The position numbers were made by a program, and so were the translations under genes. A stretch of DNA of 64,000 nt from Geitlerinema sp. PCC 7407 (GTDB taxonomy: Bacteria > Cyanobacteriota > Cyanobacteriia > PCC-7407): positions 4,348,934 to 4,412,933 of the forward strand of contig NC_019703.1 of the NCBI RefSeq assembly GCF_000317045.1. The letters run 5' to 3'. Shown here piece after piece: positions 1 through 64,000 of the stretch. The first letter of the stretch is position 1. Every line of letters begins with the position of its first letter. The notes under the pieces are model-generated. The model ran no database searches. It was given only the letters and a program-made list of their open reading frames with translations, and was not told the origin of the DNA.

Positions 1-19
1 ACTAGATACGAACCAAAGC

Positions 20-50
20 GGCTCAAGGAATATAAACCTTGGGCCGTTTT
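20..50 (+). terminator. Rho-independent terminator of a gene upstream of the window
   Basis: A 9-bp stem (GGCTCAAGG against CCTTGGGCC, one G-T wobble) closes an 8-nt AT-rich loop and is followed by GTTTT and a second T run. It lies ahead of the first gene and probably ends a plus-strand transcript that begins outside the window. Confidence 0.6.
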
Positions 51-207
51 GGCGTTTAAACGCGTCAACCAGCAGCAGCAAAAGTCGGCAAATTTTCGGC
101 CCTGGGCAGTAGGTGAAGGGTCAATAAAGTGCGACGGATTGGTGATCCGAAGTGGAGCACCTGTTATTACACTTTTTAAATCGCGAGAAGCTTTGAGGTC
201 CTCCGGG

Positions 208-1395
208 ATGAAGATTCTAGTACTGACCTGGGAGTTTCCTCCTCGGATTGTGGGGGGCATCGCGCGTCATGTGGCTGAGCTCTACCCTGAGCTGGTGAAG
301 CTGGGGCACGACATTCATCTGATGACCGTGGAATTTGGGGAGGCGCCGCTCTACGAGGTCGTGGAGGGAATCCATGTCCACCGGGTGCCGGTGGGGCCGA
401 GTGAGAATTTTTTCCACTGGGTTGTCAATATGAATGAGAGTATGGGGCTCCACGGCGGCAAGCTGCTGCTGGAGGAAGGCCCGTTTGACATCATTCATGC
501 CCATGATTGGCTGGTGGGGGATGCGGCGATCGCCCTCAAGCATACGTTTAAGGTCCCTCTGATTGCGACCCTGCACGCGACGGAGTTTGGACGCTACAAC
601 GGCCTTTACAACGACACCCATCGCTACATTGCGGGCAAGGAGCGGGAGCTCGCTTTCAATGCCTGGCGCGTCATTGTGTGTACGTCGTATATGCGCCAAG
701 AGGTCGGGCGAGCGCTGCACACGCCCTGGGCAAAGGTCGATGTGATCTACAACGGCATTCGGGCTGAGAAGAAGAAGCGCCAGTACGATTTTGATTACTG
801 GCGTTTCCGGCAGCGCTACGCCGAGGACGGCGAGAAGATTTTTTATTATGTGGGCCGGATGACCTACGAGAAGGGGCTGTCTGTGCTGCTGGCGGCGGCG
901 CCCAAGGTGATTCAGGAGATGCACGGCTACGCCAAGCTGGTGATCATTGGGGGGGGCAACACGGACGCGCTGCGGCGGCAGGCCTGGGACCTGGGCATCT
1001 GGGACAAGGTGTTTTTCACCGGTTTCATGCCAGAAGAGGATCTAAATCGCTTCCAAACGGTGGCGGACTGCGCGGTGTTTCCTAGCTTGTATGAGCCCTT
1101 CGGCATTGTGGCGCTCGAGAGCTTCGCGGCGCGGGTGCCGGTGGTGGTGTCGGATACGGGCGGCTTCCCGGAGGTGGTGCGCCACACGAAAACGGGGGTG
1201 GTGACCTGGACCAATAACGCGGATTCTTTGGCTTGGGGCATTCTGGAGGTGCTGAAGAACCCCGACTATGCGCAGTGGCTGGTGGACAATGCCTATGAGG
1301 AGCTGGATCGGCGGTTTCGCTGGAGTGACTTGGCGCGGCAGACGGAGGCGGTCTATGAGCGGGTGTTTCAGGAGCGATCGCAGACAGCCTGGTAG
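208..1395 (+). CDS. Glycosyltransferase family 4 (GT-B fold)
   Basis: Predicted retaining glycosyltransferase of 395 residues that would move a sugar from a nucleotide-sugar donor onto a glycan or lipid acceptor in the cytoplasm. The N-terminal half opens with a glycine-rich Rossmann strand (LTWEFPPRIVGGIARHV), as in glycogen-synthase-like GT4 enzymes. The C-terminal half carries YVGRMTYEKG and the E-x7-E motif in EPFGIVALE, which binds the donor. The ATG at 208 is chosen because MKILVLTWEFPP is the normal start of this family and GAGG lies about 9 bases upstream. The frame stays open for another 53 codons upstream, but that extension looks non-coding. Substrate is unknown. No neighbouring polysaccharide gene helps to define it. 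Confidence 0.88.
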   Translation: MKILVLTWEFPPRIVGGIARHVAELYPELVKLGHDIHLMTVEFGEAPLYEVVEGIHVHRVPVGPSENFFHWVVNMNESMGLHGGKLLLEEGPFDIIHAHDWLVGDAAIALKHTFKVPLIATLHATEFGRYNGLYNDTHRYIAGKERELAFNAWRVIVCTSYMRQEVGRALHTPWAKVDVIYNGIRAEKKKRQYDFDYWRFRQRYAEDGEKIFYYVGRMTYEKGLSVLLAAAPKVIQEMHGYAKLVIIGGGNTDALRRQAWDLGIWDKVFFTGFMPEEDLNRFQTVADCAVFPSLYEPFGIVALESFAARVPVVVSDTGGFPEVVRHTKTGVVTWTNNADSLAWGILEVLKNPDYAQWLVDNAYEELDRRFRWSDLARQTEAVYERVFQERSQTAW

Positions 1396-1514
1396 GGGAG
1401 AGGCGATTAGCTTTCATAAACAAAATCAATAATTTATTTCAAAATTAATTAGATTGATTTATGTAGCGGCGTGATAGCGTAATTCCAGAACGATTTGACG
1501 CGACGAGGTGGATC

Positions 1515-4049
1515 ATGGAGCACGCTGAGCGCATTCGTTGGCTGCGAGAGTTTACGCTGTTTGGCTCGCTGGCGGAGGAACCCCTCAGTGCGATCGCCGC
1601 TGCTGTTGAGGCGGAGCCAATCCAGCCCAACCGCCGTTTGGTGATGGAGGATGCCGCTAGGCCCGATCTGCTGATCTTGCGGACGGGTCACTGGGAGAGC
1701 TACCACACCGCTGAAAGTAGCGCTGTCAAGGGAGTGAGCCTGCTGCCGGGCAGCGTCGTCCATCTGAAGGAGCTGCTGCTGGAGCGTCCGGCATCGCAAA
1801 CGGTGATCACCCTGGATGCAGGGGAGCTGTGGCGGGTGCCGCGAGAAGCGTTTCTGGCGATCGCGACGGCCCATCCAGAGATTGGCCGGACATTTTCCCA
1901 GCGGCTGGCGGCGGAGCTAGAGCAGGTGTCGTCCCAGCTGGCCTACGAGCAGGAGCGACAGGGAATTTTGCGGCCCTATGTGGTGCCTAAGGTGAGCCGG
2001 GGCATTATTGGCACCAGTCGCTATGCGAAGCGGCTGCGCGACGCGATCAATAAGGCTGCGGGCGATCGCCAGCCGGTGCTGATTTTTGGCGAACCGGGCC
2101 TAGGCAAAGACAACGCAGCGGCGCTGATTCACTTTGGATCGCGCGATCGCCGAGAGCCGCTGATCAAGGTGAATTGCGACACCCTCCAGACTAGCGGGGC
2201 AGAGCTGTTTGGCCGAGTGGGCGGCAAGCCCGGTCTGCTAGAGGCGATCGGCCGGGGCACGTTGGTCCTCAATAATTTGCAGGAGCTGCCGGAGGTCCTC
2301 CAGGACAAGATTTGGCAGCTGCTGAAAACCGGCGAGTACTCTCTGGTGCGGCGGGATACCGACGGCGAAGCGCCCCGCCGCCGGACCGAGGCGCGCCTGA
2401 TCCTGACCGCCGAAAAGGCTTTTCCCCAGCTCGATCGCCAAAAGCTGCTCGGGCACAGCATCAAGGTGCCGCCGCTGCGGGTCCGCAAGGCGGACATCGA
2501 GGCGCAGGTGGGCTACTACCTCAGTCTGTTTTGTCGCAAAAAAGGGCTGGCGCGGCCGCACCTGACGCCCGAGGCCGTGCGCCGTCTGCAAAGCTATGAT
2601 TTTCCGGGCAACCTGACGGAGCTCGAAAGCCTGATCGAGCGGGCCTTGCTCCAGTCCGACAACCCCAATGAGCTGACCGATGAGCTGTTTTGGTCTGCGA
2701 GCACCAAGGGGCGACAGTTCCGGCTCAATTTGCTCAATACCTACCCGGCCCTGCGCCGATTTTTGCGCAGTCCCTGGTGGCCCGATCGCCTCAACTATGG
2801 CTTCACGCTGACGGTGTTTGCCCTGGTGGTGGCGGTGCTGATCCTCGGCCCCCAAACGCGCGATCGCAACGTTGCTCTCAATCTCTTCTGGGCCTGGTGG
2901 TGGCCTCTGGTGTTGATCAGCTTTCCCTTTGTGGGGCGGCTGTGGTGCGCCGTGTGCCCCTTCATGATTTACGGCGAGCTGATGCAAAAGCTGTCCCTCA
3001 AGCTTTTTCCCCGAGACCTATTGCCCTGGCCTCGGCAAATGGCCGACAAGTGGGGCGGCTGGTTTCTCTTTGGGCTGTTTGTGCTGATTTTGCTGTGGGA
3101 AGAGCTGTGGAATCTGGAAAACACGGCCTATCTGTCGGCCTGCTTGCTGCTGCTGATCACGGCGGGGGCGGTGATTTTTTCCCAGCTGTTTGAGCGGCGA
3201 TTTTGGTGCCGCTATCTGTGCCCTATCGGCGGCATGAATGGCCTGTTTGCCAAGCTGTCGATCGTTGAGCTGCGCGCCCAGCAGGGCATTTGCTCAGCGA
3301 GCTGCACCACGTATCAGTGCTACAAGGGCGGCCCCGAGAAGGGGGAGGGCCAGGAGACCAACGGCTGTCCGGTGTACTCTCACCCGGCTCAGCTCACGGA
3401 CAATCGCAACTGCGTGATGTGCATGACCTGCCTCAAGGCGTGCCCCCACCGCTCGGTGGAGCTAAATCTGCGTCCCCCCGGCATCGAGCTGTGGACAACC
3501 CATACGCCGACGGCCTATGAGGTGTCGCTGCTGTTCTTGCTGTTTGGGGCGGTGCTGCTCCATCGGCTGCCGGAGATCACGGCGGCGCTGGGGCTGGAGC
3601 TGCCGCTAGAGAACTTTGCGGTGCATGCGGGGGTGTCGGTGCTGGCGCTGGCGCTGCCGGGGGCGATCGCCCTGTTGGCCCACGGCGCTGTGCGTCTTTT
3701 CAACCGCCATTTTCGGCCCCGGCCCTTTGTGGAGCTGGCCTACGGCTATTTGCCTTTGGTCCTGGGCAGCAGCTTGGCCCACTACCTGCGCCTGGGCCTG
3801 ACGGAGGCTGGGCGCATCATTCCGGTGTCGGTGGCGACCGTGGGCCTGGAAGGGGCTGGGCTGCCGGTGGCGGTGGCTCACCCGGCGGTGGTGGCGTTTT
3901 TGCAGGGGGTCACGCTGATCGGGGCGGTCTGGCTGAGCGTGATTTTGACGCAGCGCATTGCCCGCCAGTCCCTGGGAAGTCTGCTACCCCAGCATTTGGC
4001 GCTGGTAGGGCTGGGGGCGCTGTGCTGGCGCGTGATTGTCGGCTTGTAG
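1515..4049 (+). CDS. Fusion: cNMP-binding-like sensor + degenerate NtrC-type AAA+ + membrane polyferredoxin (NosR/NapH-like)
   Basis: An 844-residue protein with three parts. Residues 10-135 resemble a cyclic-nucleotide-binding (CRP-type) beta-roll. Residues 160-395 resemble the sigma-54 activator AAA+ domain, with Walker A GEPGLGKD at 192-199 and the R-finger-side helices (LTPEAVRRL, YDFPGNLTEL). Residues 430-844 form a polytopic membrane domain with CxxC-P pairs at C478/C481 and C565/C569, further cysteines at 593, 597, 602 and 618, and a classical 4Fe-4S set at C633, C636, C639 and C643. GAFTGA is absent (GGKPG stands in its place) and the Walker B acids DE are replaced by NN. There is no C-terminal HTH. 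The protein is therefore unlikely to activate sigma-54, a factor cyanobacteria lack. A redox-sensing or electron-transfer role is inferred. It stands alone between unrelated genes. Confidence 0.85.
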   Translation: MEHAERIRWLREFTLFGSLAEEPLSAIAAAVEAEPIQPNRRLVMEDAARPDLLILRTGHWESYHTAESSAVKGVSLLPGSVVHLKELLLERPASQTVITLDAGELWRVPREAFLAIATAHPEIGRTFSQRLAAELEQVSSQLAYEQERQGILRPYVVPKVSRGIIGTSRYAKRLRDAINKAAGDRQPVLIFGEPGLGKDNAAALIHFGSRDRREPLIKVNCDTLQTSGAELFGRVGGKPGLLEAIGRGTLVLNNLQELPEVLQDKIWQLLKTGEYSLVRRDTDGEAPRRRTEARLILTAEKAFPQLDRQKLLGHSIKVPPLRVRKADIEAQVGYYLSLFCRKKGLARPHLTPEAVRRLQSYDFPGNLTELESLIERALLQSDNPNELTDELFWSASTKGRQFRLNLLNTYPALRRFLRSPWWPDRLNYGFTLTVFALVVAVLILGPQTRDRNVALNLFWAWWWPLVLISFPFVGRLWCAVCPFMIYGELMQKLSLKLFPRDLLPWPRQMADKWGGWFLFGLFVLILLWEELWNLENTAYLSACLLLLITAGAVIFSQLFERRFWCRYLCPIGGMNGLFAKLSIVELRAQQGICSASCTTYQCYKGGPEKGEGQETNGCPVYSHPAQLTDNRNCVMCMTCLKACPHRSVELNLRPPGIELWTTHTPTAYEVSLLFLLFGAVLLHRLPEITAALGLELPLENFAVHAGVSVLALALPGAIALLAHGAVRLFNRHFRPRPFVELAYGYLPLVLGSSLAHYLRLGLTEAGRIIPVSVATVGLEGAGLPVAVAHPAVVAFLQGVTLIGAVWLSVILTQRIARQSLGSLLPQHLALVGLGALCWRVIVGL

Positions 4050-4061
4050 GGCGCGCGATCG

Positions 4062-4319
4062 CTAGAGTTGGCCGTCGGTGTCGGGGGCGACTTCGATGCC
4101 GCCTTTGCCTTCTTTAGCGATCGCCTGCTCGGTGATCAGGTCCCGCAGCTCGTCAATGTGAACCCCGATGGTGGCACAGGCCTGCTTGAGGGTTGTTTGG
4201 AAGGCTTGCACATCGTCGCCGTAGCCGCTTTGGCGGGCAGCCACCTCCAGGCCTTGGGCGGCGTTGGCCTTGGCGCAGTCGATCAGCTCTAGGCCGGTCA
4301 GGCGTTGATTGGCGGTCAT
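4062..4319 (-). CDS. Conserved small hypothetical protein
   Basis: An 85-residue soluble acidic protein, mainly helical by composition, with no signal peptide or membrane segment. It has two cysteines (in LIDCAKANAA and LKQACATIG) and a charged C-terminus. I do not recognise a functional family. The look is that of the small hypothetical proteins common in cyanobacteria. It is convergent with the fusion protein gene (12-nt gap) and 170 bp downstream of the cyclase gene on the same strand. The ATG at 4319 is preceded by GAAGAGAGAAA, which can serve as ribosome binding site. Confidence 0.65.
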   Translation of the reverse strand: MTANQRLTGLELIDCAKANAAQGLEVAARQSGYGDDVQAFQTTLKQACATIGVHIDELRDLITEQAIAKEGKGGIEVAPDTDGQL

Positions 4320-4489
4320 GGCAGAAAATTTCTCTCTTCGGTGGGTAGAACAGGCAATCGATTAAAGAGCCGTGGGCTCTTGGTCCTAGCCTAGCGATCG
4401 CCCCTCGCCTCGCGCATCGACTCGGAGTGAGACCTCGGGAGCGATCGCTCTCCACCATTCGAGAGAAAGACCAGGTTTTCGCCCATTTT

Positions 4490-5662
4490 TCAGCTTTTTC
4501 GGCCCTGGAGCCAGTAGGTCTGCATGTCGCCACGTCCCTTGACCGCGATCGCCCCCCGCGACTCCAGTTCGAAGTGCTCCTTCAGGCGATCATAGGTTTC
4601 GTGGGTGACCTGGATGCCGCCCGCAGCGCCCTGGGACTCCATGCGGCTGGCAATATTCACCGCGTCGCCCCACAGGTCATAGATAAACTTTTTCAGACCG
4701 ATCACCCCCGCCACCACGGGGCCGGTACTAATCCCAATGCGCAGCTGAAACAGCTCGCCATCGTCGCGCCGAAACTGTTTGATGGCCTGCTGCATGTCGA
4801 GGGCCATGTGGGCGATCGCCTCCACGTGGTCGCTGCGCGGCACCGGAATGCCGCCCACGGCCATGTAGGCGTCGCCAATGGTTTTGATTTTCTCGAGGGC
4901 GTAGCGATCGGCGAGCTGGTCAAAGGCCGAAAAAATCTCGTTGAGCAGATCTACGAGCTCCGTCGGCGAGATGCGGGCCGAGAGCCCCGTGAAATCGACA
5001 ATGTCTGAGAACAGGATCGTCACATCCTCAAAGCGCTCGGCGATCGCCCCTTGGTTTTGCTTGAGCTTGGCCGCGATGGGCTGGGGCAAAATGTTGAGCA
5101 GCAGCTTCTCCGATCGCTCCTGCTCGGCCCGCAGCGATCGCTCCGCCTGCTTGCGCTTCGTGATGTCCCGCACGATCAGCAGCGCCTCCTCCGGCCCCGC
5201 CGCCACCACCCGCGCCTCATAGTCTCGAGGAGCCGATCGCAGCTGTAGCTGATATTCAAAGGCCTGAGTCTCCCCCGTCCGAATCGCCCGCCGGGTCGCA
5301 TGCACATACTGCTGAGCCAGCTCCAGCGGCAGCACCTCGTACACGCTCTTGCCGACGCGATCGCTCTCGGTGACCAGCTCAATATTTTTTGCCTGGATGA
5401 AATCTAGGTAAATGCCCCCCGAGTTCAGCCGCACAATCAAGTCCGGCACCGCCTCCAGCAGCGCCCGATTGCTGCGCTCCGTCGCCTGCAGCGCCGCCGC
5501 CAGCTGGTCGCGATCGCCCTCGGCCTTCTCTTGCAGCTCCCGCGTCTGGGCCAGCTGCTCCCGGAGCGCAGCATTTTCAGCCTCCAGCGCCTGCACCTGC
5601 GCCATCCACGGCGCCGCAGTCACCGACGCCCCCTGCTCCTGAAAATCGGAATGATTGGTCAT
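4490..5662 (-). CDS. PAS domain-containing class III adenylate/guanylate cyclase
   Basis: Signalling enzyme of 390 residues expected to make cAMP or cGMP. After a coiled-coil-rich N-terminus (about residues 20-65) comes a PAS domain (about 70-185, with AVPDLIVRLNSGG), then a linker ending in LLLNILPQPIA and the catalytic domain. The metal-binding aspartates are in FSDIVDFTG. KTIGDAYMAVGG and WGDAVNIASRM supply the purine-binding Lys and Asp, which suggests ATP as substrate. The ATG at 5662 is preferred because GGAG sits just upstream. A GTG at 5797 would add 45 residues of arginine-rich sequence that does not resemble a domain. It is divergent from hemC. No transmembrane segment is visible, so it is probably cytoplasmic. 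Confidence 0.88.
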   Translation of the reverse strand: MTNHSDFQEQGASVTAAPWMAQVQALEAENAALREQLAQTRELQEKAEGDRDQLAAALQATERSNRALLEAVPDLIVRLNSGGIYLDFIQAKNIELVTESDRVGKSVYEVLPLELAQQYVHATRRAIRTGETQAFEYQLQLRSAPRDYEARVVAAGPEEALLIVRDITKRKQAERSLRAEQERSEKLLLNILPQPIAAKLKQNQGAIAERFEDVTILFSDIVDFTGLSARISPTELVDLLNEIFSAFDQLADRYALEKIKTIGDAYMAVGGIPVPRSDHVEAIAHMALDMQQAIKQFRRDDGELFQLRIGISTGPVVAGVIGLKKFIYDLWGDAVNIASRMESQGAAGGIQVTHETYDRLKEHFELESRGAIAVKGRGDMQTYWLQGRKS

Positions 5663-5869
5663 AAGCTCCGCTCTAGAGCGCGTATTCGGAGACTTTTGGT
5701 TTGCTTGCTGCCCATTGTGGCCTGAGGTTTCCGATCGCGCCAACAGAAGCGGCAAAATCCGCCTGCGGCCTCGATTTGCCTCCCCAAAATTGCTCACTCA
5801 CGAGCGTCCCCCGCTACGGTACCCTGGAAAGAGTGTCTTTAAGATCCTTGATTTCAAATCGCGAGCCCT

Positions 5870-6838
5870 ATGTCGTCCACCGTCTCTAGCTCTCCCCGCA
5901 CCATCCGGATCGCCTCTCGCAAAAGCCAGCTCGCCCTAGTGCAGACCCACTGGGTCCGCGATGAGCTGCAAAAGCACTATCCCGACTGGACCTTCGAGAT
6001 TCAGGAGATGAGCACGCAGGGTGACAAGATCCTGGACGTGGCGCTCGCCAAAATTGGTGACAAGGGTCTGTTTACCAAAGAGCTAGAAGTCGGCATGCTC
6101 AAGGGCGAGAGCGACTTCGCCGTTCACTCCCTCAAGGACTTGCCCACTCGCCTTCCCGAAGGCCTCATGCTGGGCTGCGTCACCGAGCGGGAAAATCCCG
6201 CAGACGCCCTGGTCCTCCACGAAAAGCACCGCGACAAGCAGCTCGCCACCCTGCCCGAGGGCTCGGTGATCGGCACCTCTTCGCTGCGGCGTCTGGCCCA
6301 GCTGCGCCACCACTTCCCCCACCTCCAATTTAAAGATGTGCGGGGCAACCTCAACACCCGTCTGGCCAAGCTGGAAGCGGGCGAGTACGACGCTTTGATT
6401 TTGGCGGTGGCCGGTCTCCAGCGTCTGGGCATGGGCGATCGCGTTCATCAGGTGATTCCCGCCGAGATTTCCCTCCACGCGGTGGGTCAGGGTGCCCTGG
6501 GCATCGAGTGCCGCACCGAAGACCCCGAGATTCTGTCGCTGCTGAAAGTTCTGGAGCACACCGAGACGGCCCAGCGCTGCTACGCCGAGCGGGCGTTCCT
6601 GCGCGAGCTGGAGGGAGGCTGCCAGGTGCCCATCGGCGTCAACACCGTGATTGCAGATGGCGTCCTCACCCTCACCGGCCTGGTGGCCACCCTTGACGGC
6701 AAGACCTTGGTCAAAGACGTGGTGAGCGGCGCGCCCGAAGAGGCAGAAGCCCTCGGCGTCGAGCTCGCTCAGAAGCTCAAGGACCAAGGCGCTGAGGAAA
6801 TCCTGGCGGCCATCTTTGCAGAGGTTCAGCGTAGCTAA
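5870..6838 (+). CDS. hemC: Hydroxymethylbilane synthase (porphobilinogen deaminase)
   Basis: Joins four porphobilinogen molecules into hydroxymethylbilane in tetrapyrrole synthesis, feeding chlorophyll, haem and bilin pathways. The protein is 322 residues, the normal length. Family motifs are clear: [15 protein letters not shown] at the start, [31 protein letters not shown] and [10 protein letters not shown]. The cysteine that holds the dipyrromethane cofactor is in [10 protein letters not shown]. The ATG at 5870 leaves a short serine-rich tail before the conserved core, as usual. A rho-independent terminator follows at 6898-6940, so the gene is probably transcribed alone. Confidence 0.97.
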
Positions 6839-6897
6839 GCGGTTTCTGGCTCCCTTGAGCGGGCTGCCCTAGCGCAAAATTTTTGAAGAACACAATG

Positions 6898-6940
6898 AGC
6901 GCCCTGCTCCGACCTGGTGGTCTGGAGGGGGCGCTTTTTG
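6898..6940 (+). terminator. Rho-independent terminator after hemC
   Basis: An outer stem AGCGCCC/GGGCGCT and an inner stem CTCCGACC/GGTCTGGAG (one bulge) close a short TGGT loop and run directly into TTTTT. It lies 60 nt behind the hemC stop codon. Confidence 0.85.
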
Positions 6941-6972
6941 CTGGGACGCCGAGAGGGCGAAATGAGGCGCGC

Positions 6973-7009
6973 TTGACGTGTACTATTTTGTAGTATAGTT
7001 TGTAGTACA
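6973..7009 (+). promoter_or_regulatory. Candidate promoter/operator with TTGTAGTA direct repeats
   Basis: Upstream of the ABC-F gene a TTGACG hexamer (6973-6978) is followed 15 nt later by TATAGT, a possible weak -35/-10 pair. The spacer is symmetrical: TACTA-TTTTG-TAGTA (6981-6995) and TGTACTA/TAGTACA (6979-6985, 7003-7009). TTGTAGTA occurs twice 12 nt apart (6988-6995 and 7000-7007). A closely similar arrangement occurs at 34082-34100. No known cyanobacterial regulator site (for example NtcA GTA-N8-TAC) fits exactly. Function is inferred from position only. Confidence 0.4.
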
Positions 7010-7120
7010 TTACCAAAAACGGCCAAAGCTTCCAGTTTGTCAGCCTCGAGATGACGCCTTGAGAGGTTCTGAAGTTGCCTGGAAATAGCGTTCTGGTGTG
7101 CCCCCGACGAGGATTTCGCC

Positions 7121-8734
7121 ATGCAGCCTGATTTACTTCTGAGAGCCGAGCAGCTTGCCTACGAGCTGCCGACGCGATCGCTCTTTTCTCAGGTGCAGCT
7201 GACCCTGCGATCCCTCGATCGGGTGGCACTGGTCGGCCCCAATGGCGTCGGCAAGTCAACCCTGCTCAAAGTGCTGGCAGGACAAAAGGCCGCAAGCCAG
7301 GGCCGGGTTGAGCGGTACGGCTCGGTCTGGTATGTGCCCCAGGTGGACACGCTGGCGCTCCCTGACCCGGTACCCAGTGTGCTGGAGTTTGTGGCGGGCC
7401 AGCGCGAGGACTGGTGGGTGGTCCAGCAGACCCTCGAAGAGACGCTGTCCACCGGGTTAGACTGGGCGCTGCCCCTCGATTGCCTCAGTGGCGGCGAGCG
7501 CCTGAAGCTGCATCTGGCGATCGCCCTAGCGGCGCAGCCCGATGGACTGCTGCTGGACGAGCCCACCAATCATCTGGATCTGGCGACCCTCGAGGTTTTG
7601 CGAAGGGCGATCGCCCAGTTTCCGGGGGCCGTACTGCTGGTCTCGCACGATCCGCTGTTTCTAGACCAGACCGTGTCCCAGGTGTGGGAGCTACAGCCGA
7701 CAGGCCTACAGCGCTACAGCGGCACCTATTCTGACTACCGAGCCCAAAAGGCCACGGAGCACCAGGCCGCTCTCCGCACCCACGAGACCGCCCGCAAGGA
7801 GCTACAGCGGGCAACGGCATCGGCGCTCAGAGAGCAGCAGCGCGCAGCTCAGGCCTCGCGCCAGGGACAGCAACAGTTTCTCAAGGGCAGCATGGATCGC
7901 TGTATGCGCGGGGGCTTTGCCAATTGGGCATCGGGCAGCTCGGGGCGGGCGTCTCAGCGCCATGCCGCGGCGGTGACGGAGGCCCAGCAGCAGGTGGCCA
8001 GCACCAAGGTCTTTGTACCCAAGGCAACCTCGGTGCAGCTCCAGGCCGTGAGCCCGAAACGTCGGCAGCTCCTGCAGCTCGAAGGGGGACGGATCCAGGT
8101 GGGCGATCGCCTCTTGCTGCGAGATCTGCAGCTCCAGTGCCAGACGGGCGATCGCCTGATGCTGTCGGGGGCCAACGGCAGCGGCAAAACCACGCTGCTC
8201 CAGGCCCTGCGATCGCGCTTTGCGGGGGAGCCTACTCCCGAGCTCCAGGCCGAGAGGCTCACGGTGTCCCCGGCAGCGTCGGTAGTCTATCTCGATCAGC
8301 ACTACGGCTTCGTCGATCGCCAAAAAACCCTGCTGGAAAATCTTCAGGGGGTCAACCCGTCTCTGTCCTATCAGCAGGTGCGCCAGCAGCTTGGGCACTT
8401 CTTGTTTTGGGGCGATCGCGTGCATCAGCGCGGCGGGGACCTCAGCGGCGGCGAGCTAGCCCGGCTGGCGATCGCCATGATTAGCGTGGCGGCCATCGAC
8501 CTGCTGATTTTGGATGAGCCAACCAACAATCTCGATGCGGAAACGGTGGATCAGATCGTAGAGTCTTTGAATCACTTCGGTGGTGCTCTCTGGGTGATTT
8601 CCCACAATCTCGACTTTCTCAGCCGGCTCTGCCTCACCCAGGTTCTGCACATCCAAGACCAGCGGGTGCACGCCCTAGGCCCTGCTTCCCAGGACGCTGC
8701 CGCGCTCTATCAGCAGCTCCACATCCGCTACTGA
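7121..8734 (+). CDS. ABC-F family ATP-binding cassette protein
   Basis: A 537-residue soluble protein with two ABC ATPase domains in tandem and no membrane segment, the pattern of ABC-F ribosome-associated factors (translation or antibiotic-protection types). Domain 1 has Walker A GPNGVGKST, signature LSGGERLKL and Walker B LLLDEPTNHLDL. Domain 2 has GANGSGKTT, LSGGELARLA and LILDEPTNNLDA. The linker (about residues 220-300) is long, helical and rich in Arg, Gln and Ala, as in ABC-F linkers that reach the peptidyl-transferase centre. Start is ATG 7121. The stop codon lies one base before the right-end hairpin of the TnpB element. Which ABC-F subgroup it belongs to cannot be told by eye. Confidence 0.92.
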   Translation: MQPDLLLRAEQLAYELPTRSLFSQVQLTLRSLDRVALVGPNGVGKSTLLKVLAGQKAASQGRVERYGSVWYVPQVDTLALPDPVPSVLEFVAGQREDWWVVQQTLEETLSTGLDWALPLDCLSGGERLKLHLAIALAAQPDGLLLDEPTNHLDLATLEVLRRAIAQFPGAVLLVSHDPLFLDQTVSQVWELQPTGLQRYSGTYSDYRAQKATEHQAALRTHETARKELQRATASALREQQRAAQASRQGQQQFLKGSMDRCMRGGFANWASGSSGRASQRHAAAVTEAQQQVASTKVFVPKATSVQLQAVSPKRRQLLQLEGGRIQVGDRLLLRDLQLQCQTGDRLMLSGANGSGKTTLLQALRSRFAGEPTPELQAERLTVSPAASVVYLDQHYGFVDRQKTLLENLQGVNPSLSYQQVRQQLGHFLFWGDRVHQRGGDLSGGELARLAIAMISVAAIDLLILDEPTNNLDAETVDQIVESLNHFGGALWVISHNLDFLSRLCLTQVLHIQDQRVHALGPASQDAAALYQQLHIRY

Positions 8735-8735
8735 C

Positions 8736-8754
8736 AAGCCGGTCCCTGCGGCTT
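8736..8754 (-). repeat. Imperfectly placed terminal hairpin (probable right end of the TnpB element)
   Basis: Inverted repeat AAGCCG/CGGCTT separated by 7 nt, directly after the ABC-F stop codon and 62 nt beyond the tnpB stop. There is no T run, so a transcription terminator is less likely than an IS605-type right-end hairpin. Confidence 0.5.
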
Positions 8755-8900
8755 CAGCGCTTCCCCGATAGACCCCTCGTCCCTCGCTCCTAGCCCGTCC
8801 ACGAGTGACATACTCCTACACCGATACTGACGTATACGGTGCAGGCTTCTCAGTGACCCCTGGTAACCCATCGGGCGTATCCTGAGCTTTATTGACGGAA
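8755..8900 (-). ncRNA. Possible omega/reRNA of the TnpB element
   Basis: TnpB nucleases of the IS200/IS605 superfamily use a guide RNA that covers the 3' end of tnpB and the right end of the element, with the guide supplied by flanking DNA. The stretch here is GC-rich and able to fold. This placement rests on knowledge of the family, not on a recognised RNA sequence. The exact ends are arbitrary. Confidence 0.3.
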
Positions 8901-10048
8901 TGCCCTACCGCCAAAGACTTGATGTTGATCGCTGCATTGTGGTCACGGTCCATCGTCAGCCCGCACTCAGGACAGGTATGAATCCTGTCCTGAAGTATTT
9001 TAGGCACCTTGACCCCGCAACCAGAGCAGTTCTGAGACGTACCGCTGGGATTCACTTCAATCGTTAGCAACCCGGCTCTTTCAGCCTTGATTGCCAGAAT
9101 TTGCAGGAATTGACCCCAACCAGCATCGTGAGTTGACTTTGCCAGTTTGCTCCTGGCAATGCCTCGAATATTCAGCTTTTCATGAGCAACATGATTTCCT
9201 TTGGATAAAAGCTTGTTTGCAACCTTGTAGTGAAAGTCTTTTCGCTGGTTCGAGACTTTCAGGTGTGCTTTGGCCACTCGTTTAATCGCCTTTTTCCGAC
9301 GCTTGGAGCCTTTTTTCTTGCGTGAAAGACTGCGCTGCAACCGTTTTAGGCGCTTTTCAGCTTTGCGGTAGTGCTGGGGGATGGGTTCTTCTTGCCCTGT
9401 GTCATCTACCAAGAACGACTTCAAGCCCAGATCAATCCCAGTCGTATTTTCAAGGCTTGGAGCATCAGGTGTGAGAACAGGGACTGATGAATCCTCCAAG
9501 CTCAGAGTCACATACCAGCCATCGACTTTGTAGCTGACGGTGGCAGTCTTGATCCTGAAGCCTTCTGGTAAGGGACGGTGCTGAATCAGTTTTACCCAAC
9601 CAATCTTGGGGAGATTGATCTGTTTGCCCTGGATGCAGTCTTGCTTTGCTTGCGGGAAGGTGAAGGAGCGATAGCGGCCTGCCCCTTTAAAGCGAGGTCT
9701 ACCGCTTCGCTTGCCGTTGCAGTCTCCTTTGAGCCAGCGGTCAAAGGTCTTTTTGACCCGGCCAATGCAGTCTTGCAGAACTTGAGAGTGAATCTGCTGG
9801 TACTCCGGGAACAGTGCCTTGGAGTTGACCAGGTCTCGTTTCTGGGAGTAGAAGTCAGGATTTTCTCGCAGTTCTGGCAGATGACAGATCAGCGGGCAGG
9901 CGTTGATGTCACAGCGGTTTTGCTCATACCAAGAGAACCGCTCACCAAGACGGTAGTTGTACTGTCTGCGCAAGAGTTCCAGCCATTCGCTCATCAAGGC
10001 GACTTGACGGGAGGTTGGACGCAGTCGGTACTGGTAAGCAGTTCTCAC
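8816..10048 (-). CDS. tnpB: RNA-guided endonuclease TnpB / OrfB transposase-accessory protein
   Basis: A 410-residue TnpB, the ancestral relative of Cas12 nucleases. The N-terminal helix-turn-helix-like OrfB region is present (YQYRLRPTSRQVALMSEWL). The RuvC residues are all present: D206 in GIDLGLKS, E290 in HEKLNIRG, and D367/D369 in DRDHNAA. The zinc ribbon is intact with C341, C344, C359 and C362. A basic stretch at 225-265 is likely to bind nucleic acid. Start is a GTG at 10048, since the upstream ATG reading meets a stop after two codons. No frameshift or internal stop is visible, so the protein may be active. Confidence 0.93.
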   Translation of the reverse strand: MRTAYQYRLRPTSRQVALMSEWLELLRRQYNYRLGERFSWYEQNRCDINACPLICHLPELRENPDFYSQKRDLVNSKALFPEYQQIHSQVLQDCIGRVKKTFDRWLKGDCNGKRSGRPRFKGAGRYRSFTFPQAKQDCIQGKQINLPKIGWVKLIQHRPLPEGFRIKTATVSYKVDGWYVTLSLEDSSVPVLTPDAPSLENTTGIDLGLKSFLVDDTGQEEPIPQHYRKAEKRLKRLQRSLSRKKKGSKRRKKAIKRVAKAHLKVSNQRKDFHYKVANKLLSKGNHVAHEKLNIRGIARSKLAKSTHDAGWGQFLQILAIKAERAGLLTIEVNPSGTSQNCSGCGVKVPKILQDRIHTCPECGLTMDRDHNAAINIKSLAVGHSVNKAQDTPDGLPGVTEKPAPYTSVSV

Positions 10049-10292
10049 TTCAACATTTTACTGGGTGAGATTTTTCAGCATACGTCCATTGAGCTGGAGA
10101 GTATGATTTTCTGATTTGAGGCGAAAGAGGGGGTTCCTGACGGGGCTGATAGGCTCTCGCGTCAAACATAGTTCACCGACCGTCCCGCCATGAACGCGCC
10201 TTCATCTCATGCCAAATCAGAGATTATGGACGTGAGGCTTCTGGCTGAACTAGCTAAACCATCCTTTTCTTGGCGGCCAACGCTTCAGCGCT

Positions 10293-10811
10293 ATGACGAT
10301 CTACTTCTACCTCGAACGGGAGCAGCCCTACGGCTGTTTCTCCAATTTCGCGCCCTACGGCTTTGTGCTCGACCACCGCTACTGGCTGACCAGCGAGCAC
10401 TATTTTCAGGCCCAAAAATTTGTCGGGACGCCCTACTTTGAGCAGGTGCGCCAAGCGCCCACCCCCAAAGATGCTGCCAATCTGGGGCGCGATCGCTCCT
10501 TGCCCCTGCGTCCCGACTGGGACAACGTCAAGGACGCCGTGATGTGGCGAGCGGTCCTGTGCAAATTTCAGACCCACGCCAAAATTCGCGAAATCCTGCT
10601 CGCGACCAACAGCGCTCTCCTCGTGGAAAACGCGCCCCACGACTATTACTGGGGCTGCGGCGCCGACGGCAGCGGCCAAAATCGCCTGGGCCAAATCCTG
10701 GTGGCGGTGCGGGAGCATTTGCGCCACGGGAGCACCTCCGAGGCGCGCTCTAGTGCAGATCCGCTTCCCACACCCCGATATACACGCGGTCTTGGGCATC
10801 TCGCTCAATGA
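10293..10811 (+). CDS. NADAR family protein (YbiA-like)
   Basis: A 172-residue protein with the NADAR fold over roughly residues 1-148. Family marks are [22 protein letters not shown], a basic [13 protein letters not shown] stretch, [10 protein letters not shown] and the closing [20 protein letters not shown]. Family members cleave N-glycosidic bonds in riboflavin intermediates or remove ADP-ribose from DNA or protein. Which applies here is unknown. The C-terminal 24 residues lie beyond the domain and overlap the convergent kinase gene by 62 bp, so the original stop codon may have been lost. It sits next to the TnpB element, but no DarT-like ADP-ribosyltransferase is beside it. Confidence 0.85.
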
Positions 10812-12474
10812 CGCCTTTCAGGTTGCCCACCGAGAAGGCGTACTGATCGCGATCGCGGTCGTGCACTGCCGCCAAGCCCTGCTCAATGGCCGGAGTTGTG
10901 CGGTTGTTCAGCATGCCATTGAGCGCCGCCCGCATCATGAAGCGGTCAATTCCCTGGCTAAAGGAGGCTTCGGTCTGGCGAACGCGGCCCGTGTCGCGAT
11001 CGTAGAGATAGCCCAGGGAAACGCGCCCCGGCACCGGCTCGTAGAGCGCTGACTGGGTGTTGGGCCAGTAGCCTTCTCCGCTCTGGGCTGGCTGCCCCAG
11101 CTCACGGACGATCGCCTGCTGATCGGTGCCCGTCGGAAACCCCCGCACAACGGACAGCGCCGAGGAGTTCGCGGCAGACTCTTGTTTTTTGGGCTTGTCT
11201 TTTTTGGGTTTGGGCTGGGGCTGCTCCGCCGCCGGGGGAGCCTCTTGAATGGGTTCAGGCTCAGGAAGCGGCGACGGAGAGACCTCGGCAGGGCTAGGCT
11301 CAGGGAGCGGCGTTGCGGAGGGCGGGGGGCTGGCGGTCGGGGTGGGGGTACTGGCGATCGGGGCTTCGGGCGTAGGCGCGCTGGGCGTAGGAGTCTCAGC
11401 GGGCACAGAGGGGGAGGTCACCGTTGCGGGCTGGGGCTGGCGCGATCGCAGGGCTGCCGCCATAGCGCCCCCGGCGATCGCCATCACCAGCGCCAGCACC
11501 CCCCACAACACCCAGGGCGATCGCTCTTTCGGCACGCTCTGGGCCACCTGGGTCTTGGGCGCCAGCGTCGGCTCGACCGGCCCTCCTCGAGGCGCTACCA
11601 CCAGCGTCGCCGCCGTCACCGTTCCGGGCTCCTGCGTGACCGCCGCTTCGGCTACCGCCATCGTCACCGGCGGCAGCAGCGCCAGCCAGGCCGCCACGCT
11701 CTCCGGACGGTGACGCGCTTCCACCGCCATCCCCCGCATCACCGCTTGGCTAACCGCCGGACTAATCTGGGGGTTGACCTCGCGGGGGGACGCCATCGGC
11801 TGGCGATCGCGCAAAATCGACGCCGGCGGGACCTTCGCCGTCAGCAGCGCATACAGCGTCGCCGCCAGCCCGTACACATCACTTGCCGGCGTGTACTTGC
11901 CCTGGGATAGGTACTGCTCCACCGGCGCATAGCCCGCCGACACCAAACTCGTGTGGGTCTGCGTCGCATCCCCCGAAAACTCCCGCGCAATCCCAAAATC
12001 GATCAGCACCACCTCCTGGGTGCCCTCCCGCAAAATAATGTTTTGCGGCTTGATATCGCGATGCAGCAGCCCCTTGGCGTGGACCACCTCCAGCGCCGCC
12101 CCGATCTGCCGGATGTAGTGCAGGGCGATCGCCTCCGCCAAAGGCCGATCTGGAAACACCAGCTTGTCAAGAGGCGCGCCCGGAATATAGTCCATCACCA
12201 TATAGGGCAGACCATCTTCCTCAAAAAAATCGCTCACCCGCACAATATTCGGGTGGACACAGCTTGCCAGCCGCCGCGCCTCATCCTGAAACTTTTGATA
12301 AGACCCCCCAACCTCTCGCCGCGCTTGGGTCGTCTCATTGAGCGTCTTGATCACCACCCCTTGTCCCAAGAAGTGATGCATCGCTCGAAACGTCACGCCA
12401 AAGCCACCCCGGCCTAGCTCTTCCTCCAGGGTGTACTTGCCACCTTGCAATGTCTTACCCACGAGAGAATTCAT
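10750..12474 (-). CDS. Membrane-anchored Ser/Thr protein kinase with extracytoplasmic-type C-terminal domain
   Basis: A 574-residue Hanks-type kinase. Kinase domain at about 14-265: glycine loop GRGGFG, K43 in VVIKTL, catalytic D140 in LHRDIKPQN and D159 in IDFGIA. A single transmembrane helix follows at about 321-341. Next comes a long Pro/Ser/Thr-rich linker (345-435), then a globular domain of about 135 residues that I do not recognise (starting [14 protein letters not shown]). The layout resembles a sensor kinase whose outer domain faces the periplasm or thylakoid lumen. The ATG at 12474 gives a family-normal start. It converges and overlaps with the NADAR gene. Confidence 0.92.
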
Positions 12475-12693
12475 CGGGACTGCCCCTGTTTCAGACCAAT
12501 CTTGTTCACTCTAGCTCACCTACTTTTCTGCCCTACGCCCCAGGACCTTATCCAGTCCTCTTCCTAAAATAGAAATAAGTTTCAGTAACCCGTCAGCCTC
12601 CTCTTCGCCCTAGCTCCCTCCTTTGCGCAAACGCATTGACCGCTGACCTCAGAACCTGACGAGTTGCTGCATCAGCCCCTCCCAGGAAAGTCT

Positions 12694-13245
12694 ATGTCTA
12701 GCCCTCTTGTCCCCACCCGATTCCCAAGAGTTCCCCTCTGGCGCAGGGGGGCCGCCTTTGGTTTCGACTTTGGGATAGCCTGGTTCCTGAGCTTTGCGGG
12801 TGGCACTCTGGCAGTTCCGCTTTTTCTGCTGGTCTGGTTTGGGCTGCGGGTTGCCCTGCCGATCCGCAACCACGGGCAGAGCCCCGGTCGATGGGCCTTC
12901 AATTTGTCCTTGATCTATGAGCGCTTTGACCTGACCCCGAACTTTTTTGATCTGCTCAAGCGCGAGAGCATCGCTGGCTTGGGAGCGGTCTTACTCATGC
13001 TGGCCCTGACGCGCATCGATCCCGGTCGCAGCTGGGTTTTGCTGTGGATGCTGCCCTTGCTCGCAGATTGCAGTTTGGCCTTCGCTGGCCCGCCCAAGCC
13101 GCAGGCCTTCCACGATCGCGTGGCCCACACCCTCGTGATCGGCACCCGGCGGGGCTATGCCTTGGACCTGCGGCTCCAGCGATGGGCTCAGCGCCTGCCA
13201 TCGCACAATGTCCTTGCGGAAATGATGCGTCGTGTGAAAAGATAG
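12694..13245 (+). CDS. RDD family membrane protein
   Basis: A 183-residue protein with three or four hydrophobic segments. The arginine-rich first helix entrance (WRRGAAFGFDFG), the middle QSPGRWAF motif and the closing AFHDRVAHTLVI match the RDD family, whose members are integral membrane proteins of mostly unknown function and some transport roles. The ATG at 12694 is chosen because AGGA lies 7 bases ahead. The open frame could begin at 12664 but that adds 10 residues without a binding site. It lies just upstream of rpmG (42 nt), so cotranscription is possible. Confidence 0.75.
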   Translation: MSSPLVPTRFPRVPLWRRGAAFGFDFGIAWFLSFAGGTLAVPLFLLVWFGLRVALPIRNHGQSPGRWAFNLSLIYERFDLTPNFFDLLKRESIAGLGAVLLMLALTRIDPGRSWVLLWMLPLLADCSLAFAGPPKPQAFHDRVAHTLVIGTRRGYALDLRLQRWAQRLPSHNVLAEMMRRVKR

Positions 13246-13287
13246 GAGATCGTGTTTGCTGTCTCCAGTTTGTAACCTAGTAAAACT

Positions 13288-13482
13288 ATGGCTAAGGGCA
13301 AAGGCGTCCGAATCATCATCACGCTAGAGTGCACCGAGTGCCGCACCAATCCTGCGAAGCGCTCGCCGGGTGTCTCTCGCTATACCACCACCAAGAACCG
13401 TCGTAACACCACTGCACGGATGGAACTCAAAAAGTTCTGCCCCCACTGCAACCAGCACACGGTTCACAAAGAGATTAAATAA
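13288..13482 (+). CDS. rpmG: 50S ribosomal protein L33 (bL33)
   Basis: A 64-residue ribosomal protein of the large subunit. The N-terminus [18 protein letters not shown] and C-terminus [19 protein letters not shown] are typical of cyanobacterial and plastid L33. Two CxxC pairs (CTEC and CPHC) form a zinc ribbon, so this is the zinc-binding version. The gene is followed 84 nt later by rpsR, the usual cyanobacterial order. Confidence 0.97.
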
Positions 13483-13485
13483 GCT

Positions 13486-13505
13486 CTCGCGCCAGTTGGC
13501 GGGAG
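13486..13505 (+). promoter_or_regulatory. Intergenic hairpin between rpmG and rpsR
   Basis: CTCGCGCCA and TGGCGGGAG pair with one mismatch around a 2-nt loop just behind the rpmG stop codon. Only GCTTT follows, so it may be an attenuator or RNA-processing stem more than a full terminator. Confidence 0.35.
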
Positions 13506-13566
13506 GCTTTGGCATCTTTGCTACTTCTCCAATCCTTTGAAATCTGCTGCATCACGCTAAGTTCCT

Positions 13567-13782
13567 ATGACCTACTACCGCCGTCGCGTTTCTCCCATTA
13601 AGCCGGGCGAACCCATCGACTACAAAGATGTTGATCTGCTCCGCAAGTTCATCACCGAGCGTGGCAAAATTCTGCCTCGCCGGATCACGGGCTTGACCGC
13701 TAAACAGCAGCGTGACCTGACCGTCGCCATCAAGCGCGCACGAGTTCTGGCTCTGCTGCCCTTCATCAACCGCGAAGGCTAA
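13567..13782 (+). CDS. rpsR: 30S ribosomal protein S18 (bS18)
   Basis: A 71-residue small-subunit ribosomal protein. The order [38 protein letters not shown] and [14 protein letters not shown] is the S18 signature. Length is normal for cyanobacteria. It follows rpmG and precedes an RNase II gene. Confidence 0.97.
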
Positions 13783-13794
13783 GCGTTCCCCGTT

Positions 13795-13854
13795 AACCAA
13801 AGGTGGGGACGCTCAGACTTGCGGATTGAACGTTTATGGCCCCACCTTCTGGTT
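13795..13854 (+). terminator. Long stem-loop after rpsR with T-rich tail
   Basis: AACCAAAGGTGGGG (13795-13808) pairs with CCCCACCTTCTGGTT (13840-13854), a 13-14-bp stem with one extra base and a 31-nt loop, followed by CAGTTTTGG. It may end the rpmG-rpsR transcript or act in the leader of the RNase gene that starts 66 nt later. Confidence 0.5.
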
Positions 13855-13920
13855 CAGTTTTGGTTACGGAGGCCGTCTGGGCAATTAGGATAGGTTGCTG
13901 ACTACACCAGGATTCAGCTT

Positions 13921-15948
13921 GTGCAAAAGGGAACGCTGATCGAATTTCGCCTGCATGGAGACCGTCGACTGGCTGTTGCGGAGCGTCCAGAGGGCAAGAA
14001 GCACTGGATCGTCATTGACGAACGGGGTCAGTCCCACACGCTACATCCCAGACAAGTCACCTACGAGGTCGCGGACCAATCCTATAAGCCGACTGAGATT
14101 CCTCAGTTTTTGGCCGAGGTGCAGAACTACCTCGACCCCTCGAGTCTAGAGGTGGCCTGGGAGCTGCTGGTCGAGGATGGAGAAAGCACGACTCCGGCGC
14201 TGCTGGCGCAGCTCCTGTTTTCGGACCAGAGTCCGGCGTTTTGCTATGCTGCCCACTCCTTGCTCTCGGAAGATAAGCTTTATTTCAAGCAAAAGGGAGA
14301 CAGCTACGAGCCGCGCTCTGTTACTCAAGTCGCTGAGATCAAGCATCAGGTAGCCGTTGAGGCTCAGCGTCAGCGAGAGTGGCAAGAGTTTTTGGCGAGG
14401 CTTGAAATGGCGCTGGCCGGTGAGTCAGTGGAGTGGGGCAGTGGCGATCGCCCGCGTTTGGATACACTGGAGCGTTTTGCTACTCTGGGGGAAACTGCGA
14501 ACCATCGGACCCCGGCTCTCGAAATTTTGGCCGCGCTGAAGCGCCCCGAAACTCCTCAAGGCGCTTTTCAACTGCTGGTCGATCTGGGGCTGTGGAGCGT
14601 TCACGAGAACCTCTTCCTGCGGCGCAGTCAACTTCCCGTTGAGTTCTCTACAAAGGTCATTGACGTGGCTCATGGTCGTCTTCAGTCTCCGCCACCGGAT
14701 GCCCATCCCGATCGCCTGGACCTGACGCATCTCAAGGTCTACACGATCGATGATGAGAGCACGCGCGAAATTGATGATGGCCTGAGCCTAGAGTATTTGC
14801 CGGATGGGCGGGAGCGGTTGTGGATCCACATCGCAGACCCGACGCGCTGGGTCGAGCCGGGGGATGAGCTGGATCTAGAGGCGCGCCGTCGCGGGACGAC
14901 GGTGTACCTGCCGACGGGGATGATTCCCATGTTCCCGTCGGATTTGGCGACGGGGCCGATGAGCTTGATTCAGGGCCAGATCTGCTGCGCGCTAAGCTTC
15001 GGGGTACTGCTGACAGCAGAGGGAGCGGTCGAAGATTACAGCATCCATGTCAGCCGCATCAAGCCGACCTACCGCCTGACCTATGAGGATGTGGACGAGA
15101 TGCTGCAGCTTGGCATCACGGCGGAGCCAGAGCTCAATGGGATTGCTGAGTGGGCGCGTCGCCGCGATCGCTGGCGTCATGCCCAGGGCGCCATCAGCAT
15201 TCGGATGCCCGAGTCTTCGATCAAGGTCCAAGACGATGAGGTGGTGGTCAATGTCCTGGAGGATTCCCAGGCGCGCCAGCTTGTCGCTGAGATGATGATT
15301 TTGGCCGGAGAGGTGGCCGCTCACTACGGCCAAACCCACGGCTTGTATATGCCCTTCCGCAACCAGACTCAGCCGGAACTGCCGCCCGAGGAAGAGCTGA
15401 TGCAGCTACCGGCGGGACCGGTACGGGCCTGCGCGATTCGCCGGTGCATGCCCCGCAGCGAAATGAGTCTGACGCCGGCTCGCCACGCCAGTTTGGGCCT
15501 CGACACTTATACCCAGGTGACGTCTCCCATTCGGCGCTACACCGATTTGCTGGCTCACTTTCAGATCAAGGCTCACCTGCGGGGCGAGCCAACTCCTTTT
15601 TCGTCGGACGTGATGCAGGAAGTGCTGGCGAGCGTGAGCACGACGGCCTATGAGGCGGTGCTGGTGGAGCGTCAGACCAATCGCTATTGGGGCCTGGAGT
15701 TTTTGCGGCGGCACACGGGTGAGGTGTGGCAGGCGATGATGCTGCGCTGGCTGCGGGAGCACGAAAACTTGGGACTGATTTTGCTGGAGGAGCTGGGGCT
15801 AGAGCTGGCCTGGCGACCGTCGCGATCGATGGAGCTGGGAGAGCGAATCCAGGTACGGGTCACCTATGTCGATCCGCGCCAGGACATTGTGCAGTTTGAA
15901 GAGATGGCGTCCTACGAGACGATGGCCCAGACGGCAACGTCGCTTTAG
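13921..15948 (+). CDS. RNase II/RNR family 3'-5' exoribonuclease
   Basis: A 675-residue exoribonuclease expected to degrade or trim RNA from the 3' end. The catalytic RNB domain spans about 265-560. The metal-binding aspartates are in YTIDDESTREIDDGLS, and IHIADPTRWV and YTQVTSPIRRYTDL follow. The C-terminal region (about 610-665) looks like an S1/OB domain. The N-terminal region (1-250) is less conserved and matches the shorter cyanobacterial type instead of enterobacterial RNase R. Start is a GTG at 13921. Its position behind rpsR recalls the conserved cyanobacterial order rpmG-rpsR-rnb. Confidence 0.92.
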   Translation: MQKGTLIEFRLHGDRRLAVAERPEGKKHWIVIDERGQSHTLHPRQVTYEVADQSYKPTEIPQFLAEVQNYLDPSSLEVAWELLVEDGESTTPALLAQLLFSDQSPAFCYAAHSLLSEDKLYFKQKGDSYEPRSVTQVAEIKHQVAVEAQRQREWQEFLARLEMALAGESVEWGSGDRPRLDTLERFATLGETANHRTPALEILAALKRPETPQGAFQLLVDLGLWSVHENLFLRRSQLPVEFSTKVIDVAHGRLQSPPPDAHPDRLDLTHLKVYTIDDESTREIDDGLSLEYLPDGRERLWIHIADPTRWVEPGDELDLEARRRGTTVYLPTGMIPMFPSDLATGPMSLIQGQICCALSFGVLLTAEGAVEDYSIHVSRIKPTYRLTYEDVDEMLQLGITAEPELNGIAEWARRRDRWRHAQGAISIRMPESSIKVQDDEVVVNVLEDSQARQLVAEMMILAGEVAAHYGQTHGLYMPFRNQTQPELPPEEELMQLPAGPVRACAIRRCMPRSEMSLTPARHASLGLDTYTQVTSPIRRYTDLLAHFQIKAHLRGEPTPFSSDVMQEVLASVSTTAYEAVLVERQTNRYWGLEFLRRHTGEVWQAMMLRWLREHENLGLILLEELGLELAWRPSRSMELGERIQVRVTYVDPRQDIVQFEEMASYETMAQTATSL

Positions 15949-15966
15949 GGATTGGCGAAAATAAGG

Positions 15967-16028
15967 GCTGGGCGATCGCCGGCTAGAACCTCGCAAGCCA
16001 ACCGAGTTCTAGCGGCGATTTACCCAGC
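15967..16028. terminator. Long hairpin between convergent RNase II and FHA genes
   Basis: GCTGGG-CGATCGCC-GGCTAGAAC pairs with GTTCTAGC-GGCGAT-CCCAGC, interrupted by a few unpaired bases, around a 16-nt loop. On the minus strand it is followed by TTATTTT. It lies between two stop codons, so it could end both transcripts. Confidence 0.5.
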
Positions 16029-16043
16029 AATCCTGAACTTGAT

Positions 16044-16589
16044 TTAGAAGAAGGTGGCGTCGGAGAAGGCGATCGCCTCGGACTGATGGATCGAGAGGAA
16101 AAACTCGACCTGCACGTTGCCGAACTGAATCAGGTCCCCGTCGCGCAGCGAGAGGCGCTCGAGGGTCGGGATGCGGCGACAGTTGAGGAAGGTGCCGTTG
16201 CTGCTGCCGACATCGGTCAGGTAAAAGCCATTTTCAGGGCAGTAGCTGATGACGGAGTGACAGCGAGACACGGAGCTGTCCTGGATGCTGATGGCACAGC
16301 GAGCGCCCCGACCAACGAGCCAGCTACTGCTGAGATCTGTGATTTGCAAATCGGGCGCTGGCGTGAGGTTGGTGGCCAGAAAGCTGGTGCGCTCAGTGGC
16401 GATCGCCTGGATATAGTGGGCTGCCACACTGCAGCGCGCCGTCGGATTGAGCAGGGGCTCAATAATCGTCGTGACTTGCTCGAAGTCGTGGTTGCAGTCT
16501 GACAGGAGCGATCGCGAAATTAAGGGATTTTGTTGAAAAAAGCTGAGGGCTCGGCGACTGGCATCGGAGCAGATCTGGGTCTGTACCAT
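16044..16589 (-). CDS. FHA domain protein
   Basis: A 181-residue cytoplasmic protein whose second half (about 90-170) is a forkhead-associated domain, which binds phosphothreonine peptides. The diagnostic residues are GRG in SWLVGRGARC, SRCHS, and SSNGTFLN. The N-terminal 80 residues are helical and unassigned. It may be a reader of Ser/Thr kinase signalling, such as that of the kinase at 10750-12474, but no direct link is shown. ATG 16589 is preferred over a TTG at 16628, which adds 13 residues. Confidence 0.88.
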   Translation of the reverse strand: MVQTQICSDASRRALSFFQQNPLISRSLLSDCNHDFEQVTTIIEPLLNPTARCSVAAHYIQAIATERTSFLATNLTPAPDLQITDLSSSWLVGRGARCAISIQDSSVSRCHSVISYCPENGFYLTDVGSSNGTFLNCRRIPTLERLSLRDGDLIQFGNVQVEFFLSIHQSEAIAFSDATFF

Positions 16590-16628
16590 AGCTTCATTCC
16601 AAGGGGCAATTTTCGTGTGTAGCAACAA

Positions 16629-17239
16629 TCCCGTGCACTAGGGGCACAGAGATCGAAAAACGTGGAACAAGCACCCTGACCGAACTGGGCTGACTCAGAA
16701 ATGAATCACGCATGCCAATAGCTAGCGTAGGCGATCGCGGCGGAGCGGAACTTTTGGAGCGATCGCCGATTTTTGAAACGCTTTGCGCAACAAAGCTGAG
16801 CGTTGCTTTAAGTTGAATACCCTATTCGTCAGGAAATACGGGTAGATATGCCTATAAAGTTTGCGAAGGTTTCACACAGCCCCGCTTTTTATAAAGCTCA
16901 GCTAAAGCCTTTGTGAAGCTAGCGAGCATCCTCCCGTCTCCAAAGGCGCAGCAGATAGTCCTGCGGGTTTTAACCCAGCAAAAAGCCCCAAAACCGTAAT
17001 TTCTCGGTCATGGCTGCCCCTGATCACGATTGCAGGACTCCAAACGCCATGGTTTCCTGATAGAAAAAGCGCAACCCCGAAGTTTTCTGGCTCGTATTAA
17101 CAGCTACAGTCCCACGTCCCCGCGACCTTCTACTTTGGAGTTGGGCTCGAAATGTAATAGGCTCCTGACTTTATCCGACGGGCCGCCGTGGGGCGATTGG
17201 GCAAAACGTCAGGGGCCGACAGACTACGGGAGAGTAGGT
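16629..17239. other. Long intergenic region between divergent FHA and ATP-grasp genes
   Basis: About 600 bp with no convincing gene. An open frame continues from the ATP-grasp gene up to 17030 but is not family-like. The part at 16840-16910 is AT-rich, with two near copies of TATAAAG (around 16853 and 16891), and is the likeliest place for the promoters of both flanking genes. HIP1 sites occur near 16730 and 16760. Confidence 0.5.
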
Positions 17240-18673
17240 GTGCAGTTCGATAGTTACGATCCGGGAAACTTTTACGACGAATTTTTTGTGGCGCCAGGCC
17301 AGCCGCGCCCCTCAGTAGAGCTGTTGATTCGGCGGCTGAACGCGCTGTCGGTGGAAGAGGTGCAGCAGCGCCAGCAGGCAGCCCAAAAGGCCCTGCTCAA
17401 GCTGGGGGCGACGTTCAACGTTTACAGCGATCGCCAGGGGACTGAGCGGATTTTTCCCTTCGACATTTTGCCGCGAGTGGTCGCAGCCGCCGAATGGGAT
17501 GCCCTCGAGCGGGGTCTGCGCCAGCGGATCGAGGCCCTCAACACGTTTTTGAATGACATCTACCACGACCAGAAAATCATCAACGATGGGGTGATTCCAG
17601 CGGAGCCGATCTATTCGGCCAAGGGCTTTCTCAAGCCCTGCCTCGGCCTCAAGCCACCCCAGGGCATCTGGTGCCACATTACCGGCACCGATTTGGTGCG
17701 CGATCGCGATGGTCAGTGGTACGTCCTAGAAGACAACCTGCGCTGTCCGTCGGGCGTGTCCTACGTGCTCGAAAATCGCCGGGTGATGAAGGGCGCGTTT
17801 CCTCAGGTCTTTCAGACCTTAGACATTCGGCCCGTCGAAGGGTACCCCAGCCACCTGCTGGAAACGTTGCTCAATCTGGCACCGCCCACGATCCTGGACC
17901 CGACGGTGGTGGTGCTGACCCCCGGCATGTACAACTCGGCCTACTTCGAGCACTCCTTTTTGGCTCAGCAGATGGGCGTGGAGCTGGTGGAGGGGCGCGA
18001 CCTAGTGGTGGTGGACGGCTATCTGCAAATGCGCACCACCAAAGGGATGCGGCGCGTGGATGTGGTGTATCGACGCATCGATGATGACTTCATGGACCCG
18101 CTGGCCTTTCGGTCGGACTCCATGCTGGGAGTGCCGGGCCTGATGGAGGTCTACCGCCAGGGACGGGTGGCGATCGCCAATGCGCCAGGCACCGGCGTTG
18201 CCGACGACAAGGTGATCTATGCCTACGTCCCGGAAATGATCCGCTACTATCTGGGCGAAGAGCCCCTGCTCCAGAACGTGCCGACCTATCTGTGCTGGGA
18301 TGCAGCGCAGCAGGCCCACGTCCTGGCCAACCTCGACAAGCTGGTGGTCAAGGCTGCCAACGAGTCGGGCGGCTACGGCATGCTGGTAGGCCCCCACGCC
18401 ACGCCCGAGGAGCGGCAAGATTTCGCCCAGCGCATCCAGGCCAACCCCCGCAACTACATCGCCCAGCCCACCCTGGCCCTCTCCCGGGTGCCGACGCTAA
18501 TTGACAACGCAGTGGAGGGCTGCCACGTCGATTTGCGGCCCTATATTCTCTACGGCCAGGACATTTACATCAATCCGGGCGGGCTGACGCGGGTCGCGCT
18601 CAAGCGCGGCTCCCTGGTGGTGAACTCGTCCCAGGGCGGCGGCAGCAAGGACACCTGGGTGCTGACCCAGTAG
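17240..18673 (+). CDS. Circularly permuted ATP-grasp type 2 protein (Anbu cluster)
   Basis: A 477-residue protein of the circularly permuted ATP-grasp family, predicted to make a peptide or amide bond using ATP. Family sequence is strong: [13 protein letters not shown] at the N-terminus, [36 protein letters not shown] in the middle, [25 protein letters not shown]-like [13 protein letters not shown], and [13 protein letters not shown] near the end. GTG 17240 is chosen because GGGAG lies just upstream and the conserved N-terminus begins there. It is the first of three collinear genes, with alpha-E and transglutaminase genes behind it. With the convergent Anbu gene they make a known but poorly understood set, proposed to tag and degrade proteins or build a peptide. 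Confidence 0.93.
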
Positions 18674-18700
18674 GGCGATCGCCCGAGCCTAGGGCCGAAA

Positions 18701-18736
18701 ATCCCGCGAGGGCCAGAAATCCCGCGAGGGCCAGAA
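18701..18736 (+). repeat. Two-copy 18-bp tandem repeat in the Anbu operon spacer
   Basis: The unit ATCCCGCGAGGGCCAGAA occurs twice head to tail between the ATP-grasp stop and the alpha-E start, with part of a further copy (AGGGCCGAAA) just before. Each unit contains the self-complementary CCCGCGAGGG stretch, so each can form a small stem. Confidence 0.8.
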
Positions 18737-18760
18737 ATTTTTGAAGAACACGGAAAATCT

Positions 18761-19720
18761 ATGCTCAGTCGGGTTGCAGATTCGATCTATTGGCTCAACC
18801 GCTACGTCGAGCGGGCGGAGAACATTGCCCGCTTTGTGGATGTGAATGTAAATCTTTTGCTGGACGGGACCACAGGCACTCTCGAGCAGTGGGAGCCGCT
18901 GGTGCGCACCACCGGGGATTTAGCCACGTTTCGCGATCGCTACGGCCAGGCGACCGCAGAAACGGTGATTCACTTTTTGACCTTTGACACCGAATACTCC
19001 AACTCCATCCTGTCCTGTCTGCACATGGCGCGGGAAAATGCGCGATCGGTGCGAGAAATCATTTCCTCGGAGATGTGGGAGCAGGTGAATGCCTTTTACC
19101 TAATGGTGAAAGACGCCTCTCAGGAGCACTCTCTGATTGAGCTACACGAGTTTTGTAGTGAGGTGAAGCTGGCCAGTCACCTGTTTTCGGGGCTGATGGA
19201 CGCCACGATGAGCCACAACGAGGGCTGGCATTTTGGCCAGATGGGGCGGCTGCTGGAGCGCGCAGACAAGACGACGCGGATCCTGGATGTGAAATACTTT
19301 ATGCTGCTGCCGTCGCCGGGGGATGTGGGCTCGACCCTCGACGAGCTGCAGTGGATGGCGCTGCTGAAGTCCGTGAGCGCCTACGAGATGTATCGCAAGC
19401 GCGGCCAGCACCGGATCACGCCGACGCGAGTGGCCGACTTTTTGCTACTGGATCTGGAGTTTCCCCGCTCGATTCGCTTTTGCTTGCTGAAGGCGGAGGA
19501 GTGCCTCCACGCGATCACGGGGACACCGCCCGGGACCTGGCGCTATCCGGCGGAGCGGGCCCTGGGCCGGGTGCGATCGCAGCTTGACTACCTGACGGTC
19601 GACGAGATTGTCCAGTCGGGCCTGCACGAGTTCTTGGTGGACTATCTCCAGCTCCAGATCAACGACGTGGGAGACAAGATTTTTGAGGCTTTCTTTGCCC
19701 TCCAGCCCATCCAAACCTAG
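18761..19720 (+). CDS. Alpha-E domain protein (Anbu cluster)
   Basis: A 319-residue alpha-helical protein of the alpha-E family (formerly DUF403). It begins with the diagnostic MLSRVADSIYWLNRYVERAENIAR and includes HFLTFD, SILSCLHMARENARSVREIIS, WEQVNAFY and FPRSIRFCL. The family is found almost only beside circularly permuted ATP-grasp and transglutaminase genes. Its biochemical role is unknown; a scaffold or partner function is inferred. It lies 87 nt after the ATP-grasp gene and 8 nt before the transglutaminase gene, so the three are probably one operon. Confidence 0.95.
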   Translation: MLSRVADSIYWLNRYVERAENIARFVDVNVNLLLDGTTGTLEQWEPLVRTTGDLATFRDRYGQATAETVIHFLTFDTEYSNSILSCLHMARENARSVREIISSEMWEQVNAFYLMVKDASQEHSLIELHEFCSEVKLASHLFSGLMDATMSHNEGWHFGQMGRLLERADKTTRILDVKYFMLLPSPGDVGSTLDELQWMALLKSVSAYEMYRKRGQHRITPTRVADFLLLDLEFPRSIRFCLLKAEECLHAITGTPPGTWRYPAERALGRVRSQLDYLTVDEIVQSGLHEFLVDYLQLQINDVGDKIFEAFFALQPIQT

Positions 19721-19728
19721 AGGCACCC

Positions 19729-20625
19729 GTGGCTCACTATCGCATTTGTCATCGGCTGACCTACCGCTATGGCCAGCCGGTCGAGCTCGCTCCCCACAGC
19801 CTGCGGCTGCGGCCCCGGCATGATGGCGCTCAGTCTCTCCATCGCTTTAATCTGACGGTTTCGCCGACGCCGCTCGGGATCTCCTGCTTTCCGGACCTCG
19901 ATGGTCATACAACCCACCGGGCGTGGTTTGGGGCGCAGACTGAGGCGCTGGTGGTGGAGGCGGTGTCCGTCGTGGAGCCTCACTGGAGCAACCCGTTTGG
20001 GTATCTGCTGGAGCCCTGGGCGCTGCGCCTGCCGCTGAACTACCCGGTCACGCTGCGATCGCAGCTTCAGCCTTACTTGGTGCCGTCGAGCGTGGACCTG
20101 CCGCCGGACCCCGTGGCCTCCCAGCTGGCCATTGAGATCGCCCACGCCGTCGAGGGGGATGTGGTGGCCTTCTTGGGGACGCTCAATCAGCAAATTTATC
20201 AAGCGTGCAGCTACGGGGTGCGCGAGACCGGCGATCCGCTGCCGCCGATGATCACCTGGAACCAGCGATCGGGCTCTTGTCGGGACTTTGCGGTGCTGTT
20301 TGTGGCGGCGTGCCGGGCGGCGGGCTTGGCAGCGCGGTTTGTCAGCGGCTACGAGGTCGGAGAGCCGGACACGCGCGATCGCCACCTGCACGCCTGGGCC
20401 GAGGTGTATTTGCCAGGGGCTGGCTGGCGGGGCTACGACCCGACCCACGGGCTCGCGGTGGCCGACCGTCACATCGCGATCGCCGCCAGCGCCTTTCCCC
20501 CCGATGCCGCCCCCATTGTCGGCCAGGTGCGGCCGGGCAGCGTGGCCGCATCCTTGGACTACACCCTCGACATTCAGCACCTCGAGCTCGAGGCAGCCCT
20601 CAGCCAGCACCAGAGTCAGACCTAG
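19729..20625 (+). CDS. Transglutaminase-like protease family protein (Anbu cluster)
   Basis: A 298-residue protein with the bacterial transglutaminase N-terminal domain (YRICHRLTYRYGQPVELAPHS) and a papain-like catalytic core. The catalytic Cys is in RSGSCRDFA, the His in RHLHAWAEV and the Asp in YDPTHG. Such enzymes act as peptidases or amidases. It starts at a GTG 8 nt behind the alpha-E gene and is the last gene of that operon. Its stop is 9 nt from the convergent Anbu stop. The context suggests it acts on the product of the ATP-grasp ligase, but this is inference. Confidence 0.94.
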   Translation: MAHYRICHRLTYRYGQPVELAPHSLRLRPRHDGAQSLHRFNLTVSPTPLGISCFPDLDGHTTHRAWFGAQTEALVVEAVSVVEPHWSNPFGYLLEPWALRLPLNYPVTLRSQLQPYLVPSSVDLPPDPVASQLAIEIAHAVEGDVVAFLGTLNQQIYQACSYGVRETGDPLPPMITWNQRSGSCRDFAVLFVAACRAAGLAARFVSGYEVGEPDTRDRHLHAWAEVYLPGAGWRGYDPTHGLAVADRHIAIAASAFPPDAAPIVGQVRPGSVAASLDYTLDIQHLELEAALSQHQSQT

Positions 20626-20634
20626 TCGACAAAC

Positions 20635-21405
20635 CTAGTCGATCAAGATATCCTCTGCCGGATCAGCGCTCGGCAGCTGCTCCCATTCCACGCTGGGCAT
20701 ACAGTCAAAGGCCTGCCGCAGCGAGGTTTCCCACAGCTTGCGGATTTTGGCCAGGTAGGGGTCTCCCAGGCGCAGCCGGAGCTGATGGCGCAGGGAAAAG
20801 GTGTTGGCCTCGTACATCACCATGTCGATCGGCGGCCCCACCGACAGGTTGGAGCGCATGGTCGAATCGATGGACAGCAGCGCGCACTTGGCGGCGGCTT
20901 CCAGGGGAGTGTCGTAGGTCAGGGTGCGATCGAGAATCGGCTTGCCGTACTTGGTCTCGCCCACCTGCAAGAAGGGCGTTTCCTGGGTCGCCTGGATGAA
21001 GTTGCCCTGGCTATAAATTCGGTAGAGCTCGACGTCTTCCCCGGGCAGCTGACCGCCGAGCAAGAAACTGCAGTGGTAGTCGATGCCGTCGCGCTGGAGC
21101 CACTCGCGATCGACTTCGTGGACCTGGCGAATTTTGTTGCCGATGTAGCGGGCGACTTTGTCGAGGCTGGGCAGGTTGTAGAGGTTGACTTCGGCGTCGA
21201 CCTTGATGTCTTTGTGGATGGCGGTGAGGACCGACTGGGTGATGGACAGATTGCCCGCGGTGCAGAGGACCAAAGTGCGATCGCCATTGACCGAAAAGTC
21301 AAACAGCTTTTGGTAGGTGGAGATATTGTCGACGCCCGCGTGGGTGCGCGAGTCGGCGGCCATCACCAGTCCGTAGCGGGTAATGATGCCAAGGCAGTAG
21401 GTCAT
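20635..21405 (-). CDS. anbu: Anbu, proteasome-like peptidase
   Basis: A 256-residue member of the 20S-proteasome/HslV family called Anbu (ancestral beta subunit). After loss of the initiator Met the nucleophile would be Thr1 (TYCLGIITRYG). Counting from it, Asp17 in AADSRTHAG and Lys32 in TYQKLF fall exactly where the proteasome catalytic residues are. There is no propeptide. The length exceeds HslV (about 175) because of a C-terminal extension, as in known Anbu. Known Anbu proteins form helical or open-ring assemblies and have little measured activity. The gene converges on the ATP-grasp/alpha-E/transglutaminase operon. Confidence 0.95.
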   Translation of the reverse strand: MTYCLGIITRYGLVMAADSRTHAGVDNISTYQKLFDFSVNGDRTLVLCTAGNLSITQSVLTAIHKDIKVDAEVNLYNLPSLDKVARYIGNKIRQVHEVDREWLQRDGIDYHCSFLLGGQLPGEDVELYRIYSQGNFIQATQETPFLQVGETKYGKPILDRTLTYDTPLEAAAKCALLSIDSTMRSNLSVGPPIDMVMYEANTFSLRHQLRLRLGDPYLAKIRKLWETSLRQAFDCMPSVEWEQLPSADPAEDILID

Positions 21406-21460
21406 GAGGCTCTGGAAGGATTGGTCTGTTTGATTCTAGAGAATCCCGCTGGTCAAACCA

Positions 21461-21925
21461 ATGTCGAACTTCGCCAAATTCGAGGGCTTTTGGATCTCGG
21501 GAGAGAGGGCCGGGGGCGATCGCCTGAGGGGTGACCCCTACTTGGGAATTTTAAAAACAGACCTTAGAGTGAAACCAGGCTGGCTTGCAGAGTCAACAGC
21601 CCAAAGTTCTCGACTGGCTAAAGCACTTGAGGTTATTGAGGCGATCGCTGTGTTAGACCTTCGCTCATCGTCCCCGACCCGCGACCGAGAGCTCGGACAA
21701 GAAGAAGACCTCTCGCTCCCCGACGGCACTTCTCCCCACGAGCTGCTCGACGAAATGCTGCGCACCAAAAAAATGCACTATCAGATGCTGGGGCTAGACA
21801 CCTGCGCGATCGCCCAAACGATGGATCGATTTTTGCCAGGATTTTGGAGCCGCTTTATGGAAAATCGCCAAGCGGCTCTCAAAGACTTTCTAGAACGGCA
21901 GCGCCAAGAGCGCAAAGCCTCCTAG
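21461..21925 (+). CDS. Conserved hypothetical protein
   Basis: A 154-residue soluble protein. The first 50 residues have odd composition and may be non-coding; the C-terminal part (about 85-154: SPHELLDEMLRTKKMHYQMLGLDTCAIAQTMDRFLPGFWSRF region) is well-ordered, helical and charged, and looks like a real domain. I do not recognise the family. The true start could lie further in (alternatives are few in-frame ATG codons near 21754). It overlaps the ndhM stop by 4 bp on the opposite strand and is divergent from anbu. Confidence 0.55.
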   Translation: MSNFAKFEGFWISGERAGGDRLRGDPYLGILKTDLRVKPGWLAESTAQSSRLAKALEVIEAIAVLDLRSSSPTRDRELGQEEDLSLPDGTSPHELLDEMLRTKKMHYQMLGLDTCAIAQTMDRFLPGFWSRFMENRQAALKDFLERQRQERKAS

Positions 21926-22266
21926 CTGTCGGTCTCGGCAGCCACCTGGGGCAGGCCCATGCTGTAGTTGAGCACGCGGCTTTGGTTGTTGTAGCTGATT
22001 TCGCTGTTTTGGAGCAGCGTGCGCACAAAGTGCTCCATATCCGAGCCGATCCGGCGCAGATTGTACTCGGTCAGCTCTTGGCCGCTGTAGGACTCGACCA
22101 AATCATCAAAGAGTCGGTAGACCTTCTGAAGCGCATCTTCGCTCCAGAGAAATTCGTTGTCTGGGTCAACGTCCAGCGTCAGTACGTTATTGCTGGGAAT
22201 CAGTTCCTTGCCTTGGACTTCAGCCGTGAAGATGCGGATATGACGCGTCGTAGACTTTAACAGCAT
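21922..22266 (-). CDS. ndhM: NAD(P)H-quinone oxidoreductase subunit M (NDH-1 subunit M)
   Basis: A 114-residue peripheral subunit of the cyanobacterial photosynthetic NDH-1 complex, which serves respiration and cyclic electron flow at the thylakoid membrane. The sequence MLLKSTTRHIRIFTAE, SNNVLTLDVDPDNEF, YNLRRIGSDMEHFVR and ISYNNQSRVLNYSMGLP is typical. ATG 22266 fits the usual start. A TTG at 22284 would add six residues. NdhM occurs only in cyanobacteria and plastids, so it supports the taxonomic call. Confidence 0.95.
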   Translation of the reverse strand: MLLKSTTRHIRIFTAEVQGKELIPSNNVLTLDVDPDNEFLWSEDALQKVYRLFDDLVESYSGQELTEYNLRRIGSDMEHFVRTLLQNSEISYNNQSRVLNYSMGLPQVAAETDS

Positions 22267-22478
22267 GAGTACTTGTGCGCTCAAAGTGAGGTCATTTCTC
22301 CTATTTTGCCATTGTGCTTCCCCTGCGCAGCGCTAGAGCTGAGGAGTTCGCGGGCGGGAGACCGGGCGATCGCCCTACGGAGGTCAGCAGAGCGGGTTCT
22401 CGATCACAATCAAAGGCATCGATCGCAGGCTTCTGGCCAGCCATCAAAGCGTGAGTAGCAGCAGCGAGGAGGGTTGCC

Positions 22479-23144
22479 GTGAAAATTTTGCTGATTCGCC
22501 ATGCCCAGTCCACCGGCAATGTGGAAAAACGGCTCCAGGGACGGGTGGACTATGAGCTGTCCGCCGAAGGCGTCGCCCAAGCGCAGCGGCTGGGCGATCG
22601 CCTGCGCCAAGAAGGCCAGCGGCCCAGCCACGTTTACACTAGCCCCCTCCTGCGCGCTCGGGAAACGGCCCGCCTGATTTTGGCGCAGGTCGGGGTAGCG
22701 GATGGGGTGCAGCCCGCGATCGCCGAGGCCCTCCAGGAAATCGACAACGGCATTTTGTCAGGGCTGACCTGGGCGGAGGCCCAGGCGCGCCACGGTGAGC
22801 TGTGCGCTCAGCTTGAGGCGTCCCTGGAGTGGCTGCCAGTGCCTGAGGCGGAGGCGCCCCAGACCGTGCGCGATCGCGCCCAGCGCTTCGTCGAAGACTT
22901 GCTTCGTCGCCACCACAACGACGATCGCATTTGGCTGGTGACCCACGGCGGGCTGCTGCTGCACCTGGTGGCGGCGCTGCTGGGGAGCGATCGCACCTGG
23001 GGCTTTGAGGTGGGGGCGACGGCGCTGTTTGAGTTCTCAGTCGATGGCGATCGCTGGGCCACCGCCAGCGCCCAAAATCGATATAATTCCGAGCTGTGGC
23101 GGATTGTGCGCTTCAACGACTCCCAGCACCTGCGGGCAACCTGA
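22479..23144 (+). CDS. Histidine phosphatase family protein (phosphoglycerate mutase-like)
   Basis: A 221-residue member of the histidine phosphatase superfamily. The phospho-accepting His lies in LIRHAQSTGN; the second catalytic His in VTHGGLLLHL; the substrate-binding Arg in YTSPLLRARETA; and the acid in LQEIDNGILSG. It is more likely a phosphatase of the GpmB/CobC type than a true glycolytic mutase, since it lacks the mutase insert. Start is GTG 22479 with a strong GAGGAGG 8 bases ahead. Substrate is unknown. Confidence 0.9.
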   Translation: MKILLIRHAQSTGNVEKRLQGRVDYELSAEGVAQAQRLGDRLRQEGQRPSHVYTSPLLRARETARLILAQVGVADGVQPAIAEALQEIDNGILSGLTWAEAQARHGELCAQLEASLEWLPVPEAEAPQTVRDRAQRFVEDLLRRHHNDDRIWLVTHGGLLLHLVAALLGSDRTWGFEVGATALFEFSVDGDRWATASAQNRYNSELWRIVRFNDSQHLRAT

Positions 23145-23288
23145 GGCCCAGCCTGCGGCCAGCGTCTGCCACGGAGGAGCAAACTGAGGCGGCGCGATCG
23201 CCAGTAAAATTCAAAGTGATCCCTTGCCCCCGTGTGCTGGTCACCAAACGATTGGGGTGCAGACCATTCACAGGATGCCAAATTAGCA

Positions 23289-24206
23289 ATGGTGAACTCA
23301 GTCAACGATATTGCCAAGCAAGCCCGACGCGGCAGCGTTTCCGCCATCATTCAAATTCTGAATGAGAAGCTCGCGGACTCCGGCGTGAGGACGCGGGCCA
23401 TTTTCGAAGACGGCATCTTGCAGCTCCTGTGCGAAGCGCCCACCCTCGAGCAGCTCGAAAAAGAAGCGCTGGTCAATCGAATCCAGCACCTCCTAGAGGC
23501 GATCGCCCCCCGCAATATTCGCCGCGTCAAAATCAACAGCCGCATCGTCCGCGAACAGCAGCTGCTGTGGCTCGATGACATCAACCGCGATCCAGAAAGC
23601 CAGCTCCTGTGGTCCGAGACCATTACCCTGGCCCGCCCTAACCCTCTCAAGAGCCTGGCCGAAGACCTGAAAGCGCGCAAGGACGACGGCGATCGCCCTC
23701 CCTTGCCCAAACCTTCGCCCCTGCGCCCCATCCGCGAGCGCAACCAGTTTTGGCGAGGCATCTTGGTGGGCGGGATTGGTCTGGCTCTCTTGCTCTTGCT
23801 GTGGCAGCTGACCCAGCGCCGCGAAGCCGTCATCGCCGACGCGCCCCCTGCTGCGCCTCCCGCCAGCCCCGCCGCCTCGCCCGCGAGTCCTTCACCGGCG
23901 CCGGCCTCGCCCACGCCAGCGGCATCCCCCACGCCAGCGGCTCCCCCGGCGGGCGCAGGGGATCCTTTCGCGGCGGCGGTCCGCATTGCCGAAGCCAACG
24001 CCCGCCTCGGCCAGAGCGCCGACACCCCAGCGGAGTGGCTCGAAATCGCGACGCGCTGGCAGCAGGCCTCGGACCTGATGAAGCAAATCCCGGCAGCAGA
24101 CGGACGCTACGCCACGGCCCAAGACCGGATTCAGCTATATCAGCAGTACAGCGAAGTCGCCCTCCAGGAAGCCCAAAAGCGTCGCGGAGCCGGAGCGGCC
24201 CAGTAG
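23289..24206 (+). CDS. Single-pass membrane protein with Ala/Pro-rich linker (cyanobacterial hypothetical)
   Basis: A 305-residue protein. Residues 1-130 form a compact soluble N-terminal domain (VNSVNDIAKQARRGSVSAIIQILNEKL onward), likely cytoplasmic. One transmembrane helix lies at about 158-175 (GILVGGIGLALLLLLWQ). A low-complexity Ala/Pro/Ser stretch follows (about 185-230), then a helical C-terminal part with TPAEWLEIATRWQQASDLM. ATG 23289 is preferred to an upstream ATG at 23232. I recall this architecture from cyanobacterial hypothetical proteins, but no function is assignable. It stands alone on its strand. Confidence 0.75.
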   Translation: MVNSVNDIAKQARRGSVSAIIQILNEKLADSGVRTRAIFEDGILQLLCEAPTLEQLEKEALVNRIQHLLEAIAPRNIRRVKINSRIVREQQLLWLDDINRDPESQLLWSETITLARPNPLKSLAEDLKARKDDGDRPPLPKPSPLRPIRERNQFWRGILVGGIGLALLLLLWQLTQRREAVIADAPPAAPPASPAASPASPSPAPASPTPAASPTPAAPPAGAGDPFAAAVRIAEANARLGQSADTPAEWLEIATRWQQASDLMKQIPAADGRYATAQDRIQLYQQYSEVALQEAQKRRGAGAAQ

Positions 24207-24471
24207 AGCCCGCCCAATCACGCTCGACGGGCAAGAGAAACGCCAGGGCGATCGCCTTTCGCTCGGCAGCCTGTCTGGCATCTTTGCTTTGACGCCTGAG
24301 GCTCATTCATTCGCTTTTCGGTCTGCCAAAAGAGAACCTTTTAAAAGACAACTTGCTTGCTGCACAATAGGCGAAGTCTCTGGAAAATTCTGAGCACTAG
24401 AAAATCCTGAGAAAAAGCAGATTTCTGAGGCTCTAATTTTCCAGACTTCCCTTTATCAAAAACTCTTAAAA

Positions 24472-25101
24472 ATGATTTCTTCTAATCATGTTCTTTGGCA
24501 GCAGCAGCATGTCGTTGATGTGCGGGATGCGGCGTTTGCGGCCCGAACCTATCGCGAACACGCTGACGTGCGGGCTCTTTTGAGGCGGGTGACGGGTGCA
24601 GAGCGCCTTCAGAGTGCCTGTGAGGTCGGGGCGGGCTATGGACGGATGACCGTTGTGCTGACCGAGTTTGCAGAGCAGGTGACCGGCCTCGAGCGCGAGC
24701 GGCATTTTGTTGAGGAAGCCACTCGTTTGCTGCCAGAAATCACGTTTATCAATGTGGCCGCCCTCACCCAGTTGCCAGTGGCCACAGAAAGCCTTGATTT
24801 GGTGCTCACGTTCACGGTTTTGCAGCACCTGATCGACCCCGTGGTGCAGGCAACTTCCCAGGAAATTCTGCGCATCCTGAAGCCGGGCGGTCATTTGCTG
24901 ATCTGTGAAGAGAGCGATCCGCAGTTGCGGGACGGGGACCTAGAGGATCCGGCAGGAATGTGCACAATTGGCAGGCCGGTGACGGTTTATCAGCAGCTTT
25001 TTGGGGCGTGCGAGCTGCTCGCGACCCAGCCGCGCCGCATCGAGCCGACCTATCCTCGAGCAGATGTGGGGACTTACATGCTGTTTCGCAAGCCGGGCTG
25101 A
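24472..25101 (+). CDS. Class I SAM-dependent methyltransferase
   Basis: A 209-residue soluble methyltransferase of the Methyltransf_11/25 type. Motif I is CEVGAGYGRMTVVL, the acidic residue that binds the SAM ribose is in VTGLERER, and the motif IV/post region includes ESLDLVLTFTVLQHLID and ILKPGGHLLICEES. Substrate is not predictable. The upstream 170 bp is AT-rich and contains the likely promoter. It faces the minus-strand gene at 25119-25691 tail to tail. Confidence 0.88.
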   Translation: MISSNHVLWQQQHVVDVRDAAFAARTYREHADVRALLRRVTGAERLQSACEVGAGYGRMTVVLTEFAEQVTGLERERHFVEEATRLLPEITFINVAALTQLPVATESLDLVLTFTVLQHLIDPVVQATSQEILRILKPGGHLLICEESDPQLRDGDLEDPAGMCTIGRPVTVYQQLFGACELLATQPRRIEPTYPRADVGTYMLFRKPG

Positions 25102-25118
25102 GGGTCAGGCGGCCTGAG

Positions 25119-25691
25119 CTAGGCGAGGCCCTGGAGGTAGGCCTGGAGGGGCGGGTCCGGGAAGCACTGATGCAGAATGGCGAGGGTGCTGCGGATCCAC
25201 TGGGTGTGCTTAGGATTGTCGGTGGCGGTGGGCTGGAGCATCCAGAGGGTGCGCGATCGCCCTTGGCTGGACCAGCGCGATCGCACTAGGAGGCCGTCTC
25301 GGCCGCCGTTGTTGACCGAAGTCAAGCGGCTGGGGTCGATCTGCTGGAGCGTTTGGCAGAGGGCGATCGCGCTTTCGGCAGGGACGAGGGCGACTTCGCA
25401 GAGGCGCGATCGCGGCTGCGCCAGCAGATCGCTGAGGGTCTCGGGGGCGCGGTAGGCGGCCTCGAATAGGTCATCGGTGCGCCCCAGCAGCAGCGAAAAG
25501 TAGCACTCTACCCCGCTCGGCGTCTGGATCAGCGTGGCGGCGCTGCACCGCTCGAAGGTCGGCACAAAGAGCATTTGGTAGGCCCAGCCGCCGGGGGATG
25601 TCTGGGGCTCCGGGCAGCCCAGGGCGCTGAGTAGCGCCCTCTCGTAGCGATCGCTGGCGGGCGAAACGGGCTCCGCTGGAAGAGGGCTCAC
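25119..25691 (-). CDS. Hypothetical protein coupled to the TPR gene
   Basis: A 190-residue soluble protein that I do not recognise. It has an alpha/beta look (GGWAYQMLFVPTFERCSAATLI, RTLWMLQPTATDNPKHTQWI) and no membrane segment. The GTG at 25691 overlaps the stop codon of the upstream TPR gene as GTGA, which points to translational coupling and a shared function. A longer open frame (from 25859) runs inside the TPR gene and is not used as start. The C-terminal part recalls small domains found with TPR proteins in cyanobacteria, but this is not certain. Confidence 0.75.
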   Translation of the reverse strand: MSPLPAEPVSPASDRYERALLSALGCPEPQTSPGGWAYQMLFVPTFERCSAATLIQTPSGVECYFSLLLGRTDDLFEAAYRAPETLSDLLAQPRSRLCEVALVPAESAIALCQTLQQIDPSRLTSVNNGGRDGLLVRSRWSSQGRSRTLWMLQPTATDNPKHTQWIRSTLAILHQCFPDPPLQAYLQGLA

Positions 25692-27574
25692 GAATCCAGG
25701 GACGCCTGATACTCCGCCAAAAGGGTGGGGATATGGTCGTAGCCATCGACGCCGATCAGGGCCGCGATCGCCGATCGCTGCTCGGTGCGCAGATTCTCGA
25801 ACCCCTCCGGGCCGACTTGGCCCCGGAGGACCGTCAGCAGGGCCGCCGACTGCCGCCACTCCTGGGAGGCGATCTGTGCCAGGAGGTACATGCCGAGGCT
25901 GCCGTAGCGCAGGGCGAGGCCGTAGCTTTGGAGGCGGTAGTAGGCGTCTGCGAGGTGGCTGAGGTTAAGGGCCTGGAGGTACAGATCGCCGCTAAACTGG
26001 GCCGCCTGAATGCCGCCCTCAAGGTAGGCGATCGCCCCTTGGGGCTGCTCTAGGACCAGTTGGGTAAGACCCAGACTCGTGAGGCACAGGGCCTGACTCT
26101 GGCGATCGCCCAGCCGCTCCGCCAGCTTGAGGCCCTGCTGGAGATAGTCCATGGCCATTTCGTAGCGATCGGCCTCGCTGCCGAGATCCTGGCGGGCCTG
26201 GAGCACCTCGCTGTAGCCAAAGTTGGCCAGGGCGTTGGCTTCGCCGGGGCGATCGCCCGCCTGACGGCTCAAGATCAGCGCCTGCTGACTGTAGCGAATG
26301 GCCTCGCCGTAGGACTTTTGGCTGACGTAGGTGCGGCTGAGGTGGTTGAGGTCGGCGATTTCGCAGGGGCGATCGCCCGCCGCTCGGGCAATCTCCAGGG
26401 CCTGCTCATAAAGGGCGATCGCTCGGTCTGCATGGCCCTGGGCGCGGGCCGAGTTGCCCAGCAGGGTGAGAATTCGGGCTTTTTCTTGGGTGCCCTCCAC
26501 ACGGCTGAGGGGCTCGTCGAGGTAGTGAAGGGCCTCGCGCATGTACTTGCCCGCAAAAGAGGCGTAGAGGCTGCCGTAGAGCGGGAAATAGTCGCGCTGG
26601 GAAAAGGCCCGCAGGACCTGGAGGGTGACCTGGAAGCAGCCATCCACCAGCAGAGCGCGAAAGCCGCTGCTGAGGAAAGAAGATTGGCCAAAACCATTGG
26701 CCATCTGAGACCAGATGACAGCAAAGGTCAAAAAGGTGCTGATCGACAGCTTGGAGCCCACCTTGGAGTCGTAGACCAGCTTGTCGAACCAGGCTACTAG
26801 CCCCTGCTGGAGGCACTGCAAAACGATGGCCAGCGCCACCATATCTTCGAGGGTCCAGTCGCGCTGGTGGGCGGCCCATTCGGTGGCGCTCTGATCAAAG
26901 GCCAGGGACTGCAAGAGGGACTGGGGGCGATCGCGGCCCACCTGCTGCGCCCACAGCGCCCAAGGCCCCGACTGCCCCGGTACCCCGCCAAAGCCGATGT
27001 GTCCCTGGCCCTGGTCATAAATCCAGCTCACCAGATGGTTTTCGAGGCGCTGCCAGTCGACCAGGCCCTGCACCAGTCCCCGGGCGATCGCGCGGATTTC
27101 TTCAGCGCCGTGGTCGAGGGTGGCGGCGCGCGTTTCCAGGATCTTGGCGAGGGACTGGATCTGGGCCAAGGTCAGGGGCGGCTGACGGTTGGGGTCCATG
27201 GCCCGCAGGAGAATGCTCAGGCGATCGCTCGGGGCCGCCTGGATCAGGGCGTCTGCGGTAGCGGCGATCGCCGTGGTGGCCTGGTGATCGACCTGCCAGC
27301 GCTCCCATTCTCCCTGAATGGTTTGCAGCGCCCGCTGGATCCGCGTCGCTTTGGCCAGCTTGAACTCGTCGGTCTGGGTTTCCACCTGGCGCTGGGTGGC
27401 CACGAGCTGGTCGCCCAGACAGCGCTCAAAAATTTCTCCAGTACCGGGCGCAACATTCTGGACGAGCAGACGATAGACCTGCTCTTTGGAGCGGATTTTG
27501 CCCTTGAGGGTGGTCTGGACAATTTCGTCGATCAGCTCGCTGTAGCGATCGCTGAGGGCAACAGAGTTCGACAT
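25688..27574 (-). CDS. TPR repeat protein
   Basis: A 628-residue protein with tetratricopeptide repeats in the second half (about residues 370-560; for example ILTLLGNSARAQGHADRAIALYEQALEIAR, LNHLSRTYVSQKSYGEAIRYSQQAL, LTSLGLTQLVLEQPQGAIAYLEGGI). The first 120 residues are helical (SDRYSELIDEIVQTTLKGKI) and the middle part (190-340) has hydrophobic helices without clear membrane spans. Such proteins mediate protein-protein contacts. It overlaps the next gene by 4 bp, so the two probably form an operon. Function beyond TPR binding is unknown. Confidence 0.85.
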   Translation of the reverse strand: MSNSVALSDRYSELIDEIVQTTLKGKIRSKEQVYRLLVQNVAPGTGEIFERCLGDQLVATQRQVETQTDEFKLAKATRIQRALQTIQGEWERWQVDHQATTAIAATADALIQAAPSDRLSILLRAMDPNRQPPLTLAQIQSLAKILETRAATLDHGAEEIRAIARGLVQGLVDWQRLENHLVSWIYDQGQGHIGFGGVPGQSGPWALWAQQVGRDRPQSLLQSLAFDQSATEWAAHQRDWTLEDMVALAIVLQCLQQGLVAWFDKLVYDSKVGSKLSISTFLTFAVIWSQMANGFGQSSFLSSGFRALLVDGCFQVTLQVLRAFSQRDYFPLYGSLYASFAGKYMREALHYLDEPLSRVEGTQEKARILTLLGNSARAQGHADRAIALYEQALEIARAAGDRPCEIADLNHLSRTYVSQKSYGEAIRYSQQALILSRQAGDRPGEANALANFGYSEVLQARQDLGSEADRYEMAMDYLQQGLKLAERLGDRQSQALCLTSLGLTQLVLEQPQGAIAYLEGGIQAAQFSGDLYLQALNLSHLADAYYRLQSYGLALRYGSLGMYLLAQIASQEWRQSAALLTVLRGQVGPEGFENLRTEQRSAIAALIGVDGYDHIPTLLAEYQASLDS

Positions 27575-27831
27575 GGGTCTAGGGCCACAACTACCTACAT
27601 CAGGAATCCCAGAGCGGCTTGGACCGCCGCTGGCAGGACTCCTCTATAGGATGCAGTCTAGCGATTTCTGGGCAGCTTTCACTGCCGCTTGGCCGCTACG
27701 TTTTGTGATGGGGAGGGGCGATCGCGCTTTGCTGCCAACCGAGGGCGGTTAAGGACGGCTTTTTCGACCTTCGCCCGGTGCTCCGATTCGCTAAAATCGC
27801 AGCATCGATGCCCTCTGAATGGATGCCAATC

Positions 27832-28188
27832 ATGAGCTACTCCAACGATGATCTCGAGCAACGCCTGCGCGAGCTAGAAGTGGAAGTGGAGGCCAAGCCG
27901 GTCCAGCCTCGCCTCACTTCGGCAGAGCCGCCGGTTGCCCATCAAGCTGCGGGGGAGGTCTCGGGCCAGGGCGATCGCAACTTGCTTGACCAAGTGCTGA
28001 ACTGGTTTGACGGCCTGCCCACCGTGGGCAAGATTGCCGTAGGCGTGGGCGCGGCTTTTGTCGGTTTGTCCGTTTTGCGGTTATTTTTTCAGCTTCTGAC
28101 AGCGCTGATTGGGTTAGCATTTTTGAGCCTCGTGGTATACGTGCTGTACCGCGTATTCGTGGCTTCTGATTCCAACTCTTCTCGCTAG
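27832..28188 (+). CDS. Small two-helix membrane protein
   Basis: A 118-residue protein with a charged N-terminal coiled-coil-like segment (SNDDLEQRLRELEVEVEAKP), then two hydrophobic helices at about 67-83 and 90-110 and a short polar tail. I do not recognise the family. ATG 27832 is preferred because the next in-frame upstream ATGs precede sequence that is not protein-like. It lies 15 nt before the RDD-HEAT-pentapeptide gene on the same strand, so cotranscription is likely. Confidence 0.75.
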   Translation: MSYSNDDLEQRLRELEVEVEAKPVQPRLTSAEPPVAHQAAGEVSGQGDRNLLDQVLNWFDGLPTVGKIAVGVGAAFVGLSVLRLFFQLLTALIGLAFLSLVVYVLYRVFVASDSNSSR

Positions 28189-28203
28189 ACAGGAACGTCC
28201 AGC

Positions 28204-30357
28204 ATGTCGGGTCCCACCGTTGGTCGTCGAGCTTCATCCCTGAGCCCCCAACGGGGACGCTTGCGGCGGATGCCGCTGATCTTGCGACGCTGCGGTGCGT
28301 GGGCGCTGGAAGTGTCTTTATTGGTCGCTAGCGGCTGGATTCCCTACGAGCTGGGCCGCCAAGCGATGGTGCAATCAGGCGCGGGGTCAGCGCCGCTGCT
28401 GGCTCCGGTGGCCCAGGCGGATCAGGCGATCGCCCAGACCCTGGCCCTGCCGCGCCACGATCGCCCTCAGGTGGTGCCTCCCGCGACGAATCTGCTGTGG
28501 TCTGCGGCCCTCGTGATGCCAGCGGCGATCGCCACCTGGCAGCTCTGGCGACTCGCCAAGACCGGCCAAACCCTCCCAAAATCCTGGCTCAATGTGCGGG
28601 TGGTGAATCGCCTGAGCGAGCCGCCCGGCCTGGGCCGCGCCCTAATCCGCGAAGGGATCAGTCGCTGGAGCCTGCCCCTGGGGCTGGCCTACTTTTTGTG
28701 GCGCTATAGCTGGGCCTTTCCGAGCTTGGGCTGGCTAACCGGCCTAGCCGCGATCGCCGTCCTGAGCGAAAGCTTCAGCGCCCGGTTCCATCGCCAGCGC
28801 CGCGCCCTCCACGACCGACTGGCGGGCACCTACGTGGTCAACGGGGCGGGTCTGGCGGGCGGGTCTGCGCCGACACCAGCCGCGCGATCGACCGATGAAG
28901 AGTGGCGCAATGCCGAAGTGTGGGACCCCGAAGGCGCGATCGTCGCGTCGGTGGTGTTTTCGCCGGAGCAGCCTCCGGAAGCCAGCGGGCTGTGGTGGTG
29001 GATGCGTCGCCATCCCGGCCTGACGCTGCTGTTGGTGGCTCTCTCGGCAAGCGCCGCGGTCTTGGGCACCTTTGTTGGCACCCAGGTTTACATCCAGGGG
29101 CAGGCGAACTGGCGGGCCGATCGCCAGCGCTACGACGAAAAGTTTTTGCAGCTGGTGAATCAGGCCACGACGCCCACCAGCCTGGAGGCGCAGCGAGGAG
29201 CCATTTTGGCCTTGGGAACCCTGGATAATCCGGACGCGGTGCAGGTTTTGGCGGATTTGCTGAGCCAGGAGGAAGAGCCGGTTCTGATCGAAGCAATCCA
29301 GCAGGCCCTGGTGAGCACGGGCGGGCGATCGCTCCCCTACCTGCGCCGACTCAACCAGTCCAACCAAAATGACTTGGCAGCGCTCAATCGCGCCGATGGC
29401 GATCGCGTGCGGGCGATCGCCCTGCGCCAGCAGGCCACCCAGCGGGCGATCGCCAAGCTCCTCACCCTCGAGAGCGGTCAGCTCCGCGAGGGAGACCTCA
29501 GCCGCGTGAATCTAGCCGAATCCGGCACTCCGGCCCCTTTTACGCTGGTTCTAAACCAAATTGATCTAGCGGGCCTCAGTTTTCAAAACGCCAAGCTGGC
29601 GGGCGCTGAATTTCGCGGCAGTCGCTTCTATGGCCTGGGCGGCGATGGGCGCGCGGGCACCTTCGACGACGCGATCGCCGTGTTTAATGGCGCCGAGCTC
29701 AAGGAAGTCGACTTCTCTGGGGCTGACCTGCGCTATGGCCAGCTCCAGCGCACCAACCTCCTGCGGGCGCTGCTAACCAAGGCCCAGCTTGGGGATGCCA
29801 GCCTCGCCCACGCCAACCTCAGCAGCGCCCAGCTGATCGGCGCTGACCTCCAGCGCGCTGACCTGACGAGCGCCAGCCTGACTGGGGCCGCCCTAGGCAG
29901 CGCCAATCTCTCCCAAGCCACGCTCCGCGAGGCCAATCTGGGCGCGGCGATCGCCGTTGCGGCCCAGCTGACCGGGGCCGATCTGGTTCAGTCGGACTGG
30001 CGCGCCGCCAATCTCTCCCAGGCCACGCTCCAGCGCGCCAACCTCCGCCAAAGCGACCTGAGCCGCAGCAACCTCTCCCAGGCCGACCTGCGCGATGCCC
30101 AGCTCCAGGACGCGAGCTTTCGCTTTGCCAATCTGGCGGGCGCGGATCTGCGCGGCGCCAATCTCCAGGGCGCTGATTTTGCGGGCGCGACGTTCTTTCA
30201 GGCGCGATCGCTGAGCTCCAGCGAGTTCATCCAGCGACCCACCGCCGAAAGTGCCCCCGGCCTCCAAGGCGTCAACTTCACCCAGGCCCGCAACCTCTCC
30301 GAGGACCAGCTCGCCTACCTCTGCCCCCAAGGCATCAGGCATCCCGCCTGCGAGTAA
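28204..30357 (+). CDS. RDD-HEAT-pentapeptide repeat fusion protein
   Basis: A 717-residue membrane protein with a rare domain mix. Residues 26-212 look like an RDD domain (RRCGAWALEVSL at the start, RALHDRLAGTYVV at the end). A further membrane helix lies at 271-290. Residues 325-385 contain HEAT-like helices (AQRGAILALGTLDNPDAVQVLADLL). Residues 445-690 form a long run of pentapeptide repeats A(D/N)Lxx, which should fold as a right-handed beta-helix. Two cysteines sit near the end (YLCPQGIRHPACE). The topology suggests a membrane-embedded N-terminus with a large soluble arm. No function is known for this combination. Confidence 0.88.
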   Translation: MSGPTVGRRASSLSPQRGRLRRMPLILRRCGAWALEVSLLVASGWIPYELGRQAMVQSGAGSAPLLAPVAQADQAIAQTLALPRHDRPQVVPPATNLLWSAALVMPAAIATWQLWRLAKTGQTLPKSWLNVRVVNRLSEPPGLGRALIREGISRWSLPLGLAYFLWRYSWAFPSLGWLTGLAAIAVLSESFSARFHRQRRALHDRLAGTYVVNGAGLAGGSAPTPAARSTDEEWRNAEVWDPEGAIVASVVFSPEQPPEASGLWWWMRRHPGLTLLLVALSASAAVLGTFVGTQVYIQGQANWRADRQRYDEKFLQLVNQATTPTSLEAQRGAILALGTLDNPDAVQVLADLLSQEEEPVLIEAIQQALVSTGGRSLPYLRRLNQSNQNDLAALNRADGDRVRAIALRQQATQRAIAKLLTLESGQLREGDLSRVNLAESGTPAPFTLVLNQIDLAGLSFQNAKLAGAEFRGSRFYGLGGDGRAGTFDDAIAVFNGAELKEVDFSGADLRYGQLQRTNLLRALLTKAQLGDASLAHANLSSAQLIGADLQRADLTSASLTGAALGSANLSQATLREANLGAAIAVAAQLTGADLVQSDWRAANLSQATLQRANLRQSDLSRSNLSQADLRDAQLQDASFRFANLAGADLRGANLQGADFAGATFFQARSLSSSEFIQRPTAESAPGLQGVNFTQARNLSEDQLAYLCPQGIRHPACE

Positions 30358-30389
30358 GTTAAAAGGCTTCACTTACTAAGCGCAATTTC

Positions 30390-30653
30390 TTACTCGTAGT
30401 GCGTCCACATTCGTAAGATTTTGACAATCTCCTCTGCTTCAAGAACTTCATAGACTAGTCGATGTTGCAGGTTAATTCTTCTGGAGTATGCTCCATTTAA
30501 ATCACCTATGAGCTTTTCATAAGGTGGCGGATTTTGAAACGGATTAATTTCCAAAATTTTGAGTAAACTCTGCGTTTTCTCTTTCAAGCTGCTCGAAGCT
30601 AATTTTTTGGCGTCTCTCTGTGCCTGTTTTGTATAGACAAGTTTCCAGGTCAC
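30390..30653 (-). CDS. yoeB: YoeB/Txe family toxin (RelE superfamily)
   Basis: An 87-residue RelE-fold ribosome-dependent mRNA endonuclease. Family marks are VTWKLVYTKQAQRDAKKL, NPPPYEKLIGDLNGAYSRRIN, LQHRLVYEV and a C-terminal MWTHYE in place of the usual RxHY. The GTG at 30653 overlaps the antitoxin stop as GTGA and gives the normal length; the ORF extended to 30674 adds 7 residues. It is the second gene of a type II toxin-antitoxin pair. The locus is clearly more AT-rich and HIP1-poor than its neighbours, which suggests acquisition by transfer. Confidence 0.93.
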   Translation of the reverse strand: MTWKLVYTKQAQRDAKKLASSSLKEKTQSLLKILEINPFQNPPPYEKLIGDLNGAYSRRINLQHRLVYEVLEAEEIVKILRMWTHYE

Positions 30654-30886
30654 CAGTCTAGCTCCTGGCTGCACTCTTCTACAGGAGTTTCTAGTCCTTC
30701 GCGAATAGACTCACGCATTCCTGGGATAGAGAGAAGATAAAGTGTTTCCTGAACAGAAGCCCAATCAGCTTCAGAAACTAGGACTGCGTTGCCACTTGAT
30801 CCTGTGATGACGATCGGCTGGTGCGATTGACGGACAGAATCAATTAACTCCTGTAACTTTTCTTGGGCTTGATTGACTGGAATCAT
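30650..30886 (-). CDS. yefM: YefM/Phd family antitoxin
   Basis: A 78-residue antitoxin. The N-terminal MIPVNQAQEKLQELIDSVRQSHQPIVITGSSG and VLVSEADWASVQETLYLL are the Phd/YefM DNA-binding fold; the acidic C-terminus (GLETPVEECSQELDW) would wrap and block the toxin. It precedes and overlaps yoeB by 4 bp, the usual order, and is expected to repress its own promoter in complex with YoeB. Confidence 0.94.
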   Translation of the reverse strand: MIPVNQAQEKLQELIDSVRQSHQPIVITGSSGNAVLVSEADWASVQETLYLLSIPGMRESIREGLETPVEECSQELDW

Positions 30887-31061
30887 AAGCTTCTAAACTC
30901 CAGAATCTACGGTTTTGAAAATCTAAGAAATGTAAGTCTTATCAATCTTTTACAAAGCTCTCTTAGGCCAAAAGAGTTCTTTGTTGAGGTTGAGCAGTTT
31001 TTCACTAGTGTAGTTTGTTAGGAAAGTTCTTGTTTCCAGACTCACCGTGAGATTGGTTTAG

Positions 31062-31101
31062 CAAAAAAATCCTCATCCGGTGCGAGAAGCTCGGATGAGG
31101 A
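31062..31101 (-). terminator. Rho-independent terminator of the WecB/TagA/CpsF gene
   Basis: A perfect 10-bp stem TCCTCATCCG/CGGATGAGGA around a 12-nt loop, followed on the minus strand by seven T residues. It lies about 30 nt behind the stop codon. Confidence 0.92.
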
Positions 31102-31131
31102 AAGAGGGATGGTGTAAGGAATCGGTGAAAG

Positions 31132-31923
31132 TTAGCTTGCTTTGGGGGTGGTGCGCAGGGTGAGGCTGAGCCACTTGGTGCGCACCAGTTCTTGGAGCAG
31201 GTAGTAGATAAAGGCTGAGTTGGTGCTGAGGTAGCGGCCCATGAGGCGGCGGGGTTCTTGGAGGAGACGGTAGAGCCACTCTAGGCCGGACTGCTGCATC
31301 CATCGGGGCGCGCGGGTTTTGTGGCCAGCGAGTACTTCGAAGCTGCCGCCGACGCCCAGGGCAACATTGACGCCCAGGGAGGCCCACTGCTCCGCCAAAA
31401 AGACCTCTTGGCGGGGGACACCCATGCCGACGAGGAGGATCTGGGCGCCGCTTTCTCGGATGGCTCGCGCGCGATCGCCCGCTTTCTCGGGACCGAAGTA
31501 TCCGTCATCGAAGCCGCACAGCCGGAGATTGGGATAGCGCGTTTTCAGCAGGTTGCTGACCTTCTCGATCGTGGCTTTTTCGGCGCCCATCAGGTAGATG
31601 CCAAAACCTTCTGCGGCGGCGGTGGCGGCGATCGCCTCTACCAGGTCCACTCCCGTCACCCGCTCGGGCAGCGGCTGCGACAGCCAGCGAGACGCCCACA
31701 CCAGGGGCTGACCATCCGCCACGATGAGGCCAGACTGCTCAACGATGCGCTGCAACAGCTCATTGGAGCGCATCATCATCAAAATGGCGACATTCACCGT
31801 GGAGATATAGCCGCGATCGCCCCTGTGAATGACCTGCTTGATCCATTCCAGGGTCTCGCCAAAGGTCACCGCGTCGAACTGGCCGTTAAGAATAGGAACC
31901 CGCTTCATATCCAAAGCCCTCAA
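31132..31923 (-). CDS. WecB/TagA/CpsF family glycosyltransferase (GT26)
   Basis: A 263-residue transferase that would add N-acetyl-mannosaminuronic acid-, ManNAc- or glucose-type residues to lipid-linked glycans. The family signatures are present: STVNVAILMMMR, LIVADGQPLVWASRWL with the catalytic Asp, TGVDLVEAIA, YLMGAEKATIEKV and LLVGMGVPRQEVFLAEQ. ATG 31923 is used; ATG 31908 (MKRVPILNGQ) is a plausible alternative. It has its own terminator. With the GT4 and GT2 genes further on, it may belong to exopolysaccharide synthesis, but the genes are spread and unlinked. Confidence 0.93.
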   Translation of the reverse strand: MRALDMKRVPILNGQFDAVTFGETLEWIKQVIHRGDRGYISTVNVAILMMMRSNELLQRIVEQSGLIVADGQPLVWASRWLSQPLPERVTGVDLVEAIAATAAAEGFGIYLMGAEKATIEKVSNLLKTRYPNLRLCGFDDGYFGPEKAGDRARAIRESGAQILLVGMGVPRQEVFLAEQWASLGVNVALGVGGSFEVLAGHKTRAPRWMQQSGLEWLYRLLQEPRRLMGRYLSTNSAFIYYLLQELVRTKWLSLTLRTTPKAS

Positions 31924-32391
31924 AAAATGGTGTAAACGGATGAACGGTCCGTAGCCCGCGGCCAGGGAAGAGCGCTCTTGCGCGGTTTTGGCCCCTGCCT
32001 AGGCCCAAAAAGCCAATAGAATTCCGAGGCAAGCCCAGCCTGCGCTTGCATCAGCGATGCAGAGCTCACCGCCAGGTCACCTGCAAAAGTACGAATTGTC
32101 GAAATGCTCAAACTGGATGTGGCAGGCTAGGCGATCGCCCTCAAAGGCGATCGCAGCGTCTCAGCCACGCAACCAACTCATGGGGATGGGTCACGCTTCC
32201 CAGGACCAGGAGCGCCAAACCATCAGCGTCAAAAATCAAAAATCAGAATCTCAATGACGCACCGGGCACAGGGAGTCATTGGATCGGTTGGGCGAAGAGA
32301 AACCGCAACCGAGAGCGTTCAGGGAGTCTTGATGAACCGATCCAAGCAGCGGGCGATCGCCCAGCGCCGCTGAGCGATCCCCAAGGCCTTT
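31924..32391. other. Intergenic region without a recognisable gene
   Basis: About 470 bp between two minus-strand genes. Several overlapping open frames exist on the plus strand, but they have no family resemblance and poor composition. The part near 32225-32250 has short A-rich repeats (AAAAATC). HIP1 sites are frequent. It should hold the promoter of the WecB/TagA/CpsF gene and the end of the transcript from the barrel protein gene. Confidence 0.5.
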
Positions 32392-33672
32392 CTAAACCAG
32401 GACCTCGTCTGCCACCCGGAAAGCCTCCGGATCGCAGGCCGCCCAGAGCAGCAGCCCATCAATGAAAAACTTGGTTGCCCAGTTGGGATAGCCAAAGGGC
32501 GCATACTTGCCCCAAATCGGCTGAGAGCCTTTGATCGCCCCGTGAATATTGGCATTGGGCGTCGTCAGATCTTGGTGCGCCATCACATACCGCAGGGCCT
32601 GCTCAGCCGCCGCTCGGTAGTGGGCTTGGCCCGTTTGCTGGAACAGCTTCAGCCAAATAATGGCGATCTGGCAGTTGCCGGTCAAACAGCAGTACGTGTT
32701 GACGGGCGAGCCGTCCACGTCGATCTGGGCAGGCATAAAGCCATCGCTGCGCAGGTGCGGCAGCAGAGCCTCAGCGCCTCGCGTCGCGCTCTCTAGATAG
32801 CGAGATTCTTGCAGCAGCAAGCCCGCCTCCAGCAAGCCGCGAATCACGTAGGCAATGGTGTGGGTGAAAGGCGCAGCCCCCGCCGTAAAGGCGCACTGCT
32901 CAAACCAGCCATTGGGGCGCTGACAGGCAACGGCCCAGTCTAGATTGGCGCGGGCCACGCGATCGCGCTCTGGGCTGGGGGCGATCGCATTGAGCTGAGC
33001 CAAGAACCAGGCGACGCGGGCGTTGTACACGTGAGGGATCCCGCCGTGGGTATGGCGCGTCCAGCGGCCTTCGCGATCGGCGACCGCTGCCAGCCAGTCT
33101 CCCGCCTTGAGCGCCGCCTGCAAGATTGCCGGGTCCTGGGTCTCCTGGTAGGCCCGCACAAGGCCCCCCAGCACTTGGCCCGTGTCAAACACGATGCCCG
33201 ACGTCCCAAACGCTGGATTGGCGATCGAGCCGTCGTCATTTTGGCGATCGCACAGCCACCGCGCAATGCGCACAGCCCGCTCATAGGCATCGCGATCGCC
33301 CAGGCGGGCCGCCACGTCAAACAGCGTGATGGCAATATAGCCCGAGGTTTCACGATAGGACGATCGCCATCCCCCCTTGAGCGAATATCCCCAGCTCACG
33401 CCATCATCAGGAGTGGCATCTTGGGCACGTTTGAGCCACTGCACTGCTGCCTGGAAATGCTGTTGATTCGATTGCAAAGGATGGGCTTTTGAAAAGAGAT
33501 CTTGCGTTGCCAATTGCGTAAAACAACGAGCAACTTCGAGGGGATTGATTTGATTAAAATTCGAACTTTGAAAATGACTAGACTCTTGGTCAATCGAAGT
33601 CCCCATAACAGGAACTTGCGCTTTCAAATGATGGACCTCGGACCCAAGAGAAGCTCTGGAATTGACCCGCAT
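32392..33672 (-). CDS. Alpha/alpha-barrel (six-hairpin glycosidase-like) protein
   Basis: A protein of about 426 residues whose body (from about residue 40 of this start) is a run of helical hairpins with the repeating G-x-G and WL/W patterns of (alpha/alpha)6 barrels: WGYSLKGGWRSSYRETSGYI, ARWLCDRQNDDGSI, GGLVRAYQETQDPAIL, AQLNAIAPS, CQRPNGWFEQCAF, LLWAACDPEAF. Such folds occur in glycosidases, epimerases and lyases acting on polysaccharides. Catalytic residues cannot be placed. The start is unsure: ATG 33672 is used, a GTG at 33762 would add a hydrophobic segment, and ATG 33606 is also possible. It may belong with the neighbouring glycan genes. Confidence 0.75.
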   Translation of the reverse strand: MRVNSRASLGSEVHHLKAQVPVMGTSIDQESSHFQSSNFNQINPLEVARCFTQLATQDLFSKAHPLQSNQQHFQAAVQWLKRAQDATPDDGVSWGYSLKGGWRSSYRETSGYIAITLFDVAARLGDRDAYERAVRIARWLCDRQNDDGSIANPAFGTSGIVFDTGQVLGGLVRAYQETQDPAILQAALKAGDWLAAVADREGRWTRHTHGGIPHVYNARVAWFLAQLNAIAPSPERDRVARANLDWAVACQRPNGWFEQCAFTAGAAPFTHTIAYVIRGLLEAGLLLQESRYLESATRGAEALLPHLRSDGFMPAQIDVDGSPVNTYCCLTGNCQIAIIWLKLFQQTGQAHYRAAAEQALRYVMAHQDLTTPNANIHGAIKGSQPIWGKYAPFGYPNWATKFFIDGLLLWAACDPEAFRVADEVLV

Positions 33673-33762
33673 GGTAATCACAGAAAGTGTGAAGAAGGCA
33701 ACCTCACAAATCAAGATAAGGGAAGTCTCTGGATAAATACGTAAGTAAGACTGAGCCTTCAC

Positions 33763-34182
33763 AGAGCTTTTATCTTGTCTTTAAATTTTCTTGATAAATG
33801 CGGTCCGAGCACAAAGTATATCTACTTATTTATGTTAATGAAAACCTTAAAAGCAGGTTAAAAAATGAATCGTAAAATGCGTGAAAATGCTTGCTTTTGT
33901 GTTGCCTGAAAGGCTAAAACCGCGATCGCTCCGTAGGTTTGCGGAGATCGGCAATCGCGGGAACTAGTACCCTCAAAGTAGAGGGCGATCGCCTGAGCAA
34001 ACGCTCCAAAAGCTTCCGCAGCAAGATTTTTAGCACGGCGGGAGGGTCTCAGCGCCGCTTTGCGGAATTCAGTCGACAGACTTGTAGTATTTTTGTAGTA
34101 CGTTTAGCCAGCGCTCTTCCAACCGCTGCATCACTGCCGATGCCCGTCCTGCTGCTGGTGCTTCTACCCGGAGACAAAGATC
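33763..34182. other. AT-rich intergenic region with hairpins
   Basis: About 420 bp. The left part (33770-33910) is AT-rich and lacks HIP1 sites; it probably contains the promoter of the barrel protein gene. At 33920-33960 an imperfect hairpin is formed by CCGCGAT and ATCGCGG with an inner CTCCG/CGGAG stem, and a small CCCTC/GAGGG stem follows near 33970-33985. A short open frame at 33939-34202 is serine/arginine-rich and not convincing. Confidence 0.5.
34082..34100 (+). repeat. TTGTAGTA direct repeat pair (second locus)
   Basis: TTGTAGTA occurs at 34082-34089 and 34093-34100, 11 nt apart, followed by C. The same octamer pair, 12 nt apart and followed by C, lies at 6988-7007 upstream of the ABC-F gene. 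Both loci also have a TNGACR element just upstream. A shared promoter or regulator-binding site is inferred. Confidence 0.5.
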
Positions 34183-34377
34183 ATGACAATTTTGTCGTTT
34201 AGCCCCTTGAGTTGGCGGGCTTTCTTCAGCCCGAGGCCCCTTTTTCGGGTCCGATACGCGCCTAGCCCTGCCCAGATGAGCGAAGATTTTTCCCAGTCTG
34301 AGCTCTCAACGTTTCCTCACAGTCAGCTTCAGAATTTGCGCGAAGATTACCTGCTAGAACGGCGATTTATTCTCTAA
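34183..34377 (+). CDS. Possible small protein (64 residues)
   Basis: A short open frame with a good ribosome binding site (GGAG, 9 bases before the ATG) and a strong terminator 65 nt behind its stop. The N-terminal half is basic and aromatic (MTILSFSPLSWRAFFSPRPL), the C-terminal half acidic-polar. I do not recognise it. It may be a real small protein, or the reading may be chance within a small RNA running from about 34110 to 34478. Confidence 0.4.
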   Translation: MTILSFSPLSWRAFFSPRPLFRVRYAPSPAQMSEDFSQSELSTFPHSQLQNLREDYLLERRFIL

Positions 34378-34441
34378 TAATCAGTTTTCAACCCTGGCTG
34401 AAAATCGCTGAAATCGCCCTTTCTCGCTAAGAGAAATCAGC

Positions 34442-34477
34442 CATAAAAAAGGCCAGGAGATCCTGGCCTTTTTTATG
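34442..34477. terminator. Perfect bidirectional terminator
   Basis: A perfectly symmetric stem (CATAAAAAAGGCCAGGA and its complement) around GA, with an A run before and a T run after the GC-rich part. It can end transcripts on both strands: the plus-strand unit at 34100-34440 and the pentapeptide gene on the minus strand. Confidence 0.93.
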
Positions 34478-34530
34478 ATCAAATGGGAAAAATACATGAA
34501 GATGTTGAGACCAATCGCAAGGCGATCGCC

Positions 34531-35031
34531 CTAGGGACAGCCCAGAGATTCTCGGGTATCCGCGCCCGTGATCGAGTTCACCCCGCTAGCGGTTTTGCAA
34601 AGCTGCAGCACTTGCGCCCGATCGAGCACGGCATCGGTAAAGTCAGCCCCCGTGACGTCGGCCCCGGTGAATCGGGACTTGAGCAGCATGGCCGAGCTCA
34701 GCACCGCATCGCTCAGATTGGCGTCCGAAAAGTCGCTGATGTAGGCAATCCCGTCGCTAAAGTCCACACCCCGCAGATTGGCGTGGACCAGGGTCGAGCC
34801 GTTGAAGACCGCACCCCGCAGATCCGCACCGCTAAAGTCCGCATTTTTCAGATTGGCATTGCTAAACTCTGCCTGGAGCAAGCTCTGGCCTGCATAATCT
34901 CGGGTCGTGGCTTCTACGTCGTCGTAGGCGCGGATCGCGGCAGAACTCGCGGCCTGAGCGGGCTGCGGCAGCGCCATAACGGTGATCACAAGGGCAATTA
35001 CAAATCCCAGAAGACGCTGAAGTACGCGCAT
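34531..35031 (-). CDS. Exported pentapeptide repeat protein (probably thylakoid-lumenal or periplasmic)
   Basis: A 166-residue protein with a signal peptide (LLGFVIALVITVMALPQPAQAASS; cleavage after AQA near residue 27). About eight pentapeptide repeats follow (LLQAEFSNANLKNADFSGADLRGAVF onward), which should form a small beta-helix. Two cysteines at the C-terminus (QLCKTASG and SLGCP) could form a disulfide, as in the lumenal pentapeptide proteins TL15/TL17 of plastids. That similarity is from memory of the family. Function is unknown. A bidirectional terminator follows. Confidence 0.88.
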   Translation of the reverse strand: MRVLQRLLGFVIALVITVMALPQPAQAASSAAIRAYDDVEATTRDYAGQSLLQAEFSNANLKNADFSGADLRGAVFNGSTLVHANLRGVDFSDGIAYISDFSDANLSDAVLSSAMLLKSRFTGADVTGADFTDAVLDRAQVLQLCKTASGVNSITGADTRESLGCP

Positions 35032-35144
35032 GATGAATCGAAATCGTTCAGTCGCTGGACTTCATAAAATTAACATTTTTTAACCTGAGAACCGGCCCGA
35101 AGGCCGATTCCCGCAGCCGAGGCAACAGGGCGATCCCAGATTGA

Positions 35145-35762
35145 CTATTGCGGCTCAGAGGTGATTTCGATGTTGATTTCGTTCAGGGGACGGCGCTTTA
35201 GCTCCACGGACTCCGATCGCGGCAGCAGATCAAAGACTTTTCGCAGCACATCGTCCACAGATTCCAAGGCCAAGACGCCGGACTGGTCAAACACAACCTT
35301 GCCGCTTTGGTCGATGATGACGGTCTGGGGCACAAATCCCTTGTAGTAGTGGGCGGGATCTTTGAGATCGGGGCTGCCTTCGAGGGGCAGAGTGTCGATG
35401 CTGAGGGGCAAAAAGTCTGCGGCCCGCCCATAGAACGCCTGGAGCTGGGACACCACAGAGGCATACTGTTTGCTGTCGCGGCTGTCATCCAGGTAGAAGA
35501 AGAGAATGGCCGGTCGCTGGCGCTTGAGGGAGTCGGCGAGGGTGACGCGCGGGGGCACCAGGGAGCCATTACCGGCGTACAGCGCGAAAATGTTGCCGTC
35601 GAAGCTGTCGTCGTTGAGGCTGGCGTGGGCCGGGCTGGACTGGCCCAGTAGCAGTCCTAGGCACAAGACGGCGATCGCCAGTCCCCGACACAGCTTCTGC
35701 TGCCAAGCTTGGGGGCACAAAGGGCGAAAAACAGGATTGGAAGAGAGCCAAGAAAGTCGCAT
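35145..35762 (-). CDS. Exported thioredoxin-fold protein, thylakoid photosystem I accumulation factor-like
   Basis: A 205-residue protein with a hydrophobic signal segment (LAIAVLCLGLLLGQSSPAHAS). The mature part SLNDDSFDGNIFALYAGNGSLVPPR is strongly typical of a cyanobacterial/plastid family named thylakoid membrane photosystem I accumulation factor. The fold is thioredoxin-like (PAILFFYLDDSRDSKQYASVV; GFVPQTVIIDQSGKVVF with the cis-Pro turn), but the CxxC active site is missing and all cysteines lie in the signal region, so a redox role is unlikely. ATG 35762 has a nearby GGA; ATG 35786 is the alternative. Location in the thylakoid lumen is inferred. Confidence 0.8.
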   Translation of the reverse strand: MRLSWLSSNPVFRPLCPQAWQQKLCRGLAIAVLCLGLLLGQSSPAHASLNDDSFDGNIFALYAGNGSLVPPRVTLADSLKRQRPAILFFYLDDSRDSKQYASVVSQLQAFYGRAADFLPLSIDTLPLEGSPDLKDPAHYYKGFVPQTVIIDQSGKVVFDQSGVLALESVDDVLRKVFDLLPRSESVELKRRPLNEINIEITSEPQ

Positions 35763-35906
35763 GCTAAATCCGAGAGCCAAACGCATTAGTGCAGACGGGG
35801 CCAGGGCTTAGGAAGCGCCGCTCGGAGCCTGGGTCAGGTCCAAGGCACTGCCAGAAGTCCGCCTTTCGACTCTATCGTCTTGCGTCCCCCTCGGGAATCC
35901 TTTGGC

Positions 35907-38180
35907 TCAGGGAGTGCTCTCGAAGGCTTGGCGCTGGGGAGACCACTGCTGGAGGCGGTAGGTGTTGGCGTCGCTGAGCAAGATGGCCGGTTCGCCGCTG
36001 GAGAGGGTGGCGATCGCCAAGAGGGTTTGGCTGGGCTGGCCCAGTTCGCTGTAGAGCAGCTTGCCGCTGGCATCAAACAGCAGACTCTGGAATGCGCCCT
36101 TGGGCCGGGGTTTGGCGGGCTGGAGCTGGGCGAGGCTGTCGGCGTAGAGGGTGACCAGCAGCTCGGGCTTGCCGTCCGCGGTCAGGTCGATCTGCTGAAT
36201 GGGCAGCTCCTGGATCGCCAAAGGCAAGTCTTCCGGGCGGGGAGCCTGCACCTCGGTGAGGTAGCCCGCCTGACGCAGGACTTGCCAGAGGTTGCTGACT
36301 AGGGGCGTGGCGGCCTCGGGCTGCTGCTGCGCGTAGCCGATCAAGCTGGTGGCACTGGGGGCAAGCCACTGGAGGGCGGTGGCGCTGAGGGCAAAGGCCC
36401 GGGGCGATCGCCCGTTATCTTGTGACAGGCTGGGCTCCCCAGCGGCCAGGAGCCACAGGCGATCGCCCGTGGTACGCAGGGCCTTGACCACCGTGATCAC
36501 ACTCTGCTGCTGGCCGTCTGGCGTCCACTGCAAGAGCTGGATTTGGTTATCGGTGTCGAGGCCGAGGCGCTTCCAGAGGCGGGCAGCGGGCTGGGTGGGC
36601 GCGCCGAGACTGGCAAAAGGCGATCGCTGCCAGTCCCGGCCATCGTGAAAGCGCGTGACCTCGATCTGGTACCAGCGCTGGCCCGCGGGCAGCTCGAGCG
36701 CTTCGCCGTCGGGCCGCAGCCAGGCGCTGGGCGTGATGCCCGGTAGGGCCTCAGCACTGCCAATGATTTGGCTAAAGTGGCTCGCTCCGGGCTCGGTGGC
36801 CAGGATCGCCGCGTCGGTCAGGCGCAGCATCGCCACCGCCTGGGAGCGGGCGTCGGCTGAGACCTTGAGCTGTTTGTTGAGCCAGGCCAAGCCGTCGGCT
36901 GCATTGGTTTTGCTGCCCCGCAGGAGCGTCCCCCAGACCAGGAGCTTGGTGTTGCCGGGATAGACCCGCAGGGCGCTGTCGAGCCGATTTTCCAGACGAC
37001 CGCGATCGCTCTTGAGCAGGCTGACGATCTCGGTGCGGTGGGGCTGGGTGCTTTCTAGGGTTTTGAGGGCGGCTTCCCAGCGGCCGTCGATCAGCTGGGC
37101 CAGGATTTGCTGGCTGGGGCTGGCCCAGGCCTGGTTGGCTTGGGCCTGGGTGACCCCGGCGTGCAGGCGGATCAGGTCGTACTGTGCCTCAGCGCCGGGG
37201 GTCCAGAGTGCTTGATTGTTGCGCAGGCGATCGAGGGAGGCCTGGGCAGGGCTCCACAGGCCGCTGCGGGCCAGGGTCAGGGCATTTTCGAAGGTGGGAT
37301 CGGCGATCGCGGACGGCGAAAGGGTCAGGGCCACCAAGTCCACCGGGTCCGGCGTAAAGGGAATGGGCTGCACCTGGTACACCTGGAAGGCTGGCTCCAG
37401 GCCCACGCTTTGATTAATTACCAGCTCCGGCGCGCCGCCCGCCGTGATTTCTTGCCAGGTGGGCAGCTCGTTGGTGGGGCTGACCCAAGGGGCCAAGGCT
37501 CGGAGATAGCCCTGGCGCGGATTGAAGCGGACAATCTGGCCGTAGCGAACGCTCTGGTCGCCCTGGGACCAGGTGCCGTAGAGGGTCAGCCACACGCCGG
37601 GGGTCGGGCCGCCGCGAAAGAGCTCTAGCTGGCTGAAGGGGAGCGATCGCGAGGAGCCCGCCACGTCCAGCCCCGCCCGCGCCAGGGGAGCCACGATGGC
37701 CGACTGCTCCATGCCGGTGATGGAAACCCGCTGAATCAGGTGAAACAGAGCCACCGGCGATCGCCCCTGGGCGGGCTGGTAGTGCTGCAGCTCCACAATG
37801 CGATCGCAGGTGCTGGCCTCGCAGGGGTCTAGGCGCTCGAGCACCGGAATCAACATATCCGTCGGGCCGTCGGGACTGGCCCCCGCTTCCACCAGGGGAA
37901 TGGCCGCCCCGGCCCTGTAGCCGCTTTGGGCGATCGCCGCCTGGATCTCGCTCAGGCTCTGGGGAGGCGTCGTCTCCTCGATGGGAATCTGGGTCCACTC
38001 CGGCAGGTAGCGATTGACCCAGGCGAGGGCATTGGGGTTGACCATGAGCTGTAGGCCCACCCATGTCGCACCAATCATCAGGCCTCCGGCTCCCACCAGC
38101 AGGCCTAGCAGGACGCTACAGGTGAGGCAAGACTGCCAGCGGGCAGGGGGCGACGGAGCAGGCGGTAGAGGGCGACTCAT
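35907..38180 (-). CDS. Large membrane-anchored cyanobacterial protein of unknown function
   Basis: A 757-residue protein with one N-terminal transmembrane helix (about 17-40: SCLTCSVLLGLLVGAGGLMIG) and a large outer part. Residues 300-480 look like helical TPR-type repeats (ENALTLARSGLWSPAQASLDRLRNN; GRWEAALKTLES). The last 220 residues have a repeated-beta look with FG-GAP/VCBS-like motifs (QQIDLTADGKPELLVTLYAD). I do not recognise a specific function. It ends 108 nt before the Trx-fold gene start region and begins 18 nt behind the GT4 gene on the same strand, so the two may be cotranscribed. Confidence 0.78.
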   Translation of the reverse strand: MSRPLPPAPSPPARWQSCLTCSVLLGLLVGAGGLMIGATWVGLQLMVNPNALAWVNRYLPEWTQIPIEETTPPQSLSEIQAAIAQSGYRAGAAIPLVEAGASPDGPTDMLIPVLERLDPCEASTCDRIVELQHYQPAQGRSPVALFHLIQRVSITGMEQSAIVAPLARAGLDVAGSSRSLPFSQLELFRGGPTPGVWLTLYGTWSQGDQSVRYGQIVRFNPRQGYLRALAPWVSPTNELPTWQEITAGGAPELVINQSVGLEPAFQVYQVQPIPFTPDPVDLVALTLSPSAIADPTFENALTLARSGLWSPAQASLDRLRNNQALWTPGAEAQYDLIRLHAGVTQAQANQAWASPSQQILAQLIDGRWEAALKTLESTQPHRTEIVSLLKSDRGRLENRLDSALRVYPGNTKLLVWGTLLRGSKTNAADGLAWLNKQLKVSADARSQAVAMLRLTDAAILATEPGASHFSQIIGSAEALPGITPSAWLRPDGEALELPAGQRWYQIEVTRFHDGRDWQRSPFASLGAPTQPAARLWKRLGLDTDNQIQLLQWTPDGQQQSVITVVKALRTTGDRLWLLAAGEPSLSQDNGRSPRAFALSATALQWLAPSATSLIGYAQQQPEAATPLVSNLWQVLRQAGYLTEVQAPRPEDLPLAIQELPIQQIDLTADGKPELLVTLYADSLAQLQPAKPRPKGAFQSLLFDASGKLLYSELGQPSQTLLAIATLSSGEPAILLSDANTYRLQQWSPQRQAFESTP

Positions 38181-38198
38181 GGCAACTCAGGGCGGGGC

Positions 38199-39416
38199 TC
38201 AAGGATGGGGCGGGGCCAGCAGGGCTTGCTCATAGCGGCGACCTGCTTCTTCCCAGGTGTACTCGGTCTCGATCAAAGCGCGGGCGTGGCGAGACATCTC
38301 GGCCCGCAGGTCGCCTTGGTCAAACAAGCGACCAATGGCCTCTAGATACTCCGAAACTTGGTTGGCGCGCAGGGCTCGCAGCGGAGCATCGCCGTCGACG
38401 GCTAGACCCTCCAGGCCGCGATCGCTGGCCACCACCGGCACGCCAGCCGCCATGGCCTCCAACGTCTTGTTCTTGATGCCAAACCCCGTGCGCATGGGCA
38501 CCACGCACACCGTGGCTTGATGCAGATATTCCACCATAGAAGGCACCCGTCCGGTCACCGTCACCCCCGGGCGATCGCCCAGGGCCACCACCTCGGGAGT
38601 GGGCCGGGCACCGACAATTTGCAGCGTGGCCGCCGGGTAGCGCTGTTGCAGCAGCGGCAGCACCTCCAGGACAAAAAAGCGCGCAGCGTCGATGTTTTGC
38701 AGATTGTCCATGGCCCCGACGAAAATCACCCGGTGACCGCCCGGATCGGCGCTGCGCCAGGGAAACTGCTCAAAGTCCACCCCGTTGGGAATCACGTGGA
38801 TGGGCGTCTGGGGCGCAAAGACCTGCATTTGCTGGGCGTCGTCGCGGGTGGTGACCACCAGCTGGGAAAATTTCTGGCTGTAGCGCTGCTCGTAGCGTTT
38901 CAGCAGCGGCAGATTGAGGCGATCGCGCCACACATTCTCCGAGGTTCCGGTGGCCAACTGATTGCGGCAGGTGCCATAGACCGAGCTGTGAATGTTCACC
39001 AGCGTGGTCAGGCGCTGGCGAAACTCCGGACGCACGTAGAGCTCATTGACGCAGTGCTCACAAGTCAGCGCCCCGTACTCCCCCGAGGCGATCGCCCGGT
39101 CCACCCACGCCTGAATCTCCGGCGAAGCCAGCGCCTTCACGCTCGGGGGCGTCCCCGTCGCCAAAAACTCGCCCCAGCGCTGCACCTTGGCCCCGAGGCC
39201 GCCGCCGGGGGCCTCGGGCCGCGGAAAGATCGCCAGCTCATCCACCCACCCCCGCAGCTCCTCAACTTCGGCGTCGGTGACATCGGGCGATCGCTGGGTC
39301 ATGAGGGTAATGCGGTGGCGCTGGCGCAGAAACTTCAGCAAGTTGAAGGTGCGCACCTGGGTACCGCCGCGGGTCGGCGGATAGGGAAACGTCGCTGACA
39401 GCATCAAGATGCGCAT
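38199..39416 (-). CDS. Glycosyltransferase family 4
   Basis: A 405-residue GT-B transferase. The N-terminal MRILMLSATFPYPPTRGGTQVR holds the glycine-rich acceptor loop. The C-terminal half has VIFVGAMDNLQN, IVGARPTPEVVAL, VCVVPMRTGFGIKNKTLEAMAAGVPVVAS and GLEGLAV, typical of GT4 enzymes that bind nucleotide sugars. ATG 39416 is the family start; the open frame to 39599 adds unrelated sequence and overlaps the divergent GT2 gene. It may act in exopolysaccharide or lipopolysaccharide synthesis with the GT2 next door. Substrate unknown. Confidence 0.92.
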   Translation of the reverse strand: MRILMLSATFPYPPTRGGTQVRTFNLLKFLRQRHRITLMTQRSPDVTDAEVEELRGWVDELAIFPRPEAPGGGLGAKVQRWGEFLATGTPPSVKALASPEIQAWVDRAIASGEYGALTCEHCVNELYVRPEFRQRLTTLVNIHSSVYGTCRNQLATGTSENVWRDRLNLPLLKRYEQRYSQKFSQLVVTTRDDAQQMQVFAPQTPIHVIPNGVDFEQFPWRSADPGGHRVIFVGAMDNLQNIDAARFFVLEVLPLLQQRYPAATLQIVGARPTPEVVALGDRPGVTVTGRVPSMVEYLHQATVCVVPMRTGFGIKNKTLEAMAAGVPVVASDRGLEGLAVDGDAPLRALRANQVSEYLEAIGRLFDQGDLRAEMSRHARALIETEYTWEEAGRRYEQALLAPPHP

Positions 39417-39557
39417 AGAGCCAAAAATCGCGAGGCCACAAAAGGTCCGGCTTTCCCGCAGCCCTGGGGAAATCGCCGTGTCTATCCTAGAGCGCCATGT
39501 CCCCAAGCGCCATGCTATTAAGGGAAAGATTCGCAGCGTTTGAGAGGCGGTGCCCCT

Positions 39558-40505
39558 GTGCCAGCAGTTAGCGTTTGCATCCCCACCTACAACCGCCAAG
39601 ACTTTTTGGCGATCGCCCTAGATAGCGTGCTTGCCCAGACCTATCAGGACTTCGAGGTCATCGTCTGTGACGATGGCTCCACCGACGGCACGCCAGAGCG
39701 CATGGCCACCTACACAGATCCCCGGATTCGCTACCTCCGCCATCCTCAGAACATCGGCAAAAGCAACAACATGATTTCGGGGTTTCAGGCAGCCACGGGC
39801 GAATTTTTTATCAAGTTTGACGATGACGATCGCCTGACGCCGCAGTTTTTGGAGCGCACCACCGCCATTTTGCGATCGCACCCGACCGTCGACTTCGTTG
39901 GCACCGACCACTGGGTGATCGACGCCGCCAGCCAGCGCGACCCGGCAGCCACCGACCAAAACTCCCAGCGCTGGGGTCGCACCGAGCTCCCCGAAGGCCC
40001 CGTCGCCAACCTGCTCGAGGTCGTCTTTGTCCGCCAGAGCTTCCAGATCGGCGCCACCCTCTTTCGGCGGCAGGCCCTGCTCGAGGTGGGCTATATGCGG
40101 CCCAATATCCAAAACTGCGAAGACAACGACCTGCTCGTGCGGCTGGCCCTCGCCCACAAGCAAGGCTACTACCTGAGCGATCGCCTGATGGAGTACCGCT
40201 TCCACCCAGAGCAGCAGGGCCTCCACCGCGCCATTCCCTACCTGCGCGACAAAATTGTGTACCTGCGCAACTTCCAGTTCGAAACCGAAGCCCTGGAGCA
40301 AATCCGGCGATCGCGCCTCGCCGAAAGCCAGCTCTTGCTGGGCCTGCGCCTAATCGAAGCCGGCGAAAATCACCCCGGCCGCGAGCTGCTCCAGGCAGGC
40401 CACCGCGCTGCCCCTGCCAAAGCCCGGGTTGGCCTTGCCCTGTCTTATCTGCCCCAGGGCCTGCGCCGTCCGGCCTTCGAGTGGCTGCGGCGGCTGCGTC
40501 CCTAG
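39558..40505 (+). CDS. Glycosyltransferase family 2
   Basis: A 315-residue GT-A inverting transferase. The opening VSVCIPTYNRQDFLAIALDSVLAQTY and VIVCDDGSTDGT form the nucleotide-sugar site, FDDDDRL is the metal-binding DxD, and NCEDNDLLVRLAL is the ED motif. GTG 39558 is used because GAGAGGCGG lies 8-16 bases ahead. A TTG at 39540 is the alternative. It is divergent from the GT4 gene, with about 140 bp between starts, and its stop overlaps the purU stop by 4 bp. The pair probably serves surface-glycan assembly. Confidence 0.92.
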   Translation: MPAVSVCIPTYNRQDFLAIALDSVLAQTYQDFEVIVCDDGSTDGTPERMATYTDPRIRYLRHPQNIGKSNNMISGFQAATGEFFIKFDDDDRLTPQFLERTTAILRSHPTVDFVGTDHWVIDAASQRDPAATDQNSQRWGRTELPEGPVANLLEVVFVRQSFQIGATLFRRQALLEVGYMRPNIQNCEDNDLLVRLALAHKQGYYLSDRLMEYRFHPEQQGLHRAIPYLRDKIVYLRNFQFETEALEQIRRSRLAESQLLLGLRLIEAGENHPGRELLQAGHRAAPAKARVGLALSYLPQGLRRPAFEWLRRLRP

Positions 40506-41356
40506 GCGAAGACCACCGTCCGGTTGCCGTAGACCAGCACCCGGTTTTGCAGGTGGAGGCGCACCGCCCGCGCCAAGACCACCCGCTCCAGGTCCTTGCC
40601 CTTGCGAATCAGATCGCTCACGGCGTCGCGGTGGCTCACCCGGGCCACGTCCTGCTCGATGATCGGGCCTTCGTCGAGGTCCGCCGTCACGTAGTGCGCC
40701 GTGGCCCCAATGATCTTCACGCCGCGCTCGTGGGCGCGGTGGTAGGGGTTAGCCCCCGCAAAAGCCGGCAAGAACGAGTGGTGAATATTGATCACCTGGG
40801 AAAACTTGGCCACAAAGTCCGAGCTCAGGACCTGCATGTACTTGGCCAGCACCACCAGATCAATGTTGTACTCCTGCAACAGCGCCAGTTCCCGCGCTTC
40901 CTGCTCGGCCTTGGTCTCCTTGGTGATGGGGATGTGGTGGTAGTCGATGCCAAACTGCTCCGCAACGGGCCGGAGGTCGGTGTGGTTGCTGATGATCAGG
41001 GGCACCTCGGCCTTGAGCTCACCCGCCCGCTGCCGCCACAGCAGGTCCAGCAGGCAGTGATCCTGGCGCGTCACCCAGATGGCTAGGCGGGGCACCGTGT
41101 CCGAAAAATGGAGCTGCCAGTGAGCGCCCAGGGGCGTGGCGATCGCCTGAAACGCGGGCGAAATCACCTCTCGCGGCAAATTAAAATCTTCCAGCTGCCA
41201 CTCAATGCGGGTCAAAAAGACGCCAGCCTCGAGATCGGTATGGTGGTCAGCGTGCAGAATATTGCCGCCGTTGGAATAAATAAAATTCGCGATTTTGGCC
41301 ACCAGGCCCCGCTGATCAGGGCAGGAAACCAGGAGCGTCGCAGTCGGACCAGTCAT
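40502..41356 (-). CDS. purU: Formyltetrahydrofolate deformylase
   Basis: Hydrolyses 10-formyl-THF to formate and THF, balancing the one-carbon pool. The 284-residue protein has an N-terminal ACT domain (TATLLVSCPDQRGLVAKIANFI, about 1-80) and a C-terminal formyl-transferase-like domain with INIHHSFLPAF, GANPYHRAHERGVKIIGATAHYV and DEGPII, which carry the catalytic Asn/His/Asp. ATG 41356 is chosen; the longer frame is a proline/arginine run from the shadow of the neighbouring gene. It follows the DUF4340 gene closely and could be cotranscribed. Confidence 0.95.
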   Translation of the reverse strand: MTGPTATLLVSCPDQRGLVAKIANFIYSNGGNILHADHHTDLEAGVFLTRIEWQLEDFNLPREVISPAFQAIATPLGAHWQLHFSDTVPRLAIWVTRQDHCLLDLLWRQRAGELKAEVPLIISNHTDLRPVAEQFGIDYHHIPITKETKAEQEARELALLQEYNIDLVVLAKYMQVLSSDFVAKFSQVINIHHSFLPAFAGANPYHRAHERGVKIIGATAHYVTADLDEGPIIEQDVARVSHRDAVSDLIRKGKDLERVVLARAVRLHLQNRVLVYGNRTVVFA

Positions 41357-41378
41357 GGGAGACACGCCAGGTGAAGGG

Positions 41379-42104
41379 TTAAGGAGTTTCGGGGGGAGCG
41401 GGGTCGGGAGGACTCGAGGGAGACGGCGAGGTCGTCTCTGCGGCCGCCGGACTCGGGGACGGGCTGGGGCTGGGGGCAGACGCATCAGGAGACGCTTGCC
41501 ATTCTGCCAGGTCCCGGTTCACGGCACTCTCAAAGTTTTTGGGAATCAGGACCACCTCGACCTCAGACTCAGAGGCTTTGGGCGGATCGATCTGAGCATA
41601 GAGGAACTCACCGTTAAAGTTTTGGGTTCCCAAAACCAGGCGGTGGGTTTCTTGATTTTTGAGCTGGATTTCCACCGTAGCAGATGGCGTCGTCAGACCG
41701 AATTCATCCAGGTCTCCGGGCTCAATGCGCAGGGTGCGATCGCGCGAACTGGTGGCCAGCAGATTGGCCAAAAAGTCCACCGCCGCGTCATCCGCCAGTC
41801 CGGCCTCGGGCGAAATCATGCGCCACTCCGTGGTCTCGTAGGAGTTGGGCGGTGGACTGGCAGCGGGGCTGGGCGTGGGCGAGACGATCGCCGCTTTGGC
41901 CAGCCGCTCAAACACCAGGGTTTCCTCATCCTGGCGAACCTCTAGCCGCTGCACGTCACCCTCGCTAAAGCGAAACAGCGGCTCCTCTTCAGAATTTTTG
42001 GCCGTCGGTGAACTCGGGGGCGTCTGGTTTTCCCAGAGGTAAACACCCGCCCCCAGTCCAACCGCCACCAGCAGCAAAATTAACGTTGTGCGCTGAAACT
42101 TCAT
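41379..42104 (-). CDS. DUF4340 domain protein of the Gld-type ABC cluster
   Basis: A 241-residue protein anchored by one N-terminal helix (TLILLLVAVGLGAGVYLW) with a DUF4340 domain outside (FRFSEGDVQRLEVRQDEETLVFER; LDEFGLTTPSATVEIQLKNQ; LYAQIDPP). The C-terminal 35 residues are Ser/Pro/Ala low complexity. DUF4340 genes usually sit behind GldG-like genes, as here (15 nt gap). The complex is thought to export or remodel something at the cell surface; in gliding bacteroidetes the same gene set is needed for motility. Role in this cyanobacterium is inferred only. Confidence 0.88.
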   Translation of the reverse strand: MKFQRTTLILLLVAVGLGAGVYLWENQTPPSSPTAKNSEEEPLFRFSEGDVQRLEVRQDEETLVFERLAKAAIVSPTPSPAASPPPNSYETTEWRMISPEAGLADDAAVDFLANLLATSSRDRTLRIEPGDLDEFGLTTPSATVEIQLKNQETHRLVLGTQNFNGEFLYAQIDPPKASESEVEVVLIPKNFESAVNRDLAEWQASPDASAPSPSPSPSPAAAETTSPSPSSPPDPAPPETP

Positions 42105-42119
42105 GGCCTTTAGGGTTCC

Positions 42120-43922
42120 CTAGCGACGTCGCCACCACAGCACCGCCGCGATCGCAAATCCCGCCAGCGGCAAAATCACCAATCCCAGCCAGCGAATCAT
42201 TCGGGACTGGGCCGGGACAAGGACAATCCGGCGATCGGTCATTTCCTTGGGCCGGATCGACAGCGTGGGGTTGTCGCGCTCGCTCAGCCAGACCACCGAG
42301 TTGAGGAAAACGTCGCCGTTGAGCTGCTGGTCAAAAAAGCCGTCTAGGGCAAAGCGAGAGTTGCCAATCACGACCAGGCGGGGCTCCCGGGGGGCCTCTG
42401 CCTGATCAGCCGCTGGCGATGGGCTCGGGGAGGGGCTGGGAGACGGGCTAGGAGACGCGCTGGGCGACGGGCTCGCGTCAGCCGCTGGGCTCTCCGACGC
42501 CTCCGGCGAGGGGCTGGGGCTAGCCTCCGGCGCTGGGCTCTCGGAGGCCTCTGGCGAGGGACTGGGCGAGGGACTCGGGGAAGGACTCGGGGAGGGCGAA
42601 GCTGCGGCTTCCTCGGCCTGCGCATCGCTGGGGCTCTTGCTCAGAGCCACGCCCAGGGTGAGGGGACCCCGCAGATCGGTGTTTTGGTCAAAGCTAACGC
42701 GGCGGTTGCTGAGGTCGCTCTCGGCCCAGCTTTGGTCCCCGGTCAGCAAGAGGGGCACCGCCTCAATGCCGGGTTTCTCGGCGATCTCGATGGGGCGAGC
42801 GAGGACATAAAACGAGTTGCCGCCCTCGAAGTCGCGCGTGATGGGGTGGGCGCCGTAGCGGGTGACCAGAGGCGCAGTGGGTCCGTAGCCCACGAGACCA
42901 CCGCTGGGATCAATGGCCGCGCCGCCGCCCGAGCCGTCGATCACGGTGCGCGGGTCGAGGGTGACCCCCCAGTCTTGAAGCAGGGCGGTGAGGCCCGGAT
43001 CGGTGTTGGGATCCGCCAGGAGCAGGACGCTGCCGCCACCATTGAGATAGGCCCGCAAGGCCTCAATCTCTGGGGGCAAAAAGGCGCGCTGAGACCCGGC
43101 AATAATCACCACAGAGGCGTCTTCGAGCACCGTTTCTGGGTCGCTGTCGCCCGAGGCGAGGCGCTCGGCCAGGTTCAGGGGCGCCGCAGTGAAGTTTTTG
43201 CTTTTGAGGAACGACACGCCCTGGGAAAACTGCTCTAGGGGCGGCTCACCATGGCCCTGAAGGAAGTAGACCGTGTCCTGGCGATCGCTGGCGATCTGCT
43301 CGAGGGCACTAGTCAGGCGGATTTCCGAGAAAGGCTCCTGGCGGACGTTTTGCACCAGCTGGCGGCGATCGCCCCGTTGCAGGTACATTTCTCCCACGCC
43401 GCGCAGACCAAACTCCCGCGCGATGCCCGGCTGTCCCTGGGGGTCCACAAACTCAAAGGAAAAGTCCGCCGGATTTTGGCGGCGGTAGTTTTCGAGGGCC
43501 TCCCGCAGCTGAGGATTGACGTCCTGATCAAAGATCACCACCTTGACGGGCTGGTCTAGATTGCGGACGATTTGCCGTGATTGGGGGGCCAGGGTGTAGA
43601 GGCGATTTTCGGTCAGATCCACCCGGTAAACGTAGCGAGCGGCCAAGAAGTTGACCAGCCCGAGGATCGTGATCATGGCCAGGGTCGCGGCCAGGGCGTT
43701 GGTGCCGACCTGGGTCGATCGCCGTCCCCAAAAGCCCCCAGAGAGGCCGCCGCTCAGGCCCAACCACAGGATCAAAATCACGATGCCCGCCACGATCAGG
43801 CCGACGGGAATGGGACCCCAGGCGCCTGCTACTACGCCCGCCGTCAACCCTGCGATCGCCAATCCCGGACCGAACCACACGAGAAATCGCCAATATCGTT
43901 GCTTGGCCAGGAAGGTTTTCAT
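42120..43922 (-). CDS. GldG-like ABC-type auxiliary protein
   Basis: A 600-residue protein of the GldG/ABC_transp_aux family. N-terminal membrane helices lie at about 10-75 (WFGPGLAIAGLTAGVVAGAWG; TNALAATLAMITILGLVNFLAARYVYRVDLTENRLYTL). A large outer domain with DxH-like sugar- or peptide-binding fold follows (IFDQDVNPQLREALENYRR; VYFLQGHGEPPLEQF; VLLLADPNTDPGL). A long Ser/Pro/Ala/Glu-rich run of about 75 residues (PSPSPS type) interrupts it, and a last helix lies at the C-terminus (LVILPLAGFAIAAVLWW). ATG 43922 is chosen. It overlaps nothing but follows the permease gene (which ends at 43939) by 16 nt. Confidence 0.9.
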   Translation of the reverse strand: MKTFLAKQRYWRFLVWFGPGLAIAGLTAGVVAGAWGPIPVGLIVAGIVILILWLGLSGGLSGGFWGRRSTQVGTNALAATLAMITILGLVNFLAARYVYRVDLTENRLYTLAPQSRQIVRNLDQPVKVVIFDQDVNPQLREALENYRRQNPADFSFEFVDPQGQPGIAREFGLRGVGEMYLQRGDRRQLVQNVRQEPFSEIRLTSALEQIASDRQDTVYFLQGHGEPPLEQFSQGVSFLKSKNFTAAPLNLAERLASGDSDPETVLEDASVVIIAGSQRAFLPPEIEALRAYLNGGGSVLLLADPNTDPGLTALLQDWGVTLDPRTVIDGSGGGAAIDPSGGLVGYGPTAPLVTRYGAHPITRDFEGGNSFYVLARPIEIAEKPGIEAVPLLLTGDQSWAESDLSNRRVSFDQNTDLRGPLTLGVALSKSPSDAQAEEAAASPSPSPSPSPSPSPSPEASESPAPEASPSPSPEASESPAADASPSPSASPSPSPSPSPSPSPAADQAEAPREPRLVVIGNSRFALDGFFDQQLNGDVFLNSVVWLSERDNPTLSIRPKEMTDRRIVLVPAQSRMIRWLGLVILPLAGFAIAAVLWWRRR

Positions 43923-43938
43923 AGTCACATCGATTGCT

Positions 43939-44745
43939 CTAAGACCGTTGGAAGCGCAGCGCTTCAATGGATTGGGCTGTCAGAAACAGCCCCAGAAAAA
44001 TATAGCTGCCAAACAAAATCAGGCTGCTGGTGTCCACAATGCCCTGGACCAGGTTGGTGAAGTGCTTGAGCAGCGACAGATGGGCGATCGCCTCTCCCAC
44101 CGGGCCGCCCACGCCTTTGCCCACTTCGTTGATCACCCACAGCACCAGCACCAGCGCAAAGGTGAAAACCGCCGCAATAATCGAGCTGTCCGTCAGAGAC
44201 GAAATAAACATCCCCAGCGACAAAATGCCCGCCGCCAGCAAGACCAAGCCCAGGTGGCTGATCAGCAAAATCGTGATCGGAACCGCAGGGTCCGTGGCGC
44301 TCAGGGCGATCGCCTCATAGACCATCACCGGGACCAGCAGCGTGACAAAGAACGTCAGCACCCCCAGCAGCTTGCCCAGAGCCACCGCCCAGTTGGTCAG
44401 GGGCGAGGTGGCCAGCAGCTCCAGAGTGCCGCGCTTGCGCTCCTCCGAGTAGAGGCCCATGGACAAAATCGGCAGCACCACCATGGAGAGAGACGCCATG
44501 ATGCTCAAGAAATTTTGGAGCAGGATGTAGGGCACATCAAAGGGCGGCACCGCCGCGGCCCCAAACTGCTGACGCTGCTGATCGAGCTGTACCGACTGCT
44601 CCAGCAGACTATCGAGAATCCCGACAAAAAAGAGGCCCGACAGCAGCCAAAACACGCCAGCCACGACGTAGGCCAGGGGGGAAGCGAAATAGCCCCGCAG
44701 TTCCTTTTGGTAAATCGCTAGCACATTGCTCAGAATGACGCGCAT
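43939..44745 (-). CDS. ABC-2 type permease (GldF-like)
   Basis: A 268-residue membrane protein with six predicted helices, an ABC-2 family permease. MRVILSNVLAIYQKELRGYFASPLAYVVAGVFWLL and SEERKRGTLELLATSPLTNWAVALGKLLG are the typical GldF/CcmB-like N-terminal features. It should form the membrane channel for the ATPase encoded directly upstream (the stop and start codons abut at 44745/44746). Confidence 0.92.
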   Translation of the reverse strand: MRVILSNVLAIYQKELRGYFASPLAYVVAGVFWLLSGLFFVGILDSLLEQSVQLDQQRQQFGAAAVPPFDVPYILLQNFLSIMASLSMVVLPILSMGLYSEERKRGTLELLATSPLTNWAVALGKLLGVLTFFVTLLVPVMVYEAIALSATDPAVPITILLISHLGLVLLAAGILSLGMFISSLTDSSIIAAVFTFALVLVLWVINEVGKGVGGPVGEAIAHLSLLKHFTNLVQGIVDTSSLILFGSYIFLGLFLTAQSIEALRFQRS

Positions 44746-45777
44746 CTACGCTGCTTCTCCTTCATTGGACGATTCAGGGGCGATCGCGCCCTCCGGTTCA
44801 GCGGTCTCCGTCGCCGCATCAGTCACCGATTTCTCGGCGGTCGTCAGCTCCAAGAAAACATCCTCCAGGCTAGCCCGCAAGCGGTGCATTTCATAGAGGC
44901 CCACCCCAGCGCCGACCAAGACCGCCGCCAGATCGCGGCCCGGATCAAAGCCCGGCTCTGAGAGAACCCGCAGACGCTGGCGACGCGCCGTCGGCGCCTC
45001 ATCCTCCTGGGGAATCAGCTCCACCAGGCGCACCCCTGGCACCGCCTTCAGCAGCGCGATCACCGCTTCCAGGGTGCCCTCGACCTCCAGTTCGTAGTTG
45101 GCGCCGCCCGCTAGCTGCGCCATCAGAGCCTCTGGGGTATTGGTCGTGACAACGCGGCCCCGGTTGATGATCGCCACGCGATCGCAGGTCATGCTGACCT
45201 CAGGCAAAATGTGAGTCGAAAGAATAATCGTGTGGGTCCCCGCCAGGCTCTTGATCAGGTTGCGGACCTCAATGATTTGGCGCGGGTCTAGGCCCACCGT
45301 CGGCTCATCCAGCACGATCACCGGCGGATCGTGGACGATCGCCTGGGCAATTCCCACCCGCTGCCGATAGCCCTTCGACAGCTTGTGAATCAGGGTATCG
45401 CGCTTGTCCATGAGGCCGCAGCGCTCCAGGGACAGCTGGATCTGGCGCGGGCGATCGCCCGCCGACACGCCCTTGATCTTTGCCACAAAGTTGAGGAACG
45501 TCGCCACCGTCATGTCCGGGTACAGCGGCGGCGTCTCCGGCAAATAGCCAATGCGCTGGCGCACCGCCATCGAGTCCTCGTGGACCTCGTAGCCCGCCAC
45601 CCGAGCCGTTCCGCTCGTAGCAGGCAAATAGCCCGTCAAGATACGCATCGTCGTCGTTTTACCAGCGCCGTTAGGACCGAGAAATCCCAAAATTTCCCCG
45701 GCCTGCACCTCGAAGGTAATATCGGCGATCGCCGGCGTTGAACCGTAGACCTTGCTTAAATGCTCGACTTCAATCAT
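44746..45777 (-). CDS. ABC transporter ATP-binding protein (GldA-like)
   Basis: A 343-residue ABC ATPase. Walker A GPNGAGKTTTMRIL, Q-loop region YLPETPPLYP, signature LSKGYRQRVGIAQAI and Walker B VIVLDEPTVGLDPRQ are all intact. The C-terminal 120 residues form an extension (about 220-300) ending in a Glu/Ala-rich tail. It is the first gene of the four-gene set ATPase-permease-GldG-like-DUF4340. The exported substrate is unknown. Confidence 0.93.
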   Translation of the reverse strand: MIEVEHLSKVYGSTPAIADITFEVQAGEILGFLGPNGAGKTTTMRILTGYLPATSGTARVAGYEVHEDSMAVRQRIGYLPETPPLYPDMTVATFLNFVAKIKGVSAGDRPRQIQLSLERCGLMDKRDTLIHKLSKGYRQRVGIAQAIVHDPPVIVLDEPTVGLDPRQIIEVRNLIKSLAGTHTIILSTHILPEVSMTCDRVAIINRGRVVTTNTPEALMAQLAGGANYELEVEGTLEAVIALLKAVPGVRLVELIPQEDEAPTARRQRLRVLSEPGFDPGRDLAAVLVGAGVGLYEMHRLRASLEDVFLELTTAEKSVTDAATETAEPEGAIAPESSNEGEAA

Positions 45778-46202
45778 TGCGCCTATTTATGAAGGGAAAC
45801 GACAATGTTTCTACTCACAGAAAAATTGTGTGCTCCCAGGTCTGGTGACCACACCTCGACATCCGGCCCAGGCGATCGCCCCCTGGAACGCTCTCCAGCC
45901 CTCCTGCCGCCCGACCCAGCGGCCAGACCCAGGAGGCTTGAGTCCCACTCAAGACCCCAGCCAGGAGCGTCACCAGATCTTGATAGCGCCCCAAGGATAG
46001 CGCCCATAGAACCCTGTCCGCTGCACTCAAGCATGCACCAAAGCATCGTGAGCAGAAGATGCCACACTTTGGCCCACAACGGCAAGAACACCGGCCCATT
46101 CTCCCAGCCAAAGCCCAGAGCCCTAGGCCCCAAGACCTTACCCTATCGGGGGCTTCCAGAAAATGCTTCCTAGGGCAGGCTTGGCGGCTGAGAGCAGGGC
46201 CG
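45778..46202. other. Intergenic region before the Gld-type operon
   Basis: About 425 bp between two minus-strand genes. No gene is seen; the open plus-strand frame at 45805-46173 is proline/serine/arginine-rich and not family-like. GGGCGCTATC occurs twice on the minus strand (near 45984-46010). The stretch next to 45780 holds the likely promoter of the ABC operon, and the end near 46203 would hold the 3' end of the glycosidase transcript. Confidence 0.5.
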
Positions 46203-47738
46203 CTACTGGAACTTGCAGAACTTCCGCTGACGGTCAAACTGGGGCTGCTGCCAGGAATAGGCAAAGTGGCTCACGGTTTTGATCTGGGGGGCGAGGCGCT
46301 GAATCGCCTGCATCTGCGCCTCCAGGGAGGGCCGATTGCTCACGGCGGCCCCCCAGTTCCCGGCAATCACGGGCTTGACCTGGGTGCCCGCCGGGGCCTG
46401 GGACAGCACCCGCTGCACCTGCTCGACGATGCAGTCCACGCTGCCGCAGGTGGCGTAGGACATGGGGTGCCACTCGATGTTGCCAGGGAAGCGGTCCCAC
46501 GGCTGCAAGCGCGAGTCAAAGCCCTGCTTGCCGATGATTTTGTTGCCGTCGGGGAAGAAGACTGCGCCTGCGGGTATGCCCTGCTGCTGCACAGGCGTGA
46601 CGGCCATGGTCAAAAAGTCCACCACGCCCTGGAAGGCGTGGGCCACACTCAGCAACCACAGCTCCTGCTGAAGGATGGGCTGGAGCTGAGCCGCAGTCAC
46701 ATTTTTGACATTGGTGGGAGTGCGACCCTGCCACAGAGGCTCGCCTTCTTGGGGATAGGCTTTGTTGACGGCGGCGATGTCTCCCGCCGAGACGAAGCCC
46801 TTTTGCAAGAAGGTCTGAATCAGGGCACGGCCTTTGTTGTTGATGGCGCGCTCATAGAGGGCTTGCTGGGCGGCGTCGCCGTAGACCCAGAGGTCTTGGA
46901 TTTTGCCAGCGACGGAGGCGGCCCCGGTGCCCCTGGGATAGCGAATGTAGTCGAAGAGGACGCCGTCTGGCTTGCGCTGCAGGATGGCCTGGAGCAGCTG
47001 GTAGTAGTCGTAGCGGGCCTGGGGATGGTAGGGGTCGACGAAGGAGCCGTCGGCGGTGCCGGTGACGGGGTCGGGCTCGTGGTTGTTGAGGGTGACGGTG
47101 GTTTCGCCGCGTCCGTTCACGGCGAGGACCTGCTGGCGATCGCTCCGGGTGGCGTAGGTGTAGCCAAAGTTCAGCGAGAACATCCAGGCGTAGACCTTGA
47201 GGCCGCGCTCGCGGCCCTTGGCGATGGACTGGGCCAGCAGGTCGACGTTCTCGTAGCCAGGAGTGCGGAGCAGGGACGGCCAGGCCGTCGAGTTGCTGCT
47301 GGAGGGCAGCAGCACTTGGCCGTTGGCAAACACTTCGACATAGACCTGGTTGTAGCCCCGGTTCACGATGTCATCGAGGACGGCTTCCAGGACACCGGGC
47401 TGGGCGTCGCAGGGATAGAGGCGTAGCCAGATGGCCTGGTTTTGGGGCCAGGTGCGGGTGCGGCACTGGCGAATGACTTCGGCGTGCTGCTTGAGCAGGT
47501 TTTGGTACTGGGTTTTGGCCTCTTCGCTGCCTTGCAGGGAGGACTGCAGCAGGCGCTGCTTTTCGAGGATTGAGTCGTTGAGGAGCTGGCAGTAGGCTCC
47601 GGTCTGCGCTTGCTGGGCCTGGGCGGGCGCGACCCAGGCTGTTTGCCCGCTAAAGAGGCTAGCGGTGAGGGCGATCGCCGACAGTCCACGCCGGGCGCGC
47701 TGGCCCCGCCATCGGGTTAGAAACCGCGCAATGTTCAT
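46203..47738 (-). CDS. Exported family-10-like glycosylhydrolase (GHL10/YngK-type)
   Basis: A 511-residue exported protein with a signal segment (GLSAIALTASLFSGQTAWVAPAQAQ). The main part is a TIM-barrel of the glycosidase-like family: AIWLRLYPCDAQPGVLEAVLDDIVNRGYNQVYVEVFANGQ, GLKVYAWMFSLNFGY, SFVDPYHPQARYDYYQLLQAIL, PDGVLFDYIRYPRG and IEWHPMSYATCG. The DYIRYP motif with its Asp is a strong family mark. It may cleave a cell-wall or surface glycan. ATG 47738 is used; a start at 47759 adds 7 residues. It stands alone. Confidence 0.85.
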   Translation of the reverse strand: MNIARFLTRWRGQRARRGLSAIALTASLFSGQTAWVAPAQAQQAQTGAYCQLLNDSILEKQRLLQSSLQGSEEAKTQYQNLLKQHAEVIRQCRTRTWPQNQAIWLRLYPCDAQPGVLEAVLDDIVNRGYNQVYVEVFANGQVLLPSSSNSTAWPSLLRTPGYENVDLLAQSIAKGRERGLKVYAWMFSLNFGYTYATRSDRQQVLAVNGRGETTVTLNNHEPDPVTGTADGSFVDPYHPQARYDYYQLLQAILQRKPDGVLFDYIRYPRGTGAASVAGKIQDLWVYGDAAQQALYERAINNKGRALIQTFLQKGFVSAGDIAAVNKAYPQEGEPLWQGRTPTNVKNVTAAQLQPILQQELWLLSVAHAFQGVVDFLTMAVTPVQQQGIPAGAVFFPDGNKIIGKQGFDSRLQPWDRFPGNIEWHPMSYATCGSVDCIVEQVQRVLSQAPAGTQVKPVIAGNWGAAVSNRPSLEAQMQAIQRLAPQIKTVSHFAYSWQQPQFDRQRKFCKFQ

Positions 47739-48111
47739 GCTGTGCTCCAAGCTCCTCACAACCGAAGTTTCAGGAAAACCAAAGTTTATTGTTCTATTTC
47801 ACAACCAGGGGTCTGGGCTCGGGGCGATCGCGCCTCTGAGCCGCCGATCGGCTTCGCTCCAAAGGAACTCGCCATCGACAGTTGAGGTCGCGCCAGGGAG
47901 CCATCGAGCGATCGCCCGCGCCATTCCCCTCTTAGAAACCGAACATTCCTCAGAAGTTCCTGATTTCGTCTCCCCTACTTCCCCAAGCCGCCCCGTCTCA
48001 TTCCGGACAAAATTTTGTCTCGAGAAAGGCAATCTGGTTGCAGAGTACAGCAATTTTTGCGCCGATTCACCCTGAATCTGGTCGCCAACCAGGGACCGTG
48101 TCACAAAACCT
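47739..48111. other. Intergenic region between glycosidase and MoxR genes
   Basis: About 370 bp with no gene. GGGACCGTGTC occurs twice, near 48091-48101 and 48121-48131, the second inside the 3' end of the moxR gene. TTCAGGAAA occurs close to both ends (47770 and 48112). The part near 47770-47800 is AT-rich and probably holds the glycosidase promoter. Confidence 0.45.
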
Positions 48112-49020
48112 TCAGGAAACCGGGACCGTGTCCAGCAGGCGAGCGATCGTCGCTTTGGCCTTGCGTCCGCCCACCGAAATCATCCGGTGCGACAGCACAA
48201 AGGGCGCTAAAAACTTCACATCATCCGGGATCACGTAGTCGCGACTGTCCAAAAAGGCCAGGGCTTGGCTCGCGCGCTGAAGGGCGATCGCCCCCCGCGG
48301 ACTCACCCCCAAAATCACGTCCTCATCTTCCCGCGTCGCCCGCACCAGATTCAGGATGTACTGCTGGAGGGAAGTCTCTAGCTTCACCTGGCTACAGAGG
48401 TGGCACAGCTCCTGAATGTCATCAATGGACAGGCAAGGCTGCAAGTCGTCCAGGCTCAGATTGCTTTGCCAGCGCTGTAGCATTTGCAACTCCTCGGCCT
48501 CCGTGGGATAGCCCAGGGACAGAGCCAGGGCGAAGCGATCCATCTGGGCCTCCGGCAGCGGAAAAGTCCCCTGATATTCCACCGGGTTTTGGGTGGCGAT
48601 CACAAAGAAAGGCCGAGGCACGCGGCGCGACACCCCGTCCACCGTCACCTGCTGCTCTTCCATCACCTCCAGCAGCGCCGACTGCGTCCGGGGGGTGGCG
48701 CGGTTAATCTCGTCTGCCAGCAGCACATTGGAAAACACCGGCCCGGCCAGAAATTCAAATTCGCCGGTGCTCTGGTTCCAGATGTTGGTGCCGGTGATGT
48801 CCGTGGGCAGCAGGTCGGGCGTGCACTGAATCCGCTGAAACTTCCCGTCAATGGAGCGCGCGAGGGACTTGGCAAGCAGCGTCTTTCCCACCCCCGGCAC
48901 ATCCTCTAGCAGGGCATGGCCGCCGGAGAACAGGGCAACCAAAACTAAGCGAATGGCATCGCTTTTGCCCACGATGGTGCGGCTGAGGTTCTCAGTTAGC
49001 CGGTTGATGCGCTCTCTCAT
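48112..49020 (-). CDS. MoxR-family AAA+ ATPase
   Basis: A 302-residue chaperone-like AAA+ ATPase. Walker A is in LLEDVPGVGKTLLAKSL, Walker B in NVLLADEINRATPRTQSALLEVMEE, sensor 1 in VIATQNPVEYQGTFPLPEAQMDRF, and the C-terminal lid has SPRGAIALQRASQALAFL. MoxR proteins help load metals or mature enzyme complexes, often with a von Willebrand-domain partner. No such DUF58 or VWA gene is adjacent here, so the partner is unknown. ATG 49020 fits the family start. Confidence 0.94.
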   Translation of the reverse strand: MRERINRLTENLSRTIVGKSDAIRLVLVALFSGGHALLEDVPGVGKTLLAKSLARSIDGKFQRIQCTPDLLPTDITGTNIWNQSTGEFEFLAGPVFSNVLLADEINRATPRTQSALLEVMEEQQVTVDGVSRRVPRPFFVIATQNPVEYQGTFPLPEAQMDRFALALSLGYPTEAEELQMLQRWQSNLSLDDLQPCLSIDDIQELCHLCSQVKLETSLQQYILNLVRATREDEDVILGVSPRGAIALQRASQALAFLDSRDYVIPDDVKFLAPFVLSHRMISVGGRKAKATIARLLDTVPVS

Positions 49021-49183
49021 GGATATGGCGATGTTGGTTCACGGTGACTCTGCTCCATCATGCCACCGTTTCCGGGGTGGCAGGGGCGAAAATCTGCCCA
49101 GGTTTGCCCCGAACCGACGCCAGGGGTGCAGCGCGGTCAGGCGATCGCCGGGAGCGTCGGGAGCACCGTCAGCAAAAGTTACT

Positions 49184-50176
49184 TTAAGCTTGAACCTTTG
49201 CGCTCAAGCTTGCCTTGGCCTGCTCGCAGTCCAGATGAATTTGGGCCGTGAGGCTCTCGAGGGAGTCAAATTTCTGCTCGGGCCGCAGGAAGGATTCCAG
49301 ACAGACCGTGAGGGTTTGGCCGTAGAGATCGCCGCTCCAGTCCAGGAGGTGGACCTCGACGGTCTGGTTGAGGCCGTCCACGGTGGGCCGGTTGCCCAGG
49401 TTCATGACGGCGGGCAGGGGGGCTGGATCGTGGGCCAGGTAAGCCCAGGCGCTGTAGACGCCCTGGCGCGGCAAGAACTTGTCGGATGGCAGGCGCAGAT
49501 TGGCGGTGGGAAAGCCGAGCTTGCGTCCGAGCTGGGCTCCGGCGACCACGTCCCCGAGCAGGGTGTAGGGATGGCCGAGGAGGCGATTGGCGCGGGCGAT
49601 GTCTCCGCTTTGCAGGGCCTCGCGAATGCCGGAGCTGCTGATGCGCTCTTCGGCGCAGGTTTCTAGGGGGACGATGATGACTTCGATACCGTGGTGAGCG
49701 GCGATCGCCCGCAAGTGCTCCGCTGTCCCCGTGCGGCCATGGCCAAAGCGAAAGTCTTGGCCCACGCTGACGCGGGTGGCCCCGAGCTGCCGCACCAAAA
49801 TCACGTCAACAAAATCCTGGGGCGTGAGGCTCGCCAGTTCTCGATCAAAGGGCAGCCGCACCAGCTGATCCACGCCCATCACCTTGAGCTGCTGAGCCTT
49901 TTCGGCAATGGGGGTAAGCAGGGCACGCGGCTGGCCGCTAAAGAACTCGCGGGGGTGGGGCCAAAAGGTCACCACCGTTGTATAAATCTGGGGAAGCTCG
50001 GAGCCTGTTGCCAGGGGCGATCGCCCCTTTTGGGCCAACAGCGATCGCTGGGACTCCGTCACAGGCACCAGCACAGGCTCAATGACTCGCCGATGCCCTC
50101 GATGGACGCCATCGAAGTTACCAAGGGCAATGGCAGTTGGAGTTAGAGCCGTGGCCGGAGAAGAAGTAATCCACAC
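49184..50176 (-). CDS. ribF: Bifunctional riboflavin kinase / FAD synthetase
   Basis: Makes FMN and FAD from riboflavin. The 330-residue protein has the N-terminal adenylyltransferase domain (ALGNFDGVHRGHRRVIEPV; FVDVILVRQLGATRVSVGQDFRFGHGRTG) and the C-terminal kinase domain (LLGDVVAGAQLGRKLGFPTANLRL; PAVMNLGNRPTVDG). Between them the S/GSIRE-like motif is ISSSGIREALQSGD. Start is GTG 50176. A stretch of about 65 residues between residues 28 and 70 is longer than in typical RibF. The gene is followed by a gap of 163 nt and the MoxR start. Confidence 0.96.
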   Translation of the reverse strand: MWITSSPATALTPTAIALGNFDGVHRGHRRVIEPVLVPVTESQRSLLAQKGRSPLATGSELPQIYTTVVTFWPHPREFFSGQPRALLTPIAEKAQQLKVMGVDQLVRLPFDRELASLTPQDFVDVILVRQLGATRVSVGQDFRFGHGRTGTAEHLRAIAAHHGIEVIIVPLETCAEERISSSGIREALQSGDIARANRLLGHPYTLLGDVVAGAQLGRKLGFPTANLRLPSDKFLPRQGVYSAWAYLAHDPAPLPAVMNLGNRPTVDGLNQTVEVHLLDWSGDLYGQTLTVCLESFLRPEQKFDSLESLTAQIHLDCEQAKASLSAKVQA

Positions 50177-50286
50177 GCCTCACATTTTGCCACAATCCGC
50201 CCCTTCCCCGCTGCCTAGGGCCAATCTTGCGAGGAGGCGGGGGCGCGATCGCCTCGATTGGCCTCTGTTGATCTGAATTGGCTGCG

Positions 50287-51195
50287 CTAAACCGAAACCT
50301 TCGAAGCCGCGTCGCTCGCTGGCTCCGACGACTCATCATTACTCGGCGCCACCAGCTGCACCGACAGCCCCTCGCGCGCCATGATGCAGTTCGCGAAGCT
50401 CTGGGCCGCTTGCTCACCCACCCGATCCAGAAAATCATCGTTGTGCATCGGGTCATGGTGGAAAATCACCAGCCGCTTCACGTTGGCCGCCTTCGCCACC
50501 TTGATCGCCTCTTGCCAGGTCGAGTGGCCCCAGCCCACCTTGCTGGAGGTCTTGGAATGATATTCCTCGTCCGTGTAAGTCGCGTCGTAGATCATCACGT
50601 CTGCATTCCGGGCCAGACGCATGACGTTTTCGTCGAGGCGATCGGGAAAATGCTCTGTATCCGTAATGTAGGCCGCCGCATACTGACGCCAGTTGACGCG
50701 ATAGCCCACCGCTTCACCGGGGTGGTTGAGCAGGGCCGTCTCCACCGAAATATCGTCGATCTGGATCGTTTCCCCGATCTCGAGATCGTAAAACTTCAGG
50801 TCTGCGCCCATCACCTGGAGCGGGACCGGGAAGTTGGGGTGCAGCATCTGGTCATTGAGGCGCTGCTCGATGGTGGAGCCATTGGGGGCGATGGAGCCGT
50901 GGATATGGAAGCGGTTGCCCCGCACAAAGGCCGGCACAAAGAAGGGAAAGCCCTGGATGTGGTCCCAGTGGGAGTGAGTAAAGAAGAGATAGGCTTCGGC
51001 GGGCAGCTGAGACATCAACGCGTTCCCCAGCATTCGCAGACCGGTTCCCCCGTCAAAGATCAGGCGCTTGCTGCCCACCCGCATCTCAACGCAGGAGGTG
51101 TTGCCGCCGTAGCGAACGGTTTCTGCGCCAGGTGAAGCAATGCTGCCTCGAACGCCCCAAAAATGAACTGTGAACTGGTCGTGCGTGCTAGACAT
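50287..51195 (-). CDS. MBL-fold metallo-hydrolase
   Basis: A 302-residue metallo-beta-lactamase-fold protein. The zinc motif is FFTHSHWDHIQGFPF with His residues for two metals, followed by an Asp in ITDTEHFPD, ADVMIYDATYTDEEY and the HHDP near the end. The N-terminal VHFWGVRGSIASPGAETVRYGGNTSC is typical of the cyclic-phosphodiesterase/RNase Z-like group. It may hydrolyse a cyclic nucleotide or phosphodiester; substrate is unknown. ATG 51195 is used. The last 20 residues are a Ser/Glu-rich tail. Confidence 0.92.
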   Translation of the reverse strand: MSSTHDQFTVHFWGVRGSIASPGAETVRYGGNTSCVEMRVGSKRLIFDGGTGLRMLGNALMSQLPAEAYLFFTHSHWDHIQGFPFFVPAFVRGNRFHIHGSIAPNGSTIEQRLNDQMLHPNFPVPLQVMGADLKFYDLEIGETIQIDDISVETALLNHPGEAVGYRVNWRQYAAAYITDTEHFPDRLDENVMRLARNADVMIYDATYTDEEYHSKTSSKVGWGHSTWQEAIKVAKAANVKRLVIFHHDPMHNDDFLDRVGEQAAQSFANCIMAREGLSVQLVAPSNDESSEPASDAASKVSV

Positions 51196-51450
51196 GGGTG
51201 TTCCGTACGAAGGACGTTACTGAAGTCTCAAGCGTTGGCAACTCAGTTGCCCACTAGCCTAACCCAGACTACTGGTGTTGTGGGCTGCAACACTCTTTCT
51301 AAATACCCCGTAAATACACCCGTGACTGGTCGGCGGACGAAGGCTGGATTTGCAGGTTGGCAGATACGCTATCACACAACTCGGGTGCCCTTTACCCCGG
51401 TTTAAACAAAATTTCTTTTGAATGTCTTTAATCGATCGCAATCAGAAAGG

Positions 51451-52296
51451 TTAGCCAGGAGTTGCTTGTTCGGTTTTGCTAGGAGCGGGGCTGGCGGGAG
51501 GGTGCCACGAGAGTTGCTGGAGGGACTGGAGGGTGGCCAAGCGGGATACGTCTGTCAAGTTATATTGTAGCGGCGTCACTGTGATGTAGTTCTGGCGAAT
51601 GGCATGGACGTCGAGGGGCGTTTGGGCGGTGATTTCGGGGGGCTGGCTTTCGAGGTCTTCGATCGCTTCGCCGGAGAGCCAGTAGTAGGTTTTGCCCCGG
51701 GGGTCAACGCGCTTTTCGAAGACGTCGATATAGCGACGCACCCCTTGATGGGCGATCGCTACACCGGCGATCGCGCTGGCGGGGACGGCGGGCACGTTGA
51801 CATTTAGGAGGCAACCGTCGCTGAGGGGAGCCTGGATGAGCTGGTGGATCAGCTGCACGGCAAAGTCCGCAGCGGGCTGGAACTCTTGGGCGGTGTAGCT
51901 GGCAAGGCTAAGGGCGATCGCCGGAATTCCCTCAATAATGCCTTCCATGGCTGCGGAGACTGTTCCGGAATACAAGACATCGGTTCCTAGGTTGGAGCCG
52001 TGGTTAATGCCGGACACAACAAAATCTGGCATTTCGTCCAGGAGCGCCCAGATCGCCAGCTTCACGCAGTCGGCGGGGGTGCCGGAGCAGGCCCACGCCT
52101 GGACGCTGGGATGGAAGAGGCCCGTCACGGCCTCGGCCCGAATGGGCTTGTGGAGGGTCAGGCCGTGGCCCGTGGCCGATCGCTCGCGATCGGGACAGAC
52201 GACCTTCACGTCGTGGCCAGCAGCGGCTAGGGTATTGGCAAGAGTGCGAATGCCAAGGGCGAAGATGCCATCGTCGTTGCTAACCAGAATTTTCAT
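51451..52296 (-). CDS. surE: 5'/3'-nucleotidase SurE
   Basis: A 281-residue nucleotidase/exopolyphosphatase. The metal site begins [23 protein letters not shown] (Asp8, Asp9), with [44 protein letters not shown] and VNVNVPAVP-type NVNVPA. ATG 52296 is the family start; an extended frame to 52434 lies in the pheS promoter region. It is divergent from pheS, with a gap of about 240 bp shared by the promoters. The C-terminal extension is proline-rich. Confidence 0.95.
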
Positions 52297-52533
52297 GAAA
52301 CGCGAACCTTGGGGGACAGCGGTGCTACAGCCAGTTGTACCCGAATCTTCTGAATGGGGGCAAATGGGGCAGAGCCTGAAGGGCCAGAGACCCTGCGATC
52401 GCCGCTGATAATCCTGGGGCGAAGGCGGCCGCAAGACCCCTCCGCCCTCTACACTGAAATAAAGGCAAGCTGCCGATGTGATTTGGGCAGCCTAGCCATC
52501 CACTGACGGCTTTACCCACCCTAAACAACTAGC

Positions 52534-53529
52534 ATGACGACCCTCGACCTAGACGCTCAACTCGCGACGCTCCAACAGGACGCTGAGCAGGCGATCGCCG
52601 CTGCCGAAACCCTTGACCAGCTCGAACAGCTCCGGGTCAAGTACTTTGGCAAGAAAGGTCAGCTCTCCAGCGTGCTGGGTGGTATGGGCAAGCTCGATCC
52701 GGCAGAGCGTCCCCGCATCGGGGCCTTGGCCAACGAAGTCAAGACGGCGCTCCAAGCACTGCTCGATCGGCAGCACGAAAACCTAGAAGCCGCCGCCATC
52801 CAGGCTCAGCTCGACGCGGAGACCTTGGACGTCACCATGCCCGGCAGCTATCGGCCCCAGGGGCGCATTCACCCTCTCAACGGCATGATCGATCGGGCGC
52901 TGGACATCCTGGTCGGCATGGGCTACACGGTGGCTCAAGGCCCCGAAATGGAGACGGACTACTACAACTTCGAAGCGCTGAACATGCCCGCTGATCACCC
53001 AGCGCGGGACATGCAGGACACGCTGTACCTCTCCGACGGCAACCTGCTGCGCACCCACACCTCCTCGGTGCAGATTCACTACATGGAGGAAAACGAGCCG
53101 CCGATCCGCGTGATTTCCCCGGGCCGGGTCTATCGTCGCGACACGGTGGATGCGACCCACTCCGCCGTGTTCCACCAGATCGAGCTGCTGGCCGTAGATG
53201 AAGGCCTGACCTTCAACGATCTCAAGGGAACGGTGCGCGTCTTCCTAGAGGCGCTGTTTGGCGATGTGCCCATTCGCTTCCGGGCCAGCTACTTCCCATT
53301 CACAGAGCCGTCCGCCGAGGTGGACGTGCAGTGGAATGGCCGCTGGCTGGAGGTCCTGGGCTGCGGCATGGTAGATCCCAACGTGCTCAAGGCCGTGGGC
53401 TATGACCCCGAGATCTACACAGGCTTTGCGGCGGGCTTTGGGGTGGAGCGCTTTGCCATGGTGCTGCACCAAATGGACGACATTCGTCGGCTTTACTCCA
53501 GCGATCTGCGCTTCTTGCGCCAGTTCTAG
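52534..53529 (+). CDS. pheS: Phenylalanine-tRNA ligase alpha subunit
   Basis: A 331-residue class II aminoacyl-tRNA synthetase subunit. The coiled-coil N-terminus (1-90) contains [18 protein letters not shown]; the catalytic core has motif 2 ([30 protein letters not shown]) and motif 3 ([21 protein letters not shown]). Length and features match bacterial PheS. Its beta-subunit gene is not adjacent, as in many cyanobacteria. The stop overlaps the stop of the multi-PAS gene by 4 bp. Confidence 0.97.
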
Positions 53530-56500
53530 GGCGATCGCTCGGGAACTAGGGCCGCGATCGCCGGGGACTGGGCGGCGATCGCCCGGAAAATCGCCCGTTC
53601 CCCATAGCTCTGGAGAAACGCCAGCGCGTCCTCGGCGGGCAAGGGGGGGCTAAAGAGATATCCCTGCATATGCCGGCAATGGAGCGATCGCAGCTGCTCG
53701 AGCTGCGCCTCCGTCTCGACCCCCTCCGCCACCACCTCCAAATTGAGCGATCGCCCCAGGGCCAGCATCGCCGTAATAATCGCCGCGTCGCTCGGATCCG
53801 TCGTCACATCCTCCGTAAACGTGCGATCGATCTTCAGCGTGTGGAACGGGAACTTCTTCAGGTACGCCAGGGAAGAATACCCCGTGCCAAAATCATCCAT
53901 CGACAGCCGAACCCCCATCTCCTGGAGCTCTCGGAGCACCTCCTCCGTAAACTCCACGTTCTGCATCGCCGTCGTCTCGGCGATCTCCAGCTCCAGCCAT
54001 TCCGGCGACAGCCCCGTCTCCGCCAGCGCCCTCGCCACCAAATCCACCAGCCCCGGCTGCTGAAACTGCCGTCCCGACAGATTCACCGCCACTCGCACCC
54101 CCGGGTAAGCCGTTCGCTGCCACTGGCGCGCCTGGCGGCACGCCTCATAGAGCGTCCATTCCCCGATCGGCAAGATCAGGCCCGTCTCCTCCGCCAAACA
54201 AATAAATCGCTGGGGCGGCACCAGGCCATACTCAGGGTGCTGCCAGCGCAGCAGCGCCTCCATTTGGCGCACCTCCCCCGTCTGGAGATCCACTTGGGGC
54301 TGGTAGTAGAGCAGAAACTCCTGCCGATCTAGGGCGTGGTGCAAATTGTTTTCCAGCGCCAGACGCTCCGACGCCTGGTAGTTGATCGATGGCGTATAGA
54401 ACTGGTAGCCATTGCGTCCCTGGTCCTTGACCCGGTAGAGCGCCGCATCGGCATTTTTCAGCAGCGTTTGGGGATCTTTGCCATCTTCTGGATACAGGGC
54501 AATCCCAATGCTGCTCGTGGCGTACAGCTCGTGGCCCTCCAGCATAAACGCCGGCCCCAGCACCTCCAAAATCCGCTGAGCAATCTTGATCACTGCCTCC
54601 ACGCTGTCGATCTCAGGCAGCAGCAGCGTGAACTCATCTCCGCCCCAGCGCGCAATCAGATCGCCCTTGCGGATACAGCGAATCAGGCGCTGGGTCACCT
54701 GCTTGAGCAGCTCATCCCCCACCGCGTGGCCCAGGGTGTCATTGATCGTCTTGAAGCGATCGAGGTCGAGAAACATCACCGCCACCAGCTTGTCGCTGTG
54801 GGCCGCCTGGCTGAGGGCGACGGGCAGCTTGTAGTTGAACAGGCTGCGGTTGGGCAGGCCCGTCAGCTGATCGTGGCAGGCCTGGTGACGAATGATCTCC
54901 TCGGTGCGACGGCGCTTGACGGCGCTGCCCAAGCTGGCCGCCATGGTCACCAAAATCGACTCCTCGGCCTGGGTCCACTGGCGCGGGCTGGTGCAGTTAT
55001 CAAAGCCGATGTAGCCCCAAAATTCGTCGTCCACCAGGATCGGCACCATCAAAATTGCCAGTACCTGATCCTGTTGCAGAAAGGGCCTCTCTGCGAGCGG
55101 GAAGTCTTCGGTTGCCCCCTTAACCGCCCGCCCCTGGGACAGCAGCTGGTACCAGCGCCAAAACGCCGGAACTTCGTAGATCTGGTTTTGCCAGTGCTGA
55201 TTTTGAATGGTGGGCAGCACCGTTTCCCGGGTCCACTCAAAGCGCATGCTCATGGCGAGCTGACCCGTCTCCGAGTGGGGATGATTTTCGTAAATGTAGA
55301 CGCGATCGACGCCGGAGGCGTGGCCCAGGGCGGCCAGGGCGTCTTGGATGGCGGTGTCGTAGTCGGGATTGGCCAGCAGGTGGTGGGTAGCGGTGGCGAC
55401 GCCCTGCAACAGGCGATCGCGCTGGTGCAGCTCCGCCTCGGCCTGCTTGCGCTGGCTGATGTCCTCGACCGTGCCCTCGTAGCCGACCAGGGTGCCATCG
55501 CTGTCGTAGAGGGCGCGGGCGCACTCCGAAATCCAGATCACCGAGCCATCCTTGCGGCTGATCTGCGACTCAAAGCCCCACACCGCCCCCTCTTGGTCGA
55601 TCAGCTGCCGAAAGGTGCGCCGCCGCTCCGGATCGACGTAGAGCTGGTGCTTGATGTCGGTGAGGCTTTTGATCAGCTCTTCGGGCGAGCTGTAGCCGTA
55701 GATGCGGGCCAGCATCGGGTTGGCGGTGATGTAGCGGCCCTCTGCCGTGGTCTGAAAAATGCCCTCAACGGCGTTTTCGAAGATGCTGCGGTACTTTTCT
55801 TCGGCTTCCTTGAGGGGGGTGATGTTCTCAAAAGCTCCCAGGAGGCCAATGATGTTGCCCTCGGCGTCATGGATGGGGAGCTTGGTGACGCTGAGCCAGG
55901 CCTGCTCGCCGTTGGCTAGGCGCTTGTACTCGAGGCGGTTGAGGTCGGCTTTGCCCGTGCGAATGATCGCCTGGTCTCGCTGGCGCTCGGCCTCGGCGTC
56001 CCCCTCAGTCCAGGGCAGCTCGAAGTCGGTTTTGCCGATGGCTTGGTCGGGGTGCTCTAGGCCAGCGGCGATCGCCCAGGTTTGGTTGCAGCCCAGATAG
56101 GCCGACTGCGTGTCCTTCCAAAAAATGTGCTGGGGAATGTTGTCGAGGACCAGCCGCAAAAACCGCTCCTTTTGGCCTAGGGCTTCTTCAGCGGCCTTCC
56201 GCTCGGTGATGTCTTCGACCAGGCCCACGCTGTACTGCAAAGTCCCGGTTTTGTCGCGGATCGCCGATACCGTCAGTCGACTCCAGAGCCACTGGCCATC
56301 CTTGCGGATGCAGCGCTTCTCGAGCTGAAAGTGGTTGCGATCTCCCCGCAGCATCTCCCGCCAGCACTGGAGATCGAGGCCCAGATCGTCGGGATGGGTG
56401 TAGTCCATGAAGCGCATCCCGCGCAGCTCCTGGCTGCTGTACTGCAACATTTGCTGGAAGGCGGGGTTGCTGTCGACGATGTAGCCGTCGAGGTCCGCAA

Positions 56501-57935
56501 AGGCAATGCCGAACGCGCTGCCCTCGAAGATGAAGCGAAACCACTCTTCGCTGCGCTGGAGCGCTTCCTCCATGCGCTTGCGATCGGTGATGTCGGTGAT
56601 GAAGCCTTCAAGACCCATCGGTTCGCTGCTGTCGCTGCTGTAGACGATGTGGCCTTTTTCCCAGAGCCAGCGCTCTTCACCGGCTTTGGTGCGGATGCGG
56701 TACTCGGTGACGTAGGGCTGGTGCTGGGCGATCGCCTGGTTGATGGTGTCGAGCACTCCGGGCAGATCGTCGGGATGGGTGATGTCGTTGTAGGTGAGCT
56801 GGCGGCGAGGGCCAGCGAGCTCGTCGCTGCGATAGCCGGTCAAGGTGTAGCAGCCCTCGCTCAGATAAATCATCGACCAGTGGCGATCGTTTGTGCAGGC
56901 GAAAACAATCCCCGGCAGCGAGTCGATGAGAATGGCAAGCTGGCGCTGGCTTTCCCGCAGGGCGGCTTCGGTATGCCTCTGCTGCATCACCAGGCCAAGC
57001 TGCATGGCGATCGCCATAATCAGCTCGATGAACTGCTGATCGTCCTCCTGGGGCAGGTACATAAAAAACGTCAGCACCGCCAGCACCGTATCGCTGCCGT
57101 CTGCCGCCACCACCGGGATCCCCAGGGCCGCCTGGAGGCCAATTTCCTTGGCCGCTTCTTCTCGCAAAAAGGACTGTTCAGGCTGGGAGGCCAAGTCGTG
57201 GTACCAGACAGGCTGCCGGGTTGCCCACACCCGCCCAGGCAGCCCAGCGCCGTAGGGAAAATGCAGCGATCGGCTCAGCTCATAAAAGCGATCGAGGCTG
57301 CTAGAGGGGGCATACCAGGCCGAGCTAAAGTCCAGGCCCACCCGCGCCCCGTTGGGAATCCAGGCCTCGCCGTAGCTCCAGCCGGTCACCTCGCAGATGC
57401 GGCGCAGGACAATTTGCAGCGTTGTGGGCAGATCCTGGGAGTCGGCGATCGCCCGCGTCACGTCCCGCAGCAGACGGGCCGTCGCCGCCACCGGCTGCAA
57501 GCGATCGGGCACCGTTTGGCAGACGCCCACCACCCAGCGCACCTCCCGCCGGCCCTCGCTGAGGGGCATCAGGGTCACCCGCAACACCTCCGGCGCCGGA
57601 GCCCCCTTGAGGGAAACCTGATAATCCAGAGAATGGTGCTTTTTGATACAATTTACCAGGTGATGCTGAGTGCGCTCAGCAAATTGCGGCGAAGGGCAGT
57701 CCCGAAAAAAGCGCCCAACGCTCCTGGCTTCACCCGCCACAAGCTGCTCATAGCGAGCGTTGGTGAAGGCATAGCGAAAAGCAGGTTGGCTATCCGACCG
57801 ATCGCCCAGGACTGGTTCTACAACAAAAATGCCGTCTGCACAGTGATCGAAAACCGCTTCTAGCAGCTTCTCCGCCCCCTGCGCGATCGCCTCAGCGAGC
57901 CACGAGAAACCCACATCCTGCTCACTCAGACTCAT
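53526..57935 (-). CDS. Multi-PAS/GAF sensor with GGDEF and EAL domains
   Basis: A 1469-residue signalling protein. Order by eye: PAS-like 20-145, GAF 160-330, four PAS/PAC units (about 340-470, 475-605, 610-735, 740-865), a second GAF 880-1040, GGDEF 1050-1215 and EAL 1225-1465. The diguanylate cyclase active site is intact ([11 protein letters not shown]) and so is the phosphodiesterase site ([14 protein letters not shown] and [17 protein letters not shown]). It can in principle make and break cyclic-di-GMP in response to several signals. No membrane helix is seen, so it should be cytoplasmic or loosely attached. It overlaps pheS by 4 bp at the stops. Confidence 0.95.
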
Positions 57936-58129
57936 AGTGTGGGACTCAGTCCAGTTATTTACAAAACTTAACTTTCACGGTAGTGATGCACCCCGTGATT
58001 GGCATGGATATTTCTGAGGAAATTGGCTAGAAAATCGGGCGGCCCTCTCCGTAAAAACTGCCACCTTGCCCATAATAACGAACACCGGCCAGCGGATGGT
58101 ATGCCAGATGTCATTTTGGTGCGATCGCC

Positions 58130-58166
58130 AAAAGCAGGGGCTTCCGAAGATCACCCCTGCTTTTTT
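58130..58166. terminator. Terminator behind eno
   Basis: An 11-bp stem AAAAGCAGGGG/CCCCTGCTTTT around a 13-nt loop. On the plus strand six T residues follow, on the minus strand four. It lies 54 nt behind the eno stop, whose transcript runs on the minus strand. The same region also lies upstream of the multi-PAS gene, whose start is 200 nt further on. Confidence 0.8.
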
Positions 58167-58219
58167 GACCGTATTACTGGCTACGGATCTGCCCCAAATT
58201 TTGTCAAAAAGTACGCCGC

Positions 58220-59614
<1,395 letters not shown>

Positions 59615-59724
59615 TCAGCCCGCAGAAACTTAATGTCAGAAAGACCCGATTGTTAGAATACGTCCTAAAGAGACCTGCAAGTGTCTTCACTAAGAACAAT
59701 TAGCGAAAGAATTTGAGATTACCT

Positions 59725-60159
59725 ATGCGCCTACTACACACCATGCTGCGTGTCGGCAACCTGGAGGAATCTCTGCGGTTTTACTGCGATATTTTGGGCA
59801 TGAAGCTGCTGCGCCAAAAAGACTATCCGGGGGGCCAATTTACCTTGGCGTTTGTGGGCTACGGCGATGAGGCGGATCATTCGGTCCTGGAGCTGACCTA
59901 CAACTGGGGCGTAGAGAAGTATGAGCTGGGGGATGCCTACGGCCATATTGCCCTGGGTGTGGACGACATTTACCAGACCTGCGAGCAGATCAAGGCCCAG
60001 GGCGGCAAGGTGGTGCGCGAGCCCGGACCGATGAAGCACGGCTCGACGGTGATCGCCTTTGTGGAAGATCCCAATGGCTACAAGGTGGAGCTGATCCAGC
60101 TGGGAACCCAGGGGTCAGCCCAGGCCTCGGAGCAAGCTGCGACGGGAGCGTCGGTGTAG
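59725..60159 (+). CDS. gloA: Lactoylglutathione lyase (glyoxalase I)
   Basis: A 144-residue metalloenzyme that converts the glutathione-methylglyoxal adduct to S-lactoylglutathione. Family marks are [20 protein letters not shown] with the metal His, VLELTYNWG with the metal Glu, [12 protein letters not shown] with the second His and [14 protein letters not shown] with the second Glu. ATG 59725 is used instead of a TTG at 59713. The last 20 residues are an Ala/Ser tail. Its stop is two bases before the porin start. Confidence 0.96.
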
Positions 60160-60160
60160 G

Positions 60161-61654
60161 TTGGGTGCGCGGCGGGCGGCGGGGCTTGCGTTTGGCCTAG
60201 GGCTGCTGGGGCTAGCGATCGGCGAGGCGGCGCGAGCTCAGCGATCGCCGGTATCTGTGGCACCGGTCGATCCCATGGCGCAGGTGCGGCCGGTGGCGGC
60301 GCTGGCGGATGTGGCGCCGACGGACTGGGCCTATCAGGCGGTGCGATCGCTGGTGGAGCGCTACGGCCTGCGGGGCTACGAAGACGGGACATTTCGGGGC
60401 GATCGCGCCCTGAGCCGAGCCGAGTTTGCGGCGGCGATCGCCCGCGTGCTGGAGCAGTTGCAGGTGCTGGCCCAGACCACCCGAGAGCAGCAGGTCGAGC
60501 CAGAGGATTTGGCGACGCTGCGGTTTTTGCAGACGGAGTATGCCGACGCCCTCGACAATCTGGGAGTCCGCCTCGATCGCAATGAGCAGCGCACCGCCTT
60601 TCTAGAGGAGCGCCAATTTTCAGCGACCACGAAGCTGGAGGCCCAGGCGGTGCTGGCCAGCACCCTGAGCACCGATGCCAATCTATCGGCGATCGCGCGG
60701 GTTCGCCTCAATTTGCAGACCGAGCTGGGCGATCGCAGCCGCCTGCTGACTCAGCTGGAAACGGGGAACGGCGGGCGCGACGCGGCGGACCTGGCACACC
60801 AGCAAGGCGGCAACTGGCTAGGCACCCGAGGCTTTTTGGCCGGGGGCGGCGGTCTGGACTACATCGACGCAGGCCCCGAGCTGCGCCTCAGCCAGCTTCA
60901 CTACACCCTGCGCCCGACGAACAATCTGGCGCTGACCGTTGGCCCCAAGCTCGCGCCTCGGGACTTCATCGACGCCAATGCCCTGGCCAATGACAGCAGC
61001 CGCGACTTTAGCAGCAGCGTGTTTGTCAACAACCCGCTGATTGTCCAAAATGCCGTCGATCGCCCGGGCGGGGCGGGGGCGGCGATCGCCTGGAGCCCCA
61101 GCTCTCAGTGGACGCTGCGGGGTCTGCATGTCTGGCTAGAAGACGAGCAAGTGGACGAGGAAAGCTTGGGTTTGGGGGGCGATCGCCGCCAGAGCAGCCT
61201 AGAGCTAGAATACGCCCCCAGCGAGGCGATCGCCCTGCGCCTCCAGTACACCTACGCCAACCTCAGCGACATCGATATCAATGCCTTTGGCCTGAATGCC
61301 CAATGGCGGATCAACCGCTCTGTCGGCGTGTTTGGCCGCTACGGCATCGCCTCCTATGAGGGCTTCAGCGCTCCCCTCGATCGCTCCCTGGACCTGACGC
61401 CCCAGACCTGGGCAGTGGGCCTGACGCTGCAAGATTGGCTGGTACCCGGTGCCCTAGCGGGTTTGGCGGTGGGCCAGCCCTTCGCCGGGACAGACCTCGG
61501 CGACGCCACCCAGACCAACTTTGAGACCTTCTATAACCTGCCCCTCAACGATCGCCTCAGCGTGACCCCCGTCTTCATGCTGATCACCCGCCCCGACAAC
61601 GACGATCGCCCAGCGATTTGGCAAGGAACGCTACGCACGGTCGTAACATTTTGA
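60161..61654 (+). CDS. SLH domain-containing outer-membrane porin (iron uptake porin type)
   Basis: A 497-residue outer-membrane protein. A signal peptide ([22 protein letters not shown]) precedes an SLH domain at about 48-92 ([41 protein letters not shown]), which ties it to pyruvylated peptidoglycan-linked polymer. A coiled-coil link (95-145) and a beta-barrel of OprB type (155-497) ending in the aromatic F follow, as expected for a barrel C-terminus. This architecture is the major cyanobacterial porin, some of which take up iron. TTG 60161 is the start, one base after the gloA stop, so translation may be coupled. Confidence 0.9.
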
Positions 61655-61817
61655 GATACGCTCAGGCAGCAAGGACCGCTGGCCTTGGTCACCCCAAGGC
61701 GCGATCGCCCCACCCTCGGCCAAAATTCCGGGAAGAGAGGGGTCCAGTTGCTATACTGAAGGCGCTGAGAAGCGCCATTTTGCAAGGATTTCTTCAGGTT
61801 TACCGAACTGTTTAGAT

Positions 61818-64000
<2,183 letters not shown>

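Follow-up and report, generated by a model that had tools for sequence, protein, structure and literature searches.

A FesM-type membrane iron-sulfur protein of Geitlerinema sp. PCC 7407 with degenerate CRP-like and NtrC-like domains

Architecture and identity of the fusion protein

What can a single protein do that joins a CRP-type domain, an NtrC-type AAA+ domain, and a membrane polyferredoxin, and is such a protein new? The gene lies at positions 1515 to 4049 of the window, the whole stretch of 64,000 nucleotides from Geitlerinema sp. PCC 7407 that was analyzed, and encodes a FesM-type protein of 844 amino acids in one open reading frame on the forward strand, to which the coordinates of its domains and motifs below also refer. 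A CRP/cNMP-binding-type domain (1623 to 1865, residues 37 to 117; PF00027, 31 bits versus a cut-off of 27.5), whose CRP-like strands and helices are present in the AF2 model, is followed by an NtrC-type AAA+ domain (2004 to 2420, residues 164 to 302; PF00158, 59.6 bits), an AAA+ lid domain (AAA_lid_14, PF25601; 2478 to 2666, residues 322 to 384), and a membrane domain (2775 to 4043, residues 421 to 843); the protein also matches Fer4_5 (PF12801, 36.1 bits versus a cut-off of 22). The AAA+ part aligns with VpsR, NifA, PspF, and NtrC1 in a PDB sequence search, and Foldseek matches the whole-protein AF2 model to the structures of NtrX, NtrC1, and PspF. Together with the Pfam domains and the orthologues, these matches establish that the three-part fusion noticed in the preliminary description is real and has the coordinates given here.

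To call it a new chimera would nevertheless be wrong, as the protein is already known, named, and widespread. In Synechococcus (Picosynechococcus) sp. PCC 7002, the membrane iron-sulfur protein FesM is reported (Xu, Liu, and Zhao 2005, Plant Physiol 138:1586) to be needed for cyclic electron flow around PSI, and its loss is reported to impair this flow and photoheterotrophic growth (both as cited in PMC9003380). In the genus-mates PCC 7117 and PCC 7003, which were recognized by 100% plasmid matches and serve as stand-ins for PCC 7002, a single full-length orthologue of the PCC 7407 protein (59 to 60% identity; 59% over 844 residues for PCC 7117) is the only long match in each genome, and it is the sole Fer4_5-type membrane protein in these two genomes, as its counterpart is in PCC 7407. 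By elimination through these genus-mates, the PCC 7407 protein should thus be the FesM orthologue; the case from sequence is strong but not direct. Few cyanobacterial proteins have been tied by genetics to cyclic electron flow around PSI; FesM is one of them, yet it is scarcely mentioned in the literature searched, where just two papers cite the 2005 work.

The PCC 7407 gene is a single-copy orthologue; full-length orthologues occur in 200 of the 291 sampled genomes of the class, the genome collection holds 393 confirmed loci, and phylum-wide hits all fall within the same class. About 30% of the sampled class genomes, small marine ones included, lack FesM, which is therefore not essential for all cyclic flow; two genomes of the class (G004 and G016) have no Fer4_5 protein at all, and some members of the class can thus do without the family.

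The membrane iron-sulfur half and its proposed role

About nine membrane helices are predicted from the AF2 model and hydropathy, and the positive-inside count (22 versus 3 Lys/Arg) places the N terminus and all predicted clusters on the cytoplasmic side. The full CxxCxxCxxxCP set reported in the preliminary description, at C633 to C643, is accompanied by 10 further cysteines in the membrane half, in line with the "at least eight" counted there, and 8 of these 10 are invariant. In our family alignment of 137 homologues (100 rows of FesM, 10 of short forms, and 27 of the sister clade FesM2), 12 cysteines are conserved in 137 of 137: C478 and C481 at the end of TM2 (CxxCP, 2946 to 2957), C565 and C569 after TM4 (CxxxCP, 3207 to 3221, in line with Fer4_5), and C593, C597, C602, C618, C633, C636, C639, and C643 in a soluble polyferredoxin loop (3291 to 3443). 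The membrane cysteine motifs and the CxxCxxCxxxCP motif of Fer4_5 membrane proteins are thus both present.

For the membrane half, the AF2 model reaches a pLDDT of 74 but falls under 50 in the poorly modeled cluster loop, and it matches no PDB structure at an E value of 0.001 or below. By sequence, residues 472 to 650 match NapH/MauN (TIGR02163) at a sub-threshold 50 to 52 bits, versus an NCBIfam cut-off of 213. As in NapH/MauN, CxxCP and CxxxCP occur in the membrane part and a 4Fe-4S loop lies on the cytoplasmic side; unlike NapH/MauN, the protein carries extra C-terminal membrane helices and a fused regulatory half, and it scores far under the family cut-off. In Deinococcus ficus, a 4Fe-4S membrane protein that stands alone (WP_027463891.1) is about 33% identical over the whole membrane half and keeps all 12 cysteines and H756, but it is without the cNMP and AAA+ half; the membrane module therefore also exists without the regulatory half.

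We consider it probable (about 0.78) that the protein is a FesM orthologue acting as a NapH-like membrane polyferredoxin that supports cyclic electron flow, with a front half of structural or docking function. Such a polyferredoxin would be anchored in the photosynthetic membrane, and its 12 cysteines at the cytoplasmic face would suffice for up to three [4Fe-4S] clusters. Low-potential electrons might pass from the acceptor side of PSI (ferredoxin) to the plastoquinone pool, a path with presumed partners, and FesM would thereby support cyclic flow, a role that goes back to the 2005 report as cited in PMC9003380. The CRP fold and the NtrC-like AAA+ half would form a structural or docking module that is neither an active ATPase nor a transcription factor. 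The preliminary description had suggested a membrane redox sensor or electron carrier gated by a small molecule or by nucleotide binding; its carrier part fits the role reported for FesM.

The degenerate front half and competing explanations

FesM reportedly contains a cAMP-binding-like domain. In the PCC 7407 protein, the CRP-type fold is accompanied by a degenerate phosphate-binding cassette (1749 to 1808, residues 79 to 98): aligned to 4ava, the cassette Glu is replaced by Leu84 and the Arg by Ala93, and residue 84 is Leu across all common orthologue variants in the family alignment. The cyclic-nucleotide-like sensor proposed earlier retains its CRP-type fold, but its sensing of cNMP is doubtful.

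The AAA+ part has likewise lost key residues. Walker A (2088 to 2111, residues 192 to 199) reads GEPGL(E/G)KD in the family and GEPGLGKD in PCC 7407; it had been described as kept, which is true of Gly and of Lys (K198 is invariant in 137 of 137 homologues), but the Mg-phosphate-binding Ser/Thr is replaced by Asp199 in 99 of the 100 FesM rows, and in 62 of them the Gly before Lys is gone as well (GEPGLEKD). The loss of the Walker B acids is seen at residues 253 and 254 (2271 to 2276) in the PDB sequence and family alignments, with Asn-Asn in 96 of the 100 FesM rows. GAFTGA, also noted as lost, is replaced by an 8-residue deletion relative to NifA, and because the L1 loop is deleted, the motif sought in the 137 homologues is found in none. 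The sensor-II Arg is mostly replaced. Given these changes, both regulatory domains appear to have kept the fold but not the chemistry that normally goes with it, and the regulatory half is, by its residues, more degenerate than the preliminary description supposed. This class-wide demonstration of degenerate ATPase and cNMP sites beside constant cysteines is new here and, with the class-wide spread, defines clear residues to test.

An ATP- or cNMP-gated electron carrier, in which the AAA+ part would bind nucleotide without hydrolysis and so switch electron flow, could draw on the invariance of K198 and on the GTGKT loop found in 27 of 27 FesM2 rows. We regard it as unlikely, since in FesM proper position 199 is Asp and Gly197 is also lost in many members, Walker B is Asn-Asn, and neither Glu nor Arg remains at the cNMP site. 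Gating by a small molecule or nucleotide, as originally suggested, is unsupported for this protein: key residues are missing from each of the two ligand sites, and several lineages have no cNMP domain.

These lineages include 10 loci with a FesM form that has no cNMP domain and no cNMP match nearby; the membrane-domain tree indicates at least three such losses, with the pseudo-AAA+ part retained. Five cNMP-less forms (L182 to L186) belong to one family of small-genome cyanobacteria (f2). In another variant, seen in one genus, a single frame of 1,121 amino acids (L107, 6143 to 9505) holds two tandem copies of the AAA+ part (query residues 1 to 396, then 128 to 842), and similar long frames (1,134 to 1,137 amino acids) occur in three genomes of one genus. 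Across the FesM sequences examined, the pseudo-AAA+ and membrane parts are never separated; taken with the cNMP losses, this would be easier to explain if the AAA+ part is structural than if the CRP part is a sensor.

The same variants bear on a membrane redox sensor, whose clusters would report the redox state and whose CRP/AAA+ half would pass the signal on to transcription or a partner. The sensor-like order of the domains (cNMP fold, AAA+, redox domain) and the retained P-loop Lys speak for it, but the Pfam matches include no DNA-binding domain, the residues for AAA+ hydrolysis and cNMP binding are lost, and the redox domain kept all of its cysteines where the cNMP domain disappeared; we find this reading improbable.

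No conserved neighborhood was seen across 99 FesM loci, so genomic context yields no function for FesM, and operon logic was rejected on this ground. In the window, a gene for a PAS-class III adenylate/guanylate cyclase (4490 to 5797, reverse strand) is convergent with fesM; no relative of it was found at the other FesM loci examined, so this adjacency was dropped as evidence and the cyclase was rejected as a ligand source. Upstream lies a family-4 glycosyltransferase gene (49 to 1395, forward strand), and the same neighbor, 67 to 78% identical, is near fesM at at least five other loci. An open reading frame at 8816 to 10048 (reverse strand) resembles an IS605-type TnpB, judging by the CxxC...CxxC motifs in its translation. 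A NosR/NapH/CcoG-like auxiliary, supplying electrons with which another enzyme is matured or its metal reduced, has in its favor that NapH/MauN is the best, sub-threshold, family for the membrane half; it is very unlikely, since the score is 52 bits versus a cut-off of 213 and FesM has no conserved neighbor enzyme.

In its AAA+ core and lid fold, the protein resembles bacterial enhancer-binding proteins of the NtrC family, among which VpsR gives the top sequence match in the PDB, but it differs from them in the deleted GAFTGA loop, the Asp of Walker A, the Asn-Asn of Walker B, the mostly replaced sensor-II Arg, and the absence of a DNA-binding domain. The PCC 7407 genome also contains no sigma-54 gene (PF04552, rpoN), as the preliminary description had expected, whereas the same search was positive in four known control genomes. 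That description took homologues in which Walker B and GAFTGA are intact as evidence for an ordinary activator; they were sought among the 137 and none was found. With Walker A and B degenerate in essentially all orthologues, the AAA+ part cannot do its usual sigma-54 job. Despite the Pfam Sigma54_activat match, an ordinary sigma-54 activator is rejected with near certainty by the GAFTGA, Walker A/B, and rpoN results.

The FesM2 sister clade

A separate clade, FesM2, is about 40% identical to the PCC 7407 protein and occurs in 37 of the 291 genomes; in the membrane-domain tree it forms one side of a branch with an SH-aLRT of 100, a value to be read with a long-branch warning. To our knowledge, this sister family is unnamed. 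Its P-loop is intact, but the same 27 rows have lost the Walker B acids wholly or in part and contain no GAFTGA. At 20 of 26 FesM2 loci (L099 to L102, L129, L130, and L162 to L181), cysK follows the FesM2 gene in the same orientation, in many cases within about 40 bases; in contrast, only 4 of 99 FesM loci have a cysK-like gene of any kind in the surrounding 5 kb or so. Genes for Rieske petC, psbA, and rhodanese are near seven FesM2 loci each, and those for SQR-like flavoproteins and cydB near four each.

Polysulfide is reported to induce psbA, petC, and cysK2 in PCC 7002 (PMC12466478), which makes the grouping of psbA, petC, and cysK near FesM2 plausible; the terms searched in that paper gave matches that did not include FesM. 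The neighboring genes (cysK, psbA, petC, rhodanese, and SQR-like) suggest that FesM2 is a sulfide-linked version of FesM. Tentatively, FesM would be a pseudo-AAA+ electron carrier, and the separate, P-loop-intact FesM2, usually by cysK and sometimes near extra psbA, petC, or sulfide genes, might provide a dedicated photosynthetic electron route under sulfide, a proposal that we hold to be possible rather than probable. The clade, also new here, offers a handle on cyanobacterial electron rerouting in anoxic, sulfidic settings.

A phage or plasmid origin was rejected, as the phage hits listed are AAA+ matches only and full-length plasmid copies number just two, both FesM2, in Pseudanabaena and Aulosira. 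One FesM2 member (L103) is split into two frames.
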